The notes beneath the pieces are model-generated. The model searched no databases. It was not told the DNA's origin and saw nothing but the letters and a program-made list of their open reading frames with translations. This document shows, one piece after another, positions 1 through 42,597 of a DNA stretch of 42,597 nucleotides (its first letter is position 1; every line of letters starts with the position of its first letter). Location: positions 1 through 42,597 of the forward strand of contig JAFGWA010000088.1 in the NCBI GenBank assembly GCA_016937715.1, read 5' to 3'. Position numbers and translations under genes: made by a program. Origin of the DNA: Candidatus Goldiibacteriota bacterium. Lineage in GTDB: Bacteria > Oederibacteriota > PGYV01.

Positions 1-37
1 GTCCCTCTGTGCATCCGTCCCTCCGGTTGTACAGGGC

Positions 38-126
38 TTGGGTATATTTTTCCAGAACGCGCCGCAAATTGGTGTTCTTGTATGCAAACAAGTTTGAAAT
101 CTTCGCTGTGTTAACGTCATTGGCAG
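38..126 (+). repeat. Dispersed repeat, copy 1 (coding-like)
   Basis: Bases 41-100 align without gaps to 41804-41863 with 13 mismatches in 60 positions. A one-base indel follows and then weaker similarity. Read in one frame both copies give a peptide of the form YF-x-x-TRRKL-x-FL followed by KFEI. Eight of the 13 mismatches fall in third codon positions, as if the element is or once was coding. No transposase is attached. Confidence 0.75.
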
Positions 127-318
127 CCACAGGCTTACGGCACATCCGAATCTGCCGGCGCGGCATTAAACAGCCCCTGCCGCATACATAATCTGCTTAT
201 GCGGCGCATACTGAAAAAACACACCCAACCCCTGTAGTTATTAATCTAATTTCGATTTTCGAATTTTCGATGTTTTATTTTACTTCCGACCCTGCGTCCC
301 TCAGTTTTATTATTAAGG

Positions 319-347
319 TTGAATATACTCATTATATATAATAAAAT
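319..347 (+). promoter_or_regulatory. Putative sigma70 promoter for the amrB operon
   Basis: TTGAAT at 319-324 and TAAAAT at 342-347 are separated by 17 bases. This would start transcription near 354, about 77 bases before the first start codon. It is a motif match only. Confidence 0.45.
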
Positions 348-430
348 AGGGTTACTTGGACGGTTGCGGGAGTTTAGGATTATATTGAGAGGTTTTGAAA
401 ACTGCAAACCGTATTTGTTGGGGGATGTAA

Positions 431-1231
431 ATGCTTAGGGAACCTGTTGTTGCCGGAACGTTTTATGAAAAAACAAAAGAAGGCCTGCTTAAACAAATAT
501 TGGAATTAAAAAAAGACGCGCCCGCGGAAAAGGTGCTTGCCAAAGGTATTATGGTGCCTCATGCCGGATATATGTATTCCGGGAAAGTGGCTGCGGAAAC
601 ATTTAATTCCGTTGAAATTCCGGATACAGTGATAATACTGGGGCCGAATCATACAGGAGTCGGCGTGCCTGTATCAATTTATGGCGAAGGTGCGTGGAAA
701 ACTCCGCTTGGTGAGATGCAGATAGACAAAAGCCTTGCTGCTGACATTATGAAAAAGGCCGGTATCACGCATCAGGACAGGACTGCGCATGCAAGGGAGC
801 ATTCCATAGAAGTCATGCTTCCTTTTCTGCAGCAGATAAACAGTAACATTAAATTTGTACCTATATGCCTGGCGGAACCTTCAAGGGATGAACTTAAACT
901 TTTGGGTAAAGCGCTGGCAAGCGTACTGGATGACAGCCAGGCTTTAATAGTGGCTTCTTCCGACCTTACGCATTACGAGCCCGCTGATGTGGTTAAAGAA
1001 AAAGATAAAAAAGTTATTGACCGGATATTAAAACTTGACCCTGACGGTATGCTTGACGCTGTGGAAAAATATGATATTTCCATGTGCGGCTGGATGCCGG
1101 TTTATGTCATGCTTCTGGCATGCAAAGAGCTTGGCGCGGCAGAGGCAAAACTTGTAAGATACATGACTTCCGGAGATGTAACCGGTGAGACGGAACAGGT
1201 GGTAGGGTATGGAGGAGTAATTATTATATGA
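431..1231 (+). CDS. amrB: AmmeMemoRadiSam system protein B (Memo-like)
   Basis: This 266-residue protein belongs to the Memo family, related to class III extradiol dioxygenases. The family hallmarks are present: an early PVVAGTFY segment, PHAGYMYSG with His44, GPNHTG with His74, EHSIEVMLPFL, a SSDLTHY motif and a late CGWMPVY segment carrying the conserved cysteine. The start is supported by a GGGGGA ribosome binding site. The family is often linked to an AMMECR1 protein and a radical-SAM protein, but neither lies in this window. The gene shares an ATGA overlap with the downstream alcohol dehydrogenase, so the two are probably translationally coupled. Family assignment is firm; the biochemical role of bacterial members is not established. 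Confidence 0.9.
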   Translation: MLREPVVAGTFYEKTKEGLLKQILELKKDAPAEKVLAKGIMVPHAGYMYSGKVAAETFNSVEIPDTVIILGPNHTGVGVPVSIYGEGAWKTPLGEMQIDKSLAADIMKKAGITHQDRTAHAREHSIEVMLPFLQQINSNIKFVPICLAEPSRDELKLLGKALASVLDDSQALIVASSDLTHYEPADVVKEKDKKVIDRILKLDPDGMLDAVEKYDISMCGWMPVYVMLLACKELGAAEAKLVRYMTSGDVTGETEQVVGYGGVIII

Positions 1232-2346
1232 CAGGTTTTAATCTTCTTTTTCCGCCTGTTGTGCGTTTTGGCGAAGGGTCATTATGCCTGCTTGAAAAAG
1301 AGCACATACCGGGCATCAATGGTGTAATTGTGACAGGCGGAAATTCTTCAAAAAAATCCGGCGCTCTTGACAGGGCGGCGGCATATCTTAAAAAAAACGG
1401 TAAAAAAATACATATTTTTGACGGGGTGGAACCTGAAGTTTCTGTTGAAACAGTTGATAAGGCGGCGCGGTTTTGTAAAACCGTAAAAGCGGATTTTATA
1501 ATAGGGCTTGGCGGGGGAAGCGCGCTGGACTGCGCCAAAGCCGCGGCCGGATGCGCTGTGGATAAATACAGTGTTGTTGATTATCTAAAAGAAAAAGTAA
1601 AACTGAAAAATTCACCTTTATTTTTTATTGCTGTTCCCACAACCGCAGGAACAGGTTCTGAATGTACAAAAAATTCTGTGCTAACCTGGACAGAGAAAAA
1701 AATAAAAATAAGCCTTCGGGGTGATATGCTTGTGCCGCGGCTGGTTCTGGCTGACCCGCAGCTTACATATTCCATGCCGCCAGATATCACGGCATGGACG
1801 GGAATGGACGCTTTGACCCATGCTGTTGAATCATATTTTTCCTCCGGCGCCAATGAAGTGACAAAGTCGCTGTCTGTGTCCGCCATAAAAATGATTCAGG
1901 CAAACCTGGTTAAAGCATATAAGAACGGAGATAATAAAGAGGCCAGGCGCGCGATGCTTCTTGGAAGCTTAACCGCCGGTTTTGCCTTTGCAAACGCGGG
2001 GTTAGGCGCTGTGCACGGGCTTGGGCATCCCGTAGGCGCTGTCTGCAAAATGCCGCACGGGCTGGTAAACGCCATAATGCTGTCTTATGTTTTGAAATAT
2101 AATAAAAAGGCTTGTTTAAAAGGGATGAAAGCCCTTGAAAAAGAAGCAGGAAATGACATAATAGAAACAGTTTCCGGGTTAAATAAAAAAATGAACATAC
2201 CGGAAAAAATAAGTGATGTATGCGGCAAAGCCAAAGAACTGTCCGGACTGATTCTTTCAACCACAGCATATTCGGGTTCAATGCAGTATAACCCCGTGAA
2301 AATGGATGCTGAAAAAACAGAAAAACTTTTAAAGAGGGTTTTGTGA
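1228..2346 (+). CDS. Iron-containing alcohol dehydrogenase
   Basis: This 372-residue protein matches group III metal-dependent alcohol dehydrogenases, which are cytosolic NAD(P)-dependent oxidoreductases. The nucleotide-binding GGGSALD motif is near residue 95, followed by PTTAGTGSE. The metal ligands are visible in MDALTHAVE (Asp and His), HGLGHP and MPHGLVNA. Length is close to the usual 380. It overlaps the Memo gene by ATGA and the next gene by GTGA, and its GGAGGAG ribosome binding site lies inside the end of the Memo gene. The natural substrate cannot be read from sequence; the family covers butanol, propanediol, lactaldehyde and other dehydrogenases. Confidence 0.92.
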   Translation: MTGFNLLFPPVVRFGEGSLCLLEKEHIPGINGVIVTGGNSSKKSGALDRAAAYLKKNGKKIHIFDGVEPEVSVETVDKAARFCKTVKADFIIGLGGGSALDCAKAAAGCAVDKYSVVDYLKEKVKLKNSPLFFIAVPTTAGTGSECTKNSVLTWTEKKIKISLRGDMLVPRLVLADPQLTYSMPPDITAWTGMDALTHAVESYFSSGANEVTKSLSVSAIKMIQANLVKAYKNGDNKEARRAMLLGSLTAGFAFANAGLGAVHGLGHPVGAVCKMPHGLVNAIMLSYVLKYNKKACLKGMKALEKEAGNDIIETVSGLNKKMNIPEKISDVCGKAKELSGLILSTTAYSGSMQYNPVKMDAEKTEKLLKRVL

Positions 2347-3689
2347 GCGAAGAAGAAAAAGTATTGTCATTAAAGACTGTAATATTTTTTGTCATCATTA
2401 TCTGTGTTTTTGCGTTGTTCAGGTTTTTCTTTGTATATAACCCCATTGATTCCACGGAAGGGGAACTTGCGTATTTTGGAAAAAATACAGGCGCGGAAAC
2501 AATGTACGCGCAAAATGATACAAAACTTATGCCTTTATCTGCTTATATTTACAGGGCGGCTTTTTCTTTTGCGGGTGAAAATCCGGAAGCCGTAAGAAAA
2601 CTTGGCGTTATTTATTTTTTACTGACAGCGGCGCTTCTGTTTATGGCGGCAAGGACATATTTTGGGAACGTCTTATCATTATTTGCGGTTTTTATGTACG
2701 GTTTATATCAGAACACCCACGCCGGCGGTGGGCTTAACGCGTATCCTTCATATTTTTCTCAGATTTTTCTTCTGTTAGCTTTTCTTTTTGTGGCGGAACT
2801 GGAAGAAGGATTTGAAAATGCCGACTACGCGCTTTCAGGTATTTTTATTGGCGCGGCATTTTTAACAATGGCACAGGCGGTGTTTTTTATTTTTGTGCCT
2901 TTATATTTTCTTCTTAAAAGAGAAAAAAGTAATGCACTAAAACATTTGCTGTTTCTGACAGCCGGTTTTTTCACCGTAATCATTGCAGCATGTATTTATA
3001 TGTTAAAAGAAGGGATGCTGGCGGGTTTTGGAAGGGCTGTTGCAGGGCAATTTTCTTTTTACGGTACTGCTGGAATAGCAGCTGTGCTTCCGGTATATCT
3101 GTTTGGAACGGCCGCATTTGTGATAAGTATTATTATTTTCTTGTTTAAAAAAGGGAAAATAGAAAGTTTTCCTGTTTTAATATCCGGAATCTGCGCTATA
3201 ATCTGCGGCCTGATTGCATCTATAGCCGGGGAAAAGGGGCCGTTTCTTACAGCGGTTCCATTTTTGGCCTTATCGTCAGCGCTGTTACTTCAATGCTTGA
3301 ATTTGGATAAAGATACGGTAAAAAATGGTATTTATATATTTATACTGGCGCTTATAATTATACCTGCGCATTTTTACACCTCCGGAATGAAAACATATAT
3401 AGGTTTGGCAGGAGTAACAGAAGAAAAACAGTATGACTCTTTAAATGCGGCGGAAATAATAAAAACAAGCGGCGCAAAATCGCTTGCAGTAACCGAAGGT
3501 TGCAGGGAAATAATGTTTTTGTCGGGCATAAAGCCTGCCGGAAGAAACTTTTACGACGGTGAAGCTGATATAAAATGCGTGGAACGTATTGATTCAGAAG
3601 AACACAATTTTGAAGGGGATGGCCTTATGGCGGTCACAAAATATTATATGATTTACGGAAGGGGTGTACGGAATGAAAAAAATAAATGA
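2343..3689 (+). CDS. GT-C-like (GT39/ArnT-like) polytopic membrane protein
   Basis: This 448-residue protein has a first membrane helix at about 11-31 followed by a short loop with acidic residues (DSTEGELAYFG), and then about eight to ten more hydrophobic segments. A soluble tail follows from about residue 355. This is the layout of GT-C glycosyltransferases, which use polyprenyl-phosphate sugars at the outer face of the inner membrane. The acidic first-loop motif resembles the catalytic loop of the PMT/ArnT group, but the match is partial. The GTG start overlaps the preceding stop and has an AGAGGG site just upstream. The sugar and acceptor are unknown. A polyprenol-phosphate-mannose synthase is encoded at 37649. 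Confidence 0.6.
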   Translation: MSEEEKVLSLKTVIFFVIIICVFALFRFFFVYNPIDSTEGELAYFGKNTGAETMYAQNDTKLMPLSAYIYRAAFSFAGENPEAVRKLGVIYFLLTAALLFMAARTYFGNVLSLFAVFMYGLYQNTHAGGGLNAYPSYFSQIFLLLAFLFVAELEEGFENADYALSGIFIGAAFLTMAQAVFFIFVPLYFLLKREKSNALKHLLFLTAGFFTVIIAACIYMLKEGMLAGFGRAVAGQFSFYGTAGIAAVLPVYLFGTAAFVISIIIFLFKKGKIESFPVLISGICAIICGLIASIAGEKGPFLTAVPFLALSSALLLQCLNLDKDTVKNGIYIFILALIIIPAHFYTSGMKTYIGLAGVTEEKQYDSLNAAEIIKTSGAKSLAVTEGCREIMFLSGIKPAGRNFYDGEADIKCVERIDSEEHNFEGDGLMAVTKYYMIYGRGVRNEKNK

Positions 3690-3990
3690 AAATGAAGTAC
3701 CCGCGAAGTTTGGCGCGTGGGGTTCACGGTATCTTTTTAATGAGCCTGATTTTTCCGCGGGAAGCGCTGAATTAATACCCGGTAAAGAAATAGCGGAACA
3801 CATGCATAATGACGAAAAAGAGTTTTTCTATTTTATAAAAGGAACTCCGCTTTTTAAAGCGTGTGGAAAAGAATACAGGGTGTCCGAAGGCGACGCTTTT
3901 CTTGTGGAAGCGGGAGAATCGCACGCTTTAATAAACGACACAAACGGCGTGATAAAAATAAACTTTGTTAAAATGAAAATCGGAAAATAA
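3673..3990 (+). CDS. Small cupin-domain protein
   Basis: This 105-residue single-domain cupin has the two conserved motifs: a HMHNDEKEFFYFIKG segment with the His-x-His and Glu metal ligands, and a later GDAFLVEAGESHAL segment with the third His. The ATG at 3673 is preferred over a GTG at 3664 because GGAAGGGG lies eight bases upstream of it. The gene overlaps the end of the membrane protein by 17 bases, so it is probably the last gene of the Memo operon. Small cupins can be metal-dependent isomerases, dioxygenases or sugar-binding proteins; nothing here decides between these. Confidence 0.85.
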   Translation: MKKINENEVPAKFGAWGSRYLFNEPDFSAGSAELIPGKEIAEHMHNDEKEFFYFIKGTPLFKACGKEYRVSEGDAFLVEAGESHALINDTNGVIKINFVKMKIGK

Positions 3991-4045
3991 AACTGCTGAA
4001 AACCCTCTGGTTCAAAGCGTTATATTAATAATTTATGGAGGCGAT

Positions 4046-5872
4046 ATGCCTGAACAGCGACAGAAAAAACTTGTAGATATTTTAAAGTACTCTTTATTAT
4101 TCTTTTTCGCCCTTGTTGTGTTTTTCTGCGCCGCAGCGCCTGATAATTCAAATGATTACTTTGATAAAGCTTCAAAAGGCAGGCAGATTGTAAGGTCAAT
4201 GGAGCTGCCCGACAGCTATGATTTTTCATATACGGGACAGCAGATGGTAAAACCGGAGACCTGGTTATCTGATGTATTATTTTATGGCTTATCCTATGTG
4301 ACAGGTATAAAGTTCATGTTTGTCCCTGTTTTTCTTGTATATGCCCTTATATTTTTAATACTTTTTGCCACTGTTTTCAGAAGGCAGCAGAAAAAATATA
4401 TAAGCATTGTTATGCCCATGTGCCTTTTTGGAGCTTTTCTGCTTATGCCAAAACTTAATTCATCCGGGGCTGTGGCCGGAATACTTTTTACCGCATACTT
4501 TATTTATGTTATGGAACTAAGGCCTATCCCAAGAAAATTGTGGTTTTATGTCTCGCTTCCGGCGGCTGCTGTTTTGTGGGCAAATACATCCACCACCGCC
4601 CTGCTGGCGCCCGTAATAATGGTAATTTACGGCGGTTATTTTATTCTTCAGATGAAAGAAAACACGGAAAAAAAATACCTTTATAATATTTACATATACC
4701 TGTTTTCACTGTGTACCGTTTCCGCGGCAATACTGCTGTCGCCCATGGATATAAACAGCCATGTCAGCTTTGCCAAAAATCTTTTTTCAGGCGGGTTTCA
4801 CAGGGGTTTTGAATATTCCGGCGCCAATATTTTATATTTTATCCTTTTCTATCTGTTTATCGCAATGGCAGCGGCGCTTGTAATTTTTGATACAAGGGAA
4901 AATTCAGATTCCGGAAGAAATTCCGAATTTATGAAAGACGTGGTGCTTGTAATTTTATTTCTTGGTATGGCTGTTATAAACGCTGAATTTATTCCGTACC
5001 TGCTTGCGGTTTTAATACCCATAGGCGCGTATTACCTGTATCTGGCTTTCAGATGGGAAATAGTTATGCCCAAACAGTGGACAGAAAGCAGTCTTATCCG
5101 GGTTAAACTTCCTGTGTACGGGCTTATGCTGTTTTTTACTTTGTTTGTGCTTATGTCTTATTCCACAAACGCTGCAAAAGAAGCGTATTATCCCCGTGCC
5201 GCTTCAAAATATATAGCCGCAGAAGGGGTGCCTGCCAATCTTTTTAATGACCCTGCCTGGGGAAATTTTCTTGCCTATAACCTGTACCCGGCTGTCAGGC
5301 CGTTTATCAGTTATGATGAAAAGATATCCGAAGAAGCAAAAGAAATATTATCAGGTAATGATACAATTGATTCCTATATAGAAGGGTACAGCCTTAATTC
5401 GTTTTTAATAAGAAAGGATTCCAAAGAACTTTCGTCAGCGCTTTATTTAAGGGGGTACAAAGCGGCTTATTTTGATGATGAAGTGATGCTTCTTGTTAAT
5501 CCCTTTAAGACGCGGAAGTATTTAAGATATGTTTTTCCGCACAGCCCGAAAGATATTTATGACAAAAAGAAAGCCGCGCCTGCAATAGCGGAACTTGAGG
5601 CAATGATTGAAGCCAGGCCGTCTGAAGACGCGGTAATAACGCTTTCAAGGATATACGCCGAACAGGGAAGCGACAAGGCAATTGATTTTCTGCAGGATGC
5701 CCTTGAAAGGTACCCTTTTAAGGAAAAGATAAAAAAAGAACTGGGCCTTTTATTTTATAATGACGGTGATTATGAAAATGCCCTTGAAACATGGGGTTTT
5801 TCCGCGTGGAATGACAAAGAAATATATATAAAGGCGCGCGACGCCAGAAAAATGATGAAAAGGGCGGAGTAG
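4046..5872 (+). CDS. Polytopic membrane protein with C-terminal TPR
   Basis: This 608-residue protein has a first membrane helix at about 10-28, an extended loop (about 30-85) with the pattern seen in GT-C-like proteins (SYTGQQMVKPETWLSD), and about ten further hydrophobic segments to about residue 375. A soluble region follows whose last 100 residues look like two or three TPR units. The fold suggests a GT-C-like enzyme or a related membrane protein with a periplasmic TPR tail, but I do not recognise a specific family. A GGAGGCGAT ribosome binding site supports the start. The next gene begins 10 bases after the stop. Function is unassigned. Confidence 0.55.
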   Translation: MPEQRQKKLVDILKYSLLFFFALVVFFCAAAPDNSNDYFDKASKGRQIVRSMELPDSYDFSYTGQQMVKPETWLSDVLFYGLSYVTGIKFMFVPVFLVYALIFLILFATVFRRQQKKYISIVMPMCLFGAFLLMPKLNSSGAVAGILFTAYFIYVMELRPIPRKLWFYVSLPAAAVLWANTSTTALLAPVIMVIYGGYFILQMKENTEKKYLYNIYIYLFSLCTVSAAILLSPMDINSHVSFAKNLFSGGFHRGFEYSGANILYFILFYLFIAMAAALVIFDTRENSDSGRNSEFMKDVVLVILFLGMAVINAEFIPYLLAVLIPIGAYYLYLAFRWEIVMPKQWTESSLIRVKLPVYGLMLFFTLFVLMSYSTNAAKEAYYPRAASKYIAAEGVPANLFNDPAWGNFLAYNLYPAVRPFISYDEKISEEAKEILSGNDTIDSYIEGYSLNSFLIRKDSKELSSALYLRGYKAAYFDDEVMLLVNPFKTRKYLRYVFPHSPKDIYDKKKAAPAIAELEAMIEARPSEDAVITLSRIYAEQGSDKAIDFLQDALERYPFKEKIKKELGLLFYNDGDYENALETWGFSAWNDKEIYIKARDARKMMKRAE

Positions 5873-5881
5873 GCTGCCTTT

Positions 5882-6241
5882 ATGATTACTGATACCAAAT
5901 TAAAAATTCTTTCCGATAAAATAACCGCGCTTGGAATAAAAGAGAGCGATATATTTGAAAAATTCATGACATCCGGAAATAAAGGCGGCCAGAAAGCGAA
6001 TAAAAGCTGTAACGCGGTTTATCTTAAACATTTACCCACCGGCCTGGAAGTTAAATGTAAAGAGACCAGGCACAGGGAGATTAACCGTTTTCTTGCCAAA
6101 AGGCTGTTAGTTGATAAAATAGAAGAACTGCAGACCGGCCGCAGCACAAGGACGGACAGGGCGGACAAAATCAGAAAAACCAAAGATAGAAAGAGAAGAA
6201 AATCAGCATCCAATAATCTTAAAACGCCGCCATTGACTTAA
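5882..6241 (+). CDS. Release-factor-like GGQ protein (ribosome rescue candidate)
   Basis: This 119-residue protein consists of the peptidyl-tRNA hydrolysis domain of class I release factors. The segment SGNKGGQKANK places the GGQ catalytic motif at residues 35-37, and a typical LPTGLEVKCKETRHRE stretch follows. The tail from about 85 is rich in Lys and Arg (KDRKRRK), as in ArfB/YaeJ-type factors that bind the empty mRNA channel of stalled ribosomes. Codon-recognition domains are absent, so it is not a normal RF1 or RF2. The likely role is release of peptides from stalled ribosomes. The membrane-protein gene ends 10 bases upstream. The promoter for the next gene overlaps its 3' end. Confidence 0.82.
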   Translation: MITDTKLKILSDKITALGIKESDIFEKFMTSGNKGGQKANKSCNAVYLKHLPTGLEVKCKETRHREINRFLAKRLLVDKIEELQTGRSTRTDRADKIRKTKDRKRRKSASNNLKTPPLT

Positions 6242-6261
6242 TTACAAGCAACCTTTATAAT
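6233..6261 (+). promoter_or_regulatory. Strong putative sigma70 promoter for the TolC-RND operon
   Basis: TTGACT at 6233-6238 and TATAAT at 6256-6261 are 17 bases apart, an 11 of 12 match to consensus. The -35 box lies inside the last codons of the release-factor-like gene. Predicted transcription start is near 6268, about 43 bases before the TolC-family start codon. Confidence 0.65.
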
Positions 6262-6310
6262 TTCATGTGCGTCAAACTTTATAATTAAATAAAAAAGGAA
6301 AGGGTATTTG

Positions 6311-7534
6311 ATGAAAAAAGTGTGTTTTTTTATATTGTTGACGGTATTTTCCTATGTTTCAGCAGGCGCGGACTGCCTTCCGGTGATAGATAAAATAATT
6401 AAAAACAGCCCTGCCGTAAAAAAAGCCGATGAAAATTTAAACAGGCAGAAAATGTTATCATTGGCATCTTTAGGTGAAATGCTTCCAAATATATCATTAA
6501 GACATAACCGTTATTTTCTTGCGGCAGAAAACGGGATTGAAGAGAACGGATGGGACACTTACCTTAACGGCAGAATGGTATTATTTTCGGGGTTATCAAG
6601 AATTAATTATTACCTTGCCGGGACAAGCCTTGAAGCTTCTTTTGAGAAAAACGCGGAGTATTCCGTGATACTTGCGGCAGAAGAGGCGATATCCGTGTAT
6701 TTTGAAGGCGCGTCTTTATCCATGGAAACCGCTGATTACGCGGAATCATACACCCTTATGGAAAAGCGTTTAAAAGAATTAAAAAGAAGGGAAACAATCG
6801 GGAAATCAAGAAAAAGTGAAACAGCATCCGCGGAAGTCAGGTACTATTCTTTAAAAGCCCAGCTTATACAGTATGAAAATAATCTGCAGAAAGTAACGGA
6901 CGAAATAAGCCTTATGGCAGGGGAGGCGCAGGAAGAATTTGTCCTTCCTGAATGTGTTAACGCTGAAATTTTAGATTTTGACATTGATTCGGCCGTCGAA
7001 AATAACCCGTTAATACTGTCACAAAAAGAAAAAGTTAATTACGCGCAGCGTGTTGCATGGGCGCAGGCGGGAAGTTTTCTGCCTGTGGTAAGCGTATCGG
7101 CTTCGCATAAACTGGGTGAAGACAATTACAGATATACAGGCCCTTCGGTTTCGCTTTTTGCGGAATGGAGCCTGTTTGAAGGCGGCGCCAGAATCGCGCA
7201 GACTGCGGCCGCCGCAGCTGCCGCTAAAGCGGCAGAGCAGGATTATGAGGATTCAAAAAGATTCATGAAATTAAAAATAAGCGGACTGTACAATGATTAT
7301 AAAGCGTCCTTAAAAAGGAAAGAAATATTAAAGCTTGCTTATGAAGCCGCGGAAAAAAGCGCCAAGGCGCAGGAAAGCGACTATTATCTGGGCAATGTTT
7401 CAAATCTTGAAGTTCTTCAGTCAATGATGGATGTGACAGATTCAAAGCGCGCGTATGACAGGGAAAGCGCCATGCTGCTTAAATACGCGATGCTTCTTAA
7501 GCTATATACTCCGGAAACCAAGGGGACAAAATGA
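6311..7534 (+). CDS. TolC-family outer membrane efflux protein
   Basis: This 407-residue precursor has a signal peptide ending near residue 20 (YVSAGA then DCLP). It then shows the duplicated long-helix pattern of outer-membrane efflux proteins: a first half starting PVIDKIIKNSPAVKKADENL, and a second half with NNPLILSQKEKV, an aromatic/Gly barrel strand segment (FAEWSLFEGG) and Ala/Lys-rich helices. Length is typical of the family. The ATG at 6311 is preferred to the adjacent TTG at 6308 because GGAAAGGG lies six bases upstream. It overlaps the RND pump gene by ATGA. It should form the outer-membrane exit duct for that pump. Confidence 0.88.
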   Translation: MKKVCFFILLTVFSYVSAGADCLPVIDKIIKNSPAVKKADENLNRQKMLSLASLGEMLPNISLRHNRYFLAAENGIEENGWDTYLNGRMVLFSGLSRINYYLAGTSLEASFEKNAEYSVILAAEEAISVYFEGASLSMETADYAESYTLMEKRLKELKRRETIGKSRKSETASAEVRYYSLKAQLIQYENNLQKVTDEISLMAGEAQEEFVLPECVNAEILDFDIDSAVENNPLILSQKEKVNYAQRVAWAQAGSFLPVVSVSASHKLGEDNYRYTGPSVSLFAEWSLFEGGARIAQTAAAAAAAKAAEQDYEDSKRFMKLKISGLYNDYKASLKRKEILKLAYEAAEKSAKAQESDYYLGNVSNLEVLQSMMDVTDSKRAYDRESAMLLKYAMLLKLYTPETKGTK

Positions 7535-10500
7535 CGCTTTCTGACCTTTCCATAAAGAATCCCGTTCTTGCCTGGATGATAATGGCGGCTGTGGCGCTTT
7601 TTGGGTTTATTGCGTACAGCGGGCTTGGCGTAAGTCAGATGCCGGACGTAGATGCTCCCACGCTTAATGTATCAACGGGATGGGAAGGCGCGGCGCCGGA
7701 AGTAATGGAAAAAGAAATAACTGATATTATAGAAGAAGCGGCGCTTGGAGTGGAAGGTGTTGAAGAAATTACGTCCTCTTCGTCCCGCGGAAGGTCAAAT
7801 GTAACTGTTTCATTCAGCCTTGACCGTAATATTGACGCGGCGCTGCAGGACCTGCAGAGTACGGTAAACAGGGCGGTCAGAAAACTTCCTGATGACGCGG
7901 ATATTCCCGTAATAACCAAAAGTAATCCTGAAGATATGCCCATAATGTGGCTGTCTGTTTCCGGCAGCCGTGATAAAAAATTCATTATGGAATATACAAG
8001 GGACCATGTTAAAGACGCGTTTTCCACCATTAAAGGGGTATCGGAAGTCTCGCTTGGCGGATATCTTGACCCAAAGGTAAGGGTCTGGCTTGATACAAAA
8101 AAAATGGCTTCTAATGAAATAACAGCTGAAGATATTATCAGCGCTGTTGAACAGGGGCACAGGGAATTTCCCGCGGGAAACCTTGATAACGGAGCAAGGG
8201 AAACAAACATAAGGGTTATGGGTGAAGCCGGAACTGTTGACGAACTTGCGTCAATAATAATACCGGCAAGAAAAGGTTCTCCTATCTGGAAAACTTTAAG
8301 AATAAAAGACGTTGCGCGCGTGGAAGACGGCCTGGAAGATTTAACACGGCTTGCAAGGACAGACGGAAAAGAATCAGTGGGCTTGGGGGTAAGAAAACAG
8401 CGCGGTGAAAATTCCGTGCAGGTCGCGGAAAGGGTAAAAAAGAAAGTTTCTGAAATACAGAAAAGCTTGCCGGAAGGCCTGGAGCTTGAAATACGGTCTG
8501 ACGGCACCAAATTTATCAGGGAAGCGGCTGATGAAATGATATTTGTAATATTACTCTCCGTAATTCTTACCTCTCTTGTATGCTGGCTTTTTTTGGGTTC
8601 GCTGCGTTCGGCGTTCAGCGTGTTTCTTACAATTCCAATGTCCATATTGGGCGCTTTTTTTCTGATGAGGGTAATGGGTTTCACTCTTAATACATTTACT
8701 TTTCTTGCTGTTTCTCTTGTAATAGGAATAGTTGTTGATGACGCCATAATGATGGCTGAAAATATAACGCGTCATTTTGAAAACGGCGAATCAAAGATAA
8801 GGTCTTCCATACGCGGCGCCCGCGAAATAACATTCGCGGCTGTGGCGGCCACTGTTGCCATACTTGCCATATTTGTTCCTGTTATTTTTATGGAAGGGGT
8901 GATAGGCAGATACTTATTTCAGTTTGGCGTCACTATTTCAGCTGCTGTGGCAATATCACTTTTAGGAGCGCTTACTTTAACGCCCATGTTAAGTTCTCAG
9001 CTGATGGAAAAAAATAAGGGAAGTATTATAGACAAGCCTTTTAATGTGTTTAAGGGCTGGTATAGAAGAACCCTTGAATCCGCCTTAAATCACAGAAAAA
9101 AAGTTGTTATTGCGGCATTTTTTATTTTTGGAGTTTCACTTTTTTTAGGGCTGGCAGTTAAAAAAGAATTTGCTCCGACTCAGGATGTGGCCATAATGAT
9201 AATAAGGGTTCAGCTTGCCCCGGGGTCCGCTTTAAAAGCCACGGATAAGGCAATGCTTGAAATTGAAAAAATAGTCACATCAAGGCCGGAAGTATCCGCG
9301 TATTTCGCCAATATAAGCGCGGGTTCGGCATTTATGTTTGTCTCTCTTTTTGATAAAAAAGAAAGGCCTGTTGATCCTGCCACAGGCAGGCGTTTAAGCC
9401 AGCAGCAGTTATCTGATGTATTAAGAAAAGAATTTAAACAGGTAAAAGGGATAAGAAGCGCCAATATACAGGACCCTTCGGTTGTAAGCGTGGGCGCGGG
9501 AAGAAGGGGATATCCGGTAGAATTTATTGTAACAGGGCCGGAATGGGATAACTTGTCAGTCTACGCCGCTGCCCTTGCCGAAGAAATGGATAAAAGCGGG
9601 CTTATGACAGACGCTGATACGGATTACAGGACAGGCATGTCGGAACTTCGCATAATACCGGACAGAAAAAAAGCTTTTGACCGCGGAGTCAGCATAAGTT
9701 CCATAGGTATTGCCGTGGGATCAGTTTATGGCGGCGTAAGCGCGGGACAGTTTACCAGGGGAGGAAAAAGGTACGATATAATTGTACAATATAAACCTGA
9801 AGAGAGAAAAAACGCGGAAAAGATAAAAAATCTTATGCTCCGTAACAGCAGGGGCGAAATGATAAAACTTTCCGAAGTGGCTGATTTTGTGGAAGAGAAA
9901 ACGCTTGTATCAATTACAAGGCAGGACCGCGAACGTGCCGTGCGCGTATATGCCAATGTGGCAACCGGAAGTTCGCAGGGAGAAGCAATAGAATTTACCC
10001 AAAAAAAGGCAAAAGAAATAATACCCGAAGGCTATACTATAAAAACTTCCGGCAGCACAAAAGGTTTCAGTGATACGTTTATAAGCCTTGCTATTGCGCT
10101 GATGCTGGGAATTTTAATTTCTTATATGGTACTGGCTTCGCAGTTTAACAGCCTGGTGCATCCTGTTACTGTTCTTATGGCGCTTCCCTTCAGTCTAACC
10201 GGCGCTTTAATAGCTTTGTTTATAAGCGGTAATACAATTAATATTTACAGCGCCATCGGTATAATTCTGCTTATGGGTATTGTTAAGAAAAATTCAATCC
10301 TTCTTGTAGACTTTACCATACACGCGCGCGAACAGGGTATGGACACTAAAGAAGCAATATTATATGCCTGCCCTTTAAGGCTCCGCCCTATTATCATGAC
10401 CTCTGTGGCCACAATAGCCGCGGCAATACCGCCGGCTTTGGCTCTGGGGCCGGGCGCGGAATCAAGAATACCCATGTCAGTTGTAATTATAGGCGGTGTT

Positions 10501-10617
10501 ATCGTATCAACCCTGTTTACCCTTTTTGTGGTACCAATGTTTTACAGCCTGCTTTCAGGATTTGAAAATAAAGAACATTTTAATGAGGTAAAAAATGTAA
10601 TGGAAGAATTTAAGTGA
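7531..10617 (+). CDS. RND-family efflux transporter (AcrB/HAE1-like)
   Basis: This 1028-residue inner-membrane proton-driven pump has full family length. It shows the N-terminal helix (SIKNPVLAWMI), the first porter region with PEDMPIMWLSVSG, the proton-relay helix with VDDAIMMAENI (paired Asp) and the later helix with GIVKKNSILLVDF (Lys). The two repeats of one plus five helices are clear. It is the second gene of a two-gene operon with the TolC-family protein and is translationally coupled to it. A membrane-fusion (adaptor) gene, normally present beside such pumps, is not found anywhere in the window. Substrate is unknown; the sequence looks more like the hydrophobic-drug branch than the heavy-metal branch. 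Confidence 0.93.
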   Translation: MTLSDLSIKNPVLAWMIMAAVALFGFIAYSGLGVSQMPDVDAPTLNVSTGWEGAAPEVMEKEITDIIEEAALGVEGVEEITSSSSRGRSNVTVSFSLDRNIDAALQDLQSTVNRAVRKLPDDADIPVITKSNPEDMPIMWLSVSGSRDKKFIMEYTRDHVKDAFSTIKGVSEVSLGGYLDPKVRVWLDTKKMASNEITAEDIISAVEQGHREFPAGNLDNGARETNIRVMGEAGTVDELASIIIPARKGSPIWKTLRIKDVARVEDGLEDLTRLARTDGKESVGLGVRKQRGENSVQVAERVKKKVSEIQKSLPEGLELEIRSDGTKFIREAADEMIFVILLSVILTSLVCWLFLGSLRSAFSVFLTIPMSILGAFFLMRVMGFTLNTFTFLAVSLVIGIVVDDAIMMAENITRHFENGESKIRSSIRGAREITFAAVAATVAILAIFVPVIFMEGVIGRYLFQFGVTISAAVAISLLGALTLTPMLSSQLMEKNKGSIIDKPFNVFKGWYRRTLESALNHRKKVVIAAFFIFGVSLFLGLAVKKEFAPTQDVAIMIIRVQLAPGSALKATDKAMLEIEKIVTSRPEVSAYFANISAGSAFMFVSLFDKKERPVDPATGRRLSQQQLSDVLRKEFKQVKGIRSANIQDPSVVSVGAGRRGYPVEFIVTGPEWDNLSVYAAALAEEMDKSGLMTDADTDYRTGMSELRIIPDRKKAFDRGVSISSIGIAVGSVYGGVSAGQFTRGGKRYDIIVQYKPEERKNAEKIKNLMLRNSRGEMIKLSEVADFVEEKTLVSITRQDRERAVRVYANVATGSSQGEAIEFTQKKAKEIIPEGYTIKTSGSTKGFSDTFISLAIALMLGILISYMVLASQFNSLVHPVTVLMALPFSLTGALIALFISGNTINIYSAIGIILLMGIVKKNSILLVDFTIHAREQGMDTKEAILYACPLRLRPIIMTSVATIAAAIPPALALGPGAESRIPMSVVIIGGVIVSTLFTLFVVPMFYSLLSGFENKEHFNEVKNVMEEFK

Positions 10618-10737
10618 TATGGCCGGTTTGAAAGGCGTCAAAAAAGCTGCGGTACAAAGAAAAAATATTTTATTGTAAAGTTTTTTAGCAAAGGCAGTTA
10701 AATATAACAAATCAAAACAACAAAAAATCCCATTTTC

Positions 10738-10766
10738 TTGACATTTAACACTTCTGTCTATATACT
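10738..10766 (+). promoter_or_regulatory. Strong putative sigma70 promoter for the PAS-GGDEF gene
   Basis: TTGACA at 10738-10743 and TATACT at 10761-10766 are exactly 17 bases apart. Predicted start is near 10773. The leader then contains CTTAAG GGGG CTTAAG (10775-10790), which overlaps the ribosome binding site. Confidence 0.7.
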
Positions 10767-10792
10767 TGATAATGCTTAAGGGGGCTTAAGCC

Positions 10793-11710
10793 ATGGTTGA
10801 AATCAATAATACTAACAATTATAAGGCTGTTTTTGACAGCCTTTACACAGGTGTGTACTTTGTCAATAAAGACAGGGTAATTACATATTGGAATACGGCG
10901 GCTGAAAAGATAACAGGATATTTGGCCAAAGATGTTATTGGTAAACACTGCTGGGATAATACGGTCGCGCACCTTGATATGAAAGGCAGAAATCTTTGTA
11001 ATGATCAGGACTGCCCAATATTAAAGGCGATTGTGGATAACCGGCTTGTGCAGGAAGAGATGTATGTAAAACACGCGGAAGGTTTCAGGATACCTGTTGA
11101 TTCAAACATAAGCCCGATTGCTGATGAAAACGGGGTGATAACAGGGGCTATAGAAATTTTCACTGATAATCTTGCCAAGGTGGAAGCTTTCCAAAAATTT
11201 GAAAAATTAAAACAGCTTGTTTTTATAGATTCGCTTACAGGTGTGGGTAATAGAAGGTATACAGAGATTAAAGTAAACGTAAAACTTCAGAAACTCGCCA
11301 AATACGCATGGGAAAAAGATTTTGGGCTTTTATTTGTTGATGTTGATGATTTTAAAAAAATAAATGATGTGCACGGGCACGAAGCAGGCGACCGCGCTTT
11401 ACGAATGGTGGCAAGGACTCTGATTAACAATATAAGGGAGCACGATTTTATAGGCAGGTGGGGCGGGGAAGAGTTTATAGCTGTAATTTCAGATGTGGAT
11501 AAAAAAGCGCTTTTTTTAATTGCGGAAAAACTAAGATCGCTTGTGCAGGAAGCGGAAGTTGCGTACATGGATAAAAAAATAAAACTTACCGTATCCATAG
11601 GCGCAACCCTTGCTAAAAGAAACGAGTCTATAGGCGATCTGGTAAACAGGGCGGACGGGCTTATGTATTACAGCAAACATTTGGAAAAAAACTGCGTCAC
11701 AATTGGATAA
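10793..11710 (+). CDS. PAS-GGDEF diguanylate cyclase
   Basis: This 305-residue cytosolic protein has a PAS domain at about 8-128 and a GGDEF domain at about 140-303. The active-site loop is GGEEF (224-228), so it is expected to make cyclic di-GMP. An inhibitory RxxD site (Arg215, Asp218) lies exactly five residues upstream, suggesting product inhibition. The PAS domain carries Cys53, His60, Cys69 and Cys74 in a pattern I recall from other GGDEF proteins, possibly a redox or metal sensor. There is no membrane segment or EAL domain. It has its own promoter and an AAGGGGG ribosome binding site; three ankyrin-repeat genes follow on the same strand. Confidence 0.93.
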   Translation: MVEINNTNNYKAVFDSLYTGVYFVNKDRVITYWNTAAEKITGYLAKDVIGKHCWDNTVAHLDMKGRNLCNDQDCPILKAIVDNRLVQEEMYVKHAEGFRIPVDSNISPIADENGVITGAIEIFTDNLAKVEAFQKFEKLKQLVFIDSLTGVGNRRYTEIKVNVKLQKLAKYAWEKDFGLLFVDVDDFKKINDVHGHEAGDRALRMVARTLINNIREHDFIGRWGGEEFIAVISDVDKKALFLIAEKLRSLVQEAEVAYMDKKIKLTVSIGATLAKRNESIGDLVNRADGLMYYSKHLEKNCVTIG

Positions 11711-11755
11711 CACTCTGCCGGGAAGTCTTTTGAAAGCAGTACCGGAGGATTTTGC

Positions 11756-12838
11756 ATGAGGTATCTTGAAAACAGCCTTTTTGAAGCTATAATGAAAAAA
11801 GACATTGAAACAGCTAAAATGCTTATTAAACAGGGAGCAAGTGTAAATTTCAGGGACAGAAAAGGCCGTTCTGCTGTTTATTTTGCGGTATATTCCGGAA
11901 GCAGGCCGTTAGCCGCCCTTATGTTAAAACACGCCACATATACAGAAAAGAAACGTTTTGGAAAACTGGCAACCGCAATAGCGCTTGGAAACAAACGTAA
12001 AATACGCAACATAATAAGCAATAACAGAAAAGAAATTTTTAAACAGGATTTTTTGGGTAATTCTGAACTTGCTTTTGCCGCCATATATAATGACTTTTAT
12101 GCCGCCTCGCTTTTATTGAAAAAAAACGCAAATCCTGATGTTAAAAACAGAAGCGGTAATACTCCTTTAATGATAGCAGCTGAAAGGGGCGCGTTTGAAA
12201 CTGTAAGGCTGCTTTTAAAAACAAAACCCATGCCGGATGTGAACGCGTCTGATAAAAACGCAGAAACAGCACTTTCGCTTGCTTCTATGAACGGCCATTC
12301 AAGGATAACAGAACTGTTAATTAACGCGGGGGCAAAAATAAACACTGTAAATAAATACGGCAATACTCCTCTTATTTCTTCTGTTACCAATGGAAGGCTT
12401 AAATCCGTAAAAAAACTTATTAAAGCCGGTGCTGATATAAACAGCAGGGGTTTCTGGAGAAAAGCGGCGATTCATATTTCAGTAATGAAAGGTTTTTCCG
12501 GGATAACAGAAGCGTTAATAGCAGCCGGAGCGGAAATAAATGTAAAAGACCAGCTTGGCGCCACTCCGCTTGGGCTGGCCGCAGCCCAGGGAGACCATTT
12601 AACAGTATCCAAACTTTTAAAAGCCGGTGCTGACCCGGATGTAAAACTTGACAGGGGAAAAACAGCTTTAATGGTTGCAGCGGAAGCCGGCTACGTAAAA
12701 GTTGTTTCGCTGCTGCTGGCAGCCGGGGCTTCTTTAAACGTAACGGATTACAGCGGAAAAACAGCGCTGTGCTGCGCGGGCAGCGAAAAAATAAAATATA
12801 TGCTGGAAGAAGTGGAACTGGGAGAAACAGGCAATTAA
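11756..12838 (+). CDS. Ankyrin-repeat protein 1
   Basis: This 360-residue protein is made almost entirely of about ten ankyrin repeats, with signatures such as GNTPLMIAAERG, GATPLGLAAAQG and GKTALMVAAEAG. It has no signal peptide or membrane helix, so it is probably cytosolic and acts by protein binding. A CGGAGG ribosome binding site precedes the start, 45 bases after the diguanylate cyclase, so co-transcription is likely. It is a paralogue of the next gene: both share a divergent early unit with a basic stretch (NNRKEIFK here, RNKKESLK there) and an unusual GFW-x-K unit. No enzymatic domain is visible. Confidence 0.88.
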   Translation: MRYLENSLFEAIMKKDIETAKMLIKQGASVNFRDRKGRSAVYFAVYSGSRPLAALMLKHATYTEKKRFGKLATAIALGNKRKIRNIISNNRKEIFKQDFLGNSELAFAAIYNDFYAASLLLKKNANPDVKNRSGNTPLMIAAERGAFETVRLLLKTKPMPDVNASDKNAETALSLASMNGHSRITELLINAGAKINTVNKYGNTPLISSVTNGRLKSVKKLIKAGADINSRGFWRKAAIHISVMKGFSGITEALIAAGAEINVKDQLGATPLGLAAAQGDHLTVSKLLKAGADPDVKLDRGKTALMVAAEAGYVKVVSLLLAAGASLNVTDYSGKTALCCAGSEKIKYMLEEVELGETGN

Positions 12839-12858
12839 GAGTAAAAGGGGGCAAAAAA

Positions 12859-13953
12859 ATGGATGAGAAAAACATTCAGATTTTAACAGCTGTAAGAAAC
12901 GGCAATATATCACAGGTGGAAAAACTTCTTGGCTGCGGGGTAAATCCTGATACCGAAGATGAAAGCGGAAATAATCTATTAAAAATAGCCGCTTATACGG
13001 GGCGCAGCAGAATTGCCGCTATTCTGGCGGCAAAAGGCGCTGACGCGAAAATTAACGGTTTTTCAGAGATAATACTGGCGGCGATAACCGAAGATACGGC
13101 AAAGATAAATTTTATCGCAAGAAATAAAAAAGAATCGCTTAAAGAAACAGACACTTCAGGAAACACGCCGCTGGTATTTTCCATCTTAAACTGGAATTAT
13201 GAAGCGGCAGGGGAGATTATAGACGCGATGGAAAATATTGACCCTGTAAATAAATTCGGCAATACCCCGCTTATTATTGCCGCTGAAAGGGGCAATACAA
13301 GGGTTGTAAGAAAACTTATTGCAAGGGGGGCAAAAGTAAACGCGGTAAATAAAGTTTCTGAAACAGCTCTTATATACGCGTGCAGTAAAGGGTATGCTGA
13401 TATTGTTTCGGAACTGCTTCACGCGGGGGCGAATCCGGGCATAAAAAATAAATATGATGACTGCGCGATGATATACGCGGCGCTTTCCGGAAACAGCCTT
13501 ATCATAAGGAAACTTGCTTCAGCCGGCGCGGATGTAAACGTGCAGGGTTTCTGGGGAAAAACACCGCTTATGATTGCGTCTTTAAAGGGTCATCCGGAAG
13601 CGGTAAGGGAGCTTATAAGCCTTGGCGCGGACGTGGAAATGAAAGACAGGTACGGATACACAGCGCTTATGGAAGCGGTGGGAGAGGCAAATATTGACGT
13701 TATGAAAGCATATACGGATAAATGGGAAAAAAACGGGCATAACCATACCGAACATAATCTGCCTGTGGAAGCCGCAAAAGAAGGGTATGTTGAAACTGTA
13801 AAAGAACTGCTTGAAGCCGGAGCCGATGTAAAAAATACGGATGAAGGCGGAATGACCGCGTTTGACCACGCCAGGGATGATGAAATAAGAAAAGCGCTGG
13901 GTGAAAAAAAAGATTTAAAGAAGGGTACGGGCGGAATTCAGGACGCGCAATGA
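12859..13953 (+). CDS. Ankyrin-repeat protein 2 (paralogue of the previous gene)
   Basis: This 364-residue protein has roughly ten ankyrin repeats (for example GNTPLIIAAERG and GKTPLMIASLKG). The ATG at 12859 is chosen over an upstream in-frame ATG at 12769 because AAGGGGG precedes it and the upstream start would lie inside the previous gene. It is a diverged tandem duplicate of the preceding gene. The last third contains a His-rich insert (NGHNHTEHN) within a repeat, and the C-terminal tail is Lys/Gly-rich. No signal peptide. Role unknown; a scaffold or inhibitor-type binding protein is the usual expectation. Confidence 0.87.
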   Translation: MDEKNIQILTAVRNGNISQVEKLLGCGVNPDTEDESGNNLLKIAAYTGRSRIAAILAAKGADAKINGFSEIILAAITEDTAKINFIARNKKESLKETDTSGNTPLVFSILNWNYEAAGEIIDAMENIDPVNKFGNTPLIIAAERGNTRVVRKLIARGAKVNAVNKVSETALIYACSKGYADIVSELLHAGANPGIKNKYDDCAMIYAALSGNSLIIRKLASAGADVNVQGFWGKTPLMIASLKGHPEAVRELISLGADVEMKDRYGYTALMEAVGEANIDVMKAYTDKWEKNGHNHTEHNLPVEAAKEGYVETVKELLEAGADVKNTDEGGMTAFDHARDDEIRKALGEKKDLKKGTGGIQDAQ

Positions 13954-13981
13954 AGTTTAAAAAAACGTTATTTTATTGGTA

Positions 13982-14010
13982 TTGAAATACACGGCCGGCA
14001 GATGTAAAAT
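13982..14010 (+). promoter_or_regulatory. Putative sigma70 promoter upstream of the small unknown gene
   Basis: TTGAAA at 13982-13987 and TAAAAT at 14005-14010 are 17 bases apart, a 10 of 12 consensus match. Predicted start is near 14017, giving a very short leader of about 18 bases that includes AAGGAT as ribosome binding site. Confidence 0.5.
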
Positions 14011-14034
14011 ATAAGAAAAGAATAAGGATGCGCA

Positions 14035-14349
14035 ATGGAAAAAAATCAGGAAAGAAAAGTTGACCGTTCAGAAGTTGAAGTGGAACTGGACTTGTTTGTC
14101 CTTCAGCCCACGGAATTTCTGGTGCTTCCGGATACACCCAACATTTACCTTTCAGAAAAGAAAGCGGAAAAATTATTAAATGACCTTAAAGCGGCCGTGG
14201 AAAATTCAAGGGACGGTGTCATAATAAAGCTTAACGGGCGTATTAATCCCAGAATAAAAGCTGAAGGCGAAGATGAAAGCATGTTTTTAACCAGGGAGCT
14301 TAAAACAGGCCGTGTAAGGGAAAATAAAAGCATATCGACAGGAGCATAA
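14035..14349 (+). CDS. Hypothetical protein, 104 residues
   Basis: I do not recognise this protein. It is charged and soluble, with no signal peptide or membrane helix. A predicted beta segment (ELDLFVLQPTEFLVLPDTPN) precedes an amphipathic helix (SEKKAEKLLNDLKAAVEN) and another beta strand (DGVIIKLNGRINPR). It is followed with no gap by an ankyrin gene (stop TAA, then ATG), so the two are likely translated together. A promoter and an AAGGAT site support that it is a real gene. It may be the partner of the downstream ankyrin protein, but that rests on adjacency alone. Confidence 0.65.
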   Translation: MEKNQERKVDRSEVEVELDLFVLQPTEFLVLPDTPNIYLSEKKAEKLLNDLKAAVENSRDGVIIKLNGRINPRIKAEGEDESMFLTRELKTGRVRENKSISTGA

Positions 14350-14877
14350 ATGGGAAAAGCGCTTAACGAACAGCTTATGATAGCGGTAAAACAGGGAGAT
14401 TCAGAAAGGGCCGGCAATTTAATTGAATCCGGCGCTGATGTAAACTGCAAGGATAATGACGGTTATTCCGCCCTTGACTGGGCGGCCGCTTACGCGGATA
14501 ATTTAATGATGGAAACACTTATGCTTGAAGGCGCGGATGACACAAACGATATGATGTCAGGGTTTCTGGTCTGTCAGTCCGCGTTTAAGGATAAACTTTT
14601 TGGCTCGCTGGTATTTGCTGTTTCCAACGGCGATATTGTAATAGCGGAAGACCTTCTTAAGAAAGGGTTAAAAGTAACAGGCAAAGAAACGGTGGAAAGG
14701 GAAGCGCTTGCCGCCGCGATAGAAAGCGGCCTGACTGACGGCAGGATAAAAGAACTGTCGCTGGAGCGTATTTCTTCGTATCCCGGGATGAGATTTGTAA
14801 TCTTAAAAGCCGTAAGCAAGGTAAAGCAGGCGGAAGTTAAAAAGAAAATTAAAAAAAATATCAGGAAGAAAAAATAA
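14350..14877 (+). CDS. Short ankyrin-repeat protein 3
   Basis: This 175-residue protein has two clear ankyrin units at the N-terminus (about 5-65, with the signature GADVNCKDNDGYSALDWAAA) and a third degenerate unit (about 80-110). A helical region and a strongly basic tail follow (about 155-175, mostly Lys and Arg). The start abuts the preceding stop codon. The basic tail could bind nucleic acid or membrane; this is inference. It is less similar to the two large ankyrin proteins than they are to each other. Confidence 0.8.
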   Translation: MGKALNEQLMIAVKQGDSERAGNLIESGADVNCKDNDGYSALDWAAAYADNLMMETLMLEGADDTNDMMSGFLVCQSAFKDKLFGSLVFAVSNGDIVIAEDLLKKGLKVTGKETVEREALAAAIESGLTDGRIKELSLERISSYPGMRFVILKAVSKVKQAEVKKKIKKNIRKKK

Positions 14878-14908
14878 AATTTGCTTTCAATGCGGGTTAA
14901 ATTCCATT

Positions 14909-15610
14909 ATGAAAATTAAAGCAGCGGTTCTCATTATTCTTATCTTCTGTTCAAACGCATCCGCTGTTTCATATTCTGACGAGAAGATTTCATTTGGCGG
15001 CGGCTATCTGGCGTCGTTTCCCCTTTATAATTCCGCGTATAATATTGCGCATGCGGCTGAATTAAAAGTAAAATTCATCAATGACGGTTTTTTTATGTCG
15101 CCTTTTATGTCCTTTGGCATGGCGTCGGGCGAAGCGGTTAAAGAAGGGGATAAAGCCGGCGGTATGTACGGCGCGGTTTATGACGCGCCTTTATTTAATC
15201 CGGGTAAAGCAGGGTATTTTGCCGCGCGGGCCGGTGCGGCGTTTGGGTTTTATCCGTCTGAATTATTTGATTTAAAACAATCAGCAGGGTTTTCTTTTTC
15301 AACCATCTATGAAAATGAAAATATAGAAGGGTTAAGAAAAATATCAGGAATGGAAAAATACATTATTTCAGTTTTTGCGGGCAGTCAAATATACAGAATG
15401 GGCGGAACAGGCGCCGCTGAACTTTTAATTTCCGCTTCTTTTAACGGCAGGTACGACGGCGGAAAAACAGATGCTTTTTTTATCTCGGCAGGGCTGTTTT
15501 TTGAAACAGACCCCGTAAGCCTTAATACAGAAAGCGCTGATACTTATGAATATGATTCTGAAGAACCCGAAAGGCAGCAAAGCGAAGAAGGCACGGGAGT
15601 CTGGGAATAA
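14909..15610 (+). CDS. Exported beta-barrel-like protein
   Basis: This 233-residue protein has a clean signal peptide (cleavage after SNASA near residue 19). The mature part consists of alternating Gly/aromatic strands such as KISFGGGYLASFP and GYFAARAGAAFGFYP, suggesting a small outer-membrane beta-barrel. The acidic tail (about 205-233, rich in Glu, Asp and Ser) is unusual. No strong ribosome binding site is seen upstream. It overlaps the next gene by one base (TAATG). No specific family is recognised. Confidence 0.65.
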   Translation: MKIKAAVLIILIFCSNASAVSYSDEKISFGGGYLASFPLYNSAYNIAHAAELKVKFINDGFFMSPFMSFGMASGEAVKEGDKAGGMYGAVYDAPLFNPGKAGYFAARAGAAFGFYPSELFDLKQSAGFSFSTIYENENIEGLRKISGMEKYIISVFAGSQIYRMGGTGAAELLISASFNGRYDGGKTDAFFISAGLFFETDPVSLNTESADTYEYDSEEPERQQSEEGTGVWE

Positions 15611-16137
15611 TGAAAGATGAAGTTTCCGGTAAAAATTCTTTTGACCCTTCTGTATCCGGCGAAATAACCCTTTCTGAAGGCAGATTTTATATGCTTATGC
15701 ATTATTATCCGCAGGCAGAACCAATATCCGCAATAAGGCCTGTTATAAGTCTTTTATCATTTGACAGCCTTTCTGATGCTTTTGAACAGATTAAACTTTA
15801 TCTTCTACGTGATTGCGCGGAAAAAGAAAAAATAGATTCCCTCTCTGAAATGTTATTAAAAGCGGCAGAAACAAAAAGCGCTGCGGATATAGAAGCGGCA
15901 GTTGATTTTTATAATAATATTTCAGGGGTGAACAACGCAAATATGCCCGCTATAGACAGGGCCGGCAGCCCCGCCGATATTATGTCTTCGCAGATTCTGC
16001 TTGGAGTTATGGGAAATAAGCGCGTGAGGATAAAGCACCCTGTTTTAAAGGCGCTGATGGATATAAAAAAGTTTGACGAAAAAAATCAGCGCCATCTGCG
16101 CATGGCGGAAAAATTTCTGAATCAGATTTTAAGGTAA
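15610..16137 (+). CDS. Hypothetical soluble protein, 175 residues
   Basis: I do not recognise this protein. It has no signal peptide or membrane segment and looks mostly helical from about residue 50. Its start codon overlaps the previous stop (TAATG), so it is very likely translated with the barrel-like protein. The C-terminal 35 residues are basic (DIKKFDEKNQRHLRMAEKFL). Codon use matches its neighbours, which supports a real gene. Confidence 0.65.
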   Translation: MKDEVSGKNSFDPSVSGEITLSEGRFYMLMHYYPQAEPISAIRPVISLLSFDSLSDAFEQIKLYLLRDCAEKEKIDSLSEMLLKAAETKSAADIEAAVDFYNNISGVNNANMPAIDRAGSPADIMSSQILLGVMGNKRVRIKHPVLKALMDIKKFDEKNQRHLRMAEKFLNQILR

Positions 16138-16163
16138 TATTTAATTTATTATACGGAGGGTTT

Positions 16164-16604
16164 ATGAAATATTCGCGGGCAAAACAGGGAAGGACTTATC
16201 TTGTTAAATTTGAAAACGACGATGATTTCATTGAAGAAATAAAGGGTTTCGTAAAAAATGAAAAGATAAAATGCGCGTTTTTTATATTTCTTGGAGCGGT
16301 GGTAAAAGCAAAGATGGCGGCAGGCCCCAAAAAGGCCGTGATACCGCCGTTGGCAAATATGATATCCGTCAAAGACGGCTGGGAAGTGTTTGGGACAGGT
16401 TCGGTCTTTTTAAACAAAAAAAAGGAGCCGCAGGTGCATATTCACGGTAACTTTGGAAAAGGCGAAAAGTCAAAAATGGGATGTGTGCGTTCTGACGCAA
16501 GAATTTTTAATGTGATAGAGGCAATGGTGACAGAGATAACGGGCGTAAATGTGTTTAAGGATATTGATCCGGCTACCGGATTGAACATGATGCAGATAAA
16601 GTAG
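16164..16604 (+). CDS. PPC/DUF296 domain protein
   Basis: This 146-residue protein is a single PPC (DUF296) domain, a trimeric fold found fused to AT-hooks in plants and free-standing in bacteria and archaea. Visible features are the N-terminal KYSRAKQGRTYLVKFENDDD, the central FFIFLGAVVKAKM strand and the HIHGNFGKG segment holding the family's His pair, then a GCVRSDARIFNVIEAMVTE helix. Bacterial members are often annotated as DNA-binding, but that rests on the plant proteins. A CGGAGGG ribosome binding site supports the start. A short repeat follows immediately, and the next gene is convergent. Confidence 0.82.
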   Translation: MKYSRAKQGRTYLVKFENDDDFIEEIKGFVKNEKIKCAFFIFLGAVVKAKMAAGPKKAVIPPLANMISVKDGWEVFGTGSVFLNKKKEPQVHIHGNFGKGEKSKMGCVRSDARIFNVIEAMVTEITGVNVFKDIDPATGLNMMQIK

Positions 16605-16640
16605 ATGCTTAGAGGCTTGGAAGATTGGATGCTTGGAAAA
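16605..16640 (+). repeat. GCTTAGAGGCTTGG-type repeat, copy A1
   Basis: The stretch just after the DUF296 stop codon contains GATGCTTAGAGGCTTGGAAG and then GATTGGATGCTTGG. Similar units occur at 17446-17495, 32225-32263 and 33592-33617. It ends two bases before the stop of the convergent macro-domain gene. Confidence 0.7.
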
Positions 16641-16641
16641 A

Positions 16642-17094
16642 CTATTTGTAAAGAAAAACCGTAAGGCCCTCAATTTCACCAAGTTTTGATTCTATTAAAG
16701 GCTGTACCTGTTCAAATTTCATTTTACCGGCGCCGCAGCCAAGGGCGGGCAGGGCTATTGTCTTTATTTTATAAAGTTTAATCTGTTTTATAAGGTCATC
16801 AAGCCCTGCAAGAATAAGTTCTTCGGATGACGGTTCGCCGGGCTTTACGCGGGTGGGAAAGTTTAAAATGTGCCACGCTCCGAACATATCGCCTTCGGTG
16901 GTTGAAAATATTTTTCCTGGTTTAATTTTTCCGTCCGCGCAGGCTTTTTTATACTTTTCTTCGTTTATCGGAAAACGTTTTGCAAACAGTTTGTGCAGCG
17001 GGCCGTTGGGCGCGCCCGAACAGCATACATCGGATACTATGGCATCCGAACTGTCATCACATATAGTGCCTTCGGTTTTAATTATAACCGGCAT
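16642..17094 (-). CDS. Macro-domain protein (TARG1/DarG-like)
   Basis: This 150-residue single macro domain would bind ADP-ribose-type ligands. The C-terminal half matches the TARG1/DarG subgroup well: HILNFPTR, a GLDDLIKQIK helix, the TIALPALGCGAGKM strand-loop, and FEQVQPLIE. The N-terminal ligand loop is unusual. Where relatives have an Asn-rich segment and a GxMGKGIA-type loop, this protein has SDVCCSGAPNGPLHKLFAKRFP, and the Lys of the FK position is Ala. It may therefore bind rather than hydrolyse, or use another ligand. No DarT-like toxin is adjacent. It lies 24 bases downstream of the PC4/YdbC gene in a likely two-gene operon. Confidence 0.8.
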   Translation of the reverse strand: MPVIIKTEGTICDDSSDAIVSDVCCSGAPNGPLHKLFAKRFPINEEKYKKACADGKIKPGKIFSTTEGDMFGAWHILNFPTRVKPGEPSSEELILAGLDDLIKQIKLYKIKTIALPALGCGAGKMKFEQVQPLIESKLGEIEGLTVFLYK

Positions 17095-17118
17095 TATTTA
17101 TTTCCCCTTTAAACCGTG

Positions 17119-17358
17119 TCAGCCTATTTCAATTGTATCCATATCAAGGCTGTTAAGTATTTCTTTAAGTTTTAAAACCTCATCCTTGCTTAATGTGATG
17201 CCTTTTCCCATTTTCTTGTGTTCGCCGTCCCACGGCCTTATGTCTATTTTTGGAGCGCGTTCATTCCAGGAAACAATATTAACTTCTTTTTTCCAGCCGC
17301 CGCTGCCTTCTCCTATAATTCCAAGTGTTTTTTTGACATCCCAGGTAATTTCAGGCAT
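17119..17358 (-). CDS. PC4/YdbC-family ssDNA-binding protein
   Basis: This 79-residue protein matches the bacterial YdbC branch of the PC4 fold: WDVKKTLGII, GWKKEVNIVSWNERAPKIDI, RPWDGEHKKMGKGITL and a C-terminal dimerisation helix. YdbC-type proteins bind single-stranded nucleic acid as dimers and are candidate transcription or repair cofactors. A GGGAGG ribosome binding site is present. It is the first gene of a minus-strand pair with the macro-domain protein, and the whole pair lies between two copies of a direct repeat. Confidence 0.88.
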   Translation of the reverse strand: MPEITWDVKKTLGIIGEGSGGWKKEVNIVSWNERAPKIDIRPWDGEHKKMGKGITLSKDEVLKLKEILNSLDMDTIEIG

Positions 17359-17408
17359 ATTTTCCTCCCTTCAAAGGTGTTATTGTACGCAAAAGCCTTA
17401 ACACTTAT

Positions 17409-17437
17409 ATATTATAATATAGTAATTTTATTATCAA
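17409..17437 (-). promoter_or_regulatory. Possible promoter for the PC4-macro operon
   Basis: On the minus strand, TTGATA (17437-17432) and TAATAT (17414-17409) are 17 bases apart, within a very AT-rich segment. Another box, TATAAT (17416-17411), lies 15 bases from the -35. The exact -10 is uncertain. Confidence 0.35.
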
Positions 17438-17445
17438 GGGGAATA

Positions 17446-17495
17446 TCTTAGAGGCTTGGATGCTTAGAGGTTTGGATGCCTGGCAGCCTGGAAGA
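17446..17495 (+). repeat. GCTTAGAGGCTTGG-type repeat, copy A2
   Basis: Contains TTAGAGGCTTGGATGCTTAG followed by AGGTTTGGATGCCTGG and GCAGCCTGG. It has the same orientation as copy A1, so A1 and A2 form direct repeats around the PC4-macro gene pair. A hairpin repeat (copy B1) follows 20 bases later, the same A-then-B order as at 32225-32303. Confidence 0.7.
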
Positions 17496-17515
17496 ACAAA
17501 GATTTAATCTGGATC

Positions 17516-17548
17516 TGGTAGGCGCACCCTTTTAGGGTGCGGTTGTTG
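17516..17548 (+). repeat. TGGTAG hairpin repeat, copy B1
   Basis: TGGTAG is followed by a stem of CGCACCCT (17523-17530) and AGGGTGCG (17534-17541), then GTTGTTG. It lies downstream of the minus-strand RNase D-like gene. There is no T-run, so it is not a standard terminator. Confidence 0.8.
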
Positions 17549-17577
17549 ATTTGTTTATGTAAAAATTAATATATTTC

Positions 17578-18132
17578 TTAAAATGGTGGTTCCATGAAAT
17601 CTTTTTCAGAATTTGGTTTTGAGATTGATTTAAAAATCTTATACAATTTCACCAGCACAATTGCGTCAAGGGCGGCGTATTGTATCATCCCTTGTGTAAG
17701 CGGCCTTACTGTCCAGTCCGCGCGCTGGTACGACTTATCCATTACTATGCCAAGTTCCCGAAAACTTACGTCCTTTAAATTATGGCCGCCTGACACCTGC
17801 CTGCCGCGCAGTTTTCTTGAATGCGTGCAGGTGTCGTAAACGTTATGCAGTTCAATTCCAAAGGGCCTTAATACACAGCGTTCAAAATTTGCAAAGTGAA
17901 TGGCTTTAACTATTTTATGGTCTTCAAAGATCTCCTTCAAAGGCGATATATCCTCAATGGCAAGCGGGTCAATAAGAAAGCAGGCATCCTGCACGGCAAT
18001 CTGAATAAGGCATAAAGCGGGGGGATTTCCAAAAAGGCGCGTTTCGGTATCAAGGCCTATTATGGTTTCGTTTTTAAGCTGCCGCACAACTTCTTTTAAA
18101 CCGTTCTGTGTATCTATAATTTTTATATCCAT
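17578..18132 (-). CDS. RNase D-like DEDDy 3'-5' exonuclease
   Basis: This 184-residue protein is a stand-alone DEDDy exonuclease domain. Exo I is LDTET (Asp28, Glu30); Exo II is HFANFERCVL, with Glu84 where Asp is usual; the NVYDT segment follows; Exo III is YAALDA (Tyr152, Asp156). It lacks the HRDC domains of E. coli RNase D (about 375 residues). The ATG at 18132 starts the recognisable domain; an upstream extension would overlap the divergent barrel gene. It probably trims structured RNAs or DNA 3' ends. The intergenic space to the divergent gene is only 79 bases, so the two promoters must be close together. Confidence 0.85.
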   Translation of the reverse strand: MDIKIIDTQNGLKEVVRQLKNETIIGLDTETRLFGNPPALCLIQIAVQDACFLIDPLAIEDISPLKEIFEDHKIVKAIHFANFERCVLRPFGIELHNVYDTCTHSRKLRGRQVSGGHNLKDVSFRELGIVMDKSYQRADWTVRPLTQGMIQYAALDAIVLVKLYKIFKSISKPNSEKDFMEPPF

Positions 18133-18165
18133 GAAAAGAGTATAGCAAATAATTAATGCGGAATG

Positions 18166-18171
18166 TATAAT
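18166..18171 (+). promoter_or_regulatory. Possible -10 box for the barrel-protein gene
   Basis: A perfect TATAAT lies 41 bases before the start codon at 18212. The expected -35 position (18143-18148, TAGCAA) is a poor match, so this may need an activator or may be chance. Confidence 0.3.
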
Positions 18172-18211
18172 AAAGACAATGTAAAAATAAAGATTATAAG
18201 GCGGAGTGCTG

Positions 18212-18946
18212 ATGAAAAAAAGTCTGCTGATTATTTTAATGATTGCGGCTGCTGTTCCGGCAGGGGCTGATGTTTTTATTGGCCTGTACGGTGGCTGGTC
18301 CGCGGCGCGCATGTCGCTTTACAATGACGGCATGGATACGGCTCAGATTTATTATGAAGCTATGGGGTACGAAACAAAATTAAAAGGCATTAATTCGGAT
18401 TTAAACCTTGGTATTGACGCCGGTGTTTTTTTTGACGGCGGGTGGGCGCCTTACTTAAGGTCGCAGTTTGTCTTTATGAAAGAGGATTATAACGAAGTCA
18501 ATTATCCGGGGGGCGCGGCGCTTTTAAAAAACATGGTTAAGTATGACTGCGTGTATGCCGGTCTTGGGTTAAGAAAATACTTTAAAGACCGGCTTTATGA
18601 ACATGAATTTATATTTTACGCGGCTGCGGACGCCGGGATGTCGGTTTCTGTTGATAATTACGCGAAGACAAAGTGGTTTAATTCCGACGGTTCACAGCTG
18701 GATTATGCCGATGTTAATTATTCGGGCATCATGTTCGGCGCCCACGCGGAAGCCGGGTGCGAGTACTATGTGGAAAAAAATCTTGGATTTGGCGTAAAAG
18801 CCGGATACAGGATGATGTCAGGCAGTGTTTCGGGAATTATGAAAAGCGGCAATATTCTTGAAGATAATAACGGGACAAAAGACACGCAGGAACTGGATTA
18901 TTCGGGAATATACATAAACGCAGGGATAATTATCCTGATTAATTAG
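18212..18946 (+). CDS. Exported outer-membrane beta-barrel-like protein
   Basis: This 244-residue precursor has a signal peptide ending after VPAGA (residue 20). The mature part is built of alternating strands and loops (for example IGLYGGWSAARMS, YDCVYAGLGLRKYF and GFGVKAGYRMMSG), as in OmpA/OmpW-like eight-stranded barrels. It ends with a hydrophobic strand. A GGCGGAG site five bases upstream fixes the ATG at 18212 rather than the GTG at 18206. No family-level assignment is possible from motifs alone. Confidence 0.72.
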   Translation: MKKSLLIILMIAAAVPAGADVFIGLYGGWSAARMSLYNDGMDTAQIYYEAMGYETKLKGINSDLNLGIDAGVFFDGGWAPYLRSQFVFMKEDYNEVNYPGGAALLKNMVKYDCVYAGLGLRKYFKDRLYEHEFIFYAAADAGMSVSVDNYAKTKWFNSDGSQLDYADVNYSGIMFGAHAEAGCEYYVEKNLGFGVKAGYRMMSGSVSGIMKSGNILEDNNGTKDTQELDYSGIYINAGIIILIN

Positions 18947-18962
18947 CGCCTGTTTGTTCACA

Positions 18963-19010
18963 TTGACATTAAAATATCCCTGTGTTATTTTATATATAAT
19001 ATTATATATA
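18963..19010 (+). promoter_or_regulatory. Putative promoter and AT-rich palindrome upstream of the TPR-barrel gene
   Basis: A perfect TTGACA lies at 18963-18968, with TATTTT (18986-18991) at 17-base spacing as a modest -10. A perfect 20-base AT-only palindrome occupies 18991-19010, immediately downstream. It could be an operator or simply AT-rich promoter DNA. Confidence 0.45.
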
Positions 19011-19019
19011 AGAATAAAT

Positions 19020-19058
19020 CCGGAAGACGGGTGTTCCATAATATAAGGGGTCTTCCGG
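19020..19058 (+). promoter_or_regulatory. Leader hairpin upstream of the TPR-barrel gene
   Basis: CCGGAAGAC (19020-19028) pairs perfectly with GTCTTCCGG (19050-19058) around a 21-base loop. It lies in the predicted mRNA leader, ten bases before the AAGGAG ribosome binding site (19068-19073). There is no T-run, so it looks like a 5' UTR structure (stability or regulation) rather than a terminator. Confidence 0.55.
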
Positions 19059-19080
19059 CATATAAATAAGGAGAAAAAAA

Positions 19081-21141
19081 ATGACAAAAAAACTATTTTT
19101 GCTTGTTTTAATTGTGTTTCTTCCGGTTGTGCTGTTTGCCGTGCCGGGGCTGGAAAAAGCCCAGTCACAGTACCTTTACCAGGCCGGAAACATGTTTGAA
19201 ATAGGCAAGTATGAAGATGCGATTATACTTTATGACACGGTTCTGGTAATGGAAAAAAACAGTGTGGAAGCGCTTGCCGGAAAAGGCAACTGTTATATGC
19301 TTATGGGCAAAGAAAAACTGGCAAAAGAGATGTATGATAAGGCAAAATTAATTGACCCTACGTTTAAAGAACCCAACCTGGAAAGGTATTTTGAAATTGC
19401 AAAGCAGCGCGGGCGTAACATTGACAAAATAAGGGAAAAGTATCACAGATTATTTGGCAAGGGCGCAAAAACTGCTGGTGAAGCGGAAACTTCGCTGCCT
19501 GTCACGGAAACAACATCGGTAAAGCCCGCGGCAGAGGCAGCGGGAGAAATAAAACGCGCTGAAGAAACAAAAGAGTGGTGGAGCAAAGGCGGAAAAGCCA
19601 AGATGACATCGCTTGGAGGAATCAAGCATGTTTATCCGGATTTAAGCACGGCAATGGACGGCGCGTCGCGCGGCATTGAAGCAGGCCTTTTATTCCGAAA
19701 GGATTCACATTTTTTTCAGCTGCAGCCGTTTATTGGAAAGTATAACCATACAATTAAAGCGCCTGATGGCGCGGAATACAAAACAGAAGTTTTTGCCGCT
19801 GACGTAAACGAATCTTTCGGTGAAGTGGGCTGGCCCAATAAATTTTTCATGAACAGCATAAAACCGTATTATATGAATTCATTCACAAAGAACTCATCAA
19901 CCGATTATCCTCCCGATTATCCTGTTACTTCAAGGTACACAAATACCGGAAATATGTACGGCGGAATGTATCTGTTTGGTTTTAAACCAATACCTCTTTT
20001 TGGTATTGCCGGAAGGGCGGGGTACAAATATGTGCCTTATCAGCAGAGCGATGACGGTGTTGCGACAAATGTGGTTTCCACGGAGCTTACCTGGAACGCC
20101 AGCGCCGGACTTTATCTACCTTACCTTGCAATCCCCACGGATGAACTTGATATTACCGCGTCTTTCGGCAGTTACAGCCCTTCATTGACGCTTGAAGACA
20201 TAATGAACGGAAATTTAAGAAACCTGCCGGAATCACTTTTATACAGTTATAATAAAAAACATACCATGTCAAATCCCGTTGATTTTTCAACGCTCCCCAC
20301 ATGGCTTCAGGACCTTATCACACCGCTGGGGGTATATGACAGCATAAGAAATGATAAATCCACTATTATTGAAACCACCGGATACAATTTAAAAGGCAAC
20401 CTTCATTACATGACAGCCAACGGGCAGCATGAATTTTTTGCTTTTATGGAAGCCCCGATGAACCTTGAATATAAAGAAAGCACCACGGATGAAATTAATG
20501 TTTTAATTTTTGGCGGCGCCCAGAACGTCACCAGAAGCGCGACGGAAAAAGTAAGGCTTGGCAACGGAAGAAAGGTAAAATTTGAAACGGGTATTAGGAA
20601 TAATTTTACGTTCTTAACCACCGGTGTAAGATACGGCTATGATTACGACGAAATATACACCTATAAGACATCTGCCATATATGAAGAAGGAAGGCTGATC
20701 GCGAAAAAACACACAATGATAACCGGGCTTAACTTCACGCCCGTTGATCAGCTTACCGTGCCGGTTGAATTTGAATACGGTTACGGCACGGCTGAAAATT
20801 ACAAAGGCGGTATATCATTAAAATCCGAAACCACGGATTTTGAAGTGCGCGGCGGTATTGAAGTAAAACCTATTCCAAAGGCGGCGCTTCGCGGCGGTAT
20901 ATCATATGAATTTATAAGAAATGACGGAAGCCAATACGGTAATATTTCTTCCGGACAGCAGGGAAACCCGTTTTTAAACTGCATCGGATATTACGCGGGC
21001 GGCGGTTTTGATATGCCGCTTTTTGAATTAAACGCGGGCGCGGCTTATAAAAGGCTTTATCCGTCGCCTGCAATGTCCGGCGTTCACGTGGACTATGAAG
21101 ATTTCCTATACGGGTTTATTGACCTTAATATTTACATTTAA
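19081..21141 (+). CDS. TPR-containing exported protein with beta-barrel-like C-terminus
   Basis: This 686-residue precursor has a signal peptide ending near residue 20 (PVVLFA then VPG). About two TPR units follow (25-95, for example AGNMFEIGKYEDAIILYDTV), then a low-complexity Ala/Glu/Thr linker (about 120-165). The region of about 500 residues after it is rich in alternating Gly/aromatic strands, with tyrosine-rich segments typical of outer-membrane barrels, and it ends in a strand (DLNIYI). The likely product is an outer-membrane barrel with a periplasmic TPR arm. It has its own promoter, a leader hairpin and an AAGGAG site. No named family is recognised. Confidence 0.72.
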   Translation: MTKKLFLLVLIVFLPVVLFAVPGLEKAQSQYLYQAGNMFEIGKYEDAIILYDTVLVMEKNSVEALAGKGNCYMLMGKEKLAKEMYDKAKLIDPTFKEPNLERYFEIAKQRGRNIDKIREKYHRLFGKGAKTAGEAETSLPVTETTSVKPAAEAAGEIKRAEETKEWWSKGGKAKMTSLGGIKHVYPDLSTAMDGASRGIEAGLLFRKDSHFFQLQPFIGKYNHTIKAPDGAEYKTEVFAADVNESFGEVGWPNKFFMNSIKPYYMNSFTKNSSTDYPPDYPVTSRYTNTGNMYGGMYLFGFKPIPLFGIAGRAGYKYVPYQQSDDGVATNVVSTELTWNASAGLYLPYLAIPTDELDITASFGSYSPSLTLEDIMNGNLRNLPESLLYSYNKKHTMSNPVDFSTLPTWLQDLITPLGVYDSIRNDKSTIIETTGYNLKGNLHYMTANGQHEFFAFMEAPMNLEYKESTTDEINVLIFGGAQNVTRSATEKVRLGNGRKVKFETGIRNNFTFLTTGVRYGYDYDEIYTYKTSAIYEEGRLIAKKHTMITGLNFTPVDQLTVPVEFEYGYGTAENYKGGISLKSETTDFEVRGGIEVKPIPKAALRGGISYEFIRNDGSQYGNISSGQQGNPFLNCIGYYAGGGFDMPLFELNAGAAYKRLYPSPAMSGVHVDYEDFLYGFIDLNIYI

Positions 21142-21167
21142 ATCATATAGCCGGAGGATTTTTTAAA

Positions 21168-22430
21168 ATGAAAAAAACTGTTCTGTCAGCTTTATTAATT
21201 ATTATCTGCATTGCGGGAATTTCCTGCAAAAGGCCGCTTGCCGTCTCTGTGTCCGCGTCACCGGAACAGTCATCAGCCATAGACGGCGTATTAAAAGATT
21301 TTACAAAAGAAACAGGAATAAAAGTTATTTTAAATTCAGTACAGGGGCCGCAGCAGCAGGTGATGTCAAACCTTTCAGGCGCGCTTAATTCACAGTCAGT
21401 CCCGGACCTTGTAATTTTTGACCTTGTCTGGGTGCCTTTTTACGCGGCTGACGGAATGTTTGAACAGCTTGATGAATATATTATAAGTTCCAAGTTTGAC
21501 ACGTCTGTTTTTTTCCGGAATGTGTTCAAACCTGTTGACACGCGCGAAGGCAGGACAATAGCGCTTCCTTTGACAATGGACGCGGGCGTGGCATTTTACC
21601 GCAAAGACGCGGCAGAAGCTTATAAACTTACCAATCTTCCGTCGTCATATAAAGAAATTTCAGACTACAGCAGAAATATGGCGAAAAAGATAAGAACCGC
21701 CGGAAGGGGCGCGGTCTTAAACGGCGCATATTACGCTTTCCAGGGATCCATATCAGAACAGACAGTGTGCAACTTTATTGAAGCCGCGGCTTCAAACGGC
21801 GGCGGAATCTTTATTCAGGACGGAAAGTTTATAATCAATACGCCGCAGAATACAAAAGCGCTTGAGACGTTAACTGATCTGATAAAAAATAAAGTATCTT
21901 CTTCAAAAAATTATGAACTTGGCAAAGACGAATACATAAGGGCGTTTTTTCAGCAGGGAGGCGCTTTTGCCGCAAGGGGCTGGGCGTCAGATATTGTTTT
22001 TCATAACTCTTCAATTTCGCTTCTTAAGGGAAAGACGGCCGTGTATGAAGTGCCGTCCGTGATAAAAGGAAAATCTTCGCCTGTTGCGGGCGGGCTGCAT
22101 ATGGCAGTGGCGGCAAAGTCGGTATCCAAAGAAAACGCTGTCAGGCTGGCGTTTTACCTTGCGTCCAAAAAAGCGCAGAAAAAACTTGCGTTAAACAGCG
22201 GCGTTATACCGTCAAGGGCGGACGTATATTCTGACCCGGAAATTATTTCAATGCGCCCGGAATTTGCCATGCTTCCCGCTGTTTTTTCAAAAGCGGTTTT
22301 AAGGCCGGTTGACCCAAGATATCCCAAAGCATCAGAAATAATGCAGAAATATATCTCCGCGGCGCTGTATGGCGCTTATTTACCCGCGGACGCGCTTATA
22401 AAGTGCCAGGCGGAACTGGACAGAATTTAG
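21168..22430 (+). CDS. Extracellular solute-binding lipoprotein (ABC family 1-like)
   Basis: This 420-residue precursor has a lipoprotein-type signal (hydrophobic core, then GISC at about 17-20; the lipobox is slightly off consensus). The rest resembles family 1 sugar-type binding proteins: VSVSASPEQSSAIDGVLKDF, then TKETGIKVILN, SVPDLVIFDLVWVPFYAADG, LPLTMDAGVAFYRKD and a late AVRLAFYLASKKAQKKL. No ABC permease or ATPase gene is nearby, so its transporter is elsewhere or it has another role. It follows the barrel protein by 26 bases, with CCGGAGG before the start. Confidence 0.82.
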   Translation: MKKTVLSALLIIICIAGISCKRPLAVSVSASPEQSSAIDGVLKDFTKETGIKVILNSVQGPQQQVMSNLSGALNSQSVPDLVIFDLVWVPFYAADGMFEQLDEYIISSKFDTSVFFRNVFKPVDTREGRTIALPLTMDAGVAFYRKDAAEAYKLTNLPSSYKEISDYSRNMAKKIRTAGRGAVLNGAYYAFQGSISEQTVCNFIEAAASNGGGIFIQDGKFIINTPQNTKALETLTDLIKNKVSSSKNYELGKDEYIRAFFQQGGAFAARGWASDIVFHNSSISLLKGKTAVYEVPSVIKGKSSPVAGGLHMAVAAKSVSKENAVRLAFYLASKKAQKKLALNSGVIPSRADVYSDPEIISMRPEFAMLPAVFSKAVLRPVDPRYPKASEIMQKYISAALYGAYLPADALIKCQAELDRI

Positions 22431-22450
22431 AGGCGTACCGCCGGTAAAAA

Positions 22451-22474
22451 CCGCGCAGACAGGATAAAGCGCGG
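22451..22474 (+). other. Weak hairpin between the solute-binding and DUF4921 genes
   Basis: CCGCGC (22451-22456) pairs with GCGCGG (22469-22474) around a 12-base loop. Only a weak T content follows, so a terminator role is doubtful. Confidence 0.3.
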
Positions 22475-22542
22475 CTGTTATGTAATATATTTGATGATTT
22501 CCCGCGTCAAATAATCCTTAATTATTAAAAGGAAGGTGCTGA

Positions 22543-23865
22543 ATGTCCGAATACAATGAATATTTTATGACGTTAAAAGACGGTACAATAAAACAGATTA
22601 ACCCTTTTACCGGCACGGAAGTATGGAACGTTCCCGGCCGCGGAAGCAAACCCATCACCAATGACGTGCCTTTAAGCGCAAAAAAAATAGAGAGAAAAGA
22701 AAAGGAAGATTACTGTAATTTCTGTGAAACAAAGTATACTAACACTCCGCCGGAAAATGACAGGCTTGTCAGGAAAGGAAAAAAGTATGAAATAATGACA
22801 GCTGTTTTACCGTCCGAACTTGATAAAACTGTGCCTGTGTTCAGGCGCATTCCGAACCTTTTTGAAATAGTGACAATGGATTACTGGAAAAAGAATTTTG
22901 GCTATGTAATGCCCAAAGAAGTGGAAGATGCCAAGAAAAAATACCTTGAAGATAAAAAAGGGCTGGAACACGTCACGCACATTGTGGACATGAAATTAAA
23001 ACTGCTGGGGCGTAACCCTGATGAAGTTAATTACAATGAAAAAATGGAAATTGCGGACGCGTTTTTCGCGGGCGGGCATGAACTTATAGTGGGCGCCAGG
23101 CATTATATTGAAGGCGCCGACTATGACACGCAGCTTTGCAGTTCCGGCGAGTTAACCCCCGAAGAACACTTTCAGTATCTTAAATTTACCATCAGCGGAA
23201 TGATGAATATTTACAGGCATAACAAATACGCGCGCTACGTGGCTGTTTTTCAGAACTGGCTTAAACCCGCGGGCGCTTCTTTTGACCATCTGCACAAACA
23301 GCTTGTGGCGCTTGATGAATGGGGCGTGGCGCTGGAACGCGAACGCGATCTGTTAAGGAAAAATCCGAACATATACAATGAAATGGCTGCCAACATGGCG
23401 CTGTATTACAACCTTGTAGTGGCGGAAAACGAACACGCTATTGCTTTTTCGGATATAGGGCACAGGTATCCCACGATTGCAATTTTTTATAAAGGCGAAA
23501 AACCTTTCCCAAAAGACCTTGATGAAAATGAACTTAAAGGGTTTTCTGATATTGTGCACGCCATACACGCCGCGCTTACAAATCAGACCGCGGCCAATGA
23601 AGAATGGTATTACACCCCCAAGGACAGCGTGGACACGGTGCCGTGGCACATTCTGATTAAGATGAGGATAAACACCCCGGCGGGGTTTGAAGGCGGCACA
23701 AAAATATACATCAATCCCATGAATCCATATGATTTAAGGGACAAAGTGATAACCAGGCTTATGCAGTTAAGGCAGCAGGATAAAATAGCGGACATAAAAA
23801 TAGGGCAGGAATGCGGCACCGAACCAAACCCGCTGCAGTATTACAGAAAGTATTACAACAGATAA
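22543..23865 (+). CDS. DUF4921 family protein (galactose-1-phosphate uridylyltransferase-like)
   Basis: This 440-residue protein matches the DUF4921 group: DGTIKQINPFTGTEVWNVPG at the start, a CNFC pair near residue 66 resembling the GalT zinc site, VFRRIPNLFEIVTMDYW, and a SFDHLHKQ segment (His-x-His-x-Gln) corresponding to the HIT/GalT catalytic motif. It is expected to be a cytosolic nucleotidyl transferase or hydrolase acting on sugar phosphates, though substrates of this group are not established. AAGGAAGG precedes the start. It sits between lipoprotein genes and may be the sugar-nucleotide enzyme of a surface polymer pathway, which is inference. Confidence 0.85.
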   Translation: MSEYNEYFMTLKDGTIKQINPFTGTEVWNVPGRGSKPITNDVPLSAKKIERKEKEDYCNFCETKYTNTPPENDRLVRKGKKYEIMTAVLPSELDKTVPVFRRIPNLFEIVTMDYWKKNFGYVMPKEVEDAKKKYLEDKKGLEHVTHIVDMKLKLLGRNPDEVNYNEKMEIADAFFAGGHELIVGARHYIEGADYDTQLCSSGELTPEEHFQYLKFTISGMMNIYRHNKYARYVAVFQNWLKPAGASFDHLHKQLVALDEWGVALERERDLLRKNPNIYNEMAANMALYYNLVVAENEHAIAFSDIGHRYPTIAIFYKGEKPFPKDLDENELKGFSDIVHAIHAALTNQTAANEEWYYTPKDSVDTVPWHILIKMRINTPAGFEGGTKIYINPMNPYDLRDKVITRLMQLRQQDKIADIKIGQECGTEPNPLQYYRKYYNR

Positions 23866-23872
23866 TAAAAGC

Positions 23873-23889
23873 CGCGGCAAAAGGCCGCG
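23873..23889 (+). other. Short GC-rich hairpin after the DUF4921 gene
   Basis: CGCGGC (23873-23878) and GCCGCG (23884-23889) form a six-base stem with loop AAAAG. The stem is followed by A-rich rather than T-rich sequence, so it is not a clear terminator. Confidence 0.35.
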
Positions 23890-23921
23890 CCAAAAAAGTA
23901 TTTTATAAAAAGAGGTGGATA

Positions 23922-24827
23922 ATGAAACATTTATTTTTTTTAATTATGGCTGTATCTTTTTTATTTGTATCGTGCGGCACCGGCGATTCAGCCTTAAAAG
24001 ATGATAAACCGTATAAAGACACAGCCGCGCGGGCTGTAAGCGCGGATGAAGGCGCGCCTTCGCTGGAAGAGTCCGCGGCAAAACTTGATTCAAAGACGGT
24101 GGCATCCATAGGCGCTTATGTGATATCCGACGCAAAATACAAAATGATGAAAAAATACAACGAAGAAAAGTATGAATATAAACTTTCAGCGGAACAGGAA
24201 AAAGAGTTTCTGGAATACGTTATAAACAAAAAGCTTATGGCAATAGAAGCCAGAAAACTTGGCTACGCGGAAAAACCGGAAGTGGCCGCCAGATATGAAT
24301 GGGATTTTGATGAAATTCTTTCGCACGCGTATTATACGGATACCGTGGAAAACAAACTTAAAATAACGGATAAAGAAGCAAAGGATTATTACGAAAAAAA
24401 TAAAGAAGACTTTGTGGAATTATCATCCCAGCATATGCTTATAAAAAATAAGGACCTTGCCCTTAACCTGCGCAAAAGGATTGCGTCGGGTGAAAGTTTT
24501 GACGAGCTTACAAAAAAATACAGTGAAGACGCCACTACAAAAGAACAGGGCGGCAAACTTCCGCTTTTTGGAAAAGGCGTAATGGTGGAAGAATTTGAAT
24601 ACGCGGCTTTTATGCTGTCGCCGGGAGAAGTGTCAGATCCGGTAAAAACAATTTACGGGTATCATCTTATTAAAGTTAATGAAAAAAAGAAAATATCTTT
24701 TGACGATTCAAAGGATAAAATAATTCAAATGGTGCGAAACAACAAACAAAGGGAATTTTTTAACGCTTTGATAGCCGGATTAAAAAAGAAATACGAAGTC
24801 CGCGTGAATGAAAATCTTTTAAAGTAG
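23922..24827 (+). CDS. PpiC/SurA-type peptidyl-prolyl isomerase lipoprotein
   Basis: This 301-residue precursor carries a lipoprotein signal (FLFVSCG, Cys near residue 18), a SurA-like helical region (about 60-150) and a parvulin domain (about 160-265). The parvulin signatures are SSQHMLIKNK, then SFDELTKKYSEDATTKEQGG, and GEVSDPVKTIYGYHLIKV. Such proteins help fold outer-membrane or exported proteins. The ATG at 23922 is chosen because it begins the signal peptide and has an AGAGGTGG site; earlier in-frame starts lie inside the previous gene. The next gene starts ten bases after the stop. Confidence 0.9.
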   Translation: MKHLFFLIMAVSFLFVSCGTGDSALKDDKPYKDTAARAVSADEGAPSLEESAAKLDSKTVASIGAYVISDAKYKMMKKYNEEKYEYKLSAEQEKEFLEYVINKKLMAIEARKLGYAEKPEVAARYEWDFDEILSHAYYTDTVENKLKITDKEAKDYYEKNKEDFVELSSQHMLIKNKDLALNLRKRIASGESFDELTKKYSEDATTKEQGGKLPLFGKGVMVEEFEYAAFMLSPGEVSDPVKTIYGYHLIKVNEKKKISFDDSKDKIIQMVRNNKQREFFNALIAGLKKKYEVRVNENLLK

Positions 24828-24837
24828 GGTGCGAAAA

Positions 24838-27177
24838 ATGAAAAATAAAAGTTTTATTGTTATTTTTATCATTGCGGCTTTTGTTACCTGCTGCATGCCG
24901 GGATGTTCCCCCAAAGCTGTTGTAAAAGACCCAAATGCCGCGCTTTCAGGTTTAAAAGTTGATATAACGGAAGAAGAGTATAAGGAATGGAAAAAACTTG
25001 CTTCTGAAGGTATTAATACGGCAGAACGCGCCAAAGGGGCGTTTTGGGCGGGGCAGTACTGCCTTAATAAAAATGATATTCAAAACGCCGAAAAGTATTT
25101 TGGGCACAATGAAAGATATTATTCCGATATTATCTGGGGATACTTATCGGTGCTGCGGCTGTCTGAAATAAGCGTTGAAAGAAAAGACACGGAAACAGCG
25201 CTTAAAAAATTTAAAATACTGGCGGAAAAAAGGCACCAGTTTCCGGAATTTAAGGACGCGGTACTGGGAAGGCTTAAAGAAATAATTTCCGCGCAGGACA
25301 TGGACGGGCTTAAAAAAATATATGCCGCGCGATATCACGCGCTTATAGATGAATACGCGCTTTATTACATAATAAAACAGGACATAAAAAACAATAATTC
25401 CACTGATTTCTTCACGCACGCAAGGTCTTTTGTCATGGAATACAGGGACAGCGAATTTTATCAGGAAGTTTCCGATGAATTCAGAAAAGCGGTGCTTTAT
25501 AAGCCGGTTAATAAAAGAAAGATAGGCGTAATACTTCCCCTGACAGGAAAAGGCATGGCCGCGGGAGAGTCAATAAAAAATGCCATAGAGATGGGAGTTG
25601 CGGAGTTTAACGCGGAAATTAAAGAAGATGAAGAAAAACTTGCGCTTGTGTTTGTGGATGAATCTATGGAATCCGAAGCCCTTGTTAAAAAAATAGTCAA
25701 AGTTATAGAAGAAGACAATGTTATAGCTTTTGCAGGGCCGGTCTTCAGCAATAATGTTAAAAAAATAGCGCCTCTGCTGGAAAGTTACAACGTCACTTCG
25801 TTTTCTTCAACCGCCGCGCGTCCGGATTTAACCGGCGCAAGCCCGTATTTTTTCAGAAACTGCGGAACGGTAAAAGGGCACGCTTACGCGATGGCCAAAT
25901 ACATAACGGACAGAACCCCATACAGAAAAGTGGCTTCCCTTTATCCAAATGACGCGCTGGGCAAATCTCTTAATGATTTTTTTGTTGAAAAAATATTACA
26001 GGGGGCTTCCCTTGCCGGAAGCGTGGGTTTTGAACCTTCCAAAAGCGATTTTCTTAATTACCTTGTTCCGCTTGGAGGCATTAATACAATGCTTTTAAAG
26101 GAAAAACGCGCGGCAGAGACAAGGGCTGTTAATGATAAAATGGAAGAAGCGGGCAGGCAGGTTCTTGAAAAAGCTTTTGAGTATATGAAAGTGTACCGTA
26201 ACTGGGCGGCAACCGACGTATTAAAAGAAGAGGACCTTCCAAAGGTAAATATAGCCCTTTTAAGGTTTTCCTCTGAGGGTGAAAACGTAAAACGCTATAA
26301 TTTAGATATTGATATGACAAAGCAGATGTCATACGCTATGGCAAGGGACGAAAAAGTGTTTGTTGCCAAGCAGGCGCAGACGGACGGGCTTATGGATGAA
26401 ATAGGCGTTGAACCCGAAGATGTGGACAGGGAAATAGCTTTAAATATCGCCCAGCAGCTTAAAAGCGATATTTTAGTATGGGGTATTATAGAAGAAAGGC
26501 AGTCCAACACCATATACGCAAGTTTTATTCCAAAAGAAGCTGAATATGACAGCCAGGGCAATACAAAGTATTCCTATTCTTTTACCGATGAAGATTATCT
26601 TTATTTTGACGTGACCATAAGGGCCATTTCCGTAACCGATGAAACCGCGGTTGATGAAGTTAAATTTACAGTTAAGAAACTTAAAGAACCTGTGCTTAAC
26701 CCGCTTGGGCTGGAAGCTGTTTTTGTGCCTGCAACCGAAAGAAAAATAACACTTATAAGGGACCAGCTTAAATATTATGACCTGGACCTGCCTATTTTCT
26801 GCGGCACTTTTGACAATCCGGCGTATCTTCTTAACTTTATGGAAAGTTCGCAGGGTATTCATTTTACGTCCGAATTTTATCCGGATGAGCCGTCTGAAAA
26901 TATTCAGAAATTTATCGCTGATTATAAGGAAAAATACGCCGCCATGCCGGGTGTAATTGAAGCAAACACATATGACACAATAAAAATAATGACTGCCATA
27001 CTGCAATCCGGCGCTGAATCAAGGGAAGCGTTTAAGGATATGCTTAAATCGGTAAGAAACTACGAAGGCGTAACCGGAAGGTTTTCTTTTGACGCAAATA
27101 ACGACCCTATAAAAGAGTATTACATTATGAAAATTGAAGACGGTATAAAAATTCTTGGAAAAATAAAGGGAGAATAA
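24838..27177 (+). CDS. LpoA-like lipoprotein with a CsgG/TolB-like insertion
   Basis: This 779-residue precursor has a lipoprotein-type signal (MPGC near residues 20-23), an alpha-helical TPR-like region (about 40-215) and a type 1 periplasmic-binding-protein fold beginning at KRKIGVILPLTGKG (about 226). That fold runs to about 415 and resumes at NPLGLEAVFVPA (about 621) to the end. Between these parts lies about 200 extra residues with KVNIALLRF, a VFVAKQAQTDGLMDE segment, ALNIAQQLKSDILVWGIIEE and a following strand pair, resembling a CsgG/TolB-N-type domain. TPR plus binding-protein fold is the layout of LpoA, an activator of penicillin-binding proteins. The ATG at 24838 has AGGG eight bases upstream and is preferred to the GTG at 24829. 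hisS follows after one base. Confidence 0.78.
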   Translation: MKNKSFIVIFIIAAFVTCCMPGCSPKAVVKDPNAALSGLKVDITEEEYKEWKKLASEGINTAERAKGAFWAGQYCLNKNDIQNAEKYFGHNERYYSDIIWGYLSVLRLSEISVERKDTETALKKFKILAEKRHQFPEFKDAVLGRLKEIISAQDMDGLKKIYAARYHALIDEYALYYIIKQDIKNNNSTDFFTHARSFVMEYRDSEFYQEVSDEFRKAVLYKPVNKRKIGVILPLTGKGMAAGESIKNAIEMGVAEFNAEIKEDEEKLALVFVDESMESEALVKKIVKVIEEDNVIAFAGPVFSNNVKKIAPLLESYNVTSFSSTAARPDLTGASPYFFRNCGTVKGHAYAMAKYITDRTPYRKVASLYPNDALGKSLNDFFVEKILQGASLAGSVGFEPSKSDFLNYLVPLGGINTMLLKEKRAAETRAVNDKMEEAGRQVLEKAFEYMKVYRNWAATDVLKEEDLPKVNIALLRFSSEGENVKRYNLDIDMTKQMSYAMARDEKVFVAKQAQTDGLMDEIGVEPEDVDREIALNIAQQLKSDILVWGIIEERQSNTIYASFIPKEAEYDSQGNTKYSYSFTDEDYLYFDVTIRAISVTDETAVDEVKFTVKKLKEPVLNPLGLEAVFVPATERKITLIRDQLKYYDLDLPIFCGTFDNPAYLLNFMESSQGIHFTSEFYPDEPSENIQKFIADYKEKYAAMPGVIEANTYDTIKIMTAILQSGAESREAFKDMLKSVRNYEGVTGRFSFDANNDPIKEYYIMKIEDGIKILGKIKGE

Positions 27178-27178
27178 A

Positions 27179-28414
27179 ATGAAATTCAGCCGCCTTCGCG
27201 GTGTTAAGGATGTATTCGGGGAAGAGACGGCGGTATGGGAAACAATAAACGCAGCCGCGCGTAAAATGTTCTCTTTATACGGATACAACAATATCATCAC
27301 TCCCGTTATTGAGGATGTTAACCTTTTTGCCCGCGGTATAGGCGAAGGCACGGATATTGTTATAAAAGAGATGTATGATTTTAAGGATAAAGGCGACAGG
27401 CACATTGTACTGCGCCCGGAAGGCACCGCGTCTGTGGTAAGGGCGTATATAGAAAACAGCCTTCCGGTAAAAAGCGACCTGTATTATTACGGGCCAATGT
27501 TCAGGTATGAACGGCCTCAGAAGGGGCGTTTCAGGGAATTTTTTCAGGTGGGAGCGGAAAGTTTTGGCGAAGCTTCGCCATATAAAGACACGGAAGTGAT
27601 AAAACTTGCGCAGGATATTTTGGCAGAAACAGGGATAAAAGACTGCAAACTTCTTATAAACAACCTTGGCGCGAAAAAAGATTACAAGGATAACCTTGTA
27701 AAATACCTTGAAGAGCGTAAAAGTCAGCTTTGCGAAGACTGTCTTAAAAAGATAGAACGCGCGCCGATAAGGGTGCTTGACTGCAAAAGTGAAAAATGTA
27801 AAGAAGCAACAAAAGACGCGCCTTTAATAACCGATAACCTTACACCGGAAGCCGCGGCTCATTACGCTGAAGTTAAAAGATTATTAACTTTATCCGGAGT
27901 GAAATTTGAAGAAGATCCAAAAATGGTCAGGGGGCTTGACTATTATACAGGCACAGTATTTGAATTTACCACCACACTGCTTGGGCCGCAGCAGAACACA
28001 ATTCTTGCGGGCGGGCGTTATGACAACCTTGTGGCGGAATTCGGCGGAAAAAGCACTCCGGCCACGGGATTTGCGATGGGGATGGAACGTATGGCGGAGG
28101 TTTTAAAAACACAGCAGGCGCAGATATTATCGCCGTTTGGCGTGTTTATAGTATATGACGCGAAACACAGGGATATGGCTTTTAATGTATTAAATATGTT
28201 AAGGCAGGGCGGTATAAAAACCCTGATATCATTTGAAGATAAAAGTTTTAAAGCGCAGTTCAGGGAAGCGGATTCAAAAAACGTAAAGCACGTAATAGTA
28301 ATAGGCGACACGGAAGCGCAGGCGGACAGGCTTGCGGTAAAAGATATGAAGACAGGCGAACAGATGAATATTGAAACAAATGAAGCGGTACAGTATTTTT
28401 TAAATCTGAAATAG
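27179..28414 (+). CDS. hisS: Histidyl-tRNA synthetase
   Basis: This 411-residue class II synthetase charges tRNA-His. It shows the N-terminal LRGVKDVFGEE, motif 2 in GPMFRYERPQKGRFREFFQ, the histidine-binding RGLDYYTGTVFE segment, motif 3 in ATGFAMGMERM, and a C-terminal anticodon-binding domain (about 325-411). Length is typical. Its start lies one base after the preceding stop, so it is transcribed with the upstream lipoprotein genes, an unusual place for a synthetase. Confidence 0.97.
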   Translation: MKFSRLRGVKDVFGEETAVWETINAAARKMFSLYGYNNIITPVIEDVNLFARGIGEGTDIVIKEMYDFKDKGDRHIVLRPEGTASVVRAYIENSLPVKSDLYYYGPMFRYERPQKGRFREFFQVGAESFGEASPYKDTEVIKLAQDILAETGIKDCKLLINNLGAKKDYKDNLVKYLEERKSQLCEDCLKKIERAPIRVLDCKSEKCKEATKDAPLITDNLTPEAAAHYAEVKRLLTLSGVKFEEDPKMVRGLDYYTGTVFEFTTTLLGPQQNTILAGGRYDNLVAEFGGKSTPATGFAMGMERMAEVLKTQQAQILSPFGVFIVYDAKHRDMAFNVLNMLRQGGIKTLISFEDKSFKAQFREADSKNVKHVIVIGDTEAQADRLAVKDMKTGEQMNIETNEAVQYFLNLK

Positions 28415-28430
28415 TTTAATCGGAGTGTTA

Positions 28431-29438
28431 ATGCAAAAATTAAGAATAGCCGTTACAATGGGGGACCCGGCCGGGATAGGGCCGGAAATAACCGCAAAGC
28501 TGTTTTTATTGCCTGAAATTTATAAAAATGCTTCTGTGACCGTAATCGGCGATTTGACCACAATGATAGACACCCAAAGGCGGGTAAGCAATAAACTTTC
28601 CATAAGGCCTGTCACATCTTTTAATAAAAAAATGACAAAGGGAGTGATAAACCTCTTTGATATGAAACTTATAAAATACGGCGAAGTGCCGCTTGGCGCT
28701 GAAACAAAAAAAGGCGGCAAAGCGCAGTATTATTACGTGAAAAAAGCAATTGAGGCCGCGCTTAAAGGCGAAGTGGACGCGATAGTAACGGCGCCGATTA
28801 ATAAGCACGCTCTTCACATGGCGGGAATAATGTATCCCGGGCACACCGAAATACTTGCGGAAGAAACCGGGGTTAAAAATTTTGGCATGATGCTTATGTG
28901 CCCGCGGTTAAAAGTTATGCTTGTGACCACACACACCTCCTTAAAAAGCGTGTCCGGTCTGCTGACGGTAAAAAAAGTCCTTGAAAAAATAGAACTTGCG
29001 CATACGGCGATGAAAGATGACTTTGGAATTAAAGAGCCAAAAATCGCGGTATTGGGTTTAAACCCGCACAGCGGCGAAGCCGGCGCTTTTGGCGATGAAG
29101 AGATAAAAATAATAACTCCTGCCATAAAAGCCGCGCGGAAAAAGGGTATTAACGCGCAGGGGCCATATCCGCCGGATACCATATTCGGAAAATTAGTACA
29201 TACACAAAGCCATGATATTGCCGTATGCATGTACCACGACCAGGGGCTTATACCTTTAAAATTAATCGGATTTGATTCCGGTGTCAACGTTACTTTGGGA
29301 TTGCCCATAGTGCGTACTTCACCCGACCACGGCACCGCGTATGACATAGCGGGGACAAATACCGCCTCCGCGGAATCAATGCTGACAGCTTTTAAGACTG
29401 CGGTTGTGATAGCACGAAACAGGATGAAAAACAGGTAA
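28431..29438 (+). CDS. pdxA: 4-hydroxythreonine-4-phosphate dehydrogenase
   Basis: This 335-residue NAD-dependent enzyme belongs to the deoxyxylulose-5-phosphate-dependent pyridoxal phosphate pathway. Signatures are TMGDPAGIGPEI at the start, TAPINKHAL, a YPGHTEILAE metal/substrate segment, LGLNPHSGEAG and MYHDQGLIPLK. The ATG at 28431 has GGAG five bases upstream and is preferred to the GTG at 28425. It abuts rsmA directly (TAA then ATG); a pdxA-rsmA neighbourhood is common in bacteria. Confidence 0.96.
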   Translation: MQKLRIAVTMGDPAGIGPEITAKLFLLPEIYKNASVTVIGDLTTMIDTQRRVSNKLSIRPVTSFNKKMTKGVINLFDMKLIKYGEVPLGAETKKGGKAQYYYVKKAIEAALKGEVDAIVTAPINKHALHMAGIMYPGHTEILAEETGVKNFGMMLMCPRLKVMLVTTHTSLKSVSGLLTVKKVLEKIELAHTAMKDDFGIKEPKIAVLGLNPHSGEAGAFGDEEIKIITPAIKAARKKGINAQGPYPPDTIFGKLVHTQSHDIAVCMYHDQGLIPLKLIGFDSGVNVTLGLPIVRTSPDHGTAYDIAGTNTASAESMLTAFKTAVVIARNRMKNR

Positions 29439-30263
29439 ATGGCGGATAAAAAATTCAGGTATAAAAAAGGGCTGGGTCAGAATTTTCTTCATGATACGGT
29501 AAAAATTGACCGTATGATAACGGCAATTGCGCCTGACCCGTCGGAAACGTTTCTTGAAATAGGGCCCGGTTCGGGTAATCTTACAAAAAAGATACTGCCG
29601 CTTGTAAAAAAAATATACGCGGTGGAACTTGACAGAGAAGCGATAGAAAAGTTAAAAACAGCCACGGGCGGCTCTGAATGGCTGGAAATTATAAACGCGG
29701 ACATACTTGAAACCGATATCACAAAGTTTTTTCCGCAGGCGGGCAAGTTAAGGGTCATAGGCAATATTCCTTATTATATAACCACCCCTATAATAGAAAT
29801 GGTTATAAATAACAAAAGTAATGTTAAAGATATTTATTTAACGGTGCAGAAAGAAGTGGCAGAGCGCATATGCGCGCCGGAAGGGTCAAAGACATACGGG
29901 TCACTTTCCGTGTTTTGCCAGTATCACGCTGACTGCGAATACCTTTTCACAATAGGCAGAAAGGCGTTTTTCCCCGTGCCGGACGTGGATTCCGCGTTTA
30001 TAAGGATGAACTTTGAAAAGAAAACGCCTTTTACAGTAAAAGATGAAATTGAATTTTTTAAGCTTACGCGCGGCGGATTTGAACAGAGGCGTAAAATGTT
30101 AAGTAATAATATAAAAAGGGTGTTTGGGTTTAATGAAGAACAGGCAAAAAACGCTTTAAGGCAGGCGGGAATTGTGGAAAATGTCCGAGCAGAGGATGTT
30201 TCCATAATTGACTTTGCGAAACTGTCGGATGTAATATATAATATTAAAAAAATAGCGATTTAA
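29439..30263 (+). CDS. rsmA: 16S rRNA dimethyladenosine transferase
   Basis: This 274-residue SAM-dependent enzyme (also called KsgA) dimethylates two adjacent adenines near the 3' end of 16S rRNA during small-subunit maturation. Visible motifs are KGLGQNFLHD, the SAM-binding LEIGPGSGNLT, AVELDREAIE and the catalytic NIPYYITTP. A basic C-terminal domain follows (GGFEQRRKMLSNNIKRVFG). Length is standard. It starts directly after the pdxA stop and is followed by a 139-base gap filled with TAAGC-type repeats. Confidence 0.96.
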   Translation: MADKKFRYKKGLGQNFLHDTVKIDRMITAIAPDPSETFLEIGPGSGNLTKKILPLVKKIYAVELDREAIEKLKTATGGSEWLEIINADILETDITKFFPQAGKLRVIGNIPYYITTPIIEMVINNKSNVKDIYLTVQKEVAERICAPEGSKTYGSLSVFCQYHADCEYLFTIGRKAFFPVPDVDSAFIRMNFEKKTPFTVKDEIEFFKLTRGGFEQRRKMLSNNIKRVFGFNEEQAKNALRQAGIVENVRAEDVSIIDFAKLSDVIYNIKKIAI

Positions 30264-30391
30264 GCTATAAGCAGATAAGCAGAAGCGAAGAAGGTAAGCA
30301 AATAAGCTGTTAAGCAAAATAAAAAAGGTGTCTATGGTTTGTGTTTACGCTATAGCTTAATTGCCTAATGCTTAACTGCTTAATTTTTTCA
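30260..30391 (+). repeat. TAAGC-rich imperfect inverted repeat between rsmA and glmS
   Basis: The left part repeats TAAGC units (TTAAGCTATAAGCAGATAAG and GTAAGCAAATAAGCTGTTAA). The right part carries the reverse complement (TATAGCTTAA, then TGCTTAACTGCTTAA). TTAAGCTATA (30260-30269) and TATAGCTTAA (30351-30360) are an exact ten-base pair of arms. A run of six T follows (to 30390), so in RNA the structure could act as a terminator after rsmA. Its size and repetitiveness suggest a mobile-type repeat. Confidence 0.55.
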
Positions 30392-30402
30392 AGGAGCAAA
30401 AA

Positions 30403-32223
30403 ATGTGCGGGATAATAGGATACACGGGAAATAACGAAGCTGCAGAGCGTATAATTTACGGGCTTAAGAAGCTTGAATACCGCGGTTATGATTCTTCCGG
30501 TATTGCGGTGATAAATGCCGGTAAAATAACACGCGTAAGAAGCGCGGGCAGGCTTGAAAACCTTGTGGCAAAATTAAAAGGCAATAAAATACCGGGGATG
30601 ACAGGTATAGGCCATACGCGCTGGGCAACGCACGGAAAACCGTCTGATGAAAACGCGCATCCCCATACTGACTGCACGGGCATGATTACCCTTATTCACA
30701 ATGGGATAATAGAAAATTATTACGAGATAAGGGAAGAACTTATTAAGAAAGGGCATAAGTTTTCTTCCGAAACCGACACGGAAGTCTTTGCCCATCTCAT
30801 AGAAGAAAAAATATCTTTGGGGATAGAAAAAGCCGTGGCAGCGGCGTTAAAAAGAATACGCGGAATGTATGCCATGGTAATACTTTATTCCAAAGAACCG
30901 GGAAAAATAATCGCGGCACGGCATGGGTCGCCCCTTGTGCTGGGAATAGGAAAAGGCGAAAATTTTATAGCGTCAGACGTGCCGTCTTTTTTAAAGTTCA
31001 CGGATAAAGCGCTGTTTCTTGAAGACGGCGATGTGGCAGTGGTGACAAAAGAAAAAGTAAACATAACCAATGCCGGTAAGAAAGTTCAAAGGGCTGTAAG
31101 GGAAATAAAATGGACGGCAAAACAGGCGGAAAAAGCCGGCTACCCGCATTTTATGCTTAAGGAAATAAACGAAGAACCGCAGTCTTTTGAAGACACAATA
31201 CTTGGCAGGTTTGATGAATTAAAAGGCAGAATTGAATTTGAAAGCGTGGATGATAAAAAACTTGCGAAGATTGAAAGAATAAAGATAGTGGCGTGCGGCA
31301 CGTCCTATCACGCTGCCTACGCGGCAAAATACCTGATAGAAAAATATTCCGGCGTCTCCGTGGAAGTTGAAGTGGCGTCAGAAATACGGTACGCAAATCC
31401 GGTCGTTGATAAAAAGACGCTTTTAGTTGCCGTGTCTCAGTCAGGTGAAACAATTGACACGATAGAGGCGTTTAAAAACCTTAAAGCAAAAGCCGGCTAT
31501 TCGCTGGCAATAGTAAACGTGGTGGGTTCCACCTTAAGCCGCATGCTGGACGGCGTTATTTATACGCACGCGGGGCCGGAAATTGGCGTAGCCGCGACAA
31601 AGACTTTTATAAGCCAGCTTGCCGTGCTTTACTTGTTTGCACTGCATATGGGAAAAATAAAAGGGGTATTAAAAGCGAAAGACGTCAGGCGCGGAATACA
31701 GAATTTAAGAAAAGTACCGGGGCTTATTAAAGTAATATTAAAAGATAAGGAAAAAATAGCAAAGATAGCGGCTAAATATAAAAAGAACCGCGATTTTCTT
31801 TACTATGGACGTAATATTAATTATCCGATGGCGCTTGAAGGCGCGTTGAAACTTAAGGAAATTTCTTATATACACGCGGAAGGTTACGCCGCGGGTGAGA
31901 TGAAGCACGGCCCCATTGCGCTTGTGGATGACAAAGTCCCCAATGTTTTTATCGCGCCAAAGGGCAAAGTATACGAAAAACTTATTTCCAATATTCAGGA
32001 AATTAAAGCGCGGTCAGGCACAATAATCGCTGTCACAAATAAATCAAACAAAGAGATGAAAAAGTTCGCGGAAGATGTAATATACATACCGGATATTGAC
32101 GAGGATTACTATCCGCTTCTTGCCGCTATTCCAATGCAGCTTCTTGCCTATTATATAGGAGTGAAAAAAGGTATAGATGTGGATAAACCAAGAAATTTGG
32201 CAAAGTCAGTGACGGTGGAATAG
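30403..32223 (+). CDS. glmS: Glutamine-fructose-6-phosphate aminotransferase
   Basis: This 606-residue enzyme makes glucosamine-6-phosphate from fructose-6-phosphate and glutamine, the first step to UDP-GlcNAc for peptidoglycan and LPS. Cys2 of MCGIIGYTGN is the glutaminase nucleophile, with GHTRWATHG and NGIIENY in the amidotransferase domain (1-220). Two SIS domains follow (VACGTSYHAAY, SQSGETIDT) and the C-terminus is PRNLAKSVTVE. An AAGGAG site precedes the start. I see no glmS ribozyme in the 139-base leader. Confidence 0.97.
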   Translation: MCGIIGYTGNNEAAERIIYGLKKLEYRGYDSSGIAVINAGKITRVRSAGRLENLVAKLKGNKIPGMTGIGHTRWATHGKPSDENAHPHTDCTGMITLIHNGIIENYYEIREELIKKGHKFSSETDTEVFAHLIEEKISLGIEKAVAAALKRIRGMYAMVILYSKEPGKIIAARHGSPLVLGIGKGENFIASDVPSFLKFTDKALFLEDGDVAVVTKEKVNITNAGKKVQRAVREIKWTAKQAEKAGYPHFMLKEINEEPQSFEDTILGRFDELKGRIEFESVDDKKLAKIERIKIVACGTSYHAAYAAKYLIEKYSGVSVEVEVASEIRYANPVVDKKTLLVAVSQSGETIDTIEAFKNLKAKAGYSLAIVNVVGSTLSRMLDGVIYTHAGPEIGVAATKTFISQLAVLYLFALHMGKIKGVLKAKDVRRGIQNLRKVPGLIKVILKDKEKIAKIAAKYKKNRDFLYYGRNINYPMALEGALKLKEISYIHAEGYAAGEMKHGPIALVDDKVPNVFIAPKGKVYEKLISNIQEIKARSGTIIAVTNKSNKEMKKFAEDVIYIPDIDEDYYPLLAAIPMQLLAYYIGVKKGIDVDKPRNLAKSVTVE

Positions 32224-32224
32224 T

Positions 32225-32263
32225 TCGGATGCTTAGAGGCTTTGATGCTTGGAAGGCTTGGAA
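32225..32263 (+). repeat. GCTTAGAGGCTTGG-type repeat, copy A3
   Basis: GGATGCTTAGAGGCTTTGAT followed by GCTTGGAAGGCTTGG lies directly after the glmS stop. A hairpin repeat (B2) follows within ten bases. Confidence 0.7.
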
Positions 32264-32270
32264 AAAAGGT

Positions 32271-32303
32271 TTGGTAGGCGCACCCTTTAGGGTGCGGCAG
32301 TTG
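32271..32303 (+). repeat. TGGTAG hairpin repeat, copy B2
   Basis: TGGTAG, stem CGCACCCT (32279-32286) with AGGGTGCG (32289-32296), then GCAGTTG. The stem is the same as in B1 with one base less in the loop. It lies between glmS and the RlmI-like gene. Confidence 0.8.
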
Positions 32304-32380
32304 AAAATGAAAACATAAAGATATTAAAATAAGATAAACGCGGAAGAAAACAAAACCGAAAAAATATATAAAAGGAAAAT

Positions 32381-33592
32381 ATGAAAAAACTGCAGGAAGT
32401 AATACTTAAGAAATTTGAAGAACAAAGGATATTAACGGGGCATCCGTGGGTTTTTAAATCAGAAATTGAAACTATTCCGGATGCCGCGCAGGACGGAGAT
32501 ATTGTAATGGTGCGCGCGGGTTCCAGAAAACGCGTGGGGCTTGGCTATCTTAACAGAAAGTCAGAAATCACAGTGCGGATGCTGGATATCGCGCCAAAAA
32601 AAGAAGAGTACGCGCCTATAAAAGATTTAAAGTCATTCCTGTATAATAAAATTAACAGGGCTGTGAAACTGCGTGAAAAGATTACCAATACAAACGCCAA
32701 ACGTATCTTTTTCTCTGAAGCAGACGGCATTCCCGGCTTTATTGCGGATTTATATAACGGGCTTTTGGTTGTGCAGGTAAATACCCTTGGCGCGGAAAAA
32801 TTAAAACCCATGCTTGTGGAAGCATTAAAAAGGGAGCTTAAGCCGGCGCTGATTTATGAAAAAAGTATTTCCCCGTCGCGCAAAAAAGAGGGGCTTGAAC
32901 AGTCAGAAGGCGTGTTGTGGCCGGAAGGTGCGGAAATTAAGCCGGTTATCATCACTGAAAACGGCCTTAAGTTTGAAGTTAACGTAAAATCAGGCACCAA
33001 AACCGGTTTTTACCTTGACCAGAGGGACGCAAGGGGTAAATTGAAAGATTATATAAAGGAAGGTGCGCGCGTGCTGGACTGTTTCTGTTATACTGGCGCT
33101 TTTTCGGTTTACGCGAAGCATTTTGGGGCAGGCAGTGTGACCGGCGTGGATATTTCCGATAAGGGTTTAAAAACCGCCGAAAATAACATGAAACTTAATA
33201 ACTTTGACAATTATGAATTCATAAAAGAGGATGTATTTGAATTTTTAAGGAAACAGACCGCAAAAAAGGAAAAGTATGACGTGATAATACTTGACCCGCC
33301 GCCTTTTTCAAAGACAAAATCAGAAAAAGAAGGGGCAATGGCGGGGCATAAAGAACTGCATGTAAGCGCTTTGAAACTTTTAAACAGGGGCGGGGTTATG
33401 ATGTCTTTTTCATGCTCGCACAGCGTGCGCGGCCAGGAACTTATGGAAAACGCCTATGCCGCAGCGGCTGACGCCAAATGTGAAATAGAGCCGGCAGGTA
33501 TATTTGAACAGGCAGCCGACCACCCGTATAAAAAGAGTATTCCGGAGACATACTACTTAAAAGGTATAGCGGTAAAAAAAATAACGGCGTAG
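32381..33592 (+). CDS. RlmI-like 23S rRNA (cytosine-C5) methyltransferase
   Basis: This 403-residue protein has an N-terminal PUA domain (about 1-75, with TGHPWVFKSEI), a central EEHUB-like linker region, and a Rossmann SAM-methyltransferase domain from about 200. Motifs are KTGFYLDQRDARG, then VLDCFCYTGAFSVYA (motif I) and ILDPPPFSKTKSEKEG (the catalytic DPP motif), with SFSCSHSV. This matches the RlmI/RlmO group, which modifies cytosine in large-subunit rRNA; the exact site is inferred only by family. AAAAGGAAA precedes the start. Confidence 0.9.
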   Translation: MKKLQEVILKKFEEQRILTGHPWVFKSEIETIPDAAQDGDIVMVRAGSRKRVGLGYLNRKSEITVRMLDIAPKKEEYAPIKDLKSFLYNKINRAVKLREKITNTNAKRIFFSEADGIPGFIADLYNGLLVVQVNTLGAEKLKPMLVEALKRELKPALIYEKSISPSRKKEGLEQSEGVLWPEGAEIKPVIITENGLKFEVNVKSGTKTGFYLDQRDARGKLKDYIKEGARVLDCFCYTGAFSVYAKHFGAGSVTGVDISDKGLKTAENNMKLNNFDNYEFIKEDVFEFLRKQTAKKEKYDVIILDPPPFSKTKSEKEGAMAGHKELHVSALKLLNRGGVMMSFSCSHSVRGQELMENAYAAAADAKCEIEPAGIFEQAADHPYKKSIPETYYLKGIAVKKITA

Positions 33593-33617
33593 AGGCTTGG
33601 CAGTCAGGCGCCTTGGC
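33592..33617 (+). repeat. GCTTAGAGGCTTGG-type repeat, copy A4 (short)
   Basis: GAGGCTTGGCAGTCAGGCGC followed by CTTGGC occurs at the stop codon of the RlmI-like gene. It is a shorter and more diverged copy of the A repeat. Confidence 0.5.
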
Positions 33618-33647
33618 AAAAGAATAAATCCTACAACAGGAGAAAAT

Positions 33648-34586
33648 ATGAAAAATATAGTTGTGACAGGCGGGGCGGGATTTATAGGCTCGCACCTTTG
33701 TGATGCGCTGATTGAAAAAGGGTATAAAGTCATCTGCTTTGACAATCTTGGGACAGGCAGGATGCAGAATTTAAAAAACGTGATTAAAAACAAGAATTTT
33801 AAATTCATAAAGCACGACACAAGAAAACCTTTAAATCTGAAACTGCCTGTGCACTATGTGTTTCACCTTGCTTCTTACGCTTCACCGCCGTATTACCAGG
33901 CCAGATCAATAGATACTTTAATGTCAAATTCTCTTGGCACTTATAATGTTCTTGAATTCGCAAAAGCAAAAAAAGCCAGGTTTCTTATCACGTCCACATC
34001 CGAAACATACGGAGACCCGCTGCAGCATCCGCAGAAAGAGACTTACTGGGGAAACGTGAATCCCGTGGGCATAAGAAGCTGTTATGACGAGGCAAAAAGG
34101 TTCGCGGAAGCGCTTGTTATGGAATACGTAAGAAAGCACAATTTAGACGCGCGCATAATAAGAATTTTTAACACATACGGCCCAAGGCTGCAAAAAGACG
34201 ACGGCCGCGTTATTTCAAACTTTATTGACCAGGCCTTAAATAACAGGCCGCTTACCATATACGGCGACGGCTCTCAGACACGCAGTTTCTGTTATGTATC
34301 CGACCAGGTGGAAGGGCTTATTGCGGCGATGTTTAAAGATGGTATAAAAGGGGAAGTTATAAATATCGGCAACCCCGGTGAATTTACAATGATAGAAGCG
34401 GCACAGCTGGTAAAAAAAATAACCGGCACTAAGTCCAAAATTGTTTACAAGCCGCTTCCCAAAGATGATCCTGCCAGAAGAAAGCCCGATATATCCAAAG
34501 CAAAAAAAATTCTTGGGTGGCAGCCAAAGGTAAAATTTGCAGAAGGCCTGCCCGGGACAATAAAGTGGTTTAGGGATGGAATTTAA
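33648..34586 (+). CDS. UDP-glucuronate decarboxylase (UDP-xylose synthase-like)
   Basis: This 312-residue short-chain dehydrogenase-type enzyme has the NAD-binding VTGGAGFIGSHL at the start, TSTSETYGDPLQHPQKETYW and the catalytic Tyr/Lys in RSCYDEAKRFAEAL. The combination is characteristic of UXS, which converts UDP-glucuronate to UDP-xylose. RSFCYVSDQVEGL is also typical. The ATG at 33648 has AGGAG seven bases upstream and begins the Rossmann domain, so the upstream extension in frame is rejected. It overlaps the YfhO-like gene by 11 bases. Its product would supply a pentose for a surface glycan. Confidence 0.9.
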   Translation: MKNIVVTGGAGFIGSHLCDALIEKGYKVICFDNLGTGRMQNLKNVIKNKNFKFIKHDTRKPLNLKLPVHYVFHLASYASPPYYQARSIDTLMSNSLGTYNVLEFAKAKKARFLITSTSETYGDPLQHPQKETYWGNVNPVGIRSCYDEAKRFAEALVMEYVRKHNLDARIIRIFNTYGPRLQKDDGRVISNFIDQALNNRPLTIYGDGSQTRSFCYVSDQVEGLIAAMFKDGIKGEVINIGNPGEFTMIEAAQLVKKITGTKSKIVYKPLPKDDPARRKPDISKAKKILGWQPKVKFAEGLPGTIKWFRDGI

Positions 34587-36858
34587 AAAACTTAAAATAC
34601 TTGGCGCGGCAGCGGTCCCTTTAGCCGCGCTTATTTACCTATTTTCTTACGTTATGAAGCAGGGCAATATCCTTTTTGGTCATGATTTTTTAAGCATATA
34701 CCTGCCGTTTAAGATGTTCGCTAAAAAAGCCGTGTTTTTATATCATCAATTGCCTTTATGGCTGCCTGATTTGTTTTTTGGCGCGCCCGGCATTGCGTCT
34801 TCCAGCATAATTTTTTATTACCCCACGGATATCCTGTTTATGTTATTGCCTGTGCCATTGCAGAATACTTTCGCGTTTGATGTCATAATTCACCTTATTG
34901 CCGCCTTTGCGGGGACATACCTGTTTTTAAAGGCGTGCGGCCTTACCCGCGCCGCTTCATTTTTTGGCGGCATCTGTGTGATGTTTGCCGGTTATAACGT
35001 CTCGTACGCTTTTGCGGGGCATATTAACAATATAAAAGCCGGAGCGCTGATACCGTTTGTCCTGTATTTTTTAAGAAGGGGGCTTTCTGAAAAAAGAGTG
35101 TCCATGTATCTTTTTGCGGGGCTTATTATGGGGCTTCAGATAACCGCGACCGGGATGCAGGTTATGGCTTATACCGCGGCGCTTGCGGTTTTATATGTAA
35201 TGTATCACCTTATATTTGAAGAAAAATCACAAAAAGCAAGGATGTTTGCGGCAATAGCGGCGGGCGCGGCTTTAATATTTTCTATCCTGGTTTCTTTACC
35301 GCAGTTTATACCTTCCTTTGAATATAAAAATTATTCCTGGCGCGGTGAATTTACGTTTAACGATTTTATATCGTGGTCCCTGCACCCAAAAGAAATACTT
35401 CAGCTTCTTATGCCGTCTTTGTTCGGGCTTCACGGGCAGAATTACTACGGTTTCTGGTCAATGAACCTTACCACGTACTATTTTGGCATAATGCCTTTTT
35501 TATTATTACCTTTTGCTTTTATGAAAGGGCAGGCAAAAAAACTGTCTTTTTTTCTTGGCGGTGCGTCGCTGCTGTTTCTGCTGCTTTCAATGGGCGGCTA
35601 TACGCCGCTGTATAAACTTCTGTGGCACGTTCCTGTTTTTAACCAGTTCAGAAACCCTTCAAGGTTTATGTATATTTTTACCGTCACTTTCTGCGCGCTG
35701 TCCGCGATAGGGCTGAATAACGTGATAAAAATAATTGCAGAAAAAAAAGTACAGCAGTCAAAAAATTTCTTTTACGTATTTTTTGGCGTTTGCGGTTTTC
35801 TTGCGCTTTTATACACCGCCATTGCATTTAACGCGGCGGGTTTTATAAGCGGTATTTTCAGGCAGACAAGGTCAGCTGAAATGCCGGCAGACGCTTTAAA
35901 TAAAGCTGTTTTACTGACTCAGGCAGACGCGGGAGCCGGAATAATAATCCTGTGCCTGTTTTGCGGTTTAATGTTTCTTATTTTAAAAAACAGGTTAAAA
36001 AGCGCTTTTATTATCGCGATAATAGCAGCTGCCATAAGCGCGGCTGATTCTTCCAGGATACAGAAAAATTTCATCACCCCGTTTAATTATGACGGGTATT
36101 TTCCTAAAAATGACATGGTAAGCACGGCAATAAAACAAAACGGAAATAAAGGAAGGCTTGCGGATTTTAATTTTCTCTGGGGCGCCAACAGGGGGATGTA
36201 TTACGGAATTGAATCCGCAAAAGGGTTCCACGGAATGCTTCCGCTGAAATTTTATGCCATGCAGACATCCGGTATGTTTAACAGGATAAGCGTAAACAGG
36301 GGGCTTAACATCAGTTACTATATCAGCCGTGATGAAATCATAGGGCAGGGGATAACAAAGATAGGCGATGATTATACCAATAAAGTTTTCGCGGACGCGT
36401 CGGCGCTGCCGCTTGGGTATTTTACGGATAATGTGATTAACGCGGGAAGCGAAAAAAAAGTTTTTGATATGATGAAAGAAGGCGTTTTTGTCACGGGAAT
36501 GGCGCTTACCGCATCTGATACAGGCATTGTTTATAAAGGCGGCGCTCCGGCGCTGGCTGATATTACGGAAAAGACTCCAAACAGGATTAAAGCAAAGGTT
36601 ACAACGGACAGGCAGGGGCTGTTTGTGTTAAATGTTTCCAATTATAAAAAGTGGCGTGCTTTTGTGAACGGAAAAAAAGCGGATATTATAGGTGTGAATT
36701 ACAATATGATGGCGGTAAAGGTTCAGCCCGGGACAAGCGATATACGGTTTGTTTACGGAAACTTCCGGGATTATCTGATTATACTTTTAAGTATTATATT
36801 CATGGCCGGGGTATTTGTTATATGGAAAATGGAATTAAAGAAGTTAAATAATATTTAG
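34576..36858 (+). CDS. YfhO-like membrane protein (GT-C fold candidate)
   Basis: This 760-residue polytopic protein has about 12 membrane helices. The first loop (GHDFLSIYLPFKMFAKK, then LPLWLPDLFFGAPG) is typical of YfhO-family proteins, which are GT-C-like enzymes thought to transfer sugars from polyprenyl phosphates. A soluble extracytoplasmic region (about 500-725) precedes the last helix. The start codon lies inside the end of the UXS gene, so the pair is coupled. The nearby polyprenol-phosphate-mannose synthase would provide a suitable donor. The acceptor is unknown. Confidence 0.75.
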   Translation: MEFKKLKILGAAAVPLAALIYLFSYVMKQGNILFGHDFLSIYLPFKMFAKKAVFLYHQLPLWLPDLFFGAPGIASSSIIFYYPTDILFMLLPVPLQNTFAFDVIIHLIAAFAGTYLFLKACGLTRAASFFGGICVMFAGYNVSYAFAGHINNIKAGALIPFVLYFLRRGLSEKRVSMYLFAGLIMGLQITATGMQVMAYTAALAVLYVMYHLIFEEKSQKARMFAAIAAGAALIFSILVSLPQFIPSFEYKNYSWRGEFTFNDFISWSLHPKEILQLLMPSLFGLHGQNYYGFWSMNLTTYYFGIMPFLLLPFAFMKGQAKKLSFFLGGASLLFLLLSMGGYTPLYKLLWHVPVFNQFRNPSRFMYIFTVTFCALSAIGLNNVIKIIAEKKVQQSKNFFYVFFGVCGFLALLYTAIAFNAAGFISGIFRQTRSAEMPADALNKAVLLTQADAGAGIIILCLFCGLMFLILKNRLKSAFIIAIIAAAISAADSSRIQKNFITPFNYDGYFPKNDMVSTAIKQNGNKGRLADFNFLWGANRGMYYGIESAKGFHGMLPLKFYAMQTSGMFNRISVNRGLNISYYISRDEIIGQGITKIGDDYTNKVFADASALPLGYFTDNVINAGSEKKVFDMMKEGVFVTGMALTASDTGIVYKGGAPALADITEKTPNRIKAKVTTDRQGLFVLNVSNYKKWRAFVNGKKADIIGVNYNMMAVKVQPGTSDIRFVYGNFRDYLIILLSIIFMAGVFVIWKMELKKLNNI

Positions 36859-36871
36859 GGAGAAAAGCACC

Positions 36872-37552
36872 ATGGCTGATGTGACAAAAGACAACCGTTT
36901 TATATTTACCGCGGGCGCGTGGGCGGGAATATTTCTTATTGCTATGATACCGGCGCAGATATTTATGTTTATAAAATTTCCTCCGCCTGAAACCGTATCC
37001 GGCGTCTTTGAAGTGTTCAACGCAAATGTTTTTCTGGGGCTGGTAAACACGGATATCCTTTATGTTATAACCAATGTTATTATGCTGGCGGTTTATGCCT
37101 CGTTTTATTACATTATGCGCGGGCAGGATGGGGAAAAGACAGCCGTAATGGGGCTTATTTTTATAATTGCCGGTGTTGCGGCTTTTATCTCTTCAAGCCC
37201 GTCTTTTACAATGATGAACCTTGCGGATAAATACTTTTCAGCGCCGGATGACAGCGCAAGAAACCTTTATCTTGCAGCGGGAGAAGGCGCAATGGCGGGC
37301 CTTACCGGGTCGGCTTACGTGGTTTATTATTTTATGAACGCGGCAGGGCTTCTGCTTATTTCTTATTCCATGATATTAAACAAAGGTTTTTCAAAAACAA
37401 TAATTGCCGCCGGCATTGCTTCCGGTTTTTTTATGCTTATCCCTTCAAGTTTTGGCGCGGTGGGAATGACTTTTTCATTTCTGTCGCTGATACCATACAC
37501 GGTCTGGATTATACTTTTAACAAAAATATTTTTAAAAAAAATTAAAGGTTAA
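36872..37552 (+). CDS. Small polytopic membrane protein (DUF4386-like)
   Basis: This 226-residue protein has about six membrane helices and a soluble loop near 105-135 (NLADKYFSAPDDSARNLYLAA). The layout resembles DUF4386 proteins of unknown function, but the match is by general pattern rather than a decisive motif. It starts 13 bases after the YfhO-like gene with a GGGAGAA site, so it is likely in the same operon. No catalytic residues can be suggested. Confidence 0.6.
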   Translation: MADVTKDNRFIFTAGAWAGIFLIAMIPAQIFMFIKFPPPETVSGVFEVFNANVFLGLVNTDILYVITNVIMLAVYASFYYIMRGQDGEKTAVMGLIFIIAGVAAFISSSPSFTMMNLADKYFSAPDDSARNLYLAAGEGAMAGLTGSAYVVYYFMNAAGLLLISYSMILNKGFSKTIIAAGIASGFFMLIPSSFGAVGMTFSFLSLIPYTVWIILLTKIFLKKIKG

Positions 37553-37648
37553 AGTACGGCGGATTTATCGGCTGCAAATAACCCTTTATAAAAACCGCCA
37601 AAGTGGCATAATATGATTATAAAATAAAATAAGAGCAGGATGGTTAAA

Positions 37649-38350
37649 ATGAAAGCGTTAATAGTGATTCCCACGTACAATGAAAAAGAGAATATATTAA
37701 AGCTTATTCCGCTTGTAAAAAAAGCGGTTAAAGGCGTTCATATTCTTGTGGTGGATGACGCGTCGCCTGACGGTACGGGCAAAGCGGTGGGTTCCCTTAT
37801 GAAAAAAGACAGCGCCATAAAACTTATTGAACGCAAAGGCAAATTAGGGCTTGGCACCGCGTATGTGGAAGGGTTTAAGTACGCGTTAAAGCATAAATAC
37901 GATTATATTTTTGAAATGGACGCGGATTTTTCCCACGACCCGCAGTACCTTAAAAATTTCTTTGAAGAAATAAAAAACAGCGACCTTGTAATAGGCTCGC
38001 GCTATATAAACGGTGTAAGCGTGGTCAACTGGCCTATAAGAAGGCTTATGCTTTCCAAATTCGCCGGCTGGTACGCGCGTACAATTACGGGGCTGCCGTT
38101 AACCGACTGTACAAGCGGGTTTAAATGTTTCAAAAGGGAAGTACTTGAATCTATTGACCTGAATAAAATACATTCAGACGGGTACGCTTTTCAGATAGAG
38201 ATGCATTACAAGGCGTGGAAAAAAGGGTTTAAGATAAAGGAAACTCCTATCATATTTGTTGACCGCCATTCAGGAAGCTCTAAAATGTCGCATGGCGTAA
38301 TAATGGAAGCGGCTGTGATTGTATGGAAACTTAGGCTTGGGATTATTTAA
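37649..38350 (+). CDS. Polyprenol-phosphate-mannose synthase-like glycosyltransferase
   Basis: This 233-residue GT2-family enzyme is of the Dpm1 type. It shows VIPTYNEKENI, the nucleotide-binding VVDDASPDGTG, GLGTAYVEGFKYA, the EMDADFSHDPQYL metal/donor motif (DAD) and the GSRY and TSGFKCF segments. It transfers mannose (or another sugar) from a nucleotide donor to a lipid phosphate for use by GT-C enzymes. There is no C-terminal membrane domain, so it is the soluble form. The ATG at 37649 has AGGATGG seven bases upstream and is preferred to the ATG at 37640. The next gene follows at 12 bases. Confidence 0.9.
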   Translation: MKALIVIPTYNEKENILKLIPLVKKAVKGVHILVVDDASPDGTGKAVGSLMKKDSAIKLIERKGKLGLGTAYVEGFKYALKHKYDYIFEMDADFSHDPQYLKNFFEEIKNSDLVIGSRYINGVSVVNWPIRRLMLSKFAGWYARTITGLPLTDCTSGFKCFKREVLESIDLNKIHSDGYAFQIEMHYKAWKKGFKIKETPIIFVDRHSGSSKMSHGVIMEAAVIVWKLRLGII

Positions 38351-38362
38351 AACGGAGGGTAT

Positions 38363-39316
38363 ATGAAAAATAAGAGAATTTTAGTTACCGGCGGGGCGGG
38401 TTTTATTGGTTCCAATATGGCGGATGAACTTATTAAAAAAGGGTACAGCGTTACCGTATTTGACAACCTTTCCACAGGGGACAAAGGTTACATAAATCCA
38501 AAGGCGAAATTCATAAAAGGCGACGTAAAAAATCCGTCTGACATAGAAAAGTGTTTTAAGGATAAAATTCATGCCGTTATTCACATAGCCGGGTGCGCGT
38601 CCACTATTAAATCTTTTGATGACCCGGCAACAGACCTTCTGACAAACACTTTAGGCACGGTCAATATGATAAACGCGGCAATAAAACACAAAACCGCGCG
38701 CTTTCTTTACGCGTCTTCAATGACCTCTTACGGTATTCCTGACGCGATACCGGTAAAAGAGACCATGGCTACAAGGCCAATTGCCTATTACGGCATTACA
38801 AAATATTCCGGCGAAAGGTACGTGCTTGCCACCGGGTTAAGAAATGACCTGCCGTTTAAATTCAATGCCACAGCTTTCCGCATGTTCAATGTCTACGGCC
38901 GCAGGCAGTCTTTAACCAACCCGTATCAGGGTGTGGTTTCCATATTTATCGGTAATGTCCTAAGGAATGAACAGGTAAAGATTTTTGGCGACGGAAAACA
39001 GTCGCGCGATTACGTGCACATAAAAGACGTCTGCAGAGCGTGGATAGGCGCGATTGACAATCCCAAATCCTACGGAGAGGTTTTTAACCTTGGCTCCGGA
39101 ATCAGGGTGTCTGTCAATGAACTTGTAAAATACATAATAAAAATATTCGGGTATGACCCAAAAAAGTATTCCGTAAAATATTTTGACGCAAGGCCGGGAG
39201 ACCAGCGCCACATGCAGGCTGACATTTCCAAGGCGGCAAAACTTCTTAAATGGAAACCTGAAATACCGTTTGAAGAAGGAATGAGGGATGTGATAAATTG
39301 GGCAAAGGGAAATTAA
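38363..39316 (+). CDS. NAD-dependent epimerase (UDP-glucose 4-epimerase-like)
   Basis: This 317-residue extended short-chain dehydrogenase has VTGGAGFIGSNMADELI at the N-terminus, the SSMTSYG segment with the catalytic Ser/Thr region, YYGITKYSGE with the Tyr-x-x-x-Lys pair, and RDYVHIKDVCRAW. These fit GalE-like sugar-nucleotide 4-epimerases. The exact substrate (UDP-Glc, UDP-GlcNAc or another) cannot be read. A GGAGGG site precedes the start. It overlaps thpR by 19 bases and sits directly after the mannose-lipid synthase. Confidence 0.88.
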   Translation: MKNKRILVTGGAGFIGSNMADELIKKGYSVTVFDNLSTGDKGYINPKAKFIKGDVKNPSDIEKCFKDKIHAVIHIAGCASTIKSFDDPATDLLTNTLGTVNMINAAIKHKTARFLYASSMTSYGIPDAIPVKETMATRPIAYYGITKYSGERYVLATGLRNDLPFKFNATAFRMFNVYGRRQSLTNPYQGVVSIFIGNVLRNEQVKIFGDGKQSRDYVHIKDVCRAWIGAIDNPKSYGEVFNLGSGIRVSVNELVKYIIKIFGYDPKKYSVKYFDARPGDQRHMQADISKAAKLLKWKPEIPFEEGMRDVINWAKGN

Positions 39317-39879
39317 AAAAGGCACCGCCGGCTTTAGTGCGGATTTTTATCGGAATCCCGCTGCAGCAGGAATTAAAGGAAGAAATAGGCTCTTTTGAAG
39401 GGGTGTTAAAACAGATTGAAGGTATTAAGGTTGTAAAGCCGGACCATCTTCATGTCACGTTAAAATTTATCGGCAATACCCCGGAAAGAAAACTGGATAT
39501 GATAAAAGAAATTATAGATAAAAGCTGTGAAGGCATAAAGCCGTTTGTGATAAAACCCGGGGTCATATCAGCTTTTCCTTCGCCGGACAAAGCGTCTGTT
39601 GTATGGTTAAACTGCGGGGAAGGCGCACCGGCCATATCGGCAATTTTTAAAATTCTGGAAAAAGAACTGCGTGCCATGGCGTTTGCCGGGGAAAAACAGG
39701 AATATATCCCGCACATCACGGTGGCAAGAAGCAGGAAGATGGCGGATATCACTAAAGTGCAGGGTGAAATTAAAGTAAGCGGCACATCAACTGCGGGCTG
39801 TGTGGTGTTGTATAAAAGCGATTTAAATCCCGACGGCCCGGAATATACGGAACTTTACAGGAAAGATTTTGCACAATAA
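39298..39879 (+). CDS. thpR: RNA 2',3'-cyclic phosphodiesterase
   Basis: This protein of about 193 residues belongs to the 2H phosphoesterase family. The two His-x-Thr motifs are in HLHVTLKFIGN and YIPHITVARS. ThpR opens 2',3'-cyclic phosphates on RNA (ligase-like activity in vitro) and is probably an RNA repair or turnover enzyme. The start is uncertain: a TTG at 39298 has AGGGA nine bases upstream, while a GTG at 39337 would give the usual MRIFIGIPL beginning but has no good ribosome binding site. The N-terminus overlaps the epimerase gene. Confidence 0.88.
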   Translation: MGKGKLKKAPPALVRIFIGIPLQQELKEEIGSFEGVLKQIEGIKVVKPDHLHVTLKFIGNTPERKLDMIKEIIDKSCEGIKPFVIKPGVISAFPSPDKASVVWLNCGEGAPAISAIFKILEKELRAMAFAGEKQEYIPHITVARSRKMADITKVQGEIKVSGTSTAGCVVLYKSDLNPDGPEYTELYRKDFAQ

Positions 39880-39894
39880 AGGAGAAAACTAAAA

Positions 39895-40587
39895 GTGGCT
39901 GTAACGCGCAATTTAACCGACCAGTATGAAAAATGGATAATGACGCCCCAGGGCCTGTACTTTGACGAAAAAATAAAAGAACTTATGATTACATGCCTGC
40001 ATTTAAAAACAGGGGAAAAAATACTTCAGGTGGGTTCGGGAACCGGCAGGCATTTAAGGTATCTGCAGGAACTGGGGCTTGAACCGACCGGCATAGAGCC
40101 GGTGGAAGAATTAAATAAGCTTGCAAGGCAGAAAGAAGGAATTGACGGGAAAAGGGTAATTACCGGTTTTGCCGAAAAACTGCCGTTTGAAGATGCAAGT
40201 TTTGATTCCGTAGTTTTCATGACCACGTTTGAATACGTGGATGATAAATCAAAGGCGCTTTTAGAGGCTTTTCGGGTGTCCCGCGGAAAAGTGGGGATTG
40301 GTTTTTTGAACAGGACAGGGGTCACCAACCTTTTAAGGCAGTTTAACAGGGAGGGGCTGTATAAGGATGCCAGATTCTTTTCAGGCGGCGAACTTATAAA
40401 ACTGTGTGAGAAAAATCTGCTTAATGAAATAGATAATATTGAGATATCAGTTAAATACTCCTTATTTCTTCCTTTAAGGTTTGCGCATTATGTGCAGTGG
40501 GTTGACGACCTGCTTGAAAAAATAAATCTGCCTTTTGGAAATTACGGGATGCTTGTGATTAAAAAGAAGAAAAAGGCCGGTAAATAA
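39895..40587 (+). CDS. Class I SAM-dependent methyltransferase
   Basis: This 230-residue methyltransferase is of the type 11 group. Motif I is ILQVGSGTGRHLRYL (about 42-56), then GIEPVEELNKLA and the post-motif LPFEDASFDSVVFMTTFEYV. The C-terminus is basic (KKKKKAGK). A GTG start at 39895 has GGAG ten bases upstream. Substrate unknown; the type includes ubiquinone, small-molecule and glycan methylases. It lies directly before the FabD-like gene (two bases between stop and start), so the two may act together. Confidence 0.85.
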   Translation: MAVTRNLTDQYEKWIMTPQGLYFDEKIKELMITCLHLKTGEKILQVGSGTGRHLRYLQELGLEPTGIEPVEELNKLARQKEGIDGKRVITGFAEKLPFEDASFDSVVFMTTFEYVDDKSKALLEAFRVSRGKVGIGFLNRTGVTNLLRQFNREGLYKDARFFSGGELIKLCEKNLLNEIDNIEISVKYSLFLPLRFAHYVQWVDDLLEKINLPFGNYGMLVIKKKKKAGK

Positions 40588-40589
40588 TA

Positions 40590-41540
40590 ATGGCGGCGAT
40601 TGGATACCTGTTTACCGCCGCCGGTTATCAGTATGTGGGCGCGGGGCGCAAGGTGTATGACAGCATGTGGGCCATGCGGCAGTTCTTTGACCGAGTGGAA
40701 AAAAAGATGCCGGATATAAAAATTAATAAACTTGCGTTTATAGGGCCGCAGGAAGAGCTGCAGAAACCTGAAAACGGCACAATATTTAACGGCGCGTATC
40801 AGGCGGGGATGTTTGAAGTGTTAAAGGAAAAGAAGGTGATACCGGAACAGATAATGGGGTTTCGCTCCGGAGAGCTTATTGCGCACGCGTGCGCCGGCAC
40901 ATTTGAATTTGAAGACGCCATGGCGTTTATTTACAGAAAAAATATTTTATTTAAAGAAGCGCTTGGCTCCGCGCAGTTTTCACAGCTGCTTATAAATACC
41001 CTTGATACCGCTAAAACCGCGCAGGTATGCGGGGAAATAAACAGGGCGGTAAAATGCGGTATAACTTCATATAACTCCGGTGACAGCGCCACTGTGGCGG
41101 TGGAATCTAAATTAAAGGAAAAACTGATAGAAGCATTTAAAAAACTGGGTGCTTCAGTAATTGACCTTCCTTATGAAGAACTGTCCGGCCTTTATATATT
41201 TAAAGAAGCCGCGGATAAATTAACCGCCGAATTCGGAGAAGCGGTTAAAAATGAAGTTATAAAAGTGGATAAACCGGCGTTTAAAATGTACAGCCAGGTA
41301 AAAGGGGATATGTACGATAACGCCGCGGAAATTAAAAAAACTATATTTGATTATCTGTATATGCCGTCAAGGAATGACCTGATAATACACAACATGATGA
41401 AAAACTGCATTAATACCTTTGTGGAACTGGGCTGCGGTACGTTTCTAGGCAGGCTGGCAAGAAAAGCCGACAGCGGCAAACGCGTATTAAACACCCACGA
41501 CCTGGCAGGAATCTCCACCGCCATTAAACTGGCAAATTAG
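40590..41540 (+). CDS. FabD/acyltransferase-like pseudoenzyme
   Basis: This 316-residue protein aligns along its length with malonyl-CoA:ACP transacylase. The start YLFTAAGYQYVGAGRKVYD corresponds to the FabD FPGQGSQ segment, MYSQVKG matches the YSNVTG strand, and VELGCGTFLGRL matches VEVGPG. The nucleophile motif GHSLGE is replaced by GFRSGE (residues 90-95), so the serine at the catalytic position is Arg. The His-containing PFHS segment is also missing (PYEELSGLY). It is probably catalytically inactive as a transacylase. It could be a structural or regulatory relative. It ends the operon before a strong terminator. Confidence 0.82.
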   Translation: MAAIGYLFTAAGYQYVGAGRKVYDSMWAMRQFFDRVEKKMPDIKINKLAFIGPQEELQKPENGTIFNGAYQAGMFEVLKEKKVIPEQIMGFRSGELIAHACAGTFEFEDAMAFIYRKNILFKEALGSAQFSQLLINTLDTAKTAQVCGEINRAVKCGITSYNSGDSATVAVESKLKEKLIEAFKKLGASVIDLPYEELSGLYIFKEAADKLTAEFGEAVKNEVIKVDKPAFKMYSQVKGDMYDNAAEIKKTIFDYLYMPSRNDLIIHNMMKNCINTFVELGCGTFLGRLARKADSGKRVLNTHDLAGISTAIKLAN

Positions 41541-41564
41541 GTTTGGGTTTCGGTCTTTAAAGTA

Positions 41565-41593
41565 GAGACGCAATATATTGCGTCTCATTTTTT
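41565..41593 (+). terminator. Rho-independent terminator after the FabD-like gene
   Basis: A perfect 22-base palindrome (41565-41586) has arms GAGACGCAAT and ATTGCGTCTC and is followed by A and six T (41588-41593). It ends the 33648-41540 gene run. Because it is symmetrical it could also serve the convergent minus-strand gene, but there is no matching T-run on that side. Similar GAGACG hairpins are, as I recall, common dispersed repeats in other bacteria. Confidence 0.85.
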
Positions 41594-41678
41594 ATAACCA
41601 AAATGGGTTTTAATTACTTTTCTTGTTTAAATAAATATGATATCTGTTTTTATGAAGTGTTTTTTTGGATTTAAGAAG

Positions 41679-41711
41679 TGGTAGACGCGGGTCTTTAGCC
41701 CGCGGTAGTTG
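41679..41711 (+). repeat. TGGTAG hairpin repeat, copy B3
   Basis: TGGTAG, stem CGCGGG (41686-41691) with CCCGCG (41699-41704) and loop TCTTTAG, then GTAGTTG. The stem sequence differs from B1 and B2 but pairing is kept, while the flanks are conserved. Confidence 0.78.
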
Positions 41712-41733
41712 TATTTCATTAGTTTTTTTGACC

Positions 41734-41765
41734 TGGTAGGCGCGTCTTTTAAGGCGTGGCAGTTG
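41734..41765 (+). repeat. TGGTAG hairpin repeat, copy B4
   Basis: TGGTAG, stem CGCGTCTT (41741-41748) with AAGGCGTG (41751-41758), then GCAGTTG. Six Watson-Crick pairs and two G-U pairs form the stem. It lies 36 bases before the second coding-like repeat copy. Confidence 0.75.
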
Positions 41766-41800
41766 TTATTACTTTTGTTCTTCGGAGTTCTTTATATGAA

Positions 41801-41890
41801 TTTGGTATATTTTTTTAGTACACGCCGCAAGTTGTTATTTTTGAATACAAGTAAGTTTGAGATTTACAGGTATGTTAATGTCCTTGGTAG
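41801..41890 (+). repeat. Dispersed repeat, copy 2 (coding-like)
   Basis: Second copy of the element at 38-126. It aligns from 41804, and the same frame gives VYF, TRRKL, FL and KFEI at matching positions. An ATG at 41796 could start a 33-codon reading frame, but there is no clear ribosome binding site. Confidence 0.75.
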
Positions 41891-41943
41891 TTGGTAACTT
41901 AAGTATCAGTTTAATTTTGAAACTCTAATCAAATAAACGGCAA

Positions 41944-42300
41944 TTAACCTAATCCCATTTCTTCATGAAGCTTTTTCAATACTTTTTTTGCTTTGTCCAG
42001 TTTAGTTTTATTGACAAGTATTTCCTTTGTGAAAAAGTTATCAGTTAAAAAAATCCCTGACCCTGCGGCGTTGATGTTTTGTATGTGGGGTCTGTTTATG
42101 TTTAAATAGCTTAATCTTGAAACACATTCAATATTACTCTTTTTAAGCGCGTTTATAAGCATGTCCTCTTCTGGCTGGCTTTTAACCACCGCAAGAACAA
42201 CTGTGGGAAAATCCACTGTCTTTTCAGCGGATAATTTGCTGCAGTAAGGGCATACTGACAGATGTGCTTTATGCTTGCGTTTGCAGTTTGGGCAGAACAT
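41944..42300 (-). CDS. Zinc-ribbon DUF2007-like protein
   Basis: This 118-residue protein has an N-terminal zinc ribbon (CPNC at 3-6 and CPYC at 17-20) followed by a small alpha/beta domain (about 33-118). The domain starts VLAVVKSQPEEDMLINALKK, the pattern of DUF2007 putative signal-transducing proteins. A helix-rich Lys tail follows. AAGGAG lies at the right distance upstream. It is convergent with the FabD-like gene and shares the repeat-filled intergenic region. Function unknown; DUF2007 proteins resemble PII-like folds. Confidence 0.72.
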   Translation of the reverse strand: MFCPNCKRKHKAHLSVCPYCSKLSAEKTVDFPTVVLAVVKSQPEEDMLINALKKSNIECVSRLSYLNINRPHIQNINAAGSGIFLTDNFFTKEILVNKTKLDKAKKVLKKLHEEMGLG

Positions 42301-42597
42301 GAAACTCCTTAAAAATTTATCGGTTTGTTTTCTTAAGCGTTATTAAGAGTAACAAAAAATACAAGAATAAACAAATTATTTTATATCCTGAAAAGTTATT
42401 TCTTTTTATGTAAGTAAAAAGTGATAAGTAAAAATGCTTGACCGAATAAAATATATGTGGGATTATAAGAATAATTAAAAATTGGGAGGGTACGTTGAAA
42501 GGGAATTTACTTAAAAATTGTAAGATGAAGTGCAACATTTGAAGTAACAAAAAGTCCCACTGCTCACTTGTGTTATTATGTTGTTTGTGAGAACGAC
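42301..42597. other. AT-rich terminal intergenic region
   Basis: I see no supportable gene here. The 77-codon minus frame at 42317-42550 is mostly hydrophobic by AT-rich composition and has no ribosome binding site. The region must contain the promoter for the minus-strand DUF2007-like gene, but I cannot locate it with confidence. A TTGACC at 42438-42443 lies 20 bases from TATAAG and is too far apart to call. Confidence 0.5.

Follow-up and report, generated by a model that had tools for sequence, protein, structure and literature searches.

Gene and domain layout at the locus

We analyzed a window of 42,597 nucleotides that comprises contig JAFGWA010000088.1 of a Candidatus Goldiibacteriota genome (GCA_016937715.1). 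At the center of our analysis is a gene for an LpoA-like lipoprotein in which a second domain is embedded (Table 1). Its open reading frame is intact and starts with an ATG at 24838, and an in-frame GTG lies at 24829. Because the frames of the orthologues are also open and free of internal stops, an error in the gene model was excluded. The orthologues retain the lipoprotein signal and the Cys.

The TPR match of the window protein was weak in Pfam (residues 59-154), and the same part was clear in a homologue from a sister family (L172; TPR_6, E 2.5e-10; YfiO, E 8e-9). Peripla_BP_6 was matched by Pfam over two separate stretches, of which the first spans 228-409 (E 2.4e-37). When 3td9 was compared with the window protein by phmmer, residues 228-406 and 626-769 paired with chain residues 18-194 and 206-352. 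Only about 12 residues separate those two stretches in 3td9 itself, and therefore about 200 residues are inserted in the window protein. An earlier note on this DNA had placed the split at about residue 415 with about 200 extra residues, which was right within a few residues; by the refined boundaries, about 50 of these residues form a helical linker, which insert-free relatives have in a short form.

Table 1 Features of the lipoprotein gene and of genes discussed with it. Positions refer to the window unless a locus is given.
Feature	Position	Strand	Evidence or remark
SBP_bac_1 sugar-type binding lipoprotein	21168-22430		
DUF4921 protein	22543-23865		PF16268, 5e-177
PpiC-type lipoprotein	23919..24827	+	PF13616, 6.4e-22; 10 bases upstream of the LpoA-like gene
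LpoA-like lipoprotein with predicted CsgG-superfamily insert, whole gene, 779 aa	24838..27177 (including stop)	+	
Lipoprotein signal peptide, residues 1-23 (...MPGC23, Ser at +2)	24838..24906	+	Lipobox judged by eye
Helical TPR-like N-terminal domain, residues 41-222	24958..25503	+	TPR_21, E 0.06
Type-1 periplasmic-binding fold, first part, residues 226-416	25513..26085	+	Peripla_BP_6, A5 profile 2.4e-69
Helical linker, residues 417-467	26086..26238	+	
Inserted alpha/beta domain, predicted CsgG/TolB-N/LpoB superfamily, residues 468-615	26239..26682	+	
Order-specific conserved loop within the insert, residues 554-590 (RQSNTIYASF...FTDEDYLYF)	26497..26607	+	Between two strands
Type-1 periplasmic-binding fold, second part, residues 625-774	26710..27159	+	Starts LEAVFVPA
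hisS	27179..28414	+	1 base downstream of the LpoA-like gene
True LpoB-family lipoprotein, elsewhere in the genome	L167:3245-3847 (G000:C60)	-	PF13036, 5.7e-41

Across the order, the genes run DUF4921, PpiC lipoprotein, LpoA-like gene, hisS, pdxA, rsmA and glmS, the last three being what we take these genes to be from their sequences. The PpiC-type lipoprotein that the earlier note saw directly in front of the gene is indeed there, and this gene pair was kept in the order neighborhoods checked (L170, L171, L174, L180 and L181); it does not extend phylum-wide. In sister families, the gene directly before the LpoA-like one encodes a lipoprotein that carries a peptidoglycan-binding OmpA domain. 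Two DUF4398-type lipoprotein genes, one with the OmpA domain, were seen directly upstream there (L172:11566-13097, L173:7414-8864, L175:6754-8042). The adjacency to hisS was kept outside the order in most of the phylum families examined (L172, L173, L175, L176 and L179), and we see no obvious functional reason for this placement directly upstream of hisS. Several genera of the order keep the DUF4921 gene beside the cluster, and the SBP_bac_1 lipoprotein gene has no transporter gene among its immediate neighbors.

The host fold resembles LpoA

Judged by its sequence, the lipoprotein has the layout of LpoA, with a TPR-like N-terminal domain and a type-1 binding C-terminal domain. The LppC family (PF04348) scored the window protein at 16.9 bits, under the gathering cut-off of 28.8. 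Seven orthologues from the order (up to 45.4 bits) and others in the phylum passed this cut-off, with one match per genome, and in genomes that also encode a LivJ-type protein LppC matched only the LpoA-like gene. The alignment of the host profile with E. coli LpoA reached 96.8% (E 2e-10). This supports the LpoA layout named in the earlier note.

The closest solved structures to the host fold were LivJ-type proteins (4gnr, 3e-66), which are nearer than LpoA. We therefore compared the positions that we take to form the amino-acid site of LivJ. In the true transport proteins of the phylum, T102, D121, Y202 and E226 were kept in nine of nine, apart from substitutions of Y202 by Met in two and of E226 by Asp in eight. 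These pocket residues were lost across the LpoA-like set; the window protein has S-T-A-A-V-L-T-T at LivJ positions 79, 100, 101, 102, 121, 150, 202 and 226. The branched-chain amino-acid pocket is thus lost in the LpoA-like lipoprotein. Inspection of the neighborhoods of the window and of the phylum loci revealed no transporter gene adjoining the LpoA-like gene. With the pocket lost and no adjacent transporter, the protein is therefore no LivJ-type transport protein. It shares its host fold with its nearest solved relatives, the LivJ-type solute-binding proteins, but differs from them in the lost pocket, the added TPR domain and insert, and the missing transporter.

Sequence profiles place the insert in the CsgG/TolB-N/LpoB superfamily

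Pfam assigned no family to the insert of the window protein. The inserts of other phylum members matched FlgT_M, FlgO, LpoB and CsgG (E 3e-5 to 5e-3), which we take to be one fold superfamily. We built an insert profile, A1, from 28 sequences across the phylum and compared it with all PDB chains. The best match was 4q6l (LpoB, 0.0025), followed by 4q6z, 5t10, 2mii and then 9h80 (PelC). In rank order, LpoB was followed by PelC-like proteins, a second LpoB and PelC, and two of the nine sequences were unrelated. The phylum-wide profile was needed here, since a profile from the inserts of the order alone gave no PDB match.

When A1 was run over the phylum genomes, it recovered the host genes and, at 5e-11 and weaker, free-standing proteins. 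Nine of ten tested free-standing matches were called CsgG by Pfam, up to 1e-40, and A1 aligned with free-standing CsgG proteins in register over about 120 residues. It also recognized the insert of four loci that had been left out of its construction (L073-L076), with values from 5e-13 to 3e-6.

Because these CsgG proteins had been picked by the insert profile itself, we gathered independent CsgG, TolB_N and LpoB sets by Pfam alone for hhalign. The phylum-wide insert profile aligned with CsgG at 98.5% (E 2.5e-15), with TolB_N at 94.4% and with LpoB at 89.8%, and the order-only inserts aligned with CsgG at 93.9% (1.6e-7), with LpoB at 1.9% and with TolB_N at about 2%. As controls we used profiles that were reversed or column-shuffled (30 shuffles), GT51, the TPR part and each half of the host fold; all stayed at or below 2.2%, and the reversed and column-shuffled insert controls at or below 1.5% against CsgG. 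In the opposite direction, the independent CsgG profile matched the insert of another locus (L017) at 1.5e-8 and, with a small search set, that of the window protein at 0.003 in the same register; the latter match covered 472-561, numbered from the GTG, and the best reversed decoy reached 0.15.

At the level of sequence profiles, the insert therefore belongs to the CsgG/TolB-N/LpoB superfamily, in agreement with the CsgG/TolB-like identity given in the earlier note. We rejected the insert as a part or duplicate of the binding lobe, as it aligned with both host halves at 1.7% or less, and E. coli LpoA carries only a 39-residue flexible loop at this place, so that neither objection raised in the earlier note applies. 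An assignment to the LpoB domain was not supported, since the CsgG set outscored the LpoB set in hhalign. AlphaFold2, given two sequences only (the window protein and L031), returned a pLDDT of 38 for the whole protein and 38 for the insert.

The insert resembles the free-standing CsgG lipoproteins (PF03783) in that its profile matches them in register, but it is embedded in another fold and has no lipobox of its own. LpoB (PF13036) and TolB-N (PF04052) belong to the same fold superfamily by profile and match the insert more weakly than CsgG does, and a separate LpoB is encoded in the genome. The C-domain of LpoB has been described as similar to TolB-N (PMC7267771).

Conservation and distribution of the architecture

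One orthologue was found in each of the 13 remaining order genomes, at 39-91% identity; 12 are complete, and a contig end truncates the other. All complete orthologues of the order carry the insert, and other families of the phylum have it at the same place. Within the order, mean pairwise identity was 29% for the linker, 45-53% for the inserted domain and 46-51% for the host fold. The highest value of all segments, 53%, belonged to the 37-residue loop 554-590, which is polar and is short or absent in the sister families (alignment A1). This conserved polar loop is a possible binding site.

By our own count from the A1 search, 35 of 45 sampled phylum genomes carry the insert inside the LpoA-like gene with statistical support. 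In one further family, f16, the insert was recognizable by hhalign (92.5% to CsgG). That of family f12 was weak when taken alone (hhalign 2-20%) and matched the phylum-wide profile, of which f12 is itself part. In family f9 (L081, G016:C40), this loop is occupied by a segment that is similar in length but has no recognizable CsgG-like resemblance, which may reflect either rapid decay of the CsgG-like domain or its replacement. In the remaining phylum genomes, the gene was fragmentary, weak or absent.

Outside the phylum, we ran the host profile without the insert over 384 genomes, a broad but not exhaustive sample. The best matches, in frames of 590-740 aa, aligned without a break, and the ten out-of-phylum relatives examined lacked the insert, their loop comprising 15-68 residues. 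Long non-phylum matches of the insert profile were checked for fusion, and a binding fold was present in none. The insert-free TPR and Peripla_BP_6 lipoproteins of other phyla (e.g., L026 and L242-L244) share the layout and an LGG-x-D helical extension that precedes the DA(I/V)F strand, but their loop holds no CsgG-like domain. By these comparisons, the architecture is common to nearly the whole phylum, and the insertion would have occurred at or near its base.

The earlier note did not know this combination from described proteins, and our literature searches, which covered few subscription journals, likewise returned no description of it. Here a known kind of protein has a new domain architecture, one that is ancient within the phylum and conserved there.

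The insertion lies at region 2 of E. coli LpoA

E. coli LpoA is an activator of cell-wall synthesis. The host resembles it as a lipoprotein with a TPR-like N-terminal domain, a degenerate type-1 binding fold and an insertion in the same loop. The differences are that E. coli LpoA has a flexible stretch of 39 residues there rather than a domain, that its PBP1A has an ODD docking domain, and that the sequence similarity is remote.

E. coli LpoA has two flexible regions that are absent from H. influenzae, and the function of both was stated as unknown (Jean et al., PMC4111904). Region 2 is the stretch S493-N531. In our alignment, region 2 ends immediately before GGRVDAVYIVATPGEIAFIKPM of E. coli LpoA, which is paired with LEAVFVPATERKITLIRDQL of the window protein, and the LEAVFVPA strand, in the second part of the binding fold, is aligned with VDAVYIVAT. 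The alignment at this junction is carried by the conserved strand and not by the loop itself. Since region 2 ends right before the paired strand, the CsgG-like domain occupies the region-2 loop, and by this alignment the insertion slot coincides with LpoA region 2.

Class A PBPs and LpoB in the genome

The source genome encodes two class A PBPs, one of 724 aa and one of the PbpC type, with GT51 and transpeptidase domains and, in one of them, BiPBP_C. A search of both for a docking domain of the ODD or UB2H type gave no match. E. coli LpoA activates its PBP via the ODD (PMC4632607). Direct PBP activation by the LpoA-like lipoprotein thus appears unsupported by any docking domain in these class A PBPs.

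A separate LpoB-family gene is present in 11 of 14 genomes of the order. In the source genome, LpoB is present although the class A PBP has no UB2H domain, and its gene adjoins one for a 428-aa TPR lipoprotein. Matches to PF13036 occurred in 119 of 240 sampled genomes, far outside the gammaproteobacteria. A Pfam search of the order genomes for CsgG and TolB_N genes found none.

Proposed function and alternatives

We propose that this lipoprotein, with its LpoA architecture and CsgG-superfamily insert, is probably an envelope-spanning scaffold or regulator tied to peptidoglycan synthesis; its location, its partner and its part in that regulation are what we infer here. The earlier note suggested that the protein could couple cell-wall synthesis control to an outer-membrane or envelope complex, and its caution on this point was justified. 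The protein would probably be anchored in the outer membrane, with a TPR-like stalk followed by a pocket-less type-1 binding fold, and the superfamily domain would have entered the loop that precedes the 'DAVY' strand in lobe 2. Most likely, the whole would form a rigid scaffold that extends from the outer membrane toward the machinery for peptidoglycan synthesis, and the inserted domain would provide an added partner-binding surface. Besides the profile matches, the insert-free relatives, the lost pocket and the region-2 position described above, the OmpA-domain lipoproteins upstream in a sister family and the presence of a class A PBP and a true LpoB in the genome count for this proposal. 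Counting against it are the class A PBP without UB2H or ODD, the score of the window protein under the LppC cut-off, a host fold nearer to the LivJ type, the failure of the order-only inserts to match LpoB or TolB_N, and the low pLDDT.

The proximity of the host fold to LivJ-type structures, together with the placement of the insert in the mobile second lobe, would also fit a solute-binding protein that has lost its transporter and now senses amino acids or peptides, with the insert relaying ligand-driven closure to a partner. We consider this unlikely, as the pocket residues that the true transport proteins of the phylum keep are replaced here and no transporter gene lies nearby; a different ligand for the altered binding fold is possible. 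CsgG-family domains such as CsgG and PelC form rings, and the insert could accordingly be an oligomerization module of an outer-membrane-linked ring or belt serving export or acting as a structural collar. CsgG and PelC-like proteins are among its closest superfamily members by profile, and the conserved loop of the order aligns where CsgG has its membrane hairpin. Yet that loop is polar and short in sister families, unlike a membrane hairpin, and LpoB and TolB-N, which belong to this superfamily too, act as partner-binding domains rather than rings, so we give a ring a low probability.

A fusion of LpoA and LpoB functions in one polypeptide, with the insert as an LpoB-type PBP activator, would agree with the LpoA layout of the host and with LpoB as the best PDB match of the insert. 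This seems very unlikely to us, given that the insert is nearer to CsgG than to LpoB in both hhalign comparisons, that most genomes of the order keep a separate LpoB-family gene, and that the PBP has no UB2H. Returning to the scaffold or regulator that we favor, the loop before the DAVY strand might be a general docking slot of LpoA-type proteins, disordered in E. coli, short and helical in many phyla and filled here by a CsgG-type partner-binding domain. Elsewhere in the order genomes, CsgG and TolB_N genes were not found, and the result might be a one-piece envelope regulator that replaces separate Lpo/Tol components, a tentative and somewhat doubtful extension of our proposal.

Overall, these findings extend LpoA-type proteins well beyond the gammaproteobacteria, to a lineage whose cell-wall control is unstudied. 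Since a phylum-conserved domain of the LpoB/TolB-N superfamily fills one of the flexible slots of LpoA, the region-2 slot may be a partner-binding site. If so, loss of region 2 from LpoA, or of the insert from the lipoprotein described here, should affect binding.
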